Of a stretch of DNA of 41,771 bases, positions 1-41,771 are shown in pieces. The notes beneath the pieces were generated by a model. That model saw nothing but the letters and a program-made list of their open reading frames with translations. It was not told where the DNA came from and did no database searches. This stretch comes from an uncultured bacterium (GTDB lineage: Bacteria > Cyanobacteriota > Vampirovibrionia > Gastranaerophilales > Gastranaerophilaceae): the NCBI GenBank assembly GCA_900319365.1, contig ONOE01000013.1, forward strand, positions 1-41,771, in the 5' to 3' direction. Numbering within the stretch: the stretch's first letter is position 1; each line of letters begins with the position of its first letter. Both the position numbers and the translations under genes were made by a program.

Positions 1-50
1 GTCTGTCCTTTCTTTTTCTTGTTTCCTATATTCTTCATGTCGGCAACCAT
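1..50 (-). CDS. possible 5' end of an unknown gene, partial
   Basis: An ATG at 50 on the minus strand opens a frame without stops to the window edge. Its first residues read MVADMKNIGNKKKKGQ, with an alternative in-frame ATG at 38. The lysine-rich start is compatible with a cytoplasmic protein, but only 16 codons are visible and no good ribosome-binding site precedes it. An imperfect palindrome (TTAACACATG / CATGTTAA, 62-86) lies upstream and could be its control region. No function can be assigned. Confidence 0.3.
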   Translation of the reverse strand, partial: MVADMKNIGNKKKKGQ

Positions 51-130
51 GGTGCTAAACTTTAACACATGTTTTATTCATGTTAAGAAATTGTTACAAT
101 TGGGGCGAAAACTTTAAATATTATATGTAT

Positions 131-168
131 ACAAAAAAGCAATCATTGGCATAAAAACCAATGATTGC
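131..168 (-). terminator. Rho-independent terminator of the Gln-rich orphan gene
   Basis: A perfect 11-bp stem (139-149 with 158-168, loop of 8) is followed on the minus strand by six T residues. It lies 30 bp after the stop codon of the gene at 198-848. Confidence 0.85.
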
Positions 169-197
169 AAAGGGTTACATATATTTTAAGGAAAGAG

Positions 198-848
198 TTA
201 AGCTGTTTGTTGACTTTTTTTAGAATTTAAAACGGCATCAATTATTGAGCCTGCGCACCAGGCTGCAAGTGCAAACCCGGGGATTTTGATTGCAAGAGTT
301 TTTAAGTTAGCGGCTTTTGAAATCGATACGCCTTCTTTTGCGACTTTTTTAATTACGGGAACTAAAGGTGCTGCAATACCTGCAAGAACACCTAAGACTT
401 TACCGATTTTGGTCGGTTTAGGTGCATCTTGAGATTGCAAAGCGGGGTTTTGCCCGTAATACTGTGCTAATTGTTCTTGCGAACCGCCAAATGACGGAGC
501 TGCTTGAGGTTGTTGACCTGCTTGAGCCGGATCTGATTGGGATAATTGAGCTGGTTGGTATTGAGCTTGTTGGGTTTGCTGGGTTTGTTGAGCTTGTCTC
601 GTGTAGCCGTTTTGGTTGAAAATACTTCCCGATTGATTGTTATACATTGAATAATCAACATTTTTTAAATAATCGGGCATCATTAAATCTTTAGAATAAT
701 CACTACCTGATGTCGGTAAATTGAATAAGCTTCCGCTCAAAGCGTTATTGTTTGTTGCGATCGGTGTCATTGCCGGTAAATAAGCACTTGTTGTTAAATT
801 CGTATCTGCTCCGTTTAAGGTCTGTGTCGATAATAATTCGTTCCCCAT
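198..848 (-). CDS. Gln-rich orphan protein with hydrophobic C-terminus
   Basis: A 216-residue protein of unrecognised family. Residues 1-70 are rich in Asn, Ser and Thr. Residues about 82-125 are a low-complexity Gln/Ala/Pro stretch with repeated QQT and QQA units. Residues about 145-210 carry basic and hydrophobic segments (VLGVLAGIAAPLVPVIKKV and IPGFALAAWCAGSIIDAVL) that could associate with a membrane or form amphipathic helices. No signal peptide is visible. The start is supported by AGGAAAGG 9 nt before the ATG. Its promoter region holds a copy of the shared TACTTTATATA-type motif (887-902), and a strong terminator follows the gene, so it appears to be a single-gene unit. Function unknown. 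Confidence 0.75.
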   Translation of the reverse strand: MGNELLSTQTLNGADTNLTTSAYLPAMTPIATNNNALSGSLFNLPTSGSDYSKDLMMPDYLKNVDYSMYNNQSGSIFNQNGYTRQAQQTQQTQQAQYQPAQLSQSDPAQAGQQPQAAPSFGGSQEQLAQYYGQNPALQSQDAPKPTKIGKVLGVLAGIAAPLVPVIKKVAKEGVSISKAANLKTLAIKIPGFALAAWCAGSIIDAVLNSKKSQQTA

Positions 849-886
849 TATAAATAACCTTTCCTACGTAATTAAATATATAACCC

Positions 887-902
887 TACACTTATATAAA
901 GT
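887..902 (-). promoter_or_regulatory. shared TACTTTATATA-type motif, divergent copy
   Basis: On the minus strand this reads ACTTTATATAAGTGTA, close to the 17-mer found exactly at 25660-25676 and 41522-41538. It lies 38 nt before the ATG of the Gln-rich orphan. It is the most diverged of the four copies. It may be a promoter core or an operator. Confidence 0.45.
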
Positions 903-985
903 TTTTTTCGGTGCAAAAATTGCCCTAATGTTTCGAAAAGTTAATATAATTTTCAATTGAAATATCTGTGTTATAAATATAGAGT

Positions 986-1543
986 ATGGAGAAGTCTTTT
1001 TTTTCAATATTTAAAACATTTTTCAAGGTAGGAACTCTGTTACTTGGCGGAGGGTATGTAATTCTGCCGTTGTTAACCTCAGAACTCGTTGATAAAAAAG
1101 GCTGGATAACATCTGAAGAATTGTGCGAATACTATGCAATCAGTACAAGTTTACCGGGGATTATCGCCGCTAACACGGCAATTTTTACTGGCAAGAAACT
1201 TCTTGGTACAAAAGGTGCAATTGCCGCAATTCTCGGAGTTACATTGCCTGCATTCTTGGCAATAGTTCTTATTGCTTCATTTTTAGAAAATATCGCTCAT
1301 TATAAATTTATTAATAATATATTCTGGGGAATCGGAATTGGCGTAATCGCATTGCTGTTTTTTGCGGTTAAAGAAATGTGGAAAGCTTGCATAAATGATA
1401 AATTCAGCGCATGGGTGTTTGCCGTTTGTCTTGCGCTTGCGTTGTTTACCAAAATTTCCCCCGCATATATCGTAATTCTTGCAATATTGACAGGTGTCTG
1501 TTATCAGTTTGTTATAAATAACAGGAGAGCAAATAATGATTAA
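986..1543 (+). CDS. chromate transporter, short-chain subunit 1
   Basis: A 185-residue membrane protein of the CHR (chromate ion transporter) family, short-chain type in which two half-size proteins act together. The N-terminal motif GGGYVILPLL (about residues 20-30) and the PG motif in TSLPGIIAANTAIFTGKK (about 54-72) mark the family. Several hydrophobic segments follow to the C-terminus. The next gene encodes the partner half and overlaps this one by 8 nt, so the two are translated together. CHR proteins of this type have been linked to chromate or sulfate-like anion transport; the actual substrate in this organism cannot be read from sequence. The Shine-Dalgarno sequence is weak. Confidence 0.88.
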   Translation: MEKSFFSIFKTFFKVGTLLLGGGYVILPLLTSELVDKKGWITSEELCEYYAISTSLPGIIAANTAIFTGKKLLGTKGAIAAILGVTLPAFLAIVLIASFLENIAHYKFINNIFWGIGIGVIALLFFAVKEMWKACINDKFSAWVFAVCLALALFTKISPAYIVILAILTGVCYQFVINNRRANND

Positions 1544-2078
1544 ATTGTTGACAATGTTATTTATACAATTCTTTCATATCGGCGTATTTTCTTTTGGCGG
1601 CGGATATGCAACAATGCCGTTTTTGTATGATATAGCAGATAAATTCCATTGGTATTCGACTTCTCAATTAACCGATATGGTGGCAGTTTCATCAATTACC
1701 CCGGGACCTGTCGGAGTAAATATGGCAACTTTTGCAGGTTTTGCAACAAGCGGAATCCTCGGGGCTCTGGTTGCAACAACCGCCATAATGTTGCCATCAT
1801 TTATTTTTGTATCAATTGTATTTAAAATTCTCAAAAAATTCGAAACAAATCCTTACGTGCAAAGTATTTTAAAAGCCCTAAAACCCGCAGGGTGCGCTTT
1901 ACTTTGTGCAGTAGGCATAAAACTTATATTTACCTCAAATCTGCATTTGCTTGGCGGGTTATGTTTAGTCGCAGTTTTAATTGCGGGCTGTATTAAAAAG
2001 CTTGATCCCCTTATTATTCTTGGGGTAACGGCGCTTTACGGATTGATTATAGGTGCACTCAACTGGATTGGGGTTTAA
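1536..2078 (+). CDS. chromate transporter, short-chain subunit 2
   Basis: A 180-residue second half of the CHR-family transporter. It has the canonical N-terminal FGGGYATMPFL motif (about residues 20-30) and SSITPGPVGVNMATF (about 53-67), including the conserved PGP and Asn. About five hydrophobic segments follow. Its ATG lies inside the end of the upstream subunit gene, and a GGAG sits just before it, which indicates translational coupling. The two proteins together have the length of one full-size ChrA. Expected location is the inner membrane. Confidence 0.9.
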   Translation: MIKLLTMLFIQFFHIGVFSFGGGYATMPFLYDIADKFHWYSTSQLTDMVAVSSITPGPVGVNMATFAGFATSGILGALVATTAIMLPSFIFVSIVFKILKKFETNPYVQSILKALKPAGCALLCAVGIKLIFTSNLHLLGGLCLVAVLIAGCIKKLDPLIILGVTALYGLIIGALNWIGV

Positions 2079-2088
2079 AAAAATGCAT

Positions 2089-2118
2089 AAAAAAAAGAGT
2101 CTTATAATTAAGACCCTT
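2089..2118 (-). terminator. Rho-independent terminator with no known gene before it
   Basis: Stem 2095-2104 with 2109-2118 (loop TAAT). On the minus strand the one imperfect pair is a G-U wobble, and eight Ts follow at once. In the plus direction there is an A-C mismatch and no T-run, so this ends a minus-strand transcript, not the chromate transporter operon. Confidence 0.8.
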
Positions 2119-2213
2119 TGGAATGTAAATTTTGTACCATTCCTCGTAATAGTGAAGTGTGAAGTGTGTGCTTAAAGTTCGGTTTTTAAAGCCTCTTAGT
2201 TTAAGCATCCTCG
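2089..2213 (-). ncRNA. candidate small RNA, three hairpins
   Basis: The minus strand between a TACTTTATATACATGTA element (2218-2234) and a strong terminator (2089-2118) holds no convincing gene but folds well. Stem 1 pairs 2200-2206 with 2170-2176 (GCTTAAA/TTTAAGC). Stem 2 pairs 2138-2143 with 2120-2125 (GGAATG/CATTCC, extendable by GTA/TAC across a bulge). Stem 3 is the terminator. ACGAGGA occurs twice in mostly unpaired positions. The length, about 120 nt, and layout fit a trans-acting sRNA. A 44-codon frame starting at 2208 runs through the terminator and is probably chance. No known RNA family is recognised. Confidence 0.5.
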
Positions 2214-2217
2214 TGTT

Positions 2218-2234
2218 TACATGTATATAAAGTA
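2218..2234 (-). promoter_or_regulatory. shared 17-bp motif upstream of the candidate sRNA
   Basis: The minus strand reads TACTTTATATACATGTA, one mismatch from the 17-mer at 25660 and 41522. No annotated gene lies downstream; the transcript it would serve ends at 2089. Confidence 0.6.
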
Positions 2235-2283
2235 TATTTTGTATATAAAATTGCTATATTTGTTAAATTCGTGTTAATAATTC

Positions 2284-2316
2284 TTAACACATGCAATTTA
2301 AAAAATATATTATAAT
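2284..2316 (+). promoter_or_regulatory. surE promoter, TTAACA-N21-TATAAT
   Basis: TTAACA (2284-2289) and a perfect TATAAT (2311-2316) are separated by 21 bp. No -35-like hexamer sits at the normal 17-bp distance. TTAACA is also the right arm of a perfect inverted repeat GTGTTAA/TTAACAC (2271-2277 and 2284-2290), which would suit a regulator. Confidence 0.5.
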
Positions 2317-2339
2317 CTTATAAATAGGAGAAATGAAAA

Positions 2340-3134
2340 ATGAATATATTGATTTCAAACGATGACGGAATAGCAGCTAATGGTATAAGGGCTTTAACGG
2401 AAGAATTATCAAAAAAACATGATGTTTATGTTGTTGCACCGGATAGAGAAAGAAGTGCTGCGGGACATTCGCTTACGCTGCACACCCCTTTAAGAGTGGA
2501 AGAAGTTGACGGATCAAAAACGGGTGCAAAGCGCACATGGGTTACTTCGGGTACTCCGGGGGACTGTGTCAAAATCGCAATAAATGCTATCTTAACAAAA
2601 GAAGAAATGCCCGATATTGTAATTTCCGGTATAAATCATGGTCCTAATCTAGGGGCGGATATTTTGTATTCGGGCACTGTAAGCTGTGCAATGGAGGGCG
2701 CTATGCTCGGGTTTCCCGCAATTGCCGTATCGCTTGCATCAATGCAGATGGAATATGAAGATTTTAAATTTTCGGCGCATTTTACTTCAGTATTATTAGA
2801 TAAATTGCAAAATTTCAAATTCCCGTCAAAATGCATTCTGAATGTGAATGTTCCGTTACTAAATTCGGAAGATATTACAGGGGTTGCCATTACCGAACTC
2901 GGTAAAAAGATGTTTACCGATGATTACGAAAAAAGAGTTGATCCCAGAGGCAAGGTATACTACTGGATGGCAGGGAAATTGATAAAAGAAAATCTTGATG
3001 CAAAAACAGATATCGCTGCTGTTATGAGCAACAAAATTTCTATTACTCCAGTAACTTATGAAATGACAAGAACCGAAACAATTGAAGATTTAAATAAAAT
3101 CCTGTGCAGCGGAAATTCTTGCCAATGGTACTAA
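2340..3134 (+). CDS. surE: 5'/3'-nucleotidase SurE
   Basis: A 264-residue survival protein SurE, a divalent-metal nucleoside monophosphatase that dephosphorylates nucleotides and short polyphosphate in the cytoplasm. The N-terminal metal site ILISNDDGIAANG (residues 3-15, Asp8 and Asp9) is intact. So are the Ser-containing RERSAAGHSLTLHTP loop (about 37-51) and SGINHGPNLGADILYSGTVSCAMEGA (about 97-122), which supplies the conserved Asn and the substrate loop. The length is typical. AGGAG lies 8 nt before the ATG. The gene stands alone between the chromate transporter and a convergent small orphan whose stop overlaps its own by 4 nt. Confidence 0.96.
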   Translation: MNILISNDDGIAANGIRALTEELSKKHDVYVVAPDRERSAAGHSLTLHTPLRVEEVDGSKTGAKRTWVTSGTPGDCVKIAINAILTKEEMPDIVISGINHGPNLGADILYSGTVSCAMEGAMLGFPAIAVSLASMQMEYEDFKFSAHFTSVLLDKLQNFKFPSKCILNVNVPLLNSEDITGVAITELGKKMFTDDYEKRVDPRGKVYYWMAGKLIKENLDAKTDIAAVMSNKISITPVTYEMTRTETIEDLNKILCSGNSCQWY

Positions 3135-3376
3135 ACTTCTACAAATAATCTTCTGCCGACAATATTTTGTTTGCCGTTATAATATCCTGCGAAATATCCG
3201 CCTTTGACGGGTCTGTTTTGTGCATAATAGCGGTTAGAAAAATTACTGCTGTTATAGTTTACAAAAGGATTATTCCCGTAAGGATTTGATGCTTCCCTGA
3301 TTATGGGAGCCGATGTAATTTGCGGGGATTGTAATACATTTGATAATAAACTTACTAAACCTGCCATACTTTTCAC
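3131..3376 (-). CDS. small orphan protein, Asn/Tyr-rich
   Basis: An unrecognised protein of 81 residues from a GTG start at 3376, or 78 from the in-frame ATG at 3367. AAAGG lies 2-3 nt before the GTG and 11 nt before the ATG, so the ATG is at least as likely. The N-terminus is mildly hydrophobic (MAGLVSLLSNVL); the middle is rich in Asn, Tyr and Ser (NPYGNNPFVNYNSSNFSNRYY). The C-terminus is basic. Codon use resembles the neighbours. It converges on surE with overlapping stops. Function unknown. Confidence 0.55.
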   Translation of the reverse strand: MKSMAGLVSLLSNVLQSPQITSAPIIREASNPYGNNPFVNYNSSNFSNRYYAQNRPVKGGYFAGYYNGKQNIVGRRLFVEV

Positions 3377-3455
3377 TGCCTTTCTGACATTATTTTAATT
3401 ATGAAAATTATTTTGTCATCATTATAGCACAAATTTATAGATTTTTTAATATATC

Positions 3456-3488
3456 TTAACAAAAATAGTATATTTTGTGTAGTATAAT
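3456..3488 (+). promoter_or_regulatory. promoter TTAACA-N21-TATAAT, leaderless geometry
   Basis: TTAACA (3456-3461), a 21-bp spacer, then a perfect TATAAT (3483-3488). Exactly 6 nt separate the -10 from the ATG at 3495, so the transcript would begin at or next to the start codon. Confidence 0.55.
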
Positions 3489-3494
3489 CAAGGA

Positions 3495-4745
3495 ATGGAT
3501 AATGACAAAATTAACATCTTATTAATCGGTGATAATGGCGCAAGTTCTGCTCTGGCAAAGAAATTAGCCAAAAATGAAAATGTCGGAGAAATATATGTTA
3601 CTTCTCAAAACGATGAGGATTGGGAATGTTTCAAAAAAATTGATTTAAGAGATGATGATTTAACGGGGTTGCTTGTATTTGCTCTTGAAAATAATATCAA
3701 CCTAACCGTTCCGACAAGCGAAAAAGCTTTAAAATCCGATGTCGTATCGTTTTTCCAATCAAACGGACAAAACATTTTCGGTCCGACGAAAAACAGCTGC
3801 AAAATCTTTTTAGATAATATTCTTTGTAAAAAGTTTTTATACAGAATAAAAGCTCAAATTCCGAAGTTCGGGATATACAACAAATTGCAATTGGCGCTTG
3901 ATTATCTCAATCGTTCGACTTTCCCCGCAATTATAAAAACGGCTGAAAATTCTACCTTGCAAGATGACAGATTTGTTTGCACAACGATAAAATCCGCTCA
4001 GAATTTCCTTGAAAACATTTTTGCAAAAGGCGAAACAGATGTTTTGGTGGAAGATTTTATATACGGGCATGATTTTACGGTGTATTTTGTAACTGACGGG
4101 TATTGTGCAATTCCTTTAAATACTGTCGGAAATTATAAGTTTTTAGAAAACGAGCGATGCGGTCAATATTTTGACGGTGTCGGCTGTTATTGCCCCGATT
4201 ATAAGATTTCTGAAGAAGTTATTTATGCAGTCGGTTCAATTGCGCAAAATATTTTATCCGAGCTTGATATGTCATCTTCGCCTTATATGGGAATACTCGG
4301 AATAGAATGTATCTTGACAGGTGAAAATACATTTATCGTAAAGGATTTGAAACCGTTTTTGCAGGATTATGATGCAACAGCTGTTTTGAATTTAACGGAT
4401 GATGATATCGTAAAAATTATGTATTCGTGTATAAACGGATTTTTTGCGGATGAATACGAATATATTAAAAATAACGATTATGCATCTGCTGCATTGTGCT
4501 TATATTCAAAATACAAAGATAAGGAAATCGGCGGATTGAATGATTTGGACGATATTGATTTTATTAATGTAAAAAGAATAAATGACAAATATTATACAAA
4601 AGAAGGATTGAATTTCTGCATAACAAAGACCGCATCTACTCTTTCAAGAGCAAAAGAAATGCTTAATGAAGAAATTTCCGATATCGTCTATGACGGCAAA
4701 AAATACAGAAAAGATGTGTGTGCAAATTCATCAAAAGATTGGTAA
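3495..4745 (+). CDS. PurD-like ATP-grasp protein, degenerate
   Basis: A 416-residue protein with the domain order and length of phosphoribosylamine-glycine ligase (PurD). The N-terminal Rossmann-like part starts NILLIGDNGASSALAKKLA; the family has GGGGREHALA. The linker IFGPTKNSCKIFLDNILCKKF (about 95-115) matches the PurD GPTK region. An ATP-grasp core follows (FPAIIKTAENST; VLVEDFIYGHDFTVYFVTDG; MGILGIECILTGENTFIVKDLKPFLQDYDA). Key positions are lost: the glycine-rich KADGLAAGKGV loop reads KTAENSTLQDDRF, and the metal-binding EFNxRFGDPE reads VKDLKPFLQDYDA. It is therefore probably not a normal PurD; it may be a pseudo-enzyme or have a changed substrate. mscL follows after 15 bp, probably in one operon. 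Confidence 0.75.
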   Translation: MDNDKINILLIGDNGASSALAKKLAKNENVGEIYVTSQNDEDWECFKKIDLRDDDLTGLLVFALENNINLTVPTSEKALKSDVVSFFQSNGQNIFGPTKNSCKIFLDNILCKKFLYRIKAQIPKFGIYNKLQLALDYLNRSTFPAIIKTAENSTLQDDRFVCTTIKSAQNFLENIFAKGETDVLVEDFIYGHDFTVYFVTDGYCAIPLNTVGNYKFLENERCGQYFDGVGCYCPDYKISEEVIYAVGSIAQNILSELDMSSSPYMGILGIECILTGENTFIVKDLKPFLQDYDATAVLNLTDDDIVKIMYSCINGFFADEYEYIKNNDYASAALCLYSKYKDKEIGGLNDLDDIDFINVKRINDKYYTKEGLNFCITKTASTLSRAKEMLNEEISDIVYDGKKYRKDVCANSSKDW

Positions 4746-4760
4746 AAAGGAGAAGTTTAT

Positions 4761-5252
4761 ATGTTAGATTTTTTAAAAAAAGAATTTAAGGAGTTTAAAG
4801 AATTTGCCATGAGAGGCAACGTAATTGATATGGCTGTCGGCATAATTATAGGTGCTGCGTTCGGAAAAATTATCGATTCCATGGTAAATGATATTATAAT
4901 GCCTCCTTTGGGTTGGTTAATGGGCAGGGTTGATTTTACTAATTTATACCTGACTATGCCGACCAAACTTGATGAATTGGGGCACATGCCGCATTATGAT
5001 TCTTTAGAAGCCGCAAAAGCTGCGGGTGCTGTTACGATAAATTACGGGGTATTTATAAATACACTCATAAGCTTTTTATTGGTAGCGTTTGCGGTGTTTC
5101 TTGTTATTAAATGTGTAAATAAAATTCAGGCAGTCATAAAGAAAGAAAATGACGATGAAGCTGCATTAAAAGAAAAAGTATGTCCTAAGTGCTTTTCGAA
5201 AATCGATGTACGTGCAACAAGATGCCCTTATTGCACATCGGAAATTGATTAG
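4761..5252 (+). CDS. mscL: large-conductance mechanosensitive channel MscL with C-terminal zinc ribbon
   Basis: A 163-residue MscL. The pore protein opens under membrane tension and releases solutes at osmotic downshock; it forms a homopentamer in the inner membrane. The N-terminal amphipathic helix, TM1 ([35 protein letters not shown], about 14-48) and TM2 ([25 protein letters not shown], about 95-119) are typical. Residues about 135-158 add [18 protein letters not shown], a double CxxC zinc ribbon that the best-known MscL proteins lack. AAGGAG lies 8 nt before the ATG. It is probably co-transcribed with the PurD-like gene. Confidence 0.96.
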
Positions 5253-5260
5253 AATTTTTT

Positions 5261-5548
5261 TTATCTTAAATCGGGAAAGCATGCACCAAACATACAGTTT
5301 TGATTGAGTGCGGGAAATCCGTTTGGCGAAAAATTCTGCGGAACTGACATTGTAGGGATTTTATACATTTTTCTGAGTTCCTGTTTATCTAAATCTTGGC
5401 TGTTAAAATCTGAACTTTCGGAATTTATGTTTGATGCTCCTCCCGTACAGGTGCTTTTGTCTTTTAAGTCCTGTAGCAGGCATGCACCGTTTGCATGAAG
5501 TGCAATAGTAAAAAATGCGATTAGACTTAAAATAATAAACCTTTTCAT
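5261..5548 (-). CDS. small secreted cysteine-containing orphan
   Basis: A 95-residue protein with a clear Sec signal peptide (KRF, then a hydrophobic core IILSLIAFFTIAL, cleavage expected near ANGA). The mature part, about 74 residues, has two cysteine pairs (C..C near its start in CLLQDLKDKSTC, and CMFGAC near the end). This fits a disulfide-bonded periplasmic or surface protein. The signal lacks a proper lipobox, so it is probably not a lipoprotein. A very strong GGGAGG precedes the ATG by 5 nt. No family is recognised. It converges on mscL. Confidence 0.7.
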   Translation of the reverse strand: MKRFIILSLIAFFTIALHANGACLLQDLKDKSTCTGGASNINSESSDFNSQDLDKQELRKMYKIPTMSVPQNFSPNGFPALNQNCMFGACFPDLR

Positions 5549-5627
5549 AATAACCTCCCAACAAAAATATATCTATATTAAATTATAGATTGGATTAAGC
5601 GGTTTAACATTCATAAAAAGGGTAATT

Positions 5628-6062
5628 TTATCTTATAATTTTATTTTTGCGATTTTCTTTTTTCTCAATTTTACTCAAAACTTCTTTAAACGGGATAATC
5701 GGTTCCATTTTAAATCCGCAGTTATCAGACAGAGTACCGCCCATGGCAAACAGTTCTTCCTGCGGATATCTTCTGCAAATCCCCGGACGGAAGAAATGGA
5801 TTTTGCATCGCTTGGTTTCTCTATCAAGATGTTTGCACTCAAATATCAGTCCGAGTTCGTCTTTGCCGATAATATTTAAACCCGAATAAAAATCAAACAG
5901 TCCTTGCAATCTTTCAAATTCTTTTTCATTGCAAAGTACATGGTTAAAATGTTTTATATAAATGTGGGTACAGCATTCGCCGCAACCTTTGCAATGTCCC
6001 GTGCGCCAGTAGTGCTTTTTAAAAATATTTGCAAGTATAAATCTTCTGAATTTGTCAAACAT
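5628..6062 (-). CDS. YkgJ-family cysteine-cluster protein
   Basis: A 144-residue member of the YkgJ/CxxCxxCC family (formerly UPF0153). These are thought to bind zinc or an iron-sulfur cluster; their physiological role is not settled. The signature GHCKGCGECC lies at about residues 22-31. It is followed by the family's second set of cysteines (FECKHLDRETKRCKIHFFRPGICRRYPQE, about 82-111, then NCGF). The last 25 residues are lysine-rich. No Shine-Dalgarno precedes the ATG; a TATCAT box sits 6 nt upstream, which suggests a leaderless message. Confidence 0.85.
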   Translation of the reverse strand: MFDKFRRFILANIFKKHYWRTGHCKGCGECCTHIYIKHFNHVLCNEKEFERLQGLFDFYSGLNIIGKDELGLIFECKHLDRETKRCKIHFFRPGICRRYPQEELFAMGGTLSDNCGFKMEPIIPFKEVLSKIEKKENRKNKIIR

Positions 6063-6068
6063 AAATAC

Positions 6069-6101
6069 ATGATAGTATCAAAAGAACGGTTATATTGTTA
6101 A
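6069..6101 (-). promoter_or_regulatory. ykgJ-type gene promoter, TTAACA-N21-TATCAT, leaderless geometry
   Basis: On the minus strand TTAACA (6101-6096) and TATCAT (6074-6069) are 21 bp apart, and 6 nt separate the -10 from the ATG at 6062. This is the same layout as at 3456-3495. Confidence 0.45.
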
Positions 6102-6260
6102 TTTTTGTAAAAAACTTACAAAAACAGGCAAAAATTTTTCTTCAGGGGTATTAAAGAAAATGGAAAAATTAAATGCAACCTATATACACAAATTAACTGA
6201 CATAATACTATAACATAACCAAAAATAACCAACCTAGACCTCAGACGAGGTCTTTTTTTT
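6102..6260 (+). ncRNA. possible short plus-strand transcript with terminator
   Basis: A plus-strand terminator at 6236-6260 has no plus-strand gene before it, since the flanking genes run on the minus strand. The only frame near it is a 17-codon one (6160-6213, MEKLNATYIHKLTDIIL) with no convincing ribosome-binding site. The region may encode a small RNA or a tiny peptide. The 5' end is a guess. Confidence 0.3.
6236..6260 (+). terminator. Rho-independent terminator, plus strand
   Basis: Stem AGACCTC/GAGGTCT (6236-6242 with 6247-6253), tetraloop AGAC, then a run of Ts to about 6260. The reverse direction has no T-run. Confidence 0.8.
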
Positions 6261-6275
6261 TAGCTTAAATTTCTA

Positions 6276-6605
6276 TTATTTATTTTGTAATAATTTTATG
6301 TATTTTTTATAATCTCTGCCCCAATCATAAAATGAAAGTATGACAGGCTGCAGGGAATAGCCGATATCAGTCAGAGAGTATTCAACCTTGTTTTGAGCGG
6401 ATTCTCGAGTCAGTATGCCGTCTTGTTCAAGTTCTCTTAATTTTGAAGTTAAAACTTTTTGCGTTATCCCTTTGATGGACTTTTTGATTTCGTTAAATCT
6501 TTTTGTACCTGATAAAAGTTGCGCAATTATCAAAATTTTCCATTTACTGTCAAGCATGGAATTTGTAACTTGTATAGGATTTTTAGGTAAAATTTTTAAA
6601 TCCAT
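6276..6605 (-). CDS. HxlR-family winged-helix regulator
   Basis: A 109-residue transcription regulator of the HxlR/DUF24 family, a dimeric winged-helix DNA binder often tuned by redox or electrophile signals. It shows the family pattern: SMLDSKWKILIIAQLLSGTKRFNEIKKSIKGITQKVLTSKLRELEQDGILTRESAQNKVEYSLTDIG. The usual cysteine just before the winged helix (CPVE..) is absent (KNPIQ), so cysteine-based sensing at that site is unlikely. The start at 6605 is chosen over a longer frame because GAGG lies 7 nt upstream and a good promoter sits just before it. The longer frame would run into aroB. Confidence 0.88.
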   Translation of the reverse strand: MDLKILPKNPIQVTNSMLDSKWKILIIAQLLSGTKRFNEIKKSIKGITQKVLTSKLRELEQDGILTRESAQNKVEYSLTDIGYSLQPVILSFYDWGRDYKKYIKLLQNK

Positions 6606-6627
6606 CAGCTTACCTCGTATTATTGCT

Positions 6628-6656
6628 ATCATAGCATACCAAAACGGCGTTTGCAA
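6628..6656 (-). promoter_or_regulatory. promoter of the HxlR-family gene
   Basis: On the minus strand TTGCAA (6656-6651), 17-bp spacer, TATGAT (6633-6628). It lies in the 55-bp gap after the aroB stop, so the regulator has its own transcript. Confidence 0.6.
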
Positions 6657-6660
6657 AAAT

Positions 6661-7728
6661 CTAAAAAATAATATCTTCAGGTGAAAATTTAAACGCCTTG
6701 ACTTGCGCAAACCCTGTCGGCAGAATGAATGTGATAGCATCATCAGATGCTTTTTTATCAGTCATCATTATTTTTAAAATTTTGTTTTTGTTAAATTTCG
6801 GAATAACGGTAAAATCAAAATTCTTTATTAAATCCTGACAGATAAATTGATATTCTTTATCTATTTTGTTCAATTTTAAGGCAAAATTTAGCGCAAACAA
6901 AATGCCTGCAACTACGCACTCTCCATGCGTGTATTTTTTGTATTTTGTATAATTTTCAACAGCATGACCGTAGGTATGACCGTAATTTAATATTTTTCGC
7001 AAACCGGATTCTTTTTCGTCTTGATTTACAACTGAAGTTTTTAGTTTTATACAAATTTCGACAAGTTCTTTCAGAGTTAGAACATCATAATTCAAAATTT
7101 TGTCTTTATTGTTGCTTAGAAAATTCATCAAATTCAAATCTTCTCCGCAGCCGCAGCTTTTTTCTATAAATGCATATTTAACAACTTCTCCCAGCCCGCT
7201 TTTGAATTGTCTTTTTGATAAAGTTTTGAGGAAATTGATATTTATAAAAACCGCATCAGGCTGATAAAATGTTCCGACAAGGTTTTTGCCGTAGCTTGTA
7301 TCAATTGCTGTTTTGCCGCCTACGCTGCTATCTGTGCAGGCAAGCAGAGTCGTCGGAACTTGTATGTATTTAATTCCTCTCATATAAGTCGATGCCGCAA
7401 ATCCTGCGATATCGCCCACCACTCCTCCGCCGATTGCAATTACGGCATCTTCTCTTGTGAGGCGGTGTTTTAGAATAAATTGAAGAATTTTTGTGTAGTT
7501 TTTAATATTTTTTTCTTTCTCTCCGTCTTTTAAAATAAAAATTTTGTGTTTGTCAAAATTCAATTTAGAAGAATATAATTTATAAACTTTTGAACTTATT
7601 ACAACGATATAATTTTTCTCTCCGATATAATCCAAAACGGTTTGTTTGAGGGTTTCTATATCACGATTGTTTATAAATATAGGATAATTTTTTTCTGAAT
7701 TTTTAATATTTACTTCAAGTTTACACAT
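6661..7728 (-). CDS. aroB: 3-dehydroquinate synthase
   Basis: A 355-residue AroB, the NAD- and metal-dependent second enzyme of the shikimate pathway (DAHP to 3-dehydroquinate). The NAD-binding GGGVVGDIAGFAASTYMRGIKYIQVPTTLLA (about 98-128) is intact, as are DSSVGGKTAIDTSYGKNLVGTFYQP (about 133-157) and the GEVVKYAFI motif. The metal ligands include Glu of GEVVKY and the His residues of LNYGHTYGHAVE (about 248-259) and THGECVVAG. Length is normal. Its start lies inside the end of aroK with a 19-bp overlap, so the two genes are translated from one mRNA. Confidence 0.96.
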   Translation of the reverse strand: MCKLEVNIKNSEKNYPIFINNRDIETLKQTVLDYIGEKNYIVVISSKVYKLYSSKLNFDKHKIFILKDGEKEKNIKNYTKILQFILKHRLTREDAVIAIGGGVVGDIAGFAASTYMRGIKYIQVPTTLLACTDSSVGGKTAIDTSYGKNLVGTFYQPDAVFININFLKTLSKRQFKSGLGEVVKYAFIEKSCGCGEDLNLMNFLSNNKDKILNYDVLTLKELVEICIKLKTSVVNQDEKESGLRKILNYGHTYGHAVENYTKYKKYTHGECVVAGILFALNFALKLNKIDKEYQFICQDLIKNFDFTVIPKFNKNKILKIMMTDKKASDDAITFILPTGFAQVKAFKFSPEDIIF

Positions 7729-8216
7729 TTAAGAATTTCCGCAGCAACCTCATTTTCAATTTTATTATCCGTTATAATCGTAAAATGGGCAAGTTCGTAA
7801 TTTTTTTTACGATTTTGCAGCATATTATTCAGATGTTCAATCGTAAAATTTTTATTTAAAAGTGGTCTGTTTGAACATTTTTTAATTCTTTCAAAAATAG
7901 TTTTGGGGGAAGTTTTAAGGTAGATAACATTTGAATTTGCCAGTAAAAAATTGCTCGTATTTTTATTTTCAAAAGCTCCGCCGCCAAGCGACATAACAAG
8001 ATTTTCATTTTTGAAAGTCCGGTTTATTATTTGTGCTTCAAGATCTCTAAAATATTTTTCGCCAAGCAGGGCAAAAATTTCATTGATTGTTTTATTTTCA
8101 AGTCTTTCTATTTCAGAATCTATATCAACAAAATCCGCTTTCAAACTGTCTGACAGGATTTTCCCGACAGTTGTTTTGCCTGACCCCGGCATTCCTGCTA
8201 ATACTATTGTTTTCAT
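7710..8216 (-). CDS. aroK: shikimate kinase
   Basis: A 168-residue shikimate kinase, ATP-dependent phosphorylation of shikimate at the 3-hydroxyl, cytoplasmic. The Walker A loop GMPGSGKTTVG (8-18) is present. So are the Mg/shikimate-binding DIDSEIE (about 32-38), FRDLE (about 57-61), the LGGGAF shikimate loop (about 78-83) and the lid NRPLL (about 116-120). It is the first gene of an aroK-aroB operon. No Shine-Dalgarno sequence precedes the ATG, while a consensus-spaced promoter ends 6 nt before it, so a leaderless message is likely. Confidence 0.95.
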   Translation of the reverse strand: MKTIVLAGMPGSGKTTVGKILSDSLKADFVDIDSEIERLENKTINEIFALLGEKYFRDLEAQIINRTFKNENLVMSLGGGAFENKNTSNFLLANSNVIYLKTSPKTIFERIKKCSNRPLLNKNFTIEHLNNMLQNRKKNYELAHFTIITDNKIENEVAAEILKCVNLK

Positions 8217-8222
8217 AAAATT

Positions 8223-8251
8223 ATAATAGAATACATTTTTTTATATGGCAA
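8223..8251 (-). promoter_or_regulatory. aroK promoter, leaderless geometry
   Basis: Minus strand TTGCCA (8251-8246), exactly 17 bp, TATTAT (8228-8223), then 6 nt to the ATG at 8216. No room is left for a ribosome-binding site. Confidence 0.55.
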
Positions 8252-8265
8252 GGAATTTTCATAAT

Positions 8266-8313
8266 ACCGATAAAAAAGAACAAGTCCCGCAAATTGTGGA
8301 ACTTGTTCTTTTT
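8266..8313 (-). terminator. Rho-independent terminator of the PfkB-type kinase gene
   Basis: Stem GAACAAGT (8278-8285) with ACTTGTTC (8301-8308), extended by flanking A/T tracts, with a T-run on the minus strand. It lies 26 bp after the stop at 8339. The symmetrical A/T tracts could also allow function on the other strand. Confidence 0.75.
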
Positions 8314-8338
8314 GCATATAATTTTTCTGATTATAAAA

Positions 8339-9400
8339 TTAATTTTCTTTTTCAATAACAGAAGCTTTATAATCAGGGTGCTGCGCCATTTTTTCTTCAA
8401 TTTGCTCAAATGTCATTTGTCCTTCTGTTGCAGGGAACACAGAAACAACACCTGAAGAATTGATGGATGCTGCTTGTAATGATTTTAAAATGTCCAAATC
8501 GTATCTGCCCATTGCTGCGCAGAAAGTTGATGCAAATGCATCTCCTGCTCCGAGTGTTGAAACAACCGGAGAATCAAATATCGGGCAGAAGTAATATTGA
8601 TGTCCGTCATAAGCATAAGCACCGTTTCCGCCGTCTGTTATTACGATAATTTGATAATCAGAAACCTTTAATTTCTTAAACATCTCTTTCAAATCAGGAT
8701 GAATAGGCATTTGTGAGAATTTAATTTCTTTTGTATCCTGTCTTAACATAATTCCCGTTGCCATTGATGCTTCTTCTTTATTCATAACAACAACATCTGC
8801 TGATGCAAGAATTTTTTTCAGGTAGTTGAAGCCTTTTTTTATTCCCGTTGTGCCTGCATTGAAACAAACTTTTGTATTATTCTCTTTAGCAAATTTAACA
8901 AGGTCATCAAGCAATTTGTTGCTGTCGCCGCTCAACGGAGCCATATAAAGCAAATCTGCATTCTTTATTAAATCAAAATTGATATCAGATTTTTTAAGGT
9001 GAGCGTTTGAACCTCTATGAGCAAGAACCGTTCTATCGCCCTCAAAACTTACCAAAATTATTGAAAATCCCGTTGTATCTTTTTTATCAATAATAACAGA
9101 ATCTATATTAACATTTTTTGCTCCGAAAAAGTGAAAAAGCCCTTTTGAATAAATATCGTCGCCGACTTTGAATATAGCCGAGGTATTAAGCCCGAGATTA
9201 GCAAAATTTACGGCCGTATTTACTCCGCCGCCGCCTACGTGTGTATCAAAATCGGTAATTTCCAATTTTGAACCGTACGGATAACTCATAAAGTCCGTTG
9301 AATGATCTTTTTTACGAACAGATACAATATTTGCATCATCAGACTCAACGAATACATCTAACGTTGCACTTCCTATTGTTACAACATTTTTAATGTTCAT
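8339..9400 (-). CDS. PfkB-family carbohydrate kinase
   Basis: A 353-residue sugar or nucleoside kinase of the PfkB/ribokinase family. It has the N-terminal ligand-binding GG motif (HVGGGGVNTAVNFANLGL) and the C-terminal catalytic signature STLGAGDAFASTFCAAM, whose Asp is the catalytic base. The substrate cannot be told from sequence; ribose, fructose, adenosine and similar compounds are all possible. The start at 9400 (MNIKNVVTIG) is chosen because AGAGG lies 8 nt upstream; a longer frame would need a TTG start at 9436. A strong terminator follows. It is a single-gene unit. Confidence 0.88.
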   Translation of the reverse strand: MNIKNVVTIGSATLDVFVESDDANIVSVRKKDHSTDFMSYPYGSKLEITDFDTHVGGGGVNTAVNFANLGLNTSAIFKVGDDIYSKGLFHFFGAKNVNIDSVIIDKKDTTGFSIILVSFEGDRTVLAHRGSNAHLKKSDINFDLIKNADLLYMAPLSGDSNKLLDDLVKFAKENNTKVCFNAGTTGIKKGFNYLKKILASADVVVMNKEEASMATGIMLRQDTKEIKFSQMPIHPDLKEMFKKLKVSDYQIIVITDGGNGAYAYDGHQYYFCPIFDSPVVSTLGAGDAFASTFCAAMGRYDLDILKSLQAASINSSGVVSVFPATEGQMTFEQIEEKMAQHPDYKASVIEKEN

Positions 9401-9494
9401 GTTCACTTCCTCTCCCTTTCTATTCTGATTACTCAATAGATATTACCATAAATATTAAAAATGTTAAAGAATGTAATAATATGAAAATTTGAAT

Positions 9495-9716
9495 TTATAT
9501 TCCACAATCCTTTGTAAGTTCGGACACCGTAGTATTTAAAGCTTTTGCCAGAACAATTAAGGTATTTAGAGAGGGTCTTGAAAAAGCTATCTCAATTTTC
9601 CCGATAAAATTTAACGACAAATTTGTCAAATCCGCAAGATTTTGTTGGCTGTATTCCAGCTCCTGACGTTTTGACTTTATATTTAATCCTGACTGCATGT
9701 AAAAGTTGTCGTACAT
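9495..9716 (-). CDS. XRE-family helix-turn-helix regulator
   Basis: A 73-residue Cro/CI-type regulator consisting almost only of the HTH domain (IKSKRQELEYSQQNLADLTNLSLNFIGKIEIAFSRPSLNTLIVLAKALNTTVSELT, about 13-68). The recognition helix lies around SLNFIGKIE. It is divergent from a broken HAD-type gene, and the shared control region (9711-9758) has a palindrome over its own start codon and two TATACGTA repeats. Autoregulation is likely. Small stand-alone XRE proteins of this kind often come from phage or restriction-modification modules. Confidence 0.85.
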   Translation of the reverse strand: MYDNFYMQSGLNIKSKRQELEYSQQNLADLTNLSLNFIGKIEIAFSRPSLNTLIVLAKALNTTVSELTKDCGI

Positions 9717-9758
9717 AATATGTACAGTTTATACGTAACGTTTTGTGAAATATACGTA
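9711..9758. promoter_or_regulatory. divergent control region with repeated operator-like sites
   Basis: GTACATAATATGTAC (9711-9725) is a near-perfect palindrome overlapping the XRE start codon. TATACGTA occurs at 9730-9737 and 9751-9758, 21 bp apart and thus on the same face of the helix. These are good candidates for XRE binding sites. Confidence 0.5.
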
Positions 9759-9777
9759 CTGACAAGCCGTAAAAGTG

Positions 9778-9783
9778 TATAAT
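9778..9783 (+). promoter_or_regulatory. -10 box of the HAD-type pseudogene, leaderless geometry
   Basis: A perfect TATAAT ends 6 nt before the ATG at 9790. No clear -35 is seen at 17 bp; the operator-like repeat lies there instead. Confidence 0.45.
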
Positions 9784-9789
9784 TCTATT

Positions 9790-10143
9790 ATGGATTCAAA
9801 TAGGTATAAAAGAAAAATATTAATAGATTTAGATGGGGTATTGAACAAATACGGACAGGAGGAACAATTCAATGAGAATTTTATTCCTGAAATCAGGGAG
9901 GGTGCATTTGATTTTATAAAAGATTTAAGTAATTTTAGCGAATTGTATTTATTTACAACCGGAAATCTGATGTTATCTGCAAAATGGTTGATTGATAATA
10001 ATGTCGATGAATATTTTAAAGATGTTACAAATGTTAAACTACCGTAATTTCTTTATATTGATGATAGATATATTTGTTTTAAGGGAAATTATAAGTAAAC
10101 AATGAATGAAATTAGAAATTTCAAAGTATTTTGGAAGAAGTAA
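9790..10143 (+). pseudogene. HAD-superfamily phosphatase-like gene with two in-frame TAA codons
   Basis: The frame starting at 9790 has the HAD nucleophile motif ILIDLDGVLN, and the second motif LFTTGN about 45 residues later. It stops at TAA 10045-10047 after VKLP. The same frame then continues as FLYIDDRYICFKGNYK, which contains the expected third-motif acidic pair (YIDDR), meets a second TAA at 10096-10098, and continues as TMNEIRNFKVFWKK to a final TAA at 10141. Both internal stops could be single CAA-to-TAA changes; no frameshift is involved. Such short HAD proteins are often found in phages and islands. It is probably inactive, because the truncated 85-residue product lacks the acidic motif. 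Readthrough is a less likely alternative. Confidence 0.7.
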
Positions 10144-10150
10144 ATCAGTA

Positions 10151-10190
10151 AAAAAATACCTGCGAATAAATGTTTATCCGCAGGTATTTT
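10151..10190 (-). terminator. Rho-independent terminator of pnp
   Basis: A 16-bp stem over about 10155-10188 with a 2-nt tip. The single imperfect pair is a G-U wobble on the minus strand, and a T-run follows in that direction. It lies 22 bp after the pnp stop. Confidence 0.8.
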
Positions 10191-10211
10191 CTATTATTTA
10201 TATTTGTTGAA

Positions 10212-12356
10212 CTAATTTATGCATTTAGCTCTGTCTTCATCGGTTACTCCTTTAAGTGTAAGGTTGACTCTGCCTCTTTCATCAATTTTGATGACTTTAA
10301 CAACAATTTCCTGACCGATGTGTAAATGTGGTTCGATAGCATCAATTCTCTCGTTGCAAACTTGAGAAATATGAATCATACCGTCTTTGCCGCCGCCTAA
10401 TTCAACGAAAGCTCCGATAGGAATAATTCTTACTACCTTACCTCTTATTACCATTCCTACTTCAGGTTTGAAAGTCAAATCTTTAATCATTTTGACTGCA
10501 ATTTTTGCGCCTTCCTGATCGTTAGATGTGATTGTTACAAGACCTGAATCCTGAATATCAATTTCTGCACCTGATGCATCAATGATTTCTCTGATTTGTT
10601 TCCCGCCCGGTCCGATTACTGTTCCGATATCTTCAGTCGGAATAGTTAAAGTCGTGATGCTCGGAGCAAACGGAGATAAATGATCTGCAGGTTTAGAAAT
10701 TACTTCTCTCATTTTTCCTAAGATATGTAATCTGCCTTCTTTTGCCTGATATAAAGCTTTTCTTAAAGTTTCATTCGGAATACCTTTTGCTTTCATATCC
10801 ATTTGAAGGGCGGTAATACCTGTGTCGTTACCTGTTACCTTGAAGTCCATATCGCCAAGGAAGTCCTCAATACCTTGAATATCGGTTAATACAACGGGTT
10901 CATAGCCTTCTTCTTTAATCATACCCATTGCAACGCCGCCAATCATACATTTAACGGGAACGCCCGCATTCATCAAAGCCATTGACGAACCGCAAGTTGA
11001 ACCCATTGATGTTGAACCGTTTGATTCCAAAACATCTGATGTTACTCTGATTGTATATCCGAATTCTTCTTGAGATGGAAGTGCGGGAATGTTAGCTCTT
11101 TCTGCCAGGTTGCCGTGTCCGACTTCTCGTCTGCCCGGTCCTCTTAAAGGTTTTACTTCCCCAACAGAAAATCCCGGGAAAATATATTTGTGCATATATG
11201 TTTTTTCTTTCTGAGGATCAACTCCGTCAAGTTCCTGTTTCATAGAAGGACCTGCCAAAGTTGCAACAGACAAGATTTGAGTTTGACCTCTTGTAAATAC
11301 TGCAGAACCGTGAGCTCTGGGGATAACACCAACTTCGCACCAGATAGGACGAACTTCGTTGTATTTACGACCGTCAGCTCTTACGTGTTCATCTAATATC
11401 ATTGAACGCATAACGTGTTTTTCTGCCAATTTAAATTCTTCTGCAACAAAGTCAACACCTGATTCTTCAATGATTTTTTTGATGTAGTCATCATCAGGCA
11501 ATGCATCGATTTTTTCTTTAACCAAAGCTTTTGCTTCTTCAAGTTTATTTTGTCTGTATTCTCTGTCAAAATGGTGATATGCATCGAAAATCATATCGTG
11601 AGCATTGTCTTGAATGATTTTTGCAATTCCTGATGTATCATAAGGATTTACAAATTCTTGTTTTTCAACGCCGCAATCTTTAGCAAACTGAACTTGAGCT
11701 TCGCATTGTTTTTTGATTTCGCCTTGAGCAAATTCAACAGCGTTCATAATATCATCTTCGGTTACGAATTTGCAGCCTGCTTCAACCATGATTACGCTAT
11801 CGTGGGTACCTGCAACAACGATATCAAGATCAGATGCGTGAGCCTGTTGGTGAGTAGGGTTAGCAATGAAATTGCCTTCTGCATCACGTGAAACTCTAAC
11901 CGCACCGATAGGTCCTTCAAACGGAGCGCCTGACAACATCAAAGCGCATGATGCACCTAACATTGCCAATGTATCAGGTTGGTTTTCCTGATCATAGCTG
12001 AATAATTGAGCTACGATTTGAATATCATTTCTGTATCCTTTCGGGAACAGAGGTCTTATGGGTCTGTCTATCAAACGGGAAATCAAAATAGCCTTATCGC
12101 TTGCTTTCCCTTCAGACCTGTTGTAACCGCCGGGGATTCTTCCGATAGCGGACATTCTTTCTTCATAATCAATTAATAACGGGAAAAAGTCTATTCCGAC
12201 TCTGGGTTCTTTTGATACGCAGCAATGTACAAATAACATTGTATCACCGCATCTTACCGTAACCGAACCGTTAGCCGAACGAGCATACTTCCCTGTTTCA
12301 ACGGTAACTGTTTTACCGCCGATTTCAAGTTGAAAACTTTTTGTTTCAGGAATCAT
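10212..12356 (-). CDS. pnp: polyribonucleotide nucleotidyltransferase (PNPase)
   Basis: A 714-residue PNPase, a phosphorolytic 3'-5' exoribonuclease of mRNA turnover that acts as a ring-shaped trimer. Domain order is complete: first RNase PH-like core (about 12-230, RIPGGYNRSEGKASDKAILISRLIDRPIRPLFP), linker helices, second RNase PH core (about 310-540, RAHGSAVFTRGQTQ and SNGSTSMGSTCGSSMALM). A KH domain follows (GTVIGPGGKQIREIIDASGAEIDI, about 585-610) and an S1 domain (GMVIRGKVVRIIPIGAFVELGGGKDGMIHISQV, about 630-665). The acidic C-terminal tail that binds RNase E in proteobacteria is absent. AAAGG precedes the ATG. It is a single-gene unit with its own terminator. Confidence 0.97.
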   Translation of the reverse strand: MIPETKSFQLEIGGKTVTVETGKYARSANGSVTVRCGDTMLFVHCCVSKEPRVGIDFFPLLIDYEERMSAIGRIPGGYNRSEGKASDKAILISRLIDRPIRPLFPKGYRNDIQIVAQLFSYDQENQPDTLAMLGASCALMLSGAPFEGPIGAVRVSRDAEGNFIANPTHQQAHASDLDIVVAGTHDSVIMVEAGCKFVTEDDIMNAVEFAQGEIKKQCEAQVQFAKDCGVEKQEFVNPYDTSGIAKIIQDNAHDMIFDAYHHFDREYRQNKLEEAKALVKEKIDALPDDDYIKKIIEESGVDFVAEEFKLAEKHVMRSMILDEHVRADGRKYNEVRPIWCEVGVIPRAHGSAVFTRGQTQILSVATLAGPSMKQELDGVDPQKEKTYMHKYIFPGFSVGEVKPLRGPGRREVGHGNLAERANIPALPSQEEFGYTIRVTSDVLESNGSTSMGSTCGSSMALMNAGVPVKCMIGGVAMGMIKEEGYEPVVLTDIQGIEDFLGDMDFKVTGNDTGITALQMDMKAKGIPNETLRKALYQAKEGRLHILGKMREVISKPADHLSPFAPSITTLTIPTEDIGTVIGPGGKQIREIIDASGAEIDIQDSGLVTITSNDQEGAKIAVKMIKDLTFKPEVGMVIRGKVVRIIPIGAFVELGGGKDGMIHISQVCNERIDAIEPHLHIGQEIVVKVIKIDERGRVNLTLKGVTDEDRAKCIN

Positions 12357-12495
12357 AATAATTACCTTTCTTTCTGCGTTCTGTCTTAACGCTTTACTAC
12401 TTTTACACTTCCTATAAGTTTATGCGTTTATTATACAACAAACAGACAAATATATACAATTGCGCAAAAATTAATATTTACAGGCTTAAAACAGA

Positions 12496-13101
12496 ATGAT
12501 GAATACCATAAATAAAAGTTCTCCGAGTTTCGGAGCAAAATTTATAAATAATACGAATATAAAAAGATTTTTACGTTCAACCAAAGAATATGTTCCCGCA
12601 AAAGTTTCTTTTGTAGAGATTGATTCGTATAACAGGGAAGATATTTTTGCGCTGGAAGATGTTGCAAGATACTGGGTTAACGGAAAATTTGCAACAAATT
12701 TTGTTACGACCGCAAAATGGAAAACTATAGGCAACGGCAATAACAGAAAGATTTATGCTTTGACTGCGCAAAATAAAAGTCATGGAAAATTAAACTATGA
12801 TGATATTTTGGGGCTTGCAGAGGTTTGCGAAAACAGTAAACATGATATTTATTTGAATTATTTGCAGGCAAAACCCGATATAATATATTCTCAAAACAGG
12901 GAGTATAAAGGCATAGGCAGCGGAATATTAAATTCGTTGAAAAATCTTTATGATAAAATTTCCCTAAATTCGTTATGTGAAAAGTCTGTAAAGAATTTTT
13001 ATTTCAAGAACAATTTCAAACTGACAAGACCAGATGTGAATCAATTTGAATGGCACAGGGGAATAATGTCTTATATTAAAAAGTTTTTGGGATTAAATTA
13101 A
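12496..13101 (+). CDS. GNAT-like protein with N-terminal FGAK motif
   Basis: A 201-residue protein. The N-terminus (NKSSPSFGAKFINNTNI) carries the FGAK signature that I associate with many uncharacterised proteins of gut Melainabacteria. The C-terminal half looks like a divergent GNAT acetyltransferase: HDIYLNYLQAKPD, then YKGIGSGILNSLKNLYD in the acetyl-CoA loop position (RxxGxG-like), and CEKSVKNFYFKNNFKLT like the usual A..FYEKxGF. Two adjacent ATGs (12496 and 12499) are possible starts; no strong Shine-Dalgarno sequence is present. Substrate unknown. The stop lies 27 bp before the tRNA gene, and the tRNA promoter overlaps the end of this gene. Confidence 0.7.
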   Translation: MMNTINKSSPSFGAKFINNTNIKRFLRSTKEYVPAKVSFVEIDSYNREDIFALEDVARYWVNGKFATNFVTTAKWKTIGNGNNRKIYALTAQNKSHGKLNYDDILGLAEVCENSKHDIYLNYLQAKPDIIYSQNREYKGIGSGILNSLKNLYDKISLNSLCEKSVKNFYFKNNFKLTRPDVNQFEWHRGIMSYIKKFLGLN

Positions 13102-13116
13102 TTTTCATGATATATT
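13087..13116 (+). promoter_or_regulatory. tRNA-Arg promoter
   Basis: TTGGGA (13087-13092), 18-bp spacer, TATATT (13111-13116), with the tRNA starting 12 nt later. It overlaps the last codons of the preceding gene. The same TTGGGA -35 is seen for the Fic gene. Confidence 0.5.
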
Positions 13117-13128
13117 GTATACGTATGA

Positions 13129-13204
13129 GGCTTCGTAGCTCAGTAGGATAGAGCGGCGGTTTCCTAAACCGTGTCTGCCGTGCGTTCGAATCGCACCGGG
13201 GCCA
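13129..13204 (+). tRNA. tRNA-Arg, anticodon CCU
   Basis: A 76-nt cloverleaf. The acceptor GGCTTCG pairs with CGGGGCC (two G-U pairs). The D stem is GCTC/GAGC. The anticodon stem is GCGGT/ACCGT around TTCCTAA, giving anticodon CCT, which reads AGG. The T stem is GTGCG/CGCAC with loop TTCGAAT. The discriminator is A and no CCA is encoded. It sits at the left end of the accessory island, a usual type of integration site. Confidence 0.95.
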
Positions 13205-13244
13205 CTAAAAAAGACAAGGACAAAAGTCCTTGTCTTTTTTAGTG
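13203..13244 (+). terminator. Rho-independent terminator of tRNA-Arg
   Basis: A perfect 19-bp stem (13203-13221 with 13226-13244, loop AAAA) containing GACAAGGAC/GTCCTTGTC followed by six Ts. The stem takes in the last two bases of the tRNA, so it may compete with tRNA 3'-end folding. Confidence 0.9.
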
Positions 13245-13714
13245 CCTTGGTAACAATGAGAACACAACTCTGCGTTCTGCGGAATTTCGGTAGGGCGATG
13301 TCGAGGACGAAGTCCGAGCAAGCCCGTATGTAGAACAGAGGAATTGAGTGTAAAAATGCGATAGCATTTTGATGCGAAATGTAAGGAAGTTCACCCCCGA
13401 AAATCCAAGATAATGGATTTTTGGGAATAGTTAAGCGAGGAAAATAAGGTAAAAAGTTTGCGAAAATAATAAGCTGTTCGCAGGACTAATGAGCAAACTT
13501 TCGTTGTATTAAAAGAATAATTAAAGCGAATGAAATTCGCCCTCGTGAACAAGTTAACTGAGTAATAAAAATTGCGTAAGCAATTTTATAAAACGGAGTA
13601 ACTTAATTTACGAACCTGCAAAATCCAAGAGCTCAATGATGGAATCTGTCTCTTTATGTTAAACGGTCATGGCATCACTTATCATGTATTATGGCGGACT
13701 ATAGTTTGAACTAC
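13245..13714 (+). other. gene-free, hairpin-rich stretch; candidate structured RNA
   Basis: 470 bp without a credible gene, rich in short hairpins. A nested structure spans 13269-13341: CTCTG/CAGAG outside, TTCT/AGAA next, GGGC/GCCC inside, and GGAC-GAA-GTCC at the tip. Others are AAAATGC-GATA-GCATTTT (about 13354-13370), an 11-bp stem CCCGAAAATCC/GGATTTTTGGG (about 13395-13424), GTTTGC/GCAAAC or GCGAA/TTCGC (about 13456-13498), GCGAAT-GAA-ATTCGC (about 13526-13540) and AAAATTGC-GTAA-GCAATTTT (about 13568-13587). Loops GTAA and GATA fit the GNRA/GNNA type on the plus strand. It may be a structured RNA, a mosaic of palindromic repeats, or an element remnant. No known family is recognised. Confidence 0.4.
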
Positions 13715-14836
13715 CTAATTATACGTAGGAAAAACTAAATTTCTTGCGTTATGAGTCTGCATATTGTCACTATATACCTTAAATTTACATTTAGAAGTTA
13801 TGCCAATATCTATTTGTGTATATTTTGGCTTATTGACGTAGTCCCCATAAATGTTCAACCCCTCTGTAAAACGTTTAATTACTGCTTTTAAACTCTTTAT
13901 ACTATTATCAACCCCTATCCAGTTGCGTCCTGTTTCAAAAGCTGCAGCTAAGGTTGTCCCACTACCTGCAAAACAATCCATAACTATATCTCCTTTATTA
14001 GAAGATGCTTCAACTATCATTTTGAGCATTGAAAGATTCTTTTCTGTAAGATATCCGGTTGTTTTGTCTGTTTGGTTTATTGAATCTCTGCAATTTAGCC
14101 ATATATCCTGTATAGGAACACCTTTATCAGGATTACAAAATACTTTTCGACGAGGATTTCCATTAGGGCTCCAGTAAATTTCTCCTGCTTTATCCAAAGC
14201 ATCTAATTTTTCAGGCGTATATTGCCAGTGTTTTCCTTTGGGTGGCATCATATCATGCCACATTTTACCTGTTTCTCCATTTCGTATGCCTGGGGCATGA
14301 ATTGGTACTTTTTTATATCGTTTTCCTGTCTTTCTATCTATGCATGGATATTGCTTAATCATTTGGTCATATTCCCAAGGGGTAAATGGTCTATGCCAAG
14401 TATATTTTGATGTTTTTGAGTAGAACATTATGTAATCAGAAATATTTCCATAAATATTTTTTGTATAATTTTTTGTACTGCATTTCTTCCTTGTTATGAA
14501 TGCATTACAATTTTCCTCTCCAAAAACTTCATCCATGATGATTTTCATATTGAAAGCCATTTTATTATCAAGATGAAGATAAATGGATCCTTTGGGGGAT
14601 AATAATTCTCTCATAATAATTATTCTCTCTCGCAAGAACTCTATAAATTCGCCGCCGACAAGCGAATCTTGGTACGCTTGTTCTTGTTCTTTATTTACAA
14701 AATAGGAGTTTGTAGAAAAAGGAGGATCTATATAAATTAAATTTATTTTTTCTTTATAACCCGAATGCAGTAAAAAGAGTAATGCGTTTAGATTATCACC
14801 ATAAAAAAATTTATTTTTGCTTGATACTCCATTCAC
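13715..14836 (-). CDS. site-specific DNA methyltransferase, beta class, N-terminus out of frame
   Basis: 373 residues from a GTG at 14836. SAM-binding motif X-like FFYGDNLNALLFLL and the catalytic IYIDPPFSTNSYF (about 34-46) come first. A target-recognition region follows, and FAGSGTTLAAAFETGRNWIGVD (motif I, about 290-311) comes last: the order of beta-class amino-methyltransferases, probably N6-adenine. The GTG has no Shine-Dalgarno sequence. The frame stays open upstream for about 40 more codons with methyltransferase-like sequence (SGKLSEAEIRNKSYTNFEF) but no ATG. A well-placed ATG at 14976, overlapping the restriction gene stop, is in another frame; the two join across an A7 tract at 14943-14949. 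The gene is thus frameshifted, phase-variable, or started at the GTG. The downstream protein keeps all catalytic motifs. Confidence 0.85.
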   Translation of the reverse strand: MNGVSSKNKFFYGDNLNALLFLLHSGYKEKINLIYIDPPFSTNSYFVNKEQEQAYQDSLVGGEFIEFLRERIIIMRELLSPKGSIYLHLDNKMAFNMKIIMDEVFGEENCNAFITRKKCSTKNYTKNIYGNISDYIMFYSKTSKYTWHRPFTPWEYDQMIKQYPCIDRKTGKRYKKVPIHAPGIRNGETGKMWHDMMPPKGKHWQYTPEKLDALDKAGEIYWSPNGNPRRKVFCNPDKGVPIQDIWLNCRDSINQTDKTTGYLTEKNLSMLKMIVEASSNKGDIVMDCFAGSGTTLAAAFETGRNWIGVDNSIKSLKAVIKRFTEGLNIYGDYVNKPKYTQIDIGITSKCKFKVYSDNMQTHNARNLVFPTYN

Positions 14837-14942
14837 ATCAGAAATAAACTCGAAATTTGTATAGCTTTTATTTCGAATTTCTGCTTCACTTAACTTCCCG
14901 CTATAGTTAAGGCTGATTGATATTTTGGGCTTTCTAACTTTA

Positions 14943-14949
14943 TTTTTTT
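14943..14949 (-). other. A7 tract at the methyltransferase frame break
   Basis: Seven As on the minus strand, nine codons after the ATG at 14976 (MNSVYWYSD). With eight As the frame would join directly to the methyltransferase; with seven it ends after 28 codons. Homopolymer slippage could switch expression. Confidence 0.5.
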
Positions 14950-14968
14950 GTCGCTATACCAATAGACA

Positions 14969-15844
14969 CTATTCATCACCTACTAACCATTTTCTCGTTA
15001 AACGTTCGTCTATCATTCGTAATGTTAATACTTTGACTTGATTGGGATATCTATCTTCAATATTTGAATAGTCTCGCCACATAGTGCCTAATAAAAGTCC
15101 CGGTCCGTCATTTATATAAATTACTTTTGTTTTGAGATTATGCTCATTGACATACGACAATACTTCGTCTGCACAATTTCTATAACCTCCAGTTCTATCA
15201 TCCTCTTGTGCTCCCACTCTATCGCCATCATAGCGAGCTAAACCGACGGCGTAAATAATTTGTTTATCCGAAGATGAAATAACAAAATCCAGAGGTCTAT
15301 TTTCATTAGGATAATCTTTCCATATTTCTTTTGCTTGTACATCTGAGCCTGCCCGTTTGGGTCCCCAAATGTATAAATCGGGAAACTTACCTTGTATAAT
15401 ATTAAAAATTTTTTCAGTTAGATCATACCCCTTTTTACCACGGTCTTTGTACTCCCAGAGGATAGCACAAATTGTTTCATCCAATATTGGGCGCAGATCA
15501 AAATTTTTCTGTACATCTTGAATTGGTCTAAATCCACTACCAAAATCATTACAAATTTTTTTGTTAGGGTTTTCTTCTTTAACATTTTCGACAGGAGTTG
15601 CATGAGATACATATTTCCTGAAAATACGGCAAAGTTGTATACGCATCCATTGGTTTGAAAGTTACGATATATTTTGAAATAAAGCTGTAGAACTTTCTGA
15701 ACTATGTATAATTGTAGAGAACATTTCCAAAGCAGGAGAGTATAGCCTACAGGCATCTTTTAAAATATCAGGATAGTATTCCCATGTTGAAAGAGTTATA
15801 TAATTACATCTTTCCTCTGGTGTATAGTCTTTAAATTTTTGCAT
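14969..15844 (-). pseudogene. type II restriction endonuclease gene with an in-frame TAA
   Basis: A 292-codon frame broken only by TAA at 15662-15664. The first part (60 residues from ATG 15844, GGAG 7 nt upstream) ends STALFQNIS. After the TAA the same frame reads LSNQWMRIQLCRIFRKYV and continues 225 residues from ATG 15646 to the stop at 14969. Two segments look like a nuclease core: GKKGYDLTEKIFNII, and RPLDFVISSSDKQIIYAVGLARYDGDR followed by GAQEDDRTGG. They resemble a type II restriction enzyme family that I recognise only by pattern. The partner methyltransferase start overlaps the stop by 8 nt. The internal stop fits one CAA-to-TAA change. Either the enzyme is dead or the 225-residue C-terminal part is made alone; no Shine-Dalgarno precedes 15646. 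Confidence 0.75.
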
Positions 15845-15891
15845 ATAGCTACTCCTTTAAATTGAAAATTCATATTTGTAATGATAACATA

Positions 15892-15903
15892 GAAACATGT
15901 TTC
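15892..15903. promoter_or_regulatory. 12-bp palindrome upstream of the restriction gene
   Basis: GAAACATGTTTC is perfectly symmetrical and lies about 48 bp before the restriction gene ATG, within its probable promoter. It could be a regulator site. Otherwise 15845-16141 holds only AT-rich sequence and a possible -10 (TATATT, 16034-16039) for the next gene. Confidence 0.35.
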
Positions 15904-16141
15904 CAGATGTTTTTGTAACATTTTTTTTAAATTTCTTACTAAAACTAATTGTTTAAGATAAATATTTATTCTATATTTGTAAAATATTAGTAAAAGCCCA
16001 AAAACTAAAGCTCGTTAATAATCATTTTATGCTATATTATAGTCGGGTCAACTTAAAATGATATGAACATAATTGCTTCCTAAATAATTCAAAAATTTCA
16101 AATCTATATGTTTGCCATATAATTTAGAAAAAGGAGCAAAT

Positions 16142-16627
16142 ATGTTCAGATCGTTGAGAAGAATAAAGCAGCAATTACCGTTTGAAGATTGCGTTGCGCT
16201 TTTAAAATCCGAAGTGAGAGGAACGCTTTCCGTGCTTGGAGATGATGATTATCCATACGGGCTTCCGATAAATTTTTATTATGATGAAAATGACGGGAAT
16301 TTAGGGAAAATTTATTTTCATGGCAGCAAGGCGGGTCATAAAATTGATGCGATAAAAAAGCACGACAAAGTTTCATTTTGTGTTCGTGATAACGGGGTTC
16401 AAAAAGAGGGAAAACTCGGATTGGATTATAAGAGTGTCATAGTTTTCGGCAGGATAAAAATTGTCAATGATATGGATAAGACACTTGATATATGCGCAAA
16501 ACTTGCATCACAATTTGATTTTGGACAGGATTATATTGATAGTGAAATTAAAAAGTTCGCAAAATTTGTAGCGGTGCTTGAATTGACACCCGAGCACATT
16601 TCGGGCAAAACAGTAAATGAAAGTTAA
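16142..16627 (+). CDS. pyridoxamine 5'-phosphate oxidase-like flavin-binding protein
   Basis: A 161-residue split-barrel FMN-binding protein of the PNPOx-like group (NimA/PF12900 type). MFRSLRRIKQQLPFEDCVALLKSEVRGTLSVLGDDDYPYGLPINFYYDENDGKIYFHGSKAGHKIDAIKKHDKVSFCV, with a short insert omitted here, is the typical start-to-core sequence. Members reduce or oxidise small compounds; some confer nitroimidazole resistance. The substrate is unknown here. The start at 16142 is preferred because AGGAG lies 5 nt upstream; a longer frame would need a TTG at 16112. It is transcribed toward ilvD, about 50 bp away, but ilvD has its own promoter. Confidence 0.85.
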   Translation: MFRSLRRIKQQLPFEDCVALLKSEVRGTLSVLGDDDYPYGLPINFYYDENDGNLGKIYFHGSKAGHKIDAIKKHDKVSFCVRDNGVQKEGKLGLDYKSVIVFGRIKIVNDMDKTLDICAKLASQFDFGQDYIDSEIKKFAKFVAVLELTPEHISGKTVNES

Positions 16628-16656
16628 CATATATTTAAAAATATTTATGCTATGAT
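16624..16656 (+). promoter_or_regulatory. ilvD promoter, TTAACA-N21-TATGAT
   Basis: TTAACA (16624-16629), 21-bp spacer, TATGAT (16651-16656), 23 nt before the ilvD ATG. TTAACA overlaps the stop codon of the preceding gene. The spacing is identical to surE and the PurD-like gene. Confidence 0.5.
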
Positions 16657-16679
16657 ATTTTTCGTGGAATAGGGATATT

Positions 16680-18335
16680 ATGAGAAGTGATAATATTAAA
16701 AAAGGAATAGCACATACTCCGCACAGAGGGCTTTTGATGGCTGCGGGAGTAAGCAGAAAAAATATGGATGCTCCGTTTATCGGGATTGCAAGTTCGTTTA
16801 CGGATTTAATCCCAGGACATGCAGGCATGAGAGATTTGGAACGCCGGATTGAAAAAGGGATTCATACGGGCGGCGGTCAGGCTTTTATATTCGGCGTACC
16901 TGCAATATGTGATGGTATCGCAATGGGGCATAACGGTATGAGATATTCGCTCCCTTCAAGGGATTTAATTGCGGATTGCGTTGAAACCGTTGCGCAGGGG
17001 CATCAGTTAGACGGACTGGTTTTACTTACAAATTGCGATAAAATTACTCCGGGAATGTTAATTGCCGCAATGAGGTTAAATATCCCGTCAATTATCGTTA
17101 CAGCAGGTCCTATGCTTGAGGGTGAAAGCAGGTGCAAAAAATTAACTATGATAAAAGGTTCGTTTGAGGCGGTCGGGAAATATCGAAACGGTGAAATCGA
17201 TAAAGACAGATTGCTTGAACTTGAAGAAGAATCTTGTCCGACATTCGGTTCCTGCCAAGGAATGTATACGGCAAATACAATGGCTTGTTTGACGGAAGTT
17301 ATGGGAATGAGTTTGCCGTTGTGTGCCACGTCATCTGCCGTTTCATCAAAAAAACGCCGTATAGCTTTTGATTCGGGCGTTCAAATTGTAAATCTCGTAA
17401 AAAATGATATTAAACCATCAGATATTATTGATAAAGAAACTATCGAAAATGCAATTATTGCCGATTTAGCGCTCGGAGGAAGTACAAATTCGGTTATGCA
17501 TTTGCTTGCGCTTGCGAATAGCGGCGGAATTGATTTGAAACTGGAAGATTTCGATCGTTGGGGAAATACTGTTCATCAAATTTTGAAACTTGACCCTGCC
17601 GCAAATCCAACGATGACGGAATTTCATTATGCTGGCGGAGTTCCTGCATTGATGAAAAATTTGATAGAGGCAAATATCGGTATAAAAAATAAAAATACCG
17701 TAAGCGGTTTGTCGACTTTTGAAATATCAAAAAATGCTTTTGTTGATAAGAATTTGATAAAAACTTACGATAACCCCGTTAATACAAAACCGGGGCTTGG
17801 AATTTTGCACGGAAATATTGCGCCCGACGGATGTGTAACAAAGATTTCGGGGATTGACGAAAGCTGTTACGAATTTGAGGGAAAAGCGGTATGTTTTGAT
17901 TGCGAAGAAGATGCAATGTCAGCGCTTGAAAATGATGAAATTAAAGACGGTGATGTAATAATTATACGTTATGAGGGCCCTAAAGGCGGTCCCGGGATGA
18001 GAGAAATGCTGGCACCGACTTCTCTTTTGGTCGGCAAGGATTTAGGTAAAACGGTTGCCCTTATAACAGACGGTAGATTTTCGGGCGGCACGAGGGGAAT
18101 TTGCATAGGTCATGTTTGTCCTGAAGCCGCAAACGGCGGGAATATTGCGCTTATTGAAAACGGCGACAAAATTAAAATTGATATAAACAACCGCAGAATC
18201 GAACTTTTGGTGTCTGAAGATGAACTCAATGAGCGAAGAAAACATTTAAAACCGTTTGAGAACAAAATCAAATCGGGCTACCTTGCAAAATATGCAAGAA
18301 CCGTTCAGGATGCATCACATGGAGCAATTGTATAG
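16680..18335 (+). CDS. ilvD: dihydroxy-acid dehydratase
   Basis: A 551-residue IlvD, the iron-sulfur enzyme that dehydrates 2,3-dihydroxy-isovalerate and 2,3-dihydroxy-3-methylvalerate in valine, leucine and isoleucine synthesis. Signature regions are present: [24 protein letters not shown] (cluster Cys, about 117-140), [28 protein letters not shown] (about 186-213), [12 protein letters not shown], and near the C-terminus [12 protein letters not shown] and [20 protein letters not shown]. Length is normal. AGGG precedes the ATG by 5 nt. uppS starts directly after its stop codon, and rdgB overlaps uppS, so the three form one operon. Confidence 0.97.
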
Positions 18336-19031
18336 ATGAAAGAATTAAATATAAACATATCTCATATCGCAATAATTATGGACGGGAACAGGCGTTGGGC
18401 AAAACAATACGGCTTGCCGAGTGCTGCGGGACATAAAAAAGGTGTTGAAGCTTTGAGAAAAACCGTAAGAGCGTGTGATGATTTAGGAATAAAATATTTG
18501 ACTGTTTATGCATTTTCAACTGAAAACTGGAAACGCAGCAAAGAGGAAGTCAGTTTTTTGATGAATCTTGTTGCTGTTACTTTGAAAAATGAACTTGACG
18601 AAATGCACAAAGAAGATGTTAAAATCTCTTTTTTAGGCGATTTGGAACCTATTTCAAAAAGTTTAAGACAGGTTATTGATAACGCAATAGAAAAAACTAA
18701 GAATAATAAAGGAGTAAATCTTCAAATAGCATTTAATTACGGTTCACGTCATGAAATAACAACCGCAGTTAAAAAGATTGTTCAATCGGGAATAAAAATT
18801 GAAGATATAACAGAAGAAACAATAAGCAAAAATCTTTACACCTCAGGTATTCCCGATCCTGACATCTTAATAAGAACGGGCGGAGAAAAGCGAATTTCAA
18901 ATTACCTTTTGTGGCAGATTGCGTATTCTGAAATTATTGTCGTTGATGAGTTTTGGCCCGAATTTGACGGCAATTCATTAAAACAATGCATAGATGAATT
19001 TAACAATAGGACAAGACGTTATGGAAAATAA
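18336..19031 (+). CDS. uppS: undecaprenyl diphosphate synthase
   Basis: A 231-residue cis-prenyltransferase. It elongates farnesyl-PP with isopentenyl-PP to C55 undecaprenyl-PP, the lipid carrier of peptidoglycan precursors, at the inner membrane. HIAIIMDGNRRWAKQYGLPSAAGHKKG (about 11-37) contains the catalytic Asp and the pyrophosphate-binding Arg. YAFSTENWKRSKEEV (about 66-80) and RTGGEKRISNYLLWQIAYSEIIVVDEFWPEF (about 184-214) are the other conserved regions. The ATG is immediately next to the ilvD stop, and its own end overlaps rdgB by 11 nt. Confidence 0.96.
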   Translation: MKELNINISHIAIIMDGNRRWAKQYGLPSAAGHKKGVEALRKTVRACDDLGIKYLTVYAFSTENWKRSKEEVSFLMNLVAVTLKNELDEMHKEDVKISFLGDLEPISKSLRQVIDNAIEKTKNNKGVNLQIAFNYGSRHEITTAVKKIVQSGIKIEDITEETISKNLYTSGIPDPDILIRTGGEKRISNYLLWQIAYSEIIVVDEFWPEFDGNSLKQCIDEFNNRTRRYGK

Positions 19032-19605
19032 AAAAATAAAAATCGTTTTAGCAACGGGTAATCCTCATAAACTTCAGGAAATAAAAGATATAACAAAGGG
19101 TTCAAATATAGAATTTTCATTGCCTGACGGGGATTTTAATCCTAATGAAAACGGTACGACTTTTGAGGAAAATTCTTTAATAAAAGCCCGTGAAGCGGTA
19201 AGAGTTTCTCATTGTATGTCGCTTGCCGATGATTCAGGGTTATGTGTTGAGGCTTTGGATGGAGCTCCGGGGATACACAGCGCCCGTTATGCTCCCACGC
19301 AGCAAGAGCGTATAGATAAACTTTTAAAAAATCTAACCCGAGCGGTTAATAGAAAAGCAAAATTCGTTTGTGCTATGACTTTGGTTGACGGCGAGGGTAA
19401 CTTGATACATCGTGAAATCGGCGAATGCCATGGTGAAATCGCAAAAGAACAATCAGGTTCAAACGGGTTCGGGTATGACCCTGTGTTTATCGTGGACGGT
19501 TACGGTAAAACTATGGCTCAAATGAGCGAGAAACAAAAAAATACCCTTTCTCACAGGGCAAAAGCAATGAAAAAAATGGTGAAATATATTGAAGAAAGTT
19601 TATAA
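19021..19605 (+). CDS. rdgB: RdgB/HAM1 non-canonical purine NTP pyrophosphatase
   Basis: A 194-residue nucleotide pool sanitiser that hydrolyses dITP, XTP and ITP to the monophosphates. Conserved elements: VLATGNPHKLQEIKDI at the N-terminus, FEENSLIKAREAV, the metal site ADDSGLCVEALDGAPGIHSARYA (about 67-89), GFGYDPVFIVDGYGKTMAQM and the terminal LSHRAKAMKKM. The start at 19021 (ATGGAAAAT) is chosen because it lies inside the uppS end with AGGA about 9 nt upstream. An upstream in-frame ATG at 18994 would give an atypical extension. Confidence 0.95.
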   Translation: MENKKIKIVLATGNPHKLQEIKDITKGSNIEFSLPDGDFNPNENGTTFEENSLIKAREAVRVSHCMSLADDSGLCVEALDGAPGIHSARYAPTQQERIDKLLKNLTRAVNRKAKFVCAMTLVDGEGNLIHREIGECHGEIAKEQSGSNGFGYDPVFIVDGYGKTMAQMSEKQKNTLSHRAKAMKKMVKYIEESL

Positions 19606-19743
19606 GTGAATAAGTTCATAAGTTTATAATTAATTTTCCAAAATTAAATTATAATAATACCCGAAGGGTTGAAAATATCCTATGAACTTATAAACTTATA
19701 AACCTATTAACCTATTAACTTATAGATTTAAGGACAAAAAATC
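19606..19743 (+). repeat. short degenerate repeats in inverted arrangement
   Basis: The gap between rdgB and the efflux operon is made of short words such as AACTTATA and AACCTATT repeated in tandem (about 19683-19725). Near-complementary words (AAGTTCATAAGTTTATA) lie on the left side (about 19613-19629), so the region can form a long imperfect hairpin. Confidence 0.5.
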
Positions 19744-20877
19744 TTGAAAAAAACAATCATAATAATTTTCTCAATACTAATATGCGCAATGCTTTGCAGG
19801 TTTGCATATTCCTTGTTTACGGGATATTTAACGGGTAAGAAGATGAGCCGAAAAGTCGTGCCTGTTGTGAAAGTTCAAGAGGTCAAAAATCAAAATATTT
19901 TAAGACATTTTGAGGCTTCGGGCAGAATAGTTTCAAAATATCAGGTTGGAATTATTGCAAGGGTTTCAGGGTATTTGCAAAAAAGCTATTTTAAAGAGGG
20001 CAGCTACGTAAAAGCCGGTGATACCTTATTTTTAATTGAACCGGCCGAATATAAAAACGCCGCAAATGTTTCAAGTGCCGATATAAAAGATATTAAAGCA
20101 AAATTGAATTATGCAAATAAGCAATTGGAAAGAGCAAAAGAGCTTGTCAAAGAAGATTACATTGCAAAATCCAAGTATGATGAAATTTTGTCCGAAAGGG
20201 ATTCGCTTGTGGCGCAATTGAGCGCAGCTAAATCAGAACATAGCGACAAAGAACGTAATCTTTCTTATACAAAAATTAAAGCACCCGTTGACGGCAGAAT
20301 CGGTACGATTGATGTTACCGTCGGGAATTATGTTAACGCCTCAACAGGCTCATTAACTACAATAAACAGCACAAATCCGATATATGTTACTTTCCCGTTG
20401 TCAACAGATGATTATAATGCTATGACTTCAATTGACAAACCCAATGAAAAACACAGGGTTGAATTATATTTTTCAAACGGTAAAAAGTATAAATTTGACG
20501 GTATACAAGACTTTTTAGATAACAAAATTGACGAAACAACGGGAACGGTAATGTATCGAGCAACATTCCAAAACCCCGACAACGAACTTTTGCATGGCGA
20601 ATTTGTCAAGGTCAAAATATTTTCAAATCATTCGGTAAATATTCCTATGATTCCCGTAAAAGCAATAATGTCAAATCAAGAGGGTAAATATGTGTATGTT
20701 TTGAACAAGAATAATTTACCCAAAATAAGATATATAAAAACGGGCGAACAATACGGAAATAATCAGGTTGTACAATCGGGCTTGAAACAGGGCGATAAAA
20801 TCATAACAGACGGAGTGATTAAAGTTACCCCTAATAAGCCCGTAAAAATAAAAGATATTAAGGCACAAGGACTCTAA
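19744..20877 (+). CDS. RND efflux periplasmic adaptor (membrane fusion protein)
   Basis: A 377-residue AcrA/MexA-type adaptor, first gene of a tripartite efflux operon. An N-terminal hydrophobic segment (TIIIIFSILICAMLCRFAYSLF) anchors it in the inner membrane. The lipoyl-like half-motifs (GRIVSKYQVGIIARVSGYLQKSYFKEGSYVKAGDTLFLIEP, about 60-100, and YTKIKAPVDGRIGTIDVTVGNYV, about 177-199) flank an alpha-hairpin (about 103-170). Beta-barrel and membrane-proximal domains follow. The start is a TTG at 19744 with AAGGA about 9 nt upstream; no better start exists. It bridges the pump (21090) to the outer membrane channel (24200). Confidence 0.93.
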   Translation: MKKTIIIIFSILICAMLCRFAYSLFTGYLTGKKMSRKVVPVVKVQEVKNQNILRHFEASGRIVSKYQVGIIARVSGYLQKSYFKEGSYVKAGDTLFLIEPAEYKNAANVSSADIKDIKAKLNYANKQLERAKELVKEDYIAKSKYDEILSERDSLVAQLSAAKSEHSDKERNLSYTKIKAPVDGRIGTIDVTVGNYVNASTGSLTTINSTNPIYVTFPLSTDDYNAMTSIDKPNEKHRVELYFSNGKKYKFDGIQDFLDNKIDETTGTVMYRATFQNPDNELLHGEFVKVKIFSNHSVNIPMIPVKAIMSNQEGKYVYVLNKNNLPKIRYIKTGEQYGNNQVVQSGLKQGDKIITDGVIKVTPNKPVKIKDIKAQGL

Positions 20878-20887
20878 GAATTTTACG

Positions 20888-20915
20888 GTCATTCTGAACG
20901 AAGCGAAGAATCACC
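20888..20915 (+). repeat. interspersed palindromic repeat, GAACGAAGCGAAG type
   Basis: GTCATTCTGAACGAAGCGAAGAATCACC is a form of an interspersed repeat seen in many bacterial genomes. ATTCT/AGAAT forms its stem. The rest of the 212-bp gap holds a small hairpin TTGGG/CCCAA (about 20943-20960) and AT-rich sequence. Confidence 0.6.
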
Positions 20916-21089
20916 TTATTGTGCAAGAATAAGAATGTAGATTGGGCATACTTACCCAACAACAAAACTATTTTAATTAGTAGTCCTGCAGGTGCGATAT
21001 GAATTTTAAAATAGCCTATCAGGCTTATATATCATATTTTTTCAGGCTTTTAAAATTAACAGGATTAATAATTAAAAAGGTTATTTATC

Positions 21090-24000
21090 GTGTCTGACAA
21101 ATCCACAAACAATATTTTCATCTACCGCCCGAAGCTTGCGATTGTAATTTCGCTGGCGATTGTTCTTGCGGGGCTGCTTGTGCTTTTTCAGCTGCCGCTT
21201 GAAGAATATCCCTCTATTACTCCGCCGCAGGTTATTGTGAGTGCCACGTATTCGGGCGCAAGTTCGGATGTTGTGGAATCGACCGTTGCAGCGCCTGTTG
21301 AATCTCAATTAAACGGCGTTGAAAATATGATTTATATGAGTTCATCTTCTCAAAACGGCAGCTACAAGTTGACGATGTATTTTGATGTGGATTCTGATCC
21401 TGACATGAATGTCGTGAATGTTCAAAATCAGCTCCAACTGGTTACTCCGAGGCTGCCTGAAGAAGTCCGCCGCTACGGATTATCTGTCAAAAAATCAACG
21501 GGCGGACCGGGTGTGCTTATTATTTCCGTTAATTCGCCGAACAATTCTTACAAAAACCTTTTTATTGCAAACTATGCCGACATTTTTATAAAAGATGAAC
21601 TCTCAAGAATAAAAGGGGTCGGAGATGTGAGCGTTTTCGGTTCTTCATTATATTCAATGCGCATTTGGCTAAATGCCGACAGAATGAATTTTTACAAACT
21701 GTCGGTGTCAGATGTAATAAACGCAATAAGTGTGCAAAACTCTCAATTTCCCGCAGGAGATTTGGGGGTTGAACCGATGAAAAGTAGTCAGATTATAAAG
21801 CTTACTATGCGGACAAAAGGCAGGCTGAAAACCGAAAAGGAATTTGAAAATATAATTATAAAATCTCTTTCAAACGGCGAACAAATAAGATTAAAAGATG
21901 TCGCAAGGGTTCAGCTCGGAGCGGAAAATTATTCGAATTTTTCTAAAATAAGCGGGAAAAATGCCGCCATAATTTCAATAAACCAACTTCCCGAAGCAAA
22001 CGCAATAGATTTATCTAACCGCATTCAAAAGAAAATGAAAGAACTTGCCAAAGGTTTCCCGAAAGATATTTCATATAAAATTCAGCATGATGAAACTGAA
22101 TTTGTGCGGGAATCAATAAAAGAAGTTGTTTGGGCTGTTGTGCTTGCCGTAATTCTTGTTACGGGGGTAACGTATTTATTTTTAGGAACGATAAGTTCTG
22201 CTTTTATACCGTTTTGCGCAATTCCCGTATCGCTCGTCGGTGTTTTTATTTTTATGAAATTTTTTGGATTTTCAATAAATCTGCTTATACTTTTCGGGTT
22301 GGTTTTGTCTGTAGGATTGGTCGTAGATGATGCGATTGTTGTTCTCGAAAACACTCAAAGGCACATAAAAGAGGGTAAAAGTTCAACCGAGGCGGCAGAA
22401 GTTACGATGAAAGAGGTCTTTGGTGCCGTTGTTGCAACTTCTTTAGTCCTAATGGCAGTATTTATTCCCGTGTCGTTACTGGGCGGGATTACTGGGAAGA
22501 TGTTTAAGCAGTTTGCGCTGTGTATTGCATCTTCTATCGGGTTGTCAACCCTTGTAGCTCTTACTCTTGCACCTGCTCTTTGCGCAATGCTTTTGAATAA
22601 TAATCACGAAAAAACTCCCGAGATAGTTGTTAAATTCGAAAATTATTTTGAACAAATAAAAGGTAAATTTTTAAATATCGTTTATCAATTTATTGACTCT
22701 AAAAAATATACTTTGACTGTGTTTGGCTTTAGTGTTGTTTTGCTCGGGATTTTGTTTTTGCTTATCCCAAAAGGCTTTTTACCGAGTGAGGACAGAGGAG
22801 CAATATTTACTCAGTTGCAGCTGCCTGACGGTTCGTCGGCATCAAGAACAAATACTGCGGCAAAAGAAGTTGAGTCTGAAATCCTTAAAATTAAGGGGGT
22901 AAAAGATACCATCACGATGGTCGGAATGAACGGCGAAAATACGGCATTCATTGTGTCTGATTTGGCGCCGTGGAGTGAAAGAAAGAAAAAATCCGAATCC
23001 GCACAGGGCATAATGCAGCAGATTAATAAAAAGTTCTCAAATTATCCCGAAGCTACCGTTGTAACCTTTTCCCCTCCTGCAATATCAGGGCTCGGAATGT
23101 TTGGAGGGTTTGAATATCAGCTTCTTGATAAAGGCGAAAGAAGTGCCGCAGAACTTTATAAACAGGCGCTTAATCTTATACAAAAAGGAAAAGAAAGCCC
23201 GAAATTCAGTACGCTTTATACTTCTTACAGCTCAAATCTTCCTCAATTGCTCATTGATGTTGATATATCAAAAGCTATGGCAATGAATGTCGATATTTCC
23301 GAGGTTTACAATTCTATTTCAAGCTATTTTGCGAAAACTTATGTAAACGATTTCAACAAATACGGTAGGGTCTATAGAGTCTATGTTGAGGGTGATTCCG
23401 AATTTAGAGCAAACATAAATGATATTTCAAAAATTTATGTGAAAAATAAATACGGTAAAATGGTGCCTTTGGAAGAACTTATAAAGATAAAAAACATAGC
23501 AGGACCTTATGTAAGAACAAGGTTTAATATGTATCCTTCCGTTACGATAAACGGAATGGCAAGACAGGGCGTAAGTTCGGGCGATGCAATAAAAGAAATG
23601 GAACAAATATCCGATAAAATTTTGCCTGACGATATGAGCTATGATTGGTCGGGAACGGCTTATCAGGAAAAAGAATCCTCGGGACAGATTTTACCTATAC
23701 TTTTGATGTCCTTAACTTTCGTTTATCTGTTTTTGACGGGGTTGTATGAAAGCTGGTTTTTACCTGCGGCGGTTCTTTTGATTACTCCGATTGCGGTTTG
23801 CGGAGCATTGGTGTTTCAATATATTTTCGGATTTTCGCTTGATATTTATTCTCAAATAGGGCTTGTAATGTTAATCGGTTTGAGCGCAAAACAGGCAATT
23901 TTAATTATTGAATTTGCAAAAGATGCACACAATGACGGGTTGAGTATAAAAGATGCTGCAAAACAGGCGATAAATCTAAGATTTCGAGCGGTAATGATGA

Positions 24001-24203
24001 CAAATATTTCGTTTATTTTGGGGCTGTTACCATTGATTTTTGCATCGGGAGCGGGGTCAGGTTCAAGACATTCTGTCGGAATAACGGTTTTGGGCGGAAT
24101 GATGGCGGCAGCATTTTGGGGAACAATGCTTGTTCCCTCATTTTATGTGATTGTTGAAGAATTTAGGCTAAATTTGGGCAAAAAATTAAAGAGGTTGAAA
24201 TGA
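21090..24203 (+). CDS. RND efflux transporter, HAE1 family inner membrane pump
   Basis: A 1037-residue proton-driven multidrug exporter of the AcrB/MexB type. It has TM1 (LAIVISLAIVLAGLLVLFQLPLEEYPSITPPQVIVSATYSGAS), two large periplasmic loops, and the TM4 proton relay GLVVDDAIVVLENTQRH (about 409-425, two adjacent Asp residues). The second half repeats the fold, ending in TMs near 860-1025. Length and symmetry are complete. The start is a GTG at 21090 with AAGG about 9 nt before it. The outer membrane channel gene overlaps its stop by 4 nt (ATGA). The substrate cannot be predicted; no regulator is adjacent. Confidence 0.96.
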   Translation: MSDKSTNNIFIYRPKLAIVISLAIVLAGLLVLFQLPLEEYPSITPPQVIVSATYSGASSDVVESTVAAPVESQLNGVENMIYMSSSSQNGSYKLTMYFDVDSDPDMNVVNVQNQLQLVTPRLPEEVRRYGLSVKKSTGGPGVLIISVNSPNNSYKNLFIANYADIFIKDELSRIKGVGDVSVFGSSLYSMRIWLNADRMNFYKLSVSDVINAISVQNSQFPAGDLGVEPMKSSQIIKLTMRTKGRLKTEKEFENIIIKSLSNGEQIRLKDVARVQLGAENYSNFSKISGKNAAIISINQLPEANAIDLSNRIQKKMKELAKGFPKDISYKIQHDETEFVRESIKEVVWAVVLAVILVTGVTYLFLGTISSAFIPFCAIPVSLVGVFIFMKFFGFSINLLILFGLVLSVGLVVDDAIVVLENTQRHIKEGKSSTEAAEVTMKEVFGAVVATSLVLMAVFIPVSLLGGITGKMFKQFALCIASSIGLSTLVALTLAPALCAMLLNNNHEKTPEIVVKFENYFEQIKGKFLNIVYQFIDSKKYTLTVFGFSVVLLGILFLLIPKGFLPSEDRGAIFTQLQLPDGSSASRTNTAAKEVESEILKIKGVKDTITMVGMNGENTAFIVSDLAPWSERKKKSESAQGIMQQINKKFSNYPEATVVTFSPPAISGLGMFGGFEYQLLDKGERSAAELYKQALNLIQKGKESPKFSTLYTSYSSNLPQLLIDVDISKAMAMNVDISEVYNSISSYFAKTYVNDFNKYGRVYRVYVEGDSEFRANINDISKIYVKNKYGKMVPLEELIKIKNIAGPYVRTRFNMYPSVTINGMARQGVSSGDAIKEMEQISDKILPDDMSYDWSGTAYQEKESSGQILPILLMSLTFVYLFLTGLYESWFLPAAVLLITPIAVCGALVFQYIFGFSLDIYSQIGLVMLIGLSAKQAILIIEFAKDAHNDGLSIKDAAKQAINLRFRAVMMTNISFILGLLPLIFASGAGSGSRHSVGITVLGGMMAAAFWGTMLVPSFYVIVEEFRLNLGKKLKRLK

Positions 24204-25606
24204 TAAACTTTATAAAATTTTTTCTAAATGAAATAATTATACTTGCTTTTTTTTGTGCCGCAGTTTTTATCGTACCCGTGAAAGCATCGGAAATCAAAGA
24301 CATTGACCCTATGACGGATTTTAATATGGAAAAAGTTATATCAGGGTCGGTTAAAAATACGGTTGATATGACGATGGATAATTGCATAAAAATAGCGCTT
24401 GGCAATAATCCGCAAATTAGTGCGGCTTTTAACGATATACTTGCGCAGGATGCTCGAATAAAACAGGTATGGGCGAATTATTTTCCGCAAATTAATTGGC
24501 AGACAAGTTATTCGCATATCAAGCAGTTGCAGTTGTCTGATGCGTTTGGCAGAAATTTGCAGTTTGATTATTATTTACTTGGGCAGGTCGGGTTGCAGCA
24601 GCTTTTGTACGATTTCGGGGTAGTGCAAAATCAGGCAACAATTCAGCGTCTTGGCTACGAATCTGAAAAAAAGACTTTTGCAAGTATTGTTAATGACGTG
24701 ATTTATCAGACAAAAAGTGCGTATTATTCTTTGCAATACGCTTATGAGGCGGAAAAAGTCGCCCAAAATAATCTTGATAACTACCAAACTTTTTATAATC
24801 AGGCAAAAGCGTTGTATAAAATCGGGTTTAACCCGAAAGTTGACGTTACGATTGCGCAGGCGAATTTAAGCAAAGCAAAAATGACCCTTATAAATGCAAA
24901 AAATCAGGTCAATACGGGGATTGTAAATCTAAACAACGTAATGGGTGTTCCATATCTTGAGAAATATAAAATTCAAGGCGAATTGAATTTTGTGCCGCTG
25001 GATATGAGTTTTGAAGACACGGTAAAAATGGCAATTGAAGCTCGCCCCGAATTAAAGCAGGCGCAAATTGATGTCGAAAAAGCGCACCAGAATTTGAAAC
25101 TTGCAAAGAAAGCCTATTTCCCGTCGCTTACTGCAGAAGGACAATATCAAAAAGGCGGGAAACATTGGACTTCAAATGACGGCTGGGTTGTTGGGATTTA
25201 TTTTAATTTTCCGAATGTCAACGCAATGTTAATAAATAATTCCATAAAAGAGGCAAAATTCCTTTACGATAAAGAAATAGCCAATGCTAAAAATATTCAA
25301 AATAATATTTATAAAGAAATTCAAACGGCATATTTAAAACTTCACGAAAAGGAAAATCAGCTTCCCGTTGCTCAAATTCAGGTCAAAGAGGCGCAGGAAA
25401 ATTATGATTTGTCAAAGGGCAGATATCGTGTCGGTGAGGCAACACCGATTGAAATGCGTGAGGCTCAAAATACCCTTGCAGAATCTCAATTGCAATATTA
25501 CAATGCTCTGTATGAATACAACAGCGCTCGAGCAGAACTTGAAAAAGCAATCGGCAAAAATTTGATCCCCGTAAAAAACGGCGATATTGTGGATTTTAAG
25601 AAATGA
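24200..25606 (+). CDS. TolC-family outer membrane efflux protein
   Basis: A 468-residue outer membrane channel, third component of the tripartite efflux system. A signal peptide (FFLNEIIILAFFCAAVFIVPVKA) is followed by two OEP repeats (about 65-250 and 275-455). These have the typical coiled-coil sequences, for example KVDVTIAQANLSKAKMTLINAKNQVNTGIVNLNNVMG, and the same register again in PIEMREAQNTLAESQLQYYNALYEYNSARAELEKAIG. It has no lipobox. The ATG overlaps the pump gene stop. Its presence shows the cell has an outer membrane. Confidence 0.95.
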   Translation: MINFIKFFLNEIIILAFFCAAVFIVPVKASEIKDIDPMTDFNMEKVISGSVKNTVDMTMDNCIKIALGNNPQISAAFNDILAQDARIKQVWANYFPQINWQTSYSHIKQLQLSDAFGRNLQFDYYLLGQVGLQQLLYDFGVVQNQATIQRLGYESEKKTFASIVNDVIYQTKSAYYSLQYAYEAEKVAQNNLDNYQTFYNQAKALYKIGFNPKVDVTIAQANLSKAKMTLINAKNQVNTGIVNLNNVMGVPYLEKYKIQGELNFVPLDMSFEDTVKMAIEARPELKQAQIDVEKAHQNLKLAKKAYFPSLTAEGQYQKGGKHWTSNDGWVVGIYFNFPNVNAMLINNSIKEAKFLYDKEIANAKNIQNNIYKEIQTAYLKLHEKENQLPVAQIQVKEAQENYDLSKGRYRVGEATPIEMREAQNTLAESQLQYYNALYEYNSARAELEKAIGKNLIPVKNGDIVDFKK

Positions 25607-25659
25607 TTAAGAAATGTAAAACATAATTAAATCAAAAAAGCAATTATTTTATGAATATA

Positions 25660-25676
25660 TACTTTATATATATGTA
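25660..25676 (+). promoter_or_regulatory. shared 17-bp motif TACTTTATATATATGTA
   Basis: An exact match, on the opposite strand, to the sequence at 41522-41538. It lies 29 nt before the ATG of a small orphan gene; the other exact copy lies 30 nt before its ATG. Confidence 0.6.
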
Positions 25677-25705
25677 AGAGCTAAATAAGAGAGAGATTAA
25701 GAATC

Positions 25706-25939
25706 ATGGCTACAGGTCAATTTGGTACAATAGTTAAACCGACGGCAAGAAGAAGACAGCCGAGAGAATTTCATTATCTTGAACACAAAGACAGAAGAAT
25801 GAGATTCAATAATTCAAAAGATCCGATTTATTATATTTTTGATTGTATAGAAAATCGTCCGGTAAGCAAATTGGCAAAAGAATTTGTAGAAGATACAATT
25901 TTCGATACGATAAACTTCATTTCAAAAGTTGTCAGATAA
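25706..25939 (+). CDS. small basic orphan protein
   Basis: A 77-residue protein of unknown family. The N-terminus is basic (KPTARRRQPREFHYLEHKDRRMRF). The C-terminal half is predicted helical (DCIENRPVSKLAKEFVEDTIFDTINFISKVV). An AG-rich stretch (GAGAGAG) precedes the ATG. It has its own promoter motif (25660-25676) and its own terminator, so it is a stand-alone unit separate from the efflux operon. The promoter motif is shared with other small orphan genes, which suggests co-regulation. It may bind nucleic acid or a partner protein, but there is no direct evidence. Confidence 0.7.
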   Translation: MATGQFGTIVKPTARRRQPREFHYLEHKDRRMRFNNSKDPIYYIFDCIENRPVSKLAKEFVEDTIFDTINFISKVVR

Positions 25940-26003
25940 TCATAGGAAACAAGGAAAAAGGAAATTTACAAAAGTCAGGAAAAGGATAGGAAATTTAATT
26001 TAT

Positions 26004-26029
26004 AAAGCGGCAATAGCCGCTTTTATTTT
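26004..26029 (+). terminator. Rho-independent terminator of the small basic orphan
   Basis: Stem AAAGCGGC/GCCGCTTT (26004-26011 with 26016-26023, loop AATA) followed by TATTTTTT on the plus strand. It is also the convergence point with the mannosidase gene. Confidence 0.85.
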
Positions 26030-26032
26030 TTG

Positions 26033-28087
26033 CTATAAAATAATTGTTTGCGGATAGATTTCTTCCACGTAAGTTGCCCAATCTTTCACGTCAAAAAATC
26101 CGAGCGCAAATTCTGCCGAATTTTGTCCGAGCTGCTGCGCATCGGGAACTTTTATCGGCGGACCTGCAGGGGTGGTTCTTGCAGGATTTTTGGGATTGGA
26201 AATAATCCCGATACTTCTTAATAATGTTACCGACAGGCTGTTTTGATACACTTCATATTCTGTTAGACCTTTTGTGATTACTCCGAATCCGTTTGACCAT
26301 GCAAATCTTTGCATTGGTGCCGTGTTTGTTTTTGCCTCGTGCCCCCTTTCTTTGGGCAGGTTTTCTCTTATATTGTATTCATAATCAAAATCTCTTTTGA
26401 TTAAATTATTCATATCTTCGGAATAAGTTTCTTTGACAGGCTTATTCAAATTGAACCTTACCTGCAAAAGTCTGTTTGTCAAAAGGTTTGACCATACGAT
26501 TTTGAAATTAAGCAATTTTGATTTTTTGTTTAAAAATACAAGTACGCTGAAAAATGAGGTATCTATTTTTATTTCGCATCTTAAATCGCCTTGCATAAAT
26601 ATTTTAGCCGACCTAATTTGAGCAAATTCGCCTTTATCCGTTTCAGACGGGGCGTAATTGTAGGTGTCGCCCAAATCTTTATATCTTACAAATTCTATGA
26701 AGTTTTCATACTCCGTTTCGCCGTCATAAAGGTTTATCTTTCCGTCTTTGACTTCTATCTTGATATTTGAATTTTCAAGAGTGTTTTCCGTTACCTTTAA
26801 ATCGGTTTCTTCACCGTCTGAATTAAATTCACGCAGACATTTATAAATCGTTGTATAATCTTCTGTTGCGGGAATTTTCAAGGTGTCATAAATTATGTTT
26901 TTAGGAAAACCCTGTTCTCTATCTATAACCTGTGCTCCGTCAGGAACTTTCAAATCCTCGGTTTCAAGAAGTTTATATTTATCTTCGTATTTGAAACTTG
27001 CCGCAACGCTATCTTCTTGAGAAAATCTTATTTCTTCGATAATCGTATTTGCAATTTCTTCAACTTTATCATAGCGAATCATATCTTCTTGATGAACCTT
27101 ATCGGTTGAACAGCCGCAAATGCTGTCATGCGCCTGATTTTGCAAAAGCAGTTTGTATGCATGTTCTATTGCGTTTTCATAATTGCCGCCGAAATTGTAT
27201 TGCAATTTGTTTGCAATATCCAAAATATAAGAACAATGCGTATTTCTTTGTTTCAATTTTGTTCTTGCAGAATATGAACCGGGAAGTATAAATGTTGCGG
27301 AATTATCTCTCAATTCATCGTTATATTTTGTTTTGAATTTGACTTTATCAAAATAATCAAATAATGAACCGAGTTCAATATAATAATCATCCAGTATATT
27401 ATTAATTTCATCAATTTGTTCTGCCAGATTGAACGGTACCCCGAGATGATCCGCACCGATTGGCAAAAGTAAGGTATTTGAAGATTTTTGCGCAATTTTA
27501 TCCAGTTCGGATTTCAAAAATTTTGCTTTATCTTCAATTGATCTGTCTGATGCAAAAATATCATTAAAATATCCTCTGACAAGATTTACCGTATTTACTC
27601 CGTTATAAATAAATTCTGACGGCAGATTGTCGGGAACTCCACGCCATACAACAGCTTTATCTATCCCGTAATTTTTTAATATGAACGGAATATTTTTACT
27701 GTGTCCGAAAGTATCGGCAAAGTAGCCGATAAAATCTTCACATCCGTAATATTGGGCAATTTTTAAACCTATTTCCAAATTCTTTTCAAAACATATTCCG
27801 TCTGTCAAAAATTCATCTACAAGAACGTAGAAAGGACCTATGAAAAGTTTTTTATCCGCAATTAAATCTCTTATCAAAACTTCTTTTTCGGGACGTAATT
27901 TTAAATAATCCAAAAGTGCGATAACCTGTCCGTCAAAATAGAATGACGGGAGGCTCCCGTTTTGAAGCATATCCAAAACATTATCAAACACCTTGAGAAG
28001 TCTGAGCCTGAAAGCCTCAAATTCTCTGTACCATTCTCTGTCCCAATGAGTGTGGACATACGCAATTACGGATTTTTTAGCAACCAT
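26033..28087 (-). CDS. glycoside hydrolase family 38 alpha-mannosidase
   Basis: A 684-residue GH38 enzyme. It cleaves alpha-mannosidic bonds with a zinc-dependent, retaining mechanism. The zinc-binding HTHWDREWY motif is at residues 12-20; YFADTFGHSKNIPFIL (about 117-132) supplies the catalytic nucleophile Asp; ADHLGVP and AHDSICGCSTDKVH complete the active site. The C-terminal beta domains seem shorter than in the common 850-1000-residue members. No signal peptide is present, so it probably acts in the cytoplasm on imported mannosides. No sugar transporter is adjacent. A TAATAT box lies just before the ATG. Convergent with the small basic orphan. Confidence 0.93.
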   Translation of the reverse strand: MVAKKSVIAYVHTHWDREWYREFEAFRLRLLKVFDNVLDMLQNGSLPSFYFDGQVIALLDYLKLRPEKEVLIRDLIADKKLFIGPFYVLVDEFLTDGICFEKNLEIGLKIAQYYGCEDFIGYFADTFGHSKNIPFILKNYGIDKAVVWRGVPDNLPSEFIYNGVNTVNLVRGYFNDIFASDRSIEDKAKFLKSELDKIAQKSSNTLLLPIGADHLGVPFNLAEQIDEINNILDDYYIELGSLFDYFDKVKFKTKYNDELRDNSATFILPGSYSARTKLKQRNTHCSYILDIANKLQYNFGGNYENAIEHAYKLLLQNQAHDSICGCSTDKVHQEDMIRYDKVEEIANTIIEEIRFSQEDSVAASFKYEDKYKLLETEDLKVPDGAQVIDREQGFPKNIIYDTLKIPATEDYTTIYKCLREFNSDGEETDLKVTENTLENSNIKIEVKDGKINLYDGETEYENFIEFVRYKDLGDTYNYAPSETDKGEFAQIRSAKIFMQGDLRCEIKIDTSFFSVLVFLNKKSKLLNFKIVWSNLLTNRLLQVRFNLNKPVKETYSEDMNNLIKRDFDYEYNIRENLPKERGHEAKTNTAPMQRFAWSNGFGVITKGLTEYEVYQNSLSVTLLRSIGIISNPKNPARTTPAGPPIKVPDAQQLGQNSAEFALGFFDVKDWATYVEEIYPQTIIL

Positions 28088-28161
28088 ATTTTTATATTAC
28101 CACTTTTTTTATAATTAATCCACATATTTACCTATAACCGAATCGGGAATATAAAATATTT

Positions 28162-28200
28162 TAAAACCTCTTAATATGACTTAGAAGAAAAGAGGTTTTA
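28162..28200 (+). promoter_or_regulatory. 5'UTR hairpin that masks the ribosome-binding site
   Basis: TAAAACCTCTT (28162-28172) pairs perfectly with AAGAGGTTTTA (28190-28200). The Shine-Dalgarno AGAGG (28191-28195) lies wholly in the stem, 6 nt before the ATG at 28202. Translation should depend on opening this hairpin. Confidence 0.55.
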
Positions 28201-28201
28201 T

Positions 28202-28555
28202 ATGAATAAAATTATTATTGCGGCAATGTTATTTTTAATGGTTTTCGGCGTTCAAATAAGGGCGCAAGCGTATAGCGAAAGTTATTCATACAATGATTAC
28301 GGCAGTAACGGTTTTAATAACGGGGAATACTGTTCGCAAGATACAGGCAGCGGGAAACAAAGTATTTTAACCAAAATAAGAAATGCTTTTATAGGACAAA
28401 TGACTGGCTACACTCCGCAAATTCCGCCCTCTCCGTATTTAAATCCGTATTACGGACCGTCATATAATCAGGGCTTTTATACGGGCAATCAATGGAACTC
28501 CCATAATGTTTATAATCCCGTTTACCCCGCAAGGCTTTTTGGTACTTCGTTTTAG
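28202..28555 (+). CDS. secreted Tyr/Asn/Pro-rich orphan
   Basis: A 117-residue protein with a Sec signal peptide (KIIIAAMLFLMVFGVQIRAQA, cleavage about 21-23). The mature part is rich in Tyr, Ser, Asn, Gly and Pro (SYSYNDYGSNGFNNGEY; IPPSPYLNPYYGPSYNQGFYTGNQWNSHNVYNPVYPA), with one cysteine. It looks like a surface or matrix protein, and is similar in character to the small orphan at 3131-3376. No family is recognised. Its ribosome-binding site is masked by a perfect inverted repeat. It is divergent from the mannosidase gene. Confidence 0.65.
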   Translation: MNKIIIAAMLFLMVFGVQIRAQAYSESYSYNDYGSNGFNNGEYCSQDTGSGKQSILTKIRNAFIGQMTGYTPQIPPSPYLNPYYGPSYNQGFYTGNQWNSHNVYNPVYPARLFGTSF

Positions 28556-28615
28556 TTTTTTGATTAAGTAACTATATACGAAATTATAGTAAATTTGTAA
28601 TATAAATGAGCCTAT

Positions 28616-28660
28616 GTCATTGCGAGGAGCCAAGAGGACTTGGCGACGCGACAATCCCGC
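28616..28660 (+). repeat. interspersed palindromic repeat, CATTGCGAGGAG type
   Basis: A form of the widespread GTCATTGCGAGGAG...GCGAC..CAATCCC repeat. Its core hairpin is GCCAAG-AGGA-CTTGGC (28629-28644). It lies in the 269-bp gap before glmS; the remainder is AT-rich promoter sequence. Confidence 0.65.
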
Positions 28661-28824
28661 CTTTGAATTTACAATCAAACAAAAGCAAGTATTTTATTGT
28701 AATGTAACTTTGTATATAAATTTCTTTAATTATATCAAATGTAAAAATTATATAAATATATCAAAAACATTGTTTTTTAATGATATTATACATAATGTAG
28801 TTATTTTAAGGAGAGTTAAAAATT

Positions 28825-30669
28825 ATGTGTGGTATCATCGGATACGTCGGAAGAAATTCCGTACTTGATATATTATTAGACGGATTGAAACAGTTGGAAT
28901 ACAGAGGTTACGATTCGTCAGGCGTTGCGTTAAAATGCGGAGATAAAATCGAGGTTTATAAAGCTGTAGGAAAGTTAAATAACCTAAGAGATAAGCTTGA
29001 ACCCCACAGAAAGAATCTGCTTGATGCAAAAATGGGTATCGGGCATATCAGATGGGCTACTCACGGTGCTCCGACTATCGTAAATGCTCACCCTCAGACC
29101 TGCAATTGCGGCAGACTTGTTGTCGTTCATAACGGTATCATTGAAAACTACAAAGAACTTCGTGCAAAATTAGAAAAAGAAGGATGTGTATTCAAATCTC
29201 AAACCGATACCGAAACGGTTGCGCATCTTGTTGCACAAATTTATGAAAAAACTCAGAATTTAACACAAGCCGTTGCTTTGGCAACAAAAGAATTAGAAGG
29301 CGCTTATGCGCTTGCCATAATGCATAACAATGAGCCTAACACTCTTGTTGTTACAAAGAGAAATGCTCCGCTTGTAATAGGGGTTGCAGATGACGGTTAT
29401 TATGCGGCATCTGATGTTCCCGCATTCATTAAGCATTCAAATAAAGCTATTTATATGAAAGATAATGAAATTGCGACATTAACTCCCGATTCTTTGACAA
29501 TTCAGGACGGAAACGGAAACGAAGTTACTCCCAAAATCGAGCAGTTGCCTTGGGAACCTGTTGCATTGAGCAAAATGGGTTACAAGCACTTTATGCTAAA
29601 AGAAATTCACGAGCAGCCCGATGTAATAAGAAATATTCTTACAGGCAAACTTCATACATCTGATTCTCCCATCGTTTTGGAAGAAGTAAAACTTACAAAA
29701 GATATACTTAAAAATTTAAGCCGTATTCAAATCATTGCTTGCGGAACATCTTTGCATGCAGGCATGATAGGGAAATATTTAATTGAAAGTTTATGTCAGA
29801 TTCCTGTTGATGTTGAAGCATCAAGCGAATATATTTACCGTGATACGGTAACTGATAAAAATACTCTGGTAATCGGGGTTTCTCAATCGGGTGAAACGGC
29901 AGATACTTTGACTGCAATAAGGCAGGCAAAGGCTAAAGGCTCGCATGTTTTGATTATTACAAACAGACCCGACAGTGCAATGGCTCGTGAAGCTGACAGC
30001 CTGTTATCCGTAAATGCCGGGATTGAGGTTTCTGTTGCTGCGACAAAATCATATATCGCTCAATTGACTTCATTCTATTTGCTTGCAATTTATCTTGCGG
30101 AAGTTAAAGAATCTGCCAATAAAGAGGATTTAATAAAATTAAAATCCGAAATGCTTGCAATTCCTCAAAAAATCGAACAAATCTTATCACATAAAGATGA
30201 TATTCAAAATTGTGCAAAGAAATATTCAGGCACAAGAGATTTTATTTATATCGCAAGAGGAATAAATTATCCGACGGCATTAGAGGGAGCGTTAAAGTTA
30301 AAAGAAATCAGCTACATCAATGCAACGGGGTATCCTGCGGGCGAATTAAAGCACGGACCTATTGCAATGCTTGATGATACAATGCCTGTTTTATCTGTTT
30401 TGATGCATGGCAGAGTATATGAAAAAATTCTTTCAAACAGCGAAGAAGCAAAAGCCCGTAATGCAAGAATGATTGCTTTGACAAATTCAATCGATCCGAA
30501 ATTGGACGACTTATTTGAATACATAATAAGAGTTCCCGAGGTTGACGATATGTTATCACCGTTAATTGCAATCGTACCTTTGCAGCTTATCGCATATTAT
30601 ATTGCGGAATTTCTCGGTAAAGACGTTGACCAGCCTCGTAACCTTGCAAAATCAGTAACGGTTGAATAA
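28825..30669 (+). CDS. glmS: glutamine-fructose-6-phosphate aminotransferase (isomerising)
   Basis: A 614-residue GlmS. It makes glucosamine-6-phosphate from fructose-6-P and glutamine, the entry step to UDP-GlcNAc for peptidoglycan. The N-terminal glutamine amidotransferase begins MCGIIGYVG with nucleophile Cys2; YRGYDSSG, GIGHIRWATHGAP and HNGIIENY follow. Two SIS sugar-isomerase domains cover about 290-420 (CGTSLHAGMIGKYLIE; VSQSGETADTL) and 460-600. The C-terminus DQPRNLAKSVTVE is the conserved active-site tail. AAGGAG precedes the ATG. No glmS ribozyme core is recognisable in the upstream region. Confidence 0.97.
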   Translation: MCGIIGYVGRNSVLDILLDGLKQLEYRGYDSSGVALKCGDKIEVYKAVGKLNNLRDKLEPHRKNLLDAKMGIGHIRWATHGAPTIVNAHPQTCNCGRLVVVHNGIIENYKELRAKLEKEGCVFKSQTDTETVAHLVAQIYEKTQNLTQAVALATKELEGAYALAIMHNNEPNTLVVTKRNAPLVIGVADDGYYAASDVPAFIKHSNKAIYMKDNEIATLTPDSLTIQDGNGNEVTPKIEQLPWEPVALSKMGYKHFMLKEIHEQPDVIRNILTGKLHTSDSPIVLEEVKLTKDILKNLSRIQIIACGTSLHAGMIGKYLIESLCQIPVDVEASSEYIYRDTVTDKNTLVIGVSQSGETADTLTAIRQAKAKGSHVLIITNRPDSAMAREADSLLSVNAGIEVSVAATKSYIAQLTSFYLLAIYLAEVKESANKEDLIKLKSEMLAIPQKIEQILSHKDDIQNCAKKYSGTRDFIYIARGINYPTALEGALKLKEISYINATGYPAGELKHGPIAMLDDTMPVLSVLMHGRVYEKILSNSEEAKARNARMIALTNSIDPKLDDLFEYIIRVPEVDDMLSPLIAIVPLQLIAYYIAEFLGKDVDQPRNLAKSVTVE

Positions 30670-30687
30670 TGCGGCAGGTAAAATTTT

Positions 30688-30852
30688 ATGATTAAATCCA
30701 TAAAATCGGATATAACGGAAATTAATAAATCCTGCGCCGATATTGAAAAAGAGTTGTCTGATATTTGCGCAGGAGAAATTATCCGTTGGGCTATAGTTGA
30801 AATAAAAAAAGATAAATTCGTTGTAAATTATTCGTATAAAACACTCAAATAA
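30688..30852 (+). CDS. small orphan protein, 54 residues
   Basis: A 54-residue frame 18 nt after the glmS stop, probably in the same transcript. AGGT lies 8-9 nt before the ATG. It begins MIKSIKSDITEINKSCADIEKEL, a probable helix, and ends in an alternating beta-like stretch (IIRWAIVEIKKDKFVVNYSYKTLK). Codon use matches the neighbours, and the stop codon nearly meets the convergent gene's stop. Two cysteines. Unknown family. Confidence 0.55.
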   Translation: MIKSIKSDITEINKSCADIEKELSDICAGEIIRWAIVEIKKDKFVVNYSYKTLK

Positions 30853-30854
30853 GT

Positions 30855-31964
30855 TTAAACTCCTATTGAGGCGTTGTTATCAATGTCTATAACGTGTCTG
30901 ATTATTGAGTGGGCAGCAAGTAATAAGTAAGGATTTACCTCTGTTGTTTTTGACATATTAACGCTTGCGCTTTTTATTTTCTGTTCGGGTTTTAGGGAGT
31001 CTTTGACATCATAAGTCGTAAGAGCATTCATTGAATAATGCTTTTCATCTTTATTTAACCGTTCGTCAAGTTCTTTTTTAGGAAATTTTTCGCTGCATTC
31101 GATTGATATTTGGACGGAATTTGAGGTTTCAAGATAGAGTGTTGCAACGACCGTTCCGAAATTTATTGTGGTAATTGTTACGGTTAAAATGCTGTCGCTG
31201 TCCGAATCGTCTCCGTTTTTTTGAGTTACCTCCAAGTCAAAATCAACCCCTTTTTTTAAAGGCAGCCACGGAAGATACAAAAGCAGTAAAAGCTTCATTG
31301 TTTTAGCGGGATCATTTTCCGCCGCAACGGATATGCTTGCATTAATTAATTTTGCCATATCTTTTAACTGGCTTAAATCCGTCAGACCCATTTTTGATGC
31401 TTGAGTCATTGTCATAATGAGTTTTGTCAGGGCTTCTTTGCCGTTTGCTTGAATTAATTGTGCAATTTGAGAAAGGTTTATCATTCCGTCAGATAAAATT
31501 TCAAGATTTTTTAGCGATGATTGTAATTGCGCTGTCATTTGTTTATTTACGATTTCGCTTGTCATTTCAAAATCCATTCCCTGTAGTTGCGCAAGAATTT
31601 GGGCTTGTAACTGGGAAAGCGAATTTCTCTGCGAGGCAAGCTGAGAGGCAAACATAGCATTAAATTGTCCTAAAGACAACCCTCTTTGAAACATATAAAC
31701 AAATTCGTTAATGTTTTTGGGTACGCCCATTAAATCTTTTGCATAAATTGCTCTGTCAATACTTTTTAAGGTATTCATCTGAAGATTTTGTGCGGGGGTA
31801 ATATTTGCAGCAGGCGGCTTTGGAATATTCGCGGCGCCGTTTGCGGTTGTCGGTTGAGCGTTTGTGCCCGCATTATTAACCGTTCTTGAGTTAACAGCAT
31901 TGTTGCGTATTTGCTGTTGCTGCAGCGCATTATTCAAAAACTGATTTATATTTATGTCCGCCAT
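30855..31964 (-). CDS. long orphan protein with Gln/Asn-rich N-terminus; FliK-like features possible
   Basis: A 369-residue protein of uncertain family. Residues 1-60 are low-complexity (QQQQIRNNAVNSRTVNNAGTNAQPTTANGAANIPKPPAANITPAQ). Residues about 65-235 are predicted largely helical with many Gln and Leu residues. Then PWLPLKKGVDFDLE begins a beta-rich part (ILTVTITTINFGTVVATLYLETSNSVQISIECSEKFPKKELDERL, about 258-302). This order, a disordered N-terminus, helices, then a beta domain, recalls flagellar hook-length control or secretion-ruler proteins, but I cannot confirm it and no flagellar genes are near. The C-terminus (NPYLLLAAHSIIRHVID) is hydrophobic. No signal peptide. Confidence 0.6.
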   Translation of the reverse strand: MADININQFLNNALQQQQIRNNAVNSRTVNNAGTNAQPTTANGAANIPKPPAANITPAQNLQMNTLKSIDRAIYAKDLMGVPKNINEFVYMFQRGLSLGQFNAMFASQLASQRNSLSQLQAQILAQLQGMDFEMTSEIVNKQMTAQLQSSLKNLEILSDGMINLSQIAQLIQANGKEALTKLIMTMTQASKMGLTDLSQLKDMAKLINASISVAAENDPAKTMKLLLLLYLPWLPLKKGVDFDLEVTQKNGDDSDSDSILTVTITTINFGTVVATLYLETSNSVQISIECSEKFPKKELDERLNKDEKHYSMNALTTYDVKDSLKPEQKIKSASVNMSKTTEVNPYLLLAAHSIIRHVIDIDNNASIGV

Positions 31965-32021
31965 ACATTTAATTTAAATGATTTTTATAAAAAAGTCCAG
32001 TAAATAATAATTCAAGCCGCT

Positions 32022-32050
32022 TTGGGATTACGCTTTGTTTGTGCTATAAT
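32022..32050 (+). promoter_or_regulatory. promoter of the Fic gene
   Basis: TTGGGA (32022-32027), 17-bp spacer, perfect TATAAT (32045-32050), then an 11-nt leader and AGAGGGG before the ATG. Confidence 0.65.
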
Positions 32051-32067
32051 ACGGTCAGAGGGGTAAA

Positions 32068-32814
32068 ATGTATACTAATCGCTTTGAGGATAACAAAGAA
32101 TATAAAAGAAAAATTGATGCTTATCGCCCTTTAGATAAGGATATTGTTAAACAAATTCAGGAATACTACAGAATCGGTTTAACTTATTCTTCAAATGCTT
32201 TGGAGGGAAATACTCTTGATATAACCGAAACAAAAGTTGTATTAGAGGATGGATTGACAATTAATGGAAAACCTTTGAGGGATCATCTTGAAACTCTAGG
32301 GCATTCTGATGCGTTTTATGAATTGTTAAATCTTTCAAAAAATCATACGATAACCGAAAATGATATAAAAAATCTGCACAAGCTCTTTTATCGTCATATA
32401 GATGAAACAAATGCAGGAACTTACAGAACTAAAAAAGTCATTGTTACGGGTTCTGATGTCAGTTTCCCCAATCCCGATGAATTATCTGGATTAATGCAGA
32501 ATTTTGTTCAAGAAATTCCCAAAATGCAAGAAAGAATGTTCCCCGTTGAATTTGCGGCAATGGTGCATGCAAGGTTTGTTAATATTCATCCGTTTATTGA
32601 CGGCAACGGCAGGGTCGCAAGGCTTATTATGAATTTGGCTTTACTTCAATCGGGTTATAACATCACGGTTATTCCGCCCGTAGTCAGGGCAGATTATATC
32701 AGAGCCATTCAAGAAACAAATCACAAAAATTATACTCCGTTTGTAAACTTCATTTCTGAAATGGTTTTAGAATCTCAAAAAGAATATTTGAGATTAATAA
32801 AAAATTTGGTTTAG
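32068..32814 (+). CDS. Fic-family protein with built-in inhibitory helix
   Basis: A 248-residue Fic domain protein. Most Fic enzymes transfer AMP from ATP to a hydroxyl side chain of a target protein. The catalytic motif HPFIDGNGRVARL (about 174-186) is complete: His, Asp in the metal position, and the GNGR anion hole. The N-terminal SSNALEGNTL (about 40-49) matches the inhibitory [S/T]xxxE[G/N] motif of class II Fic proteins, so it is self-inhibited until the helix moves. No antitoxin gene is next to it, which fits this class. A conventional promoter and Shine-Dalgarno (AGAGGGG) precede it. Targets unknown. Confidence 0.92.
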   Translation: MYTNRFEDNKEYKRKIDAYRPLDKDIVKQIQEYYRIGLTYSSNALEGNTLDITETKVVLEDGLTINGKPLRDHLETLGHSDAFYELLNLSKNHTITENDIKNLHKLFYRHIDETNAGTYRTKKVIVTGSDVSFPNPDELSGLMQNFVQEIPKMQERMFPVEFAAMVHARFVNIHPFIDGNGRVARLIMNLALLQSGYNITVIPPVVRADYIRAIQETNHKNYTPFVNFISEMVLESQKEYLRLIKNLV

Positions 32815-32826
32815 CTAAAGAATAGT

Positions 32827-33795
32827 TTACCCTATCGGCATATAGGCTTGAGGGTAATTGTAGTCCTCTATGAAACCTAAATTCTTATACAGTCTTAAAG
32901 CTTGCAAATTGTCTGTTTCGGTTGTTGTATTAATCTCTGTAACTTTTGACATTACACGGTTTTCGAGAATTTCATCCATTGAATGTTTAAGCATAATGGT
33001 AGACAACCCTTTGCCTTGATGTTCATCTAAAATTCCTACAAGCGGAATATTTACGATAGAATCATTCGTTAAATTCATAAACGAAAAACCGACGGGTTTA
33101 TCTTCATATAGCAAAACACTTGTTGCATCGGGTAAAAACTTGGCATAAATATCATGCACTACTTTATATAAAATATCTCTGCAGCCTGAAATCGATTTGA
33201 ATCTGGGGTCAAAAAGGGCATCAGAACTTTTGTCAAAGGATTTTTGTATAACATTTACGGCATCATTAAAATATCTGCTGTTCCATTTTACGACCTTGTA
33301 TCCTGCAGGCAATTCGGCTACTCTTGCTCTTGCAAAGAGTTCTTTAGAATTTGTGCCGTGCATTTTGAATCTCAAAACTTCAATCCCGACAAATTGAAAT
33401 CCGAGTTTAACAATTGTTCCGATTAAGGCATTTTGATTGCCGAGCATCGGATAGCATACAATTTTTTGTTTCCTTAAATCTTGAGTTAATTCTAAGAATT
33501 TTTTGAGCAATTCTGTTGAATGTTCAACATATTTGTTGCTGTCTGTGCAATGGATAAGGTTTAATTCAATCGCTTCTGATATTGCCGTGGTGTAAACCAA
33601 AAATCCGACAAGCCTGTGGTTATCATACAAAACAATGCACTCTATGATTTTTTTCTCGACAGAATCCAAAAACCCGTCATAATCAATCGGATCAAGTTCA
33701 AAGTTATATTCGGTTTTTGCTTTTGCGCAAAAATCGTCATATATAACTTCAAAGTTTTCGTAATCTTCAGGTGTTAATAGTTTTGCACTATACAT
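32827..33795 (-). CDS. tandem GNAT N-acetyltransferase
   Basis: A 322-residue protein with two GNAT-type halves. The N-terminal half (about 1-150) is degenerate; it still shows RLVGFLVYTTAISEAIEL and NQNALIGTIVKLGFQFVGIEVLRFKM. The C-terminal half (about 165-322) has the acetyl-CoA loop VGILDEHQGKGLSTIMLKHSMDEIL and the NLQALRLYKNLGFIEDYN ending typical of active enzymes. Substrate unknown. AAAGGAG precedes the ATG. It converges on the Fic gene with 12 bp between stops. Confidence 0.85.
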   Translation of the reverse strand: MYSAKLLTPEDYENFEVIYDDFCAKAKTEYNFELDPIDYDGFLDSVEKKIIECIVLYDNHRLVGFLVYTTAISEAIELNLIHCTDSNKYVEHSTELLKKFLELTQDLRKQKIVCYPMLGNQNALIGTIVKLGFQFVGIEVLRFKMHGTNSKELFARARVAELPAGYKVVKWNSRYFNDAVNVIQKSFDKSSDALFDPRFKSISGCRDILYKVVHDIYAKFLPDATSVLLYEDKPVGFSFMNLTNDSIVNIPLVGILDEHQGKGLSTIMLKHSMDEILENRVMSKVTEINTTTETDNLQALRLYKNLGFIEDYNYPQAYMPIG

Positions 33796-33842
33796 TCAAT
33801 TTTCTCCTTTGTATGTTTTATGTATTCTTAAAATCTTTCAAT

Positions 33843-33970
33843 AAGATCCTAAGATACTGAGGCACTAAGATACTAAGTTCTCATTAGTCCTGCGTGCAAT
33901 TTAGAATTTTTAATTGTGCTTTAGCTCCGTATACTCTTAGTGCCATAGCACCTTAATATCCCAGTATCTT
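33843..33970. repeat. direct and inverted short repeats, possible miniature element
   Basis: AAGATCCTAAG, AAGATACTGAG and AAGATACTAAG follow each other at 33843-33877. The complementary words CTTAGTGCC (33936-33944) and CAGTATCTT (33962-33970) close the stretch, with a 17-bp interruption. The inverted arrangement ends just before the ribBA stop. Confidence 0.55.
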
Positions 33971-33973
33971 TAT

Positions 33974-35182
33974 TCACAGCGTGTGGTGCATTTTTTCTTT
34001 TTTTGTTTCCAGATAACGTTTGTTATACGGAGTTACTTCTGACGGAACTTTAATAATGTCATTTATTTTAAGTCCGTAGCCTTTTAAGCCTATAACTTTT
34101 TTCGGATTGTTTGTGATTAAATTAAACTCTTTGTAGCCTAAATCTCTGATGATTTGAGCGCCCGTACCGTAATCTCTCAAGTCTGATTTGAAACCGAGTG
34201 AAATATTTGCCTGAATGGTATCCTGCCCTTCTTGTTGAAGTTTGTAGGCTTTAATTTTGTTGCAAAGCCCTATTCCTCTGCCTTCGTGGTCGGTTAAATA
34301 AACCACCGCACCTTTGCCGTAATTATTTATGTATTTTAATGCGTTATGCAATTGAGAATTGCAATCGCATTTCAGGCTGTAGAAAACATCTCCCGTTAAG
34401 CACATACTGTGAACTCTTACTGCGGGGATTTTGTCCGATCCGTCATCTTTGACGAGAGCTACGTGTTCATGACCGTTTATGTGGTTTTTGTAACCGTAAA
34501 TTTTAAAATCGCCGTATTTTGTAGGCAAATCCGCCTCGGCAACACGTGTAACAAGCTGCTCAGATTTTAGTCTGTATGCGATTAAATCTGCAACCGTTAT
34601 AAATTTCAAATTGTGTTTATCTGCAAATTCTCTCAAATAATCACGTCTTGCCATGTGCCCGTCGGGCGCCATTACTTCACACATTACACCGGCCGGAATG
34701 TGCCCGCAGATTTTTGCAAGGTCAACAACAGCTTCGGTATGTCCCGTTCTTGCAAGAACCCCGCCGTCTTTTGCTACGCAAGGGAACAAATGCCCCGGAC
34801 GTCTTAAATCCGACGGAACGGTATCGGGAGCGATGGCTACTTCAACCGTTTTAGCTCTGTCAAAAGCCGAAATTCCCGTTGTTACTCCGAATTTTTCGGC
34901 AGCATCAATACTTATCGTGAAAGCCGTTTTCATGCTCTCGTTGTTATGCTCAACCATTTGTTCAAGTTCAAGTTTTTTTGCAATGTCAGATGATATTGCA
35001 AGGCATATTAAACCCCTAGCTTCGCTTGCAAGGAAATTTATTTTATCGGGTGTTACGGTTTGTGCCGAAACTATAATATCGCCCTCGTTTTCTCTATCCT
35101 CATCGTCTGCAACGATTACGGGAATACCCGCTTTAAAATCTTTTATTGCATCTTCTATTTTATCAAATTTACATTCTTCCAT
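33974..35182 (-). CDS. ribBA: bifunctional DHBP synthase / GTP cyclohydrolase II
   Basis: A 402-residue fusion that supplies both precursors of riboflavin. The N-terminal domain (about 1-200) is 3,4-dihydroxy-2-butanone-4-phosphate synthase: DDEDRENEGDII (about 26-37) and ARTGHTEAVVDLAKICGHIPAGVMCEVM. The C-terminal domain (about 207-400) is GTP cyclohydrolase II. It has the zinc cysteines in HSMCLTGDVFYSLKCDCNSQL and the catalytic YLTDHEGRGIGLCNKIKAYKLQ. Both sets of motifs are intact, so both activities are expected. Its ATG overlaps the ribE stop, so it is the second gene of a ribE-ribBA operon. ribD and ribH are not in the window. Confidence 0.96.
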   Translation of the reverse strand: MEECKFDKIEDAIKDFKAGIPVIVADDEDRENEGDIIVSAQTVTPDKINFLASEARGLICLAISSDIAKKLELEQMVEHNNESMKTAFTISIDAAEKFGVTTGISAFDRAKTVEVAIAPDTVPSDLRRPGHLFPCVAKDGGVLARTGHTEAVVDLAKICGHIPAGVMCEVMAPDGHMARRDYLREFADKHNLKFITVADLIAYRLKSEQLVTRVAEADLPTKYGDFKIYGYKNHINGHEHVALVKDDGSDKIPAVRVHSMCLTGDVFYSLKCDCNSQLHNALKYINNYGKGAVVYLTDHEGRGIGLCNKIKAYKLQQEGQDTIQANISLGFKSDLRDYGTGAQIIRDLGYKEFNLITNNPKKVIGLKGYGLKINDIIKVPSEVTPYNKRYLETKKEKMHHTL

Positions 35183-35832
35183 TATACAAATCCGTTTTCT
35201 TTTAAAAATTCTAAACTGATATTACTTTTTTCACTTTTATTATTTCTGAATAAGAGTAATTTTTCAACATACTTTGACAGGATATCGGTTTCAATATTTA
35301 CGGCATCCCCTTTTGATAAATCTTTCAAAACTGTATTATTAAAGGTATGCGGGATAATCGAAACTCTGAAAATGTTATCTTTTACATCCGCAACGGTTAA
35401 ACTGATACCGTCAAGCGCAATTGAGCCTTTGTATACAACATATTTTGACATTTCGTGCGGAATTTCCGTTTCAATATCATAAAAGTCAGACATTTTGTTT
35501 ATCGAAACGATTTTGCCGAGACAATCAATGTGCCCTGACACGATATGACCGCCAAGCCTGTCTTGAAGCCGTAAAGCTCTTTCAAGGTTTAATTTGTCGT
35601 TCGGTTTAACGTCTGAAAAATCAGACACCTCCAATGTTTCGTTACTAAGCATTGCGCTGAAACCGTCCTTGAAAATTTCCGATACGGTCAGACAAACTCC
35701 GTTTGTGCAAATACTGTCGCCTGTTTTTGTACCGTCTAAAACCTTTCTACAGCCGACTGTTAATAAAGCGCCGTCAGATTGCTTTTTGAAACTTTTAACA
35801 TATCCTGTTTCTTCTACAATTCCTGTAAACAT
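35182..35832 (-). CDS. ribE: riboflavin synthase, alpha subunit
   Basis: A 216-residue riboflavin synthase that dismutates two 6,7-dimethyl-8-ribityllumazine molecules into riboflavin. It has two lumazine-binding barrels: MFTGIVEETGYVKS, GDSICTNGVCLTV and ERALRLQDRLGGHIVSGHIDCLGKI for the first; KYVVYKGSIALDGISLTVADV and IIPHTFNNTVL for the second. It is first in a ribE-ribBA operon. The gap to the PBP1A gene is 38 bp, too short for an FMN riboswitch; a promoter there ends 6 nt before the ATG, so the message is likely leaderless. Confidence 0.95.
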   Translation of the reverse strand: MFTGIVEETGYVKSFKKQSDGALLTVGCRKVLDGTKTGDSICTNGVCLTVSEIFKDGFSAMLSNETLEVSDFSDVKPNDKLNLERALRLQDRLGGHIVSGHIDCLGKIVSINKMSDFYDIETEIPHEMSKYVVYKGSIALDGISLTVADVKDNIFRVSIIPHTFNNTVLKDLSKGDAVNIETDILSKYVEKLLLFRNNKSEKSNISLEFLKENGFV

Positions 35833-35838
35833 AACATT

Positions 35839-35868
35839 ATTTTAGCACACTTCAGGGGTTAAAATCAA
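35839..35868 (-). promoter_or_regulatory. ribE promoter, leaderless geometry
   Basis: Minus strand TTGATT (35868-35863), 18-bp spacer, TAAAAT (35844-35839), then 6 nt to the ATG at 35832. It fills the whole gap after PBP1A. Confidence 0.5.
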
Positions 35869-35870
35869 AT

Positions 35871-38012
35871 CTATTGTGCCCCTGAAACGGGAACAGGCGC
35901 AGCCTTTGGAACGGGAGCTGTTTTATTGTTAAAGTTTTTATTTATTTCTGTCGGAGTAATTTGGTTGAACGCATTATCTGTTGTACCTTTATAATTCTCT
36001 GCAGCTTTTTCTTTAACTTCGTTCGCCTCTTTTAGAAGTTTTTCTTCATCCTCGGTTTTAGAGGTTTCGCTTTCTGCGTTTACATCTGCCTGATCAATAG
36101 GTTTTCCGTAGCCGTTGAGTTTTATTTCAGGATAATCAAAATCGTGAGAACCGTATTTTTCGGTAGCAACAATCATAATATCATGCCAAATTCTTGCGGG
36201 AACGGTGCCGCCCGTCAGTCCGGGCATTTGTCTGTTATTATCATCGCCGACCCATACACCCGTTACGATATCGGGAGTATATCCGACAAAATATGCATCT
36301 CTGTAATCATCTGTTGTACCTGTTTTACCTGCGGCGGGTTTGCCGATATTTGCTCCACGTCCCGTGCCGCTTGTAATAACGGTTTTCATCATTGCGGTCA
36401 TTTCGGCAGCCGTATTTGTACTCAACTGGTGAGAAGATTTTGTGCCTGATGCTCTATATACAACTCTGCCTCTTGAATCTTCTATTCTTTCTATTGCATA
36501 AGGTTCTACAACATATCCGCCGTTTGCAAACGCACCGTAAGCTCTTACAAACTCATACAATTTTACACCGTTTGACCCCAGGGCAATCGTATAATCTTTT
36601 TCTAAAGGTGTGGTTATACCAAGTGCCCTTGCAAGCTGTATAACGGAGTGAACTCCCACTTCTCTTATAATTCTTGCTGCGCAAACGTTTGATGAAATCA
36701 TCAAGGCTTTATAAAGAGGAATTTTCCCTCTGTAACGTTTCCCGTAGTTGTGAGGCGACCATTTTGCAATGGTTACGGGGCTGTCATCTACGATATCATT
36801 CGGAGAAAACCCTTTTTCCATGGCTGCCGCATAAACGATGGGTTTAAATGCGGATCCGGGAGGTCTTATTGCTTGAGTTACACGGTCATACTGGCTTTCG
36901 CCGTAATTCTTGCCGCCTGCAAATACAAGGATTTTTCCGTCAATCGGGCTGAACGAAAATACTGCAGCCTGTTGGGATTTTCTTGTAAGTCCGTAAGCTC
37001 TCATATTGGATAAAATTGCTTCGTTTGCTTTTTTCTGAGCCTTTGAATCAAGTGTTGTAATAACTTTGTACCCGCCATGGATAACATCGGTTTCGTTAAA
37101 TCCGAGGCTTTCCATCTCACGCATTACAAAATCGCTGAAATACGGAGCTTTATTTGTCGTATAAAGCTGAGGCAGGGTGCTTAAATGTATCTCTGCTTTT
37201 GTTGCGCTGTCATACTGATCTTTTGTAATGTATTTCATCGCAAGCATTCTTTTAAGAACCTGATTTCTTCTTTTTTTAGCCAAATCAATGCTGTTATACG
37301 GGTTGTATACAGACGGAGCTTGCGGCAAACCTGCTATCATTGCAAGTTCGGGCAGCGTAAGCTGATTTAATCTTTTGTTAAAATATATCTTTGAAGCCGC
37401 AGCCACGCCGTATGCGCCCGAGCCAAGATATACGTTATTTAAATACATTTCAAGGATTGTATCTTTTGAAATGGTTTTTTCAATTCTTGTTGCAACTTCA
37501 AGTTCTTTAATTTTTCTTGTAAAGGTTCTTTCATTAGATAAGAACAGTATTCTTGCAAGCTGCTGGGTGATTGTACTTGCTCCCTGAACTGTTCTCATTG
37601 CAATAACGTTTTGGATTGAAGATCTGAAAATCCCGAGTAAATCATATCCGTGGTGATGATAGAAATTCTTATCTTCGGTTGCAATTATTGCATTGATTAA
37701 ATCTTGAGGAACATCTTTGAGCTTAATTCTGTCATAAGAATATGCGGTAAAAGTTTTTATGATTTCGCCGTCGCCAGAGTAGAATTTGGTTACTATATTA
37801 GGGCGGTAATCTTCTCTGAGATTGTCAATAGGGGGCAATGATGACAGGTACAATTCCAGCGCAATAATTCCCGCTATTGCAAGAGCTGAAAAAATCAGTA
37901 TAAATGATTTTAAATACGTGAAAAATTTGCTTTGCTTTTGAGGCTTTTTAGGCGCTCTGTATGAGCTTTTCTCTGCTCTCTGTCTTTTATATGATTCGTA
38001 AGATCCTGACAT
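35871..38012 (-). CDS. mrcA: class A penicillin-binding protein 1A
   Basis: A 713-residue bifunctional peptidoglycan synthase. A basic cytoplasmic N-terminus is followed by one membrane anchor (FFTYLKSFILIFSALAIAGIIALELYL). The glycosyltransferase (GT51) domain follows (ATEDKNFYHHHGYDLLGIFRS with the catalytic Glu; VQGASTITQQLAR; RKIKELEVATRIEKTISKDTILEMYLN). The transpeptidase has SAFK (SxxK), SSN (SxN) and KTGTT (KTG). The C-terminal 65 residues are a Lys/Glu/Pro-rich tail. The start at 38012 is chosen because GGGAGG lies 5 nt upstream; an in-frame ATG at 38030 is less likely. Confidence 0.95.
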   Translation of the reverse strand: MSGSYESYKRQRAEKSSYRAPKKPQKQSKFFTYLKSFILIFSALAIAGIIALELYLSSLPPIDNLREDYRPNIVTKFYSGDGEIIKTFTAYSYDRIKLKDVPQDLINAIIATEDKNFYHHHGYDLLGIFRSSIQNVIAMRTVQGASTITQQLARILFLSNERTFTRKIKELEVATRIEKTISKDTILEMYLNNVYLGSGAYGVAAASKIYFNKRLNQLTLPELAMIAGLPQAPSVYNPYNSIDLAKKRRNQVLKRMLAMKYITKDQYDSATKAEIHLSTLPQLYTTNKAPYFSDFVMREMESLGFNETDVIHGGYKVITTLDSKAQKKANEAILSNMRAYGLTRKSQQAAVFSFSPIDGKILVFAGGKNYGESQYDRVTQAIRPPGSAFKPIVYAAAMEKGFSPNDIVDDSPVTIAKWSPHNYGKRYRGKIPLYKALMISSNVCAARIIREVGVHSVIQLARALGITTPLEKDYTIALGSNGVKLYEFVRAYGAFANGGYVVEPYAIERIEDSRGRVVYRASGTKSSHQLSTNTAAEMTAMMKTVITSGTGRGANIGKPAAGKTGTTDDYRDAYFVGYTPDIVTGVWVGDDNNRQMPGLTGGTVPARIWHDIMIVATEKYGSHDFDYPEIKLNGYGKPIDQADVNAESETSKTEDEEKLLKEANEVKEKAAENYKGTTDNAFNQITPTEINKNFNNKTAPVPKAAPVPVSGAQ

Positions 38013-38065
38013 TATTTCCTCCCTAATCAAGTGAGTATATTATAACACGAATAATACAGGGGGCA

Positions 38066-38102
38066 AATAAAAAACAAGGTACGATATTTCGCACCTTGTT
38101 TT
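38066..38102 (-). terminator. Rho-independent terminator of the SLH gene
   Basis: A 16-bp stem (AAAACAAGGT...ACCTTGTTTT, 38071-38102) with one wobble pair and a 6-nt loop, followed by TTATTT on the minus strand. Confidence 0.8.
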
Positions 38103-38126
38103 CGCTTAGCGGAACGGAATTGGCAA

Positions 38127-40085
38127 TTATTCGTTGCAACCGAAAGCAATTGTAATATGTTCTCTGGGGTTAACTGCAGAGATTTTGTAGCCTCTGGGGT
38201 CAACAAGATATGCAAATTCATCGCCTGTTGTCTGGAATAAGCCCATTGAACCCGAAATTGCCGTTCTTGTTACATCGACAGGAGCTTTTGCTGTTTCAAA
38301 CAAGCCGTCGCCAAGGCTTCTTGCTGCTGCGCCGAATTGTCCCGAAAAGGCATGACCTAACATGTAACCTGCATCGTTTGTTACGTTTTCTGCTGCGTTG
38401 CCGACGTTAGTCAAAATACCGCCTGCGGTTCTGCCGACAATACCGACTAATGATCCTGCCCACGTGAACGGCATTTGTGCAAGTCTTGCTACAGGGTTTA
38501 CGTTTTTCTGTTTATTTACCTGTGCTTGCAAAATTTGTTTAGGTAATTTTGCTTTGCATTTGCCGTGAGAAATACTTGTGAATGCAAGTTTTAATGCGCC
38601 TTTATTACAGCCTGACGGTCTTATAACTTCTACGACCTGACCTGTTACGGTTGAACCGCAAGGATATTTTACGCCGTTAATTGTTACGTCTTCCAAAGTG
38701 TTGGCTCTGAAATATTGACCGACATGAGAAGATTTTGCGTTAACCTGATCGATCATTGAGAGTTTCAATGTCGGGATTTTTACGATTTCTTCCTGTTCAA
38801 TCAAAGCTTGTTTTTCTATAGGGCAAGCAGGGCATGCATTGTTTGCCGTTTGAGGGTTGGTATCATAACCTAAAGCAACTCGTGCATTTTGAAGCATTGA
38901 AGCGATTTCGGCTCTTGTTGCATCACGGTTAGGCATAATTAAGTTCGGGTTGGGCGAATTTGACAAAGCGCCGTTTTGAAGTGATTTTGCAACGGGGATT
39001 CTTGCCCAGTTTGGAACTTTGTTCCCGTCTGCGTATTTGCTCAAGATTTCATCAGCTTTGCAAGAATCTATGTTGCATGTCATACCTTTTGATAAAGATG
39101 TCAGGGCTTCTACCCTTGAAACAGGGCTGTTAGGTTTGAATGTTTTATTCGGATAGCCTCTTAATAAATCTTCATTTACGGCTTTTGCGATAGCCGCATT
39201 TGCCCAATTGTTTTGAGAAACATCTTTAAATCTTGAAGTCGTTGCGCCATGCGCATTCATATTAAAACCTTTTACAAGCATTGTTGCAAATTCGGCTCTT
39301 GAAATGTTGCGGTTAGGTTTGAACATTCCGTCAGGATAGCCTACTACAACATCATTTATAGCAAGTTTATCTATCCCGCACGATGCCCAGTATCCATTCG
39401 GAACATCGGGGAACATGCATCCGCCTGTTGCAGGAGCGGCAGCTCCGGTTATATTTTCTTTTATAGTATAAGGTACTAATGATTTTTTAAGCGCATTGAT
39501 AGAATTTGCGGACTGAATATCTACCGGGCAACCCTTTACTGCCCCTCGATTTACGTCTACTCCGTTATTGCAGCTCGGTAATTCGTTTAAGCAAGGCATT
39601 TGAGCAGCAGCACCGGTTATTTGACTTTCGGTTTGAGAAGATATGGTTGTTCCCGCAATGTTTGATGACATACGTGTTGCAGGGCATCCTCTCATTGCCG
39701 TTTCTGTTGAGAAGATTGAATTTGCGGGTTCTCCGACATAGTTATTTGTTCCGTAAATTGCCTGCGGATATCCGTAAACCTGTTTCATTTCCGCTCTGTC
39801 GGGTTTGCCTGATTGAGGACATAATGCGGTTGACGGAACGGCAGGTTTATCGCAGCTTATATCAGGGGCAGATTTAACGGGGCATGCTCTCTTTTTCTTT
39901 TTGCATCCGCAATCTGATTTTACTCGTTTGCATTTGTTACATCTCGGCTGGGATAAATCGCTGCCCGTTACAACAGGCATTTGTTCGTTTTGAGTACACG
40001 GACATGCTGCCATTGCACTATTCAAGGAACATGTTGCTATTCCAACAGCAATCGCAGCTGCCGCAGTCAGTTTTTTAATTGTCAT
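38127..40085 (-). CDS. S-layer homology domain surface protein with Cys-rich N-terminus
   Basis: A 652-residue exported protein. Signal peptide MTIKKLTAAAAIAVGIATCSLNSAMA. The mature N-terminus is cysteine- and lysine-rich (ACPCTQ; RCNKCKRVKSDCGCKKKKRACP). Residues about 80-215 contain repeated short motifs (ITGAAA twice; GCPATRMSSN and GCPVDIQSAN). Three SLH domains follow: FPDVPNGYWASCGIDKL...YPDGMFKPNRNISRAEFATML (about 228-280), FKDVSQNNWANAAIAKA...YPNKTFKPNSPVSRVEALTSL (about 285-335), and a weaker third (about 350-405). SLH domains bind cell-wall polymers. A C-terminal region (about 440-652) of unknown fold may form the outer part. A strong AAGGAGG precedes the ATG. Probably an abundant cell-envelope protein. 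Confidence 0.88.
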   Translation of the reverse strand: MTIKKLTAAAAIAVGIATCSLNSAMAACPCTQNEQMPVVTGSDLSQPRCNKCKRVKSDCGCKKKKRACPVKSAPDISCDKPAVPSTALCPQSGKPDRAEMKQVYGYPQAIYGTNNYVGEPANSIFSTETAMRGCPATRMSSNIAGTTISSQTESQITGAAAQMPCLNELPSCNNGVDVNRGAVKGCPVDIQSANSINALKKSLVPYTIKENITGAAAPATGGCMFPDVPNGYWASCGIDKLAINDVVVGYPDGMFKPNRNISRAEFATMLVKGFNMNAHGATTSRFKDVSQNNWANAAIAKAVNEDLLRGYPNKTFKPNSPVSRVEALTSLSKGMTCNIDSCKADEILSKYADGNKVPNWARIPVAKSLQNGALSNSPNPNLIMPNRDATRAEIASMLQNARVALGYDTNPQTANNACPACPIEKQALIEQEEIVKIPTLKLSMIDQVNAKSSHVGQYFRANTLEDVTINGVKYPCGSTVTGQVVEVIRPSGCNKGALKLAFTSISHGKCKAKLPKQILQAQVNKQKNVNPVARLAQMPFTWAGSLVGIVGRTAGGILTNVGNAAENVTNDAGYMLGHAFSGQFGAAARSLGDGLFETAKAPVDVTRTAISGSMGLFQTTGDEFAYLVDPRGYKISAVNPREHITIAFGCNE

Positions 40086-40106
40086 TTTTACCTCCTTGTG
40101 TTGTAC

Positions 40107-40134
40107 GAACTTTTGTTTGACAAGGCAAAAGTTC
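40107..40134 (-). promoter_or_regulatory. 5'UTR hairpin of the SLH gene
   Basis: A perfect 9-bp stem GAACTTTTG/CAAAAGTTC (loop of 10) lies between the probable -10 (TATAAC at 40146-40141) and the Shine-Dalgarno, about 20 nt before the ATG. Hairpins in this position can stabilise mRNAs of abundant surface proteins. The rest of 40147-40290 shows nothing else clear. Confidence 0.45.
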
Positions 40135-40292
40135 TAAAAAGTTATACAAAATTATGTACTTTTTAGCTCTTTTAAAACATTGGCAATTTATACAGTCCTG
40201 TTGTACAATTTAATCCGCTCAAATAAATTCGAACGCCGTAAAAGGCAAAAATGACCCTGAAAAGTGCAGGCAGCAATGATTTTTTAATGAAT

Positions 40293-40320
40293 TTGTAAAG
40301 CTGAAAATTTAATATATAAT
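40293..40320 (+). promoter_or_regulatory. ybeY promoter, leaderless geometry
   Basis: TTGTAA (40293-40298), 16-bp spacer, perfect TATAAT (40315-40320), then 6 nt to the ATG at 40327 with no Shine-Dalgarno sequence. Confidence 0.6.
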
Positions 40321-40326
40321 AGTTGT

Positions 40327-40842
40327 ATGAATATAAATATTGATTGCGAAAATGAATTTGAAAGCTGGAATGTTGATTTTGAAATTGTAAAGTCAAGAGC
40401 AAAATCCATTCTTGAATATTATTTAAAACAGCCCGAAATTTATGATAACTGCTGCTTAAAAGGATATGATTATGATACTATATCGTTTGATTTTTTATTC
40501 TGCGACAGCAAAAAAACTCATAAAATAAATATCGAATACCGCAACAAGGATTATCCTGCGGATATAATTACGTTTGCCGTATTTGCTGACAGCACGGAAG
40601 ACGAAAGGTTCGTACTTGGCAGCGAAATAAATCTCGGAGAAATAATTATAGCGCTTGATAAAATGATTTCGGGTGCAAAAGAAAAAGAAATCTCAAAAGA
40701 AGATGAACTGACTTTTTTCATAAGTCATGGCATAATGCATCTTTTGGGATTTGACCATCAGAGTGAAAAAGATTATAATTTTGTCATAGATTGGCAGAAG
40801 AAAGCATTGAGAAGTATAGATATAAATTATGTCAAAATATAA
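40327..40842 (+). CDS. ybeY: YbeY endoribonuclease, rRNA maturation
   Basis: A 171-residue zinc-dependent endoribonuclease that takes part in 16S rRNA 3'-end processing and ribosome quality control. The metal site SHGIMHLLGFDH (about 144-155) has the three His residues in HxxxHxxxxxH spacing. YRNKDYPADIITFAVF (about 77-92) is the family's NxxYRxxDxPTDVLSF equivalent, somewhat changed at the Thr-Asp-Val-Leu part. Length is typical. It starts without a Shine-Dalgarno sequence directly after a -10 box, and its end overlaps dgkA by 14 nt. Confidence 0.94.
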   Translation: MNINIDCENEFESWNVDFEIVKSRAKSILEYYLKQPEIYDNCCLKGYDYDTISFDFLFCDSKKTHKINIEYRNKDYPADIITFAVFADSTEDERFVLGSEINLGEIIIALDKMISGAKEKEISKEDELTFFISHGIMHLLGFDHQSEKDYNFVIDWQKKALRSIDINYVKI

Positions 40843-41203
40843 GCAGCAGGGATTTTTTAACACTTTCAGAAACGCAAGAAAAGGAATGCGTTTAACAATA
40901 AAAAGTGAGCGCAACATAAGAGTTCATCTTACTGTCGGAGCTCTTGTAATTTGTGCCGCATTCTTATTTCATTTTTCTGTTACAAAATTCTGTATATTGC
41001 TTTTGACAATAACGTCAGTCATTTGTGCCGAGATGATGAATTCTGCAATAGAATTTGCGCTTGATTCGATTTATCACAACAAATTCTCAAGAATGGTCGG
41101 CATGGCAAAAGATATCGCTGCGGGTGCTGTTATGGTTGTTACGATTACGGCCGTAATGATTGGCGTTTTGTTGTTTGTTCCCGCCATAGTAAAAGTTTTT
41201 TAA
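40829..41203 (+). CDS. dgkA: diacylglycerol/undecaprenol kinase
   Basis: A 124-residue integral membrane kinase of the DgkA family, the type that in gram-positive bacteria phosphorylates undecaprenol and in proteobacteria diacylglycerol. The N-terminal amphipathic part FRNARKGMRLTIKSERNIRVHL is followed by three membrane helices. The catalytic SVICAEMMNSAIEFALDSI (about 67-85) has the conserved Glu and Asn residues. The ATG lies inside the ybeY end with an overlap of 14 nt; ybeY-dgkA pairing is common in bacteria. With uppS in the same window, an undecaprenol recycling role is plausible. Confidence 0.93.
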   Translation: MSKYKQQGFFNTFRNARKGMRLTIKSERNIRVHLTVGALVICAAFLFHFSVTKFCILLLTITSVICAEMMNSAIEFALDSIYHNKFSRMVGMAKDIAAGAVMVVTITAVMIGVLLFVPAIVKVF

Positions 41204-41223
41204 TTGTAAAAAAGCCAACAATA

Positions 41224-41262
41224 AACCCTTACTTATGAGAGGAATTAAACTAAGTAAGGGTT
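41224..41262 (-). terminator. inverted repeat between convergent genes, probable terminator
   Basis: A perfect 12-bp stem AACCCTTACTTA/TAAGTAAGGGTT (41224-41235 with 41251-41262, loop of 15). The T-run on the minus strand (about 41210-41215) is separated by 8-9 nt, so it is not a standard terminator. It could serve either convergent gene. Confidence 0.5.
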
Positions 41263-41287
41263 AAATCTGTATGTATTTAAGACAAGA

Positions 41288-41491
41288 TTAATTATTACTC
41301 AATACAAGTCTTAATGTCGCCAAACTTTCAATGGAAAGCATTACATGGCGGTTGTGTTGTTCTTCAGAAATATTGAAAATACGAATAATTCTTTGAATTT
41401 CAGCTAAATCTTTATATGAATTTACCTTATATACATTATTGATGGGATCTGAAACTACTGACATCATTGCATTAAGTTCTTGTTCTTTCAT
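41288..41491 (-). CDS. small orphan protein
   Basis: A 67-residue protein of unknown family, predicted mostly helical (MKEQELNAMMSVVSD; SYKDLAEIQRIIRIFNISEEQHNRHVMLSIESLATLRLVLSNN). No cysteine, no signal peptide. AGG lies near the start, and an exact copy of the 17-bp motif sits 30 nt upstream. It is thus probably controlled together with the orphan at 25706-25939, with which it shares no obvious sequence similarity. Confidence 0.7.
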   Translation of the reverse strand: MKEQELNAMMSVVSDPINNVYKVNSYKDLAEIQRIIRIFNISEEQHNRHVMLSIESLATLRLVLSNN

Positions 41492-41521
41492 AATAACCTT
41501 TTGTATCCTCTTTTTCCTATA

Positions 41522-41538
41522 TACATATATATAAAGTA
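41522..41538 (-). promoter_or_regulatory. shared 17-bp motif TACTTTATATATATGTA
   Basis: On the minus strand identical to 25660-25676. It lies 30 nt before the ATG at 41491. Further upstream is a small palindrome GTTAATGAACTTAAC (41567-41581), which may belong to this promoter or to the end of the adjacent IS. Confidence 0.6.
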
Positions 41539-41609
41539 TTTTTGCTTAAGAGAATTGCTTTTTGATGTTAATGAACTTAACATGTCTTAATATAAAATCG
41601 AAGGTGAAT

Positions 41610-41771
41610 TCAAGAAGCAATCGCAACACTAAGCCGTGCGAATTTTTCATTTGGTGTTAAATAGTTGAGAATTTTCATCGGTCTGTTATTTATCCAATTC
41701 TCTACATATTTAATTTGCTCCGAACTTATTTTACCAAAATCCGTTCCTTTTGGAAAGAATCTTCTGATTAT
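41610..41771 (-). mobile_element. C-terminus of an IS30-family transposase, partial
   Basis: The minus strand is open from the window edge to TGA at 41610-41612, 53 codons. IIRRFFPKGTDFGKIS, then YVENWINNRPMKILNYLTPNEKF is the characteristic C-terminal end of IS30-type DDE transposases (FPKGTD ... INxRPRKxLxYxTPxE). The catalytic part lies outside the window, so activity cannot be judged. The IS end should lie between here and about 41540. Confidence 0.85.

What the first reader, a model, noticed from the sequence alone, without database searches (positions are those of the whole stretch)
14890..14976. Methyltransferase start lies in another frame across an A7 tract: frameshift or phase variation
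An ATG (14976) overlaps the restriction gene stop, as expected for a coupled operon, but its frame ends after 28 codons. The methyltransferase frame is open upstream to about 14957 and reads like family sequence, without any ATG. The frames join if the A7 tract had eight As. Phase-variable methyltransferases controlled by homopolymers are known in other bacteria. A broken or switching methyltransferase beside a broken nuclease is a coherent picture of a decaying or switchable system.
Basis: partly seen in the sequence, partly recalled or inferred. Interest (0 to 1): 0.65.

Follow-up and report, generated by a model that had tools for sequence, protein, structure and literature searches.

The report
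Freshly broken BstEII-type restriction-modification system
A DNA-cutting and DNA-marking gene pair related to the textbook enzyme BstEII was probably active for a long time in this uncultured relative of cyanobacteria, but in the sequenced genome both genes are broken near their starts, so the pair is most likely recently dead rather than a designed switch.

Summary
The frame break is real. Upstream lies a BstEII-homologous nuclease gene (ATG 15844 to TAG 14969) with a TAA at codon 61. The methyltransferase frame is open from 14953 and carries family motifs upstream of GTG 14836, so that GTG is not the native start. The native start is most likely GTG 14969, overlapping the nuclease stop. It has a 7-nt Shine-Dalgarno match and encodes V-S-I-G-I-A-T-K, matching the family's M-A-T-G-I N-terminus. 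ATG 14976 has neither feature. The GTG frame stops at TAA 14942, directly after the A7 tract. A7 is ordinary here (38 such A/T runs in the window) and below usual phase-variation lengths. The genome holds only 11 GGTNACC sites, the lowest of 46 genomes in the genus (others 31-206, median 83), so this specificity was probably enforced for a long time in this lineage. Best explanation: an R-M island beside tRNA-Arg whose two genes were disabled recently. A sequencing error, or a low-rate switch at the tract, cannot be excluded without reads.

The parts
13129..13205 (+). tRNA-Arg (CCT); left edge of the site that carries the R-M island
   Evidence: ARAGORN, Rfam tRNA; in three congeneric genomes this tRNA is followed by ilvD within about 370 bp
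13715..14953 (-). Open frame of the methyltransferase (M, N6_N4_Mtase; 412 residues from the upstream stop to TAA), without an ATG/GTG/TTG before 14836
   Evidence: PF01555 E 8e-42; PADLOC type II MTase PDLC03354 E 2.6e-134; about 50% identity to M genes beside BstEII-like nucleases
14834..14836 (-). GTG 14836-14834, the first in-frame conventional start; unlikely to be native
   Evidence: Downstream of the conserved Y-x-x-K...I motif present in every homologue that covers it; only a 4-nt Shine-Dalgarno match
14943..14949 (-). A7 tract on the coding strand, where the GTG-14969 frame and the M frame part company
   Evidence: GTG-14969 frame stops at TAA 14942-14940, M frame opens after TAG 14956-14954
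14940..14969 (-). Proposed native start of M: GTG 14969, frame VSIGIATKK then TAA
   Evidence: MATGI-like (7th of 2821 start-codon sites in the window); Shine-Dalgarno AGGTGAT at 14982-14976
14890..14976 (-).
   Evidence: MNSVYWYS has no family similarity (rank 41067 of 54771) and no usable Shine-Dalgarno
14969..15844 (-). Restriction endonuclease gene (R), BstEII homologue, start ATG with AAGGAG Shine-Dalgarno, interrupted by one in-frame TAA
   Evidence: PDB 9ibq (BstEII), E 5.9e-63 for the part after the stop and 3.5e-6 for the 60 residues before it; up to 61% identity to cyanobacterial homologues
15662..15664 (-). Premature TAA at codon 61 of R (about BstEII residue 61)
   Evidence: homologues read through here, e.g. 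ISRTSAQWMRIQL
13250..16660 (.). Island between tRNA-Arg and ilvD, absent at this place from relatives: R-M pair plus a pyridoxamine-oxidase-like gene (16112-16627)

Best explanation
This is a type II restriction-modification operon of BstEII type (expected site GGTNACC), carried as an island beside tRNA-Arg in a Gastranaerophilales-like genome and recently inactivated by two single-base-scale lesions. The nuclease gene has a stop at codon 61. The methyltransferase gene is translationally coupled to the nuclease, starting at GTG 14969 inside its stop codon, and is shifted out of frame at an A tract seven to nine codons into the gene. Translation from the native start ends after nine codons; starts downstream would lack the conserved N-terminal motif and have poor ribosome sites. 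Shown: both lesions, homology, start evidence and site depletion. Inferred: loss of function, recency, and that R failed before or together with M, because losing M with an active R would expose the remaining 11 sites to cutting.
For: R is a BstEII homologue over its whole length with one TAA. M lies in the same family as the M genes beside BstEII-like nucleases in Geobacillus pBSO1, Acinetobacter plasmids and cyanobacteria. GTG 14969: 7-nt Shine-Dalgarno (6 nt or more at only 26 of 4034 start codons in the window), MATGI-like peptide, and the K-N codons after it match homologues. In the R-then-M homologues L033 and L034 the M start follows the R stop by 12-15 bases. GGTNACC: 11 in 1.95 Mb against 31-206 in 45 congeners (median 83), control word 68; 1 observed against 15.1 expected in a 260-kb sample of the genome, 6 against 7.5 in a congener. 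Long-lived orthodox type II systems cause such avoidance and it can persist after loss (PMC4687349). Nuclease decay is seen elsewhere in the family: R with one TAA beside an intact M in G309, and four stops in G495.
Against: No reads and no second strain, so either lesion could be an assembly error or a minority allele. Apart from the one lesion in each gene, R and M are undamaged, so decay must be very recent. The ordering of the two losses is inference. Site depletion could come from another enzyme with an overlapping specificity, although no second BstEII-like gene was found in the genome. The specificity itself rests on homology.
Confidence: 0.62

Rival explanations
1. Phase variation: the A tract just after the M start changes length by slipped-strand mispairing, so M switches on and off in the population and this assembly caught an off state.
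For: Tract lies in the first 30 bases of the gene, an effective place for a switch. A runs recur at this point in homologues: A5 in several, A9 in frame in L044, genome G414; A runs of 5 or more are 17 per kb in the first 66 bases against 8 per kb in the rest. Site depletion would make M loss less costly.
Against: A7 is below usual thresholds (10 or more A/T in PMC6321876) and common in this genome. No homologue among 16 is out of frame. AAA:AAG codon choice in the first 66 bases is about the same as in the rest. The R lesion is not reversible by slippage. No length variant was found (viral collection only).
Confidence: 0.12
2. Sequencing or strain-mixture artefact: one or both lesions are absent from the real dominant genome and the system is active.
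For: Two lesions in one 0.9-kb stretch of otherwise intact genes, with strong genome-wide site depletion as if the system were active. The genome is a 37-contig draft.
Against: About 25 other A/T runs of 7 or more sit inside open ORFs of the same contig, so such tracts are not generally miscalled. The R lesion is an in-frame stop, not a homopolymer indel. Completeness 99.9%, contamination 1.1%.
Confidence: 0.14
3. Recoding: M is made at a low level by transcriptional slippage on the A tract or by a ribosomal frameshift before TAA 14942.
For: A runs are slippery for polymerase and ribosome (PMC3711429); the tract is followed directly by a stop, a context that favours a +1 shift (own knowledge).
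Against: From GTG 14969 a +1 (or -2) shift is needed, whereas the classical A_AAA_AAG and A_AAA_AAA sites give -1 (own knowledge). Programmed transcriptional slippage is described for A runs longer than 7 (PMC3711429). Homologues are not recoded.
Confidence: 0.06
4. M is simply translated from GTG 14836 or from a non-standard start such as ATA 14923, and the upstream frames are irrelevant.
For: Other MTases of the wider family begin right at the conserved motif (L005 to L007), which ATA 14923 would match.
Against: GTG 14836 loses the conserved Y-x-x-K motif; neither site has a convincing Shine-Dalgarno; no homologue begins at 14836.
Confidence: 0.06

Closest known systems
BstEII R-M system (Geobacillus stearothermophilus plasmid pBSO1; nuclease PDB 9ibq, 9ic8)
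   Same: R 49% and M 51.5% identical; M begins MATGIPS
   Different: There R and M are convergent and both open; here they are tandem R then M and both interrupted
BstEII-like R-M loci of cyanobacteria (L033 to L046)
   Same: R up to 61%, M up to 54% identical; L033 and L034 share the tandem R-then-M order
   Different: M open in all; R open in nearly all
Phase-variable methyltransferases (phasevarions) of Helicobacter, Haemophilus, Moraxella
   Same: Frameshift in a simple repeat near the start of a beta-type MTase
   Different: Those use long repeats, often poly-G/C or tetranucleotides (PMC3711429), with shown switching; here A7, no variant seen, partner nuclease carries a stop

Membership tests
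BstEII-type type II R-M system | Nuclease homologous to BstEII over its length | tested here: met
   PDB 9ibq on both sides of the TAA
BstEII-type type II R-M system | Adjacent N6_N4 methyltransferase of the same subfamily as those beside other BstEII-like nucleases | tested here: met
BstEII-type type II R-M system | Specificity GGTNACC | tested here: inconclusive
   Indirect: strongest GGTNACC depletion in the genus
BstEII-type type II R-M system | Intact, expressed genes | tested here: not met
   TAA at R codon 61; M start frame closed after nine codons. It is a member by descent, not a shown working system
Phase-variable methyltransferase | Repeat long enough to be hypermutable | tested here: not met
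   A7, ordinary for this genome; published A/T cut-off 10
Phase-variable methyltransferase | Length variants between strains or within a population | not testable with these tools
   One genome per species held; no reads; viral-collection scan empty
Programmed frameshift or transcriptional slippage | Conserved slippery site with a frame break in homologues | tested here: not met
   16 homologues have the start and the M domain in one frame

The most novel reading that the evidence does not exclude
The A-rich lysine/asparagine codons just after the M start (A5 to A9 across the family) form a slow contingency site: tract slippage turns M off. Because ATG 14976 and GTG 14969 lie in different frames, lengths on either side of A7 would both give a methyltransferase, with different N-termini, and A7 would be the off state.
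Probability: 0.07. Interest if true: 0.55.

Novelty: new member of a known kind. Interest (0 to 1): 0.3.

Why it matters
It is a snapshot of a type II R-M system at or just after its death in a non-photosynthetic relative of cyanobacteria. The genome still carries the footprint of long restriction (11 GGTNACC sites left), while both genes bear single lesions. It also shows that an apparent start codon overlapping an upstream stop can mislead, and that homologue N-termini plus ribosome-site evidence settle the frame.

Tried and rejected
Viral-collection scans for R, M and the tract: no tract variant, only one distant M fragment. Structure model of M from five sequences: mean pLDDT 49, too poor to judge the N-terminus, so no fold search was run. 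Rfam on the locus: only the tRNA reached its family's gathering score. Search for a paper on Gastranaerophilales restriction-modification: none held; no BstEII structure paper found. Considered and rejected: ATG 14976 as native start; GTG 14836 as native start; the tract as unusually long.

Full report
What is there. On the minus strand two adjacent genes fill the space between tRNA-Arg (13129-13205) and a pyridoxamine-oxidase-like gene (16112-16627). The first gene begins at ATG 15844 with an AAGGAG Shine-Dalgarno. It runs 60 codons to a TAA (15664-15662), and the same frame then stays open to TAG 14971-14969. Both parts match the restriction enzyme BstEII (PDB 9ibq): E 3.5e-6 for the 60 residues before the stop and 5.9e-63 for the rest. 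The second gene is an N6_N4 methyltransferase (PF01555). Its frame is open from 14953 to the stop that ends at 13715.

Check of the observation. The A7 tract, the overlapping ATG 14976, its 28-codon frame, and the absence of ATG, GTG or TTG in the methyltransferase frame before 14836 are all as described. The stretch 14920-14837 does read as family sequence. Homologues from cyanobacteria, Geobacillus and Acinetobacter all carry a Y-x-x-K...I motif there, so GTG 14836 is not the native start.

Where the gene really starts. Sixteen homologues begin [M/V/L]-A-T-G-I, about 20-35 residues ahead of that motif. A GTG at 14969 shares its first base with the nuclease stop (TAGTG) and encodes VSIGIATKK, then TAA 14942. 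Among 2821 start-codon positions in the window only six score higher against the family N-terminus. The GTG has AGGTGAT, a 7-nt match to the ribosome-binding complement, at a usable distance. Only 26 of 4034 start codons in the window have a match of 6 nt or more, and ATG 14976 has none. The peptide and ribosome-site evidence are independent, and both point to GTG 14969. In that reading the sequence has one A more than the frame needs, not one fewer. The difference lies within 14956-14940, most simply in the A tract. In many homologues the corresponding codons read AAA AAT (K-N), as the methyltransferase frame does here.

Is the tract special? No. The window has 38 A/T runs of 7 or more, against about 66 expected from a first-order Markov model, and 27 lie inside open ORFs. 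A survey of phase variation used 10 or more A/T as its cut-off (PMC6321876), and programmed transcriptional slippage is described for A runs longer than 7 (PMC3711429). The family does tend to be A-rich just after the start: 17 A runs of 5 or more per kb in the first 66 bases against 8 per kb in the rest, and A9 in one cyanobacterium, L044. The AAA:AAG ratio there is close to that of the rest of the gene, so this follows from lysine content rather than from selection for a tract.

History. In three congeners the tRNA-Arg is followed by ilvD within about 370 bp, so the pair came in as an island. The nuclease was found in no other of the 194 related genomes first searched; a distant, complete relative sits in another genus of the family (L047). 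The genome has 11 GGTNACC sites in 1.95 Mb. The other 45 genomes of the genus have 31-206 (median 83), and the reversed control word occurs 68 times in this genome. In a 260-kb sample of this genome the site occurs once against 15.1 expected (Poisson 4e-6 before correction for 192 words), while in a congener it occurs 6 times against 7.5. Avoidance of this kind marks long residence of an orthodox type II system and can persist after its loss (PMC4687349). The system was therefore probably active for a long time, and both lesions are recent, or are not fixed.

Mechanism and order (inference). With the nuclease stopped at codon 61, loss of methylation is harmless. The reverse order would leave the remaining sites exposed. 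Family members show the same first step: an R gene with one TAA beside an intact M in G309, and a heavily damaged R in G495.

Limits. There are no reads, no second strain and no methylome. The specificity rests on homology and on the site footprint. Phase variation, an assembly error in one or both places, and low-level recoding remain possible and are ranked above as rivals.

Noticed in passing
own genome sample (window and L082-L092): Other palindromes are also strongly depleted: GAATTC (19 of 129 expected), CATATG (4 of 51), CTTAAG (3 of 28), AGTACT (1 of 11), suggesting further present or past restriction systems.
   Followed up: no
13129-16680: The tRNA-Arg to ilvD interval looks like an insertion site: about 370 bp in G004, G002 and G016, longer in G040, 3.4 kb here.
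   Followed up: partly
13419-13563: Stretch with similar copies at several places in many genomes of the genus (e.g. G016, five places), no Rfam match; possibly a repeat element.
   Followed up: no
13203-13244: Perfect 19-bp inverted repeat with a 4-nt loop directly after the tRNA, probably its terminator; partly similar copies in own contig C14.
   Followed up: no
L044 (G414), M codons 6-9: A9 run in frame just after the methyltransferase start in a cyanobacterial homologue; a better candidate for slippage than the window.
   Followed up: no
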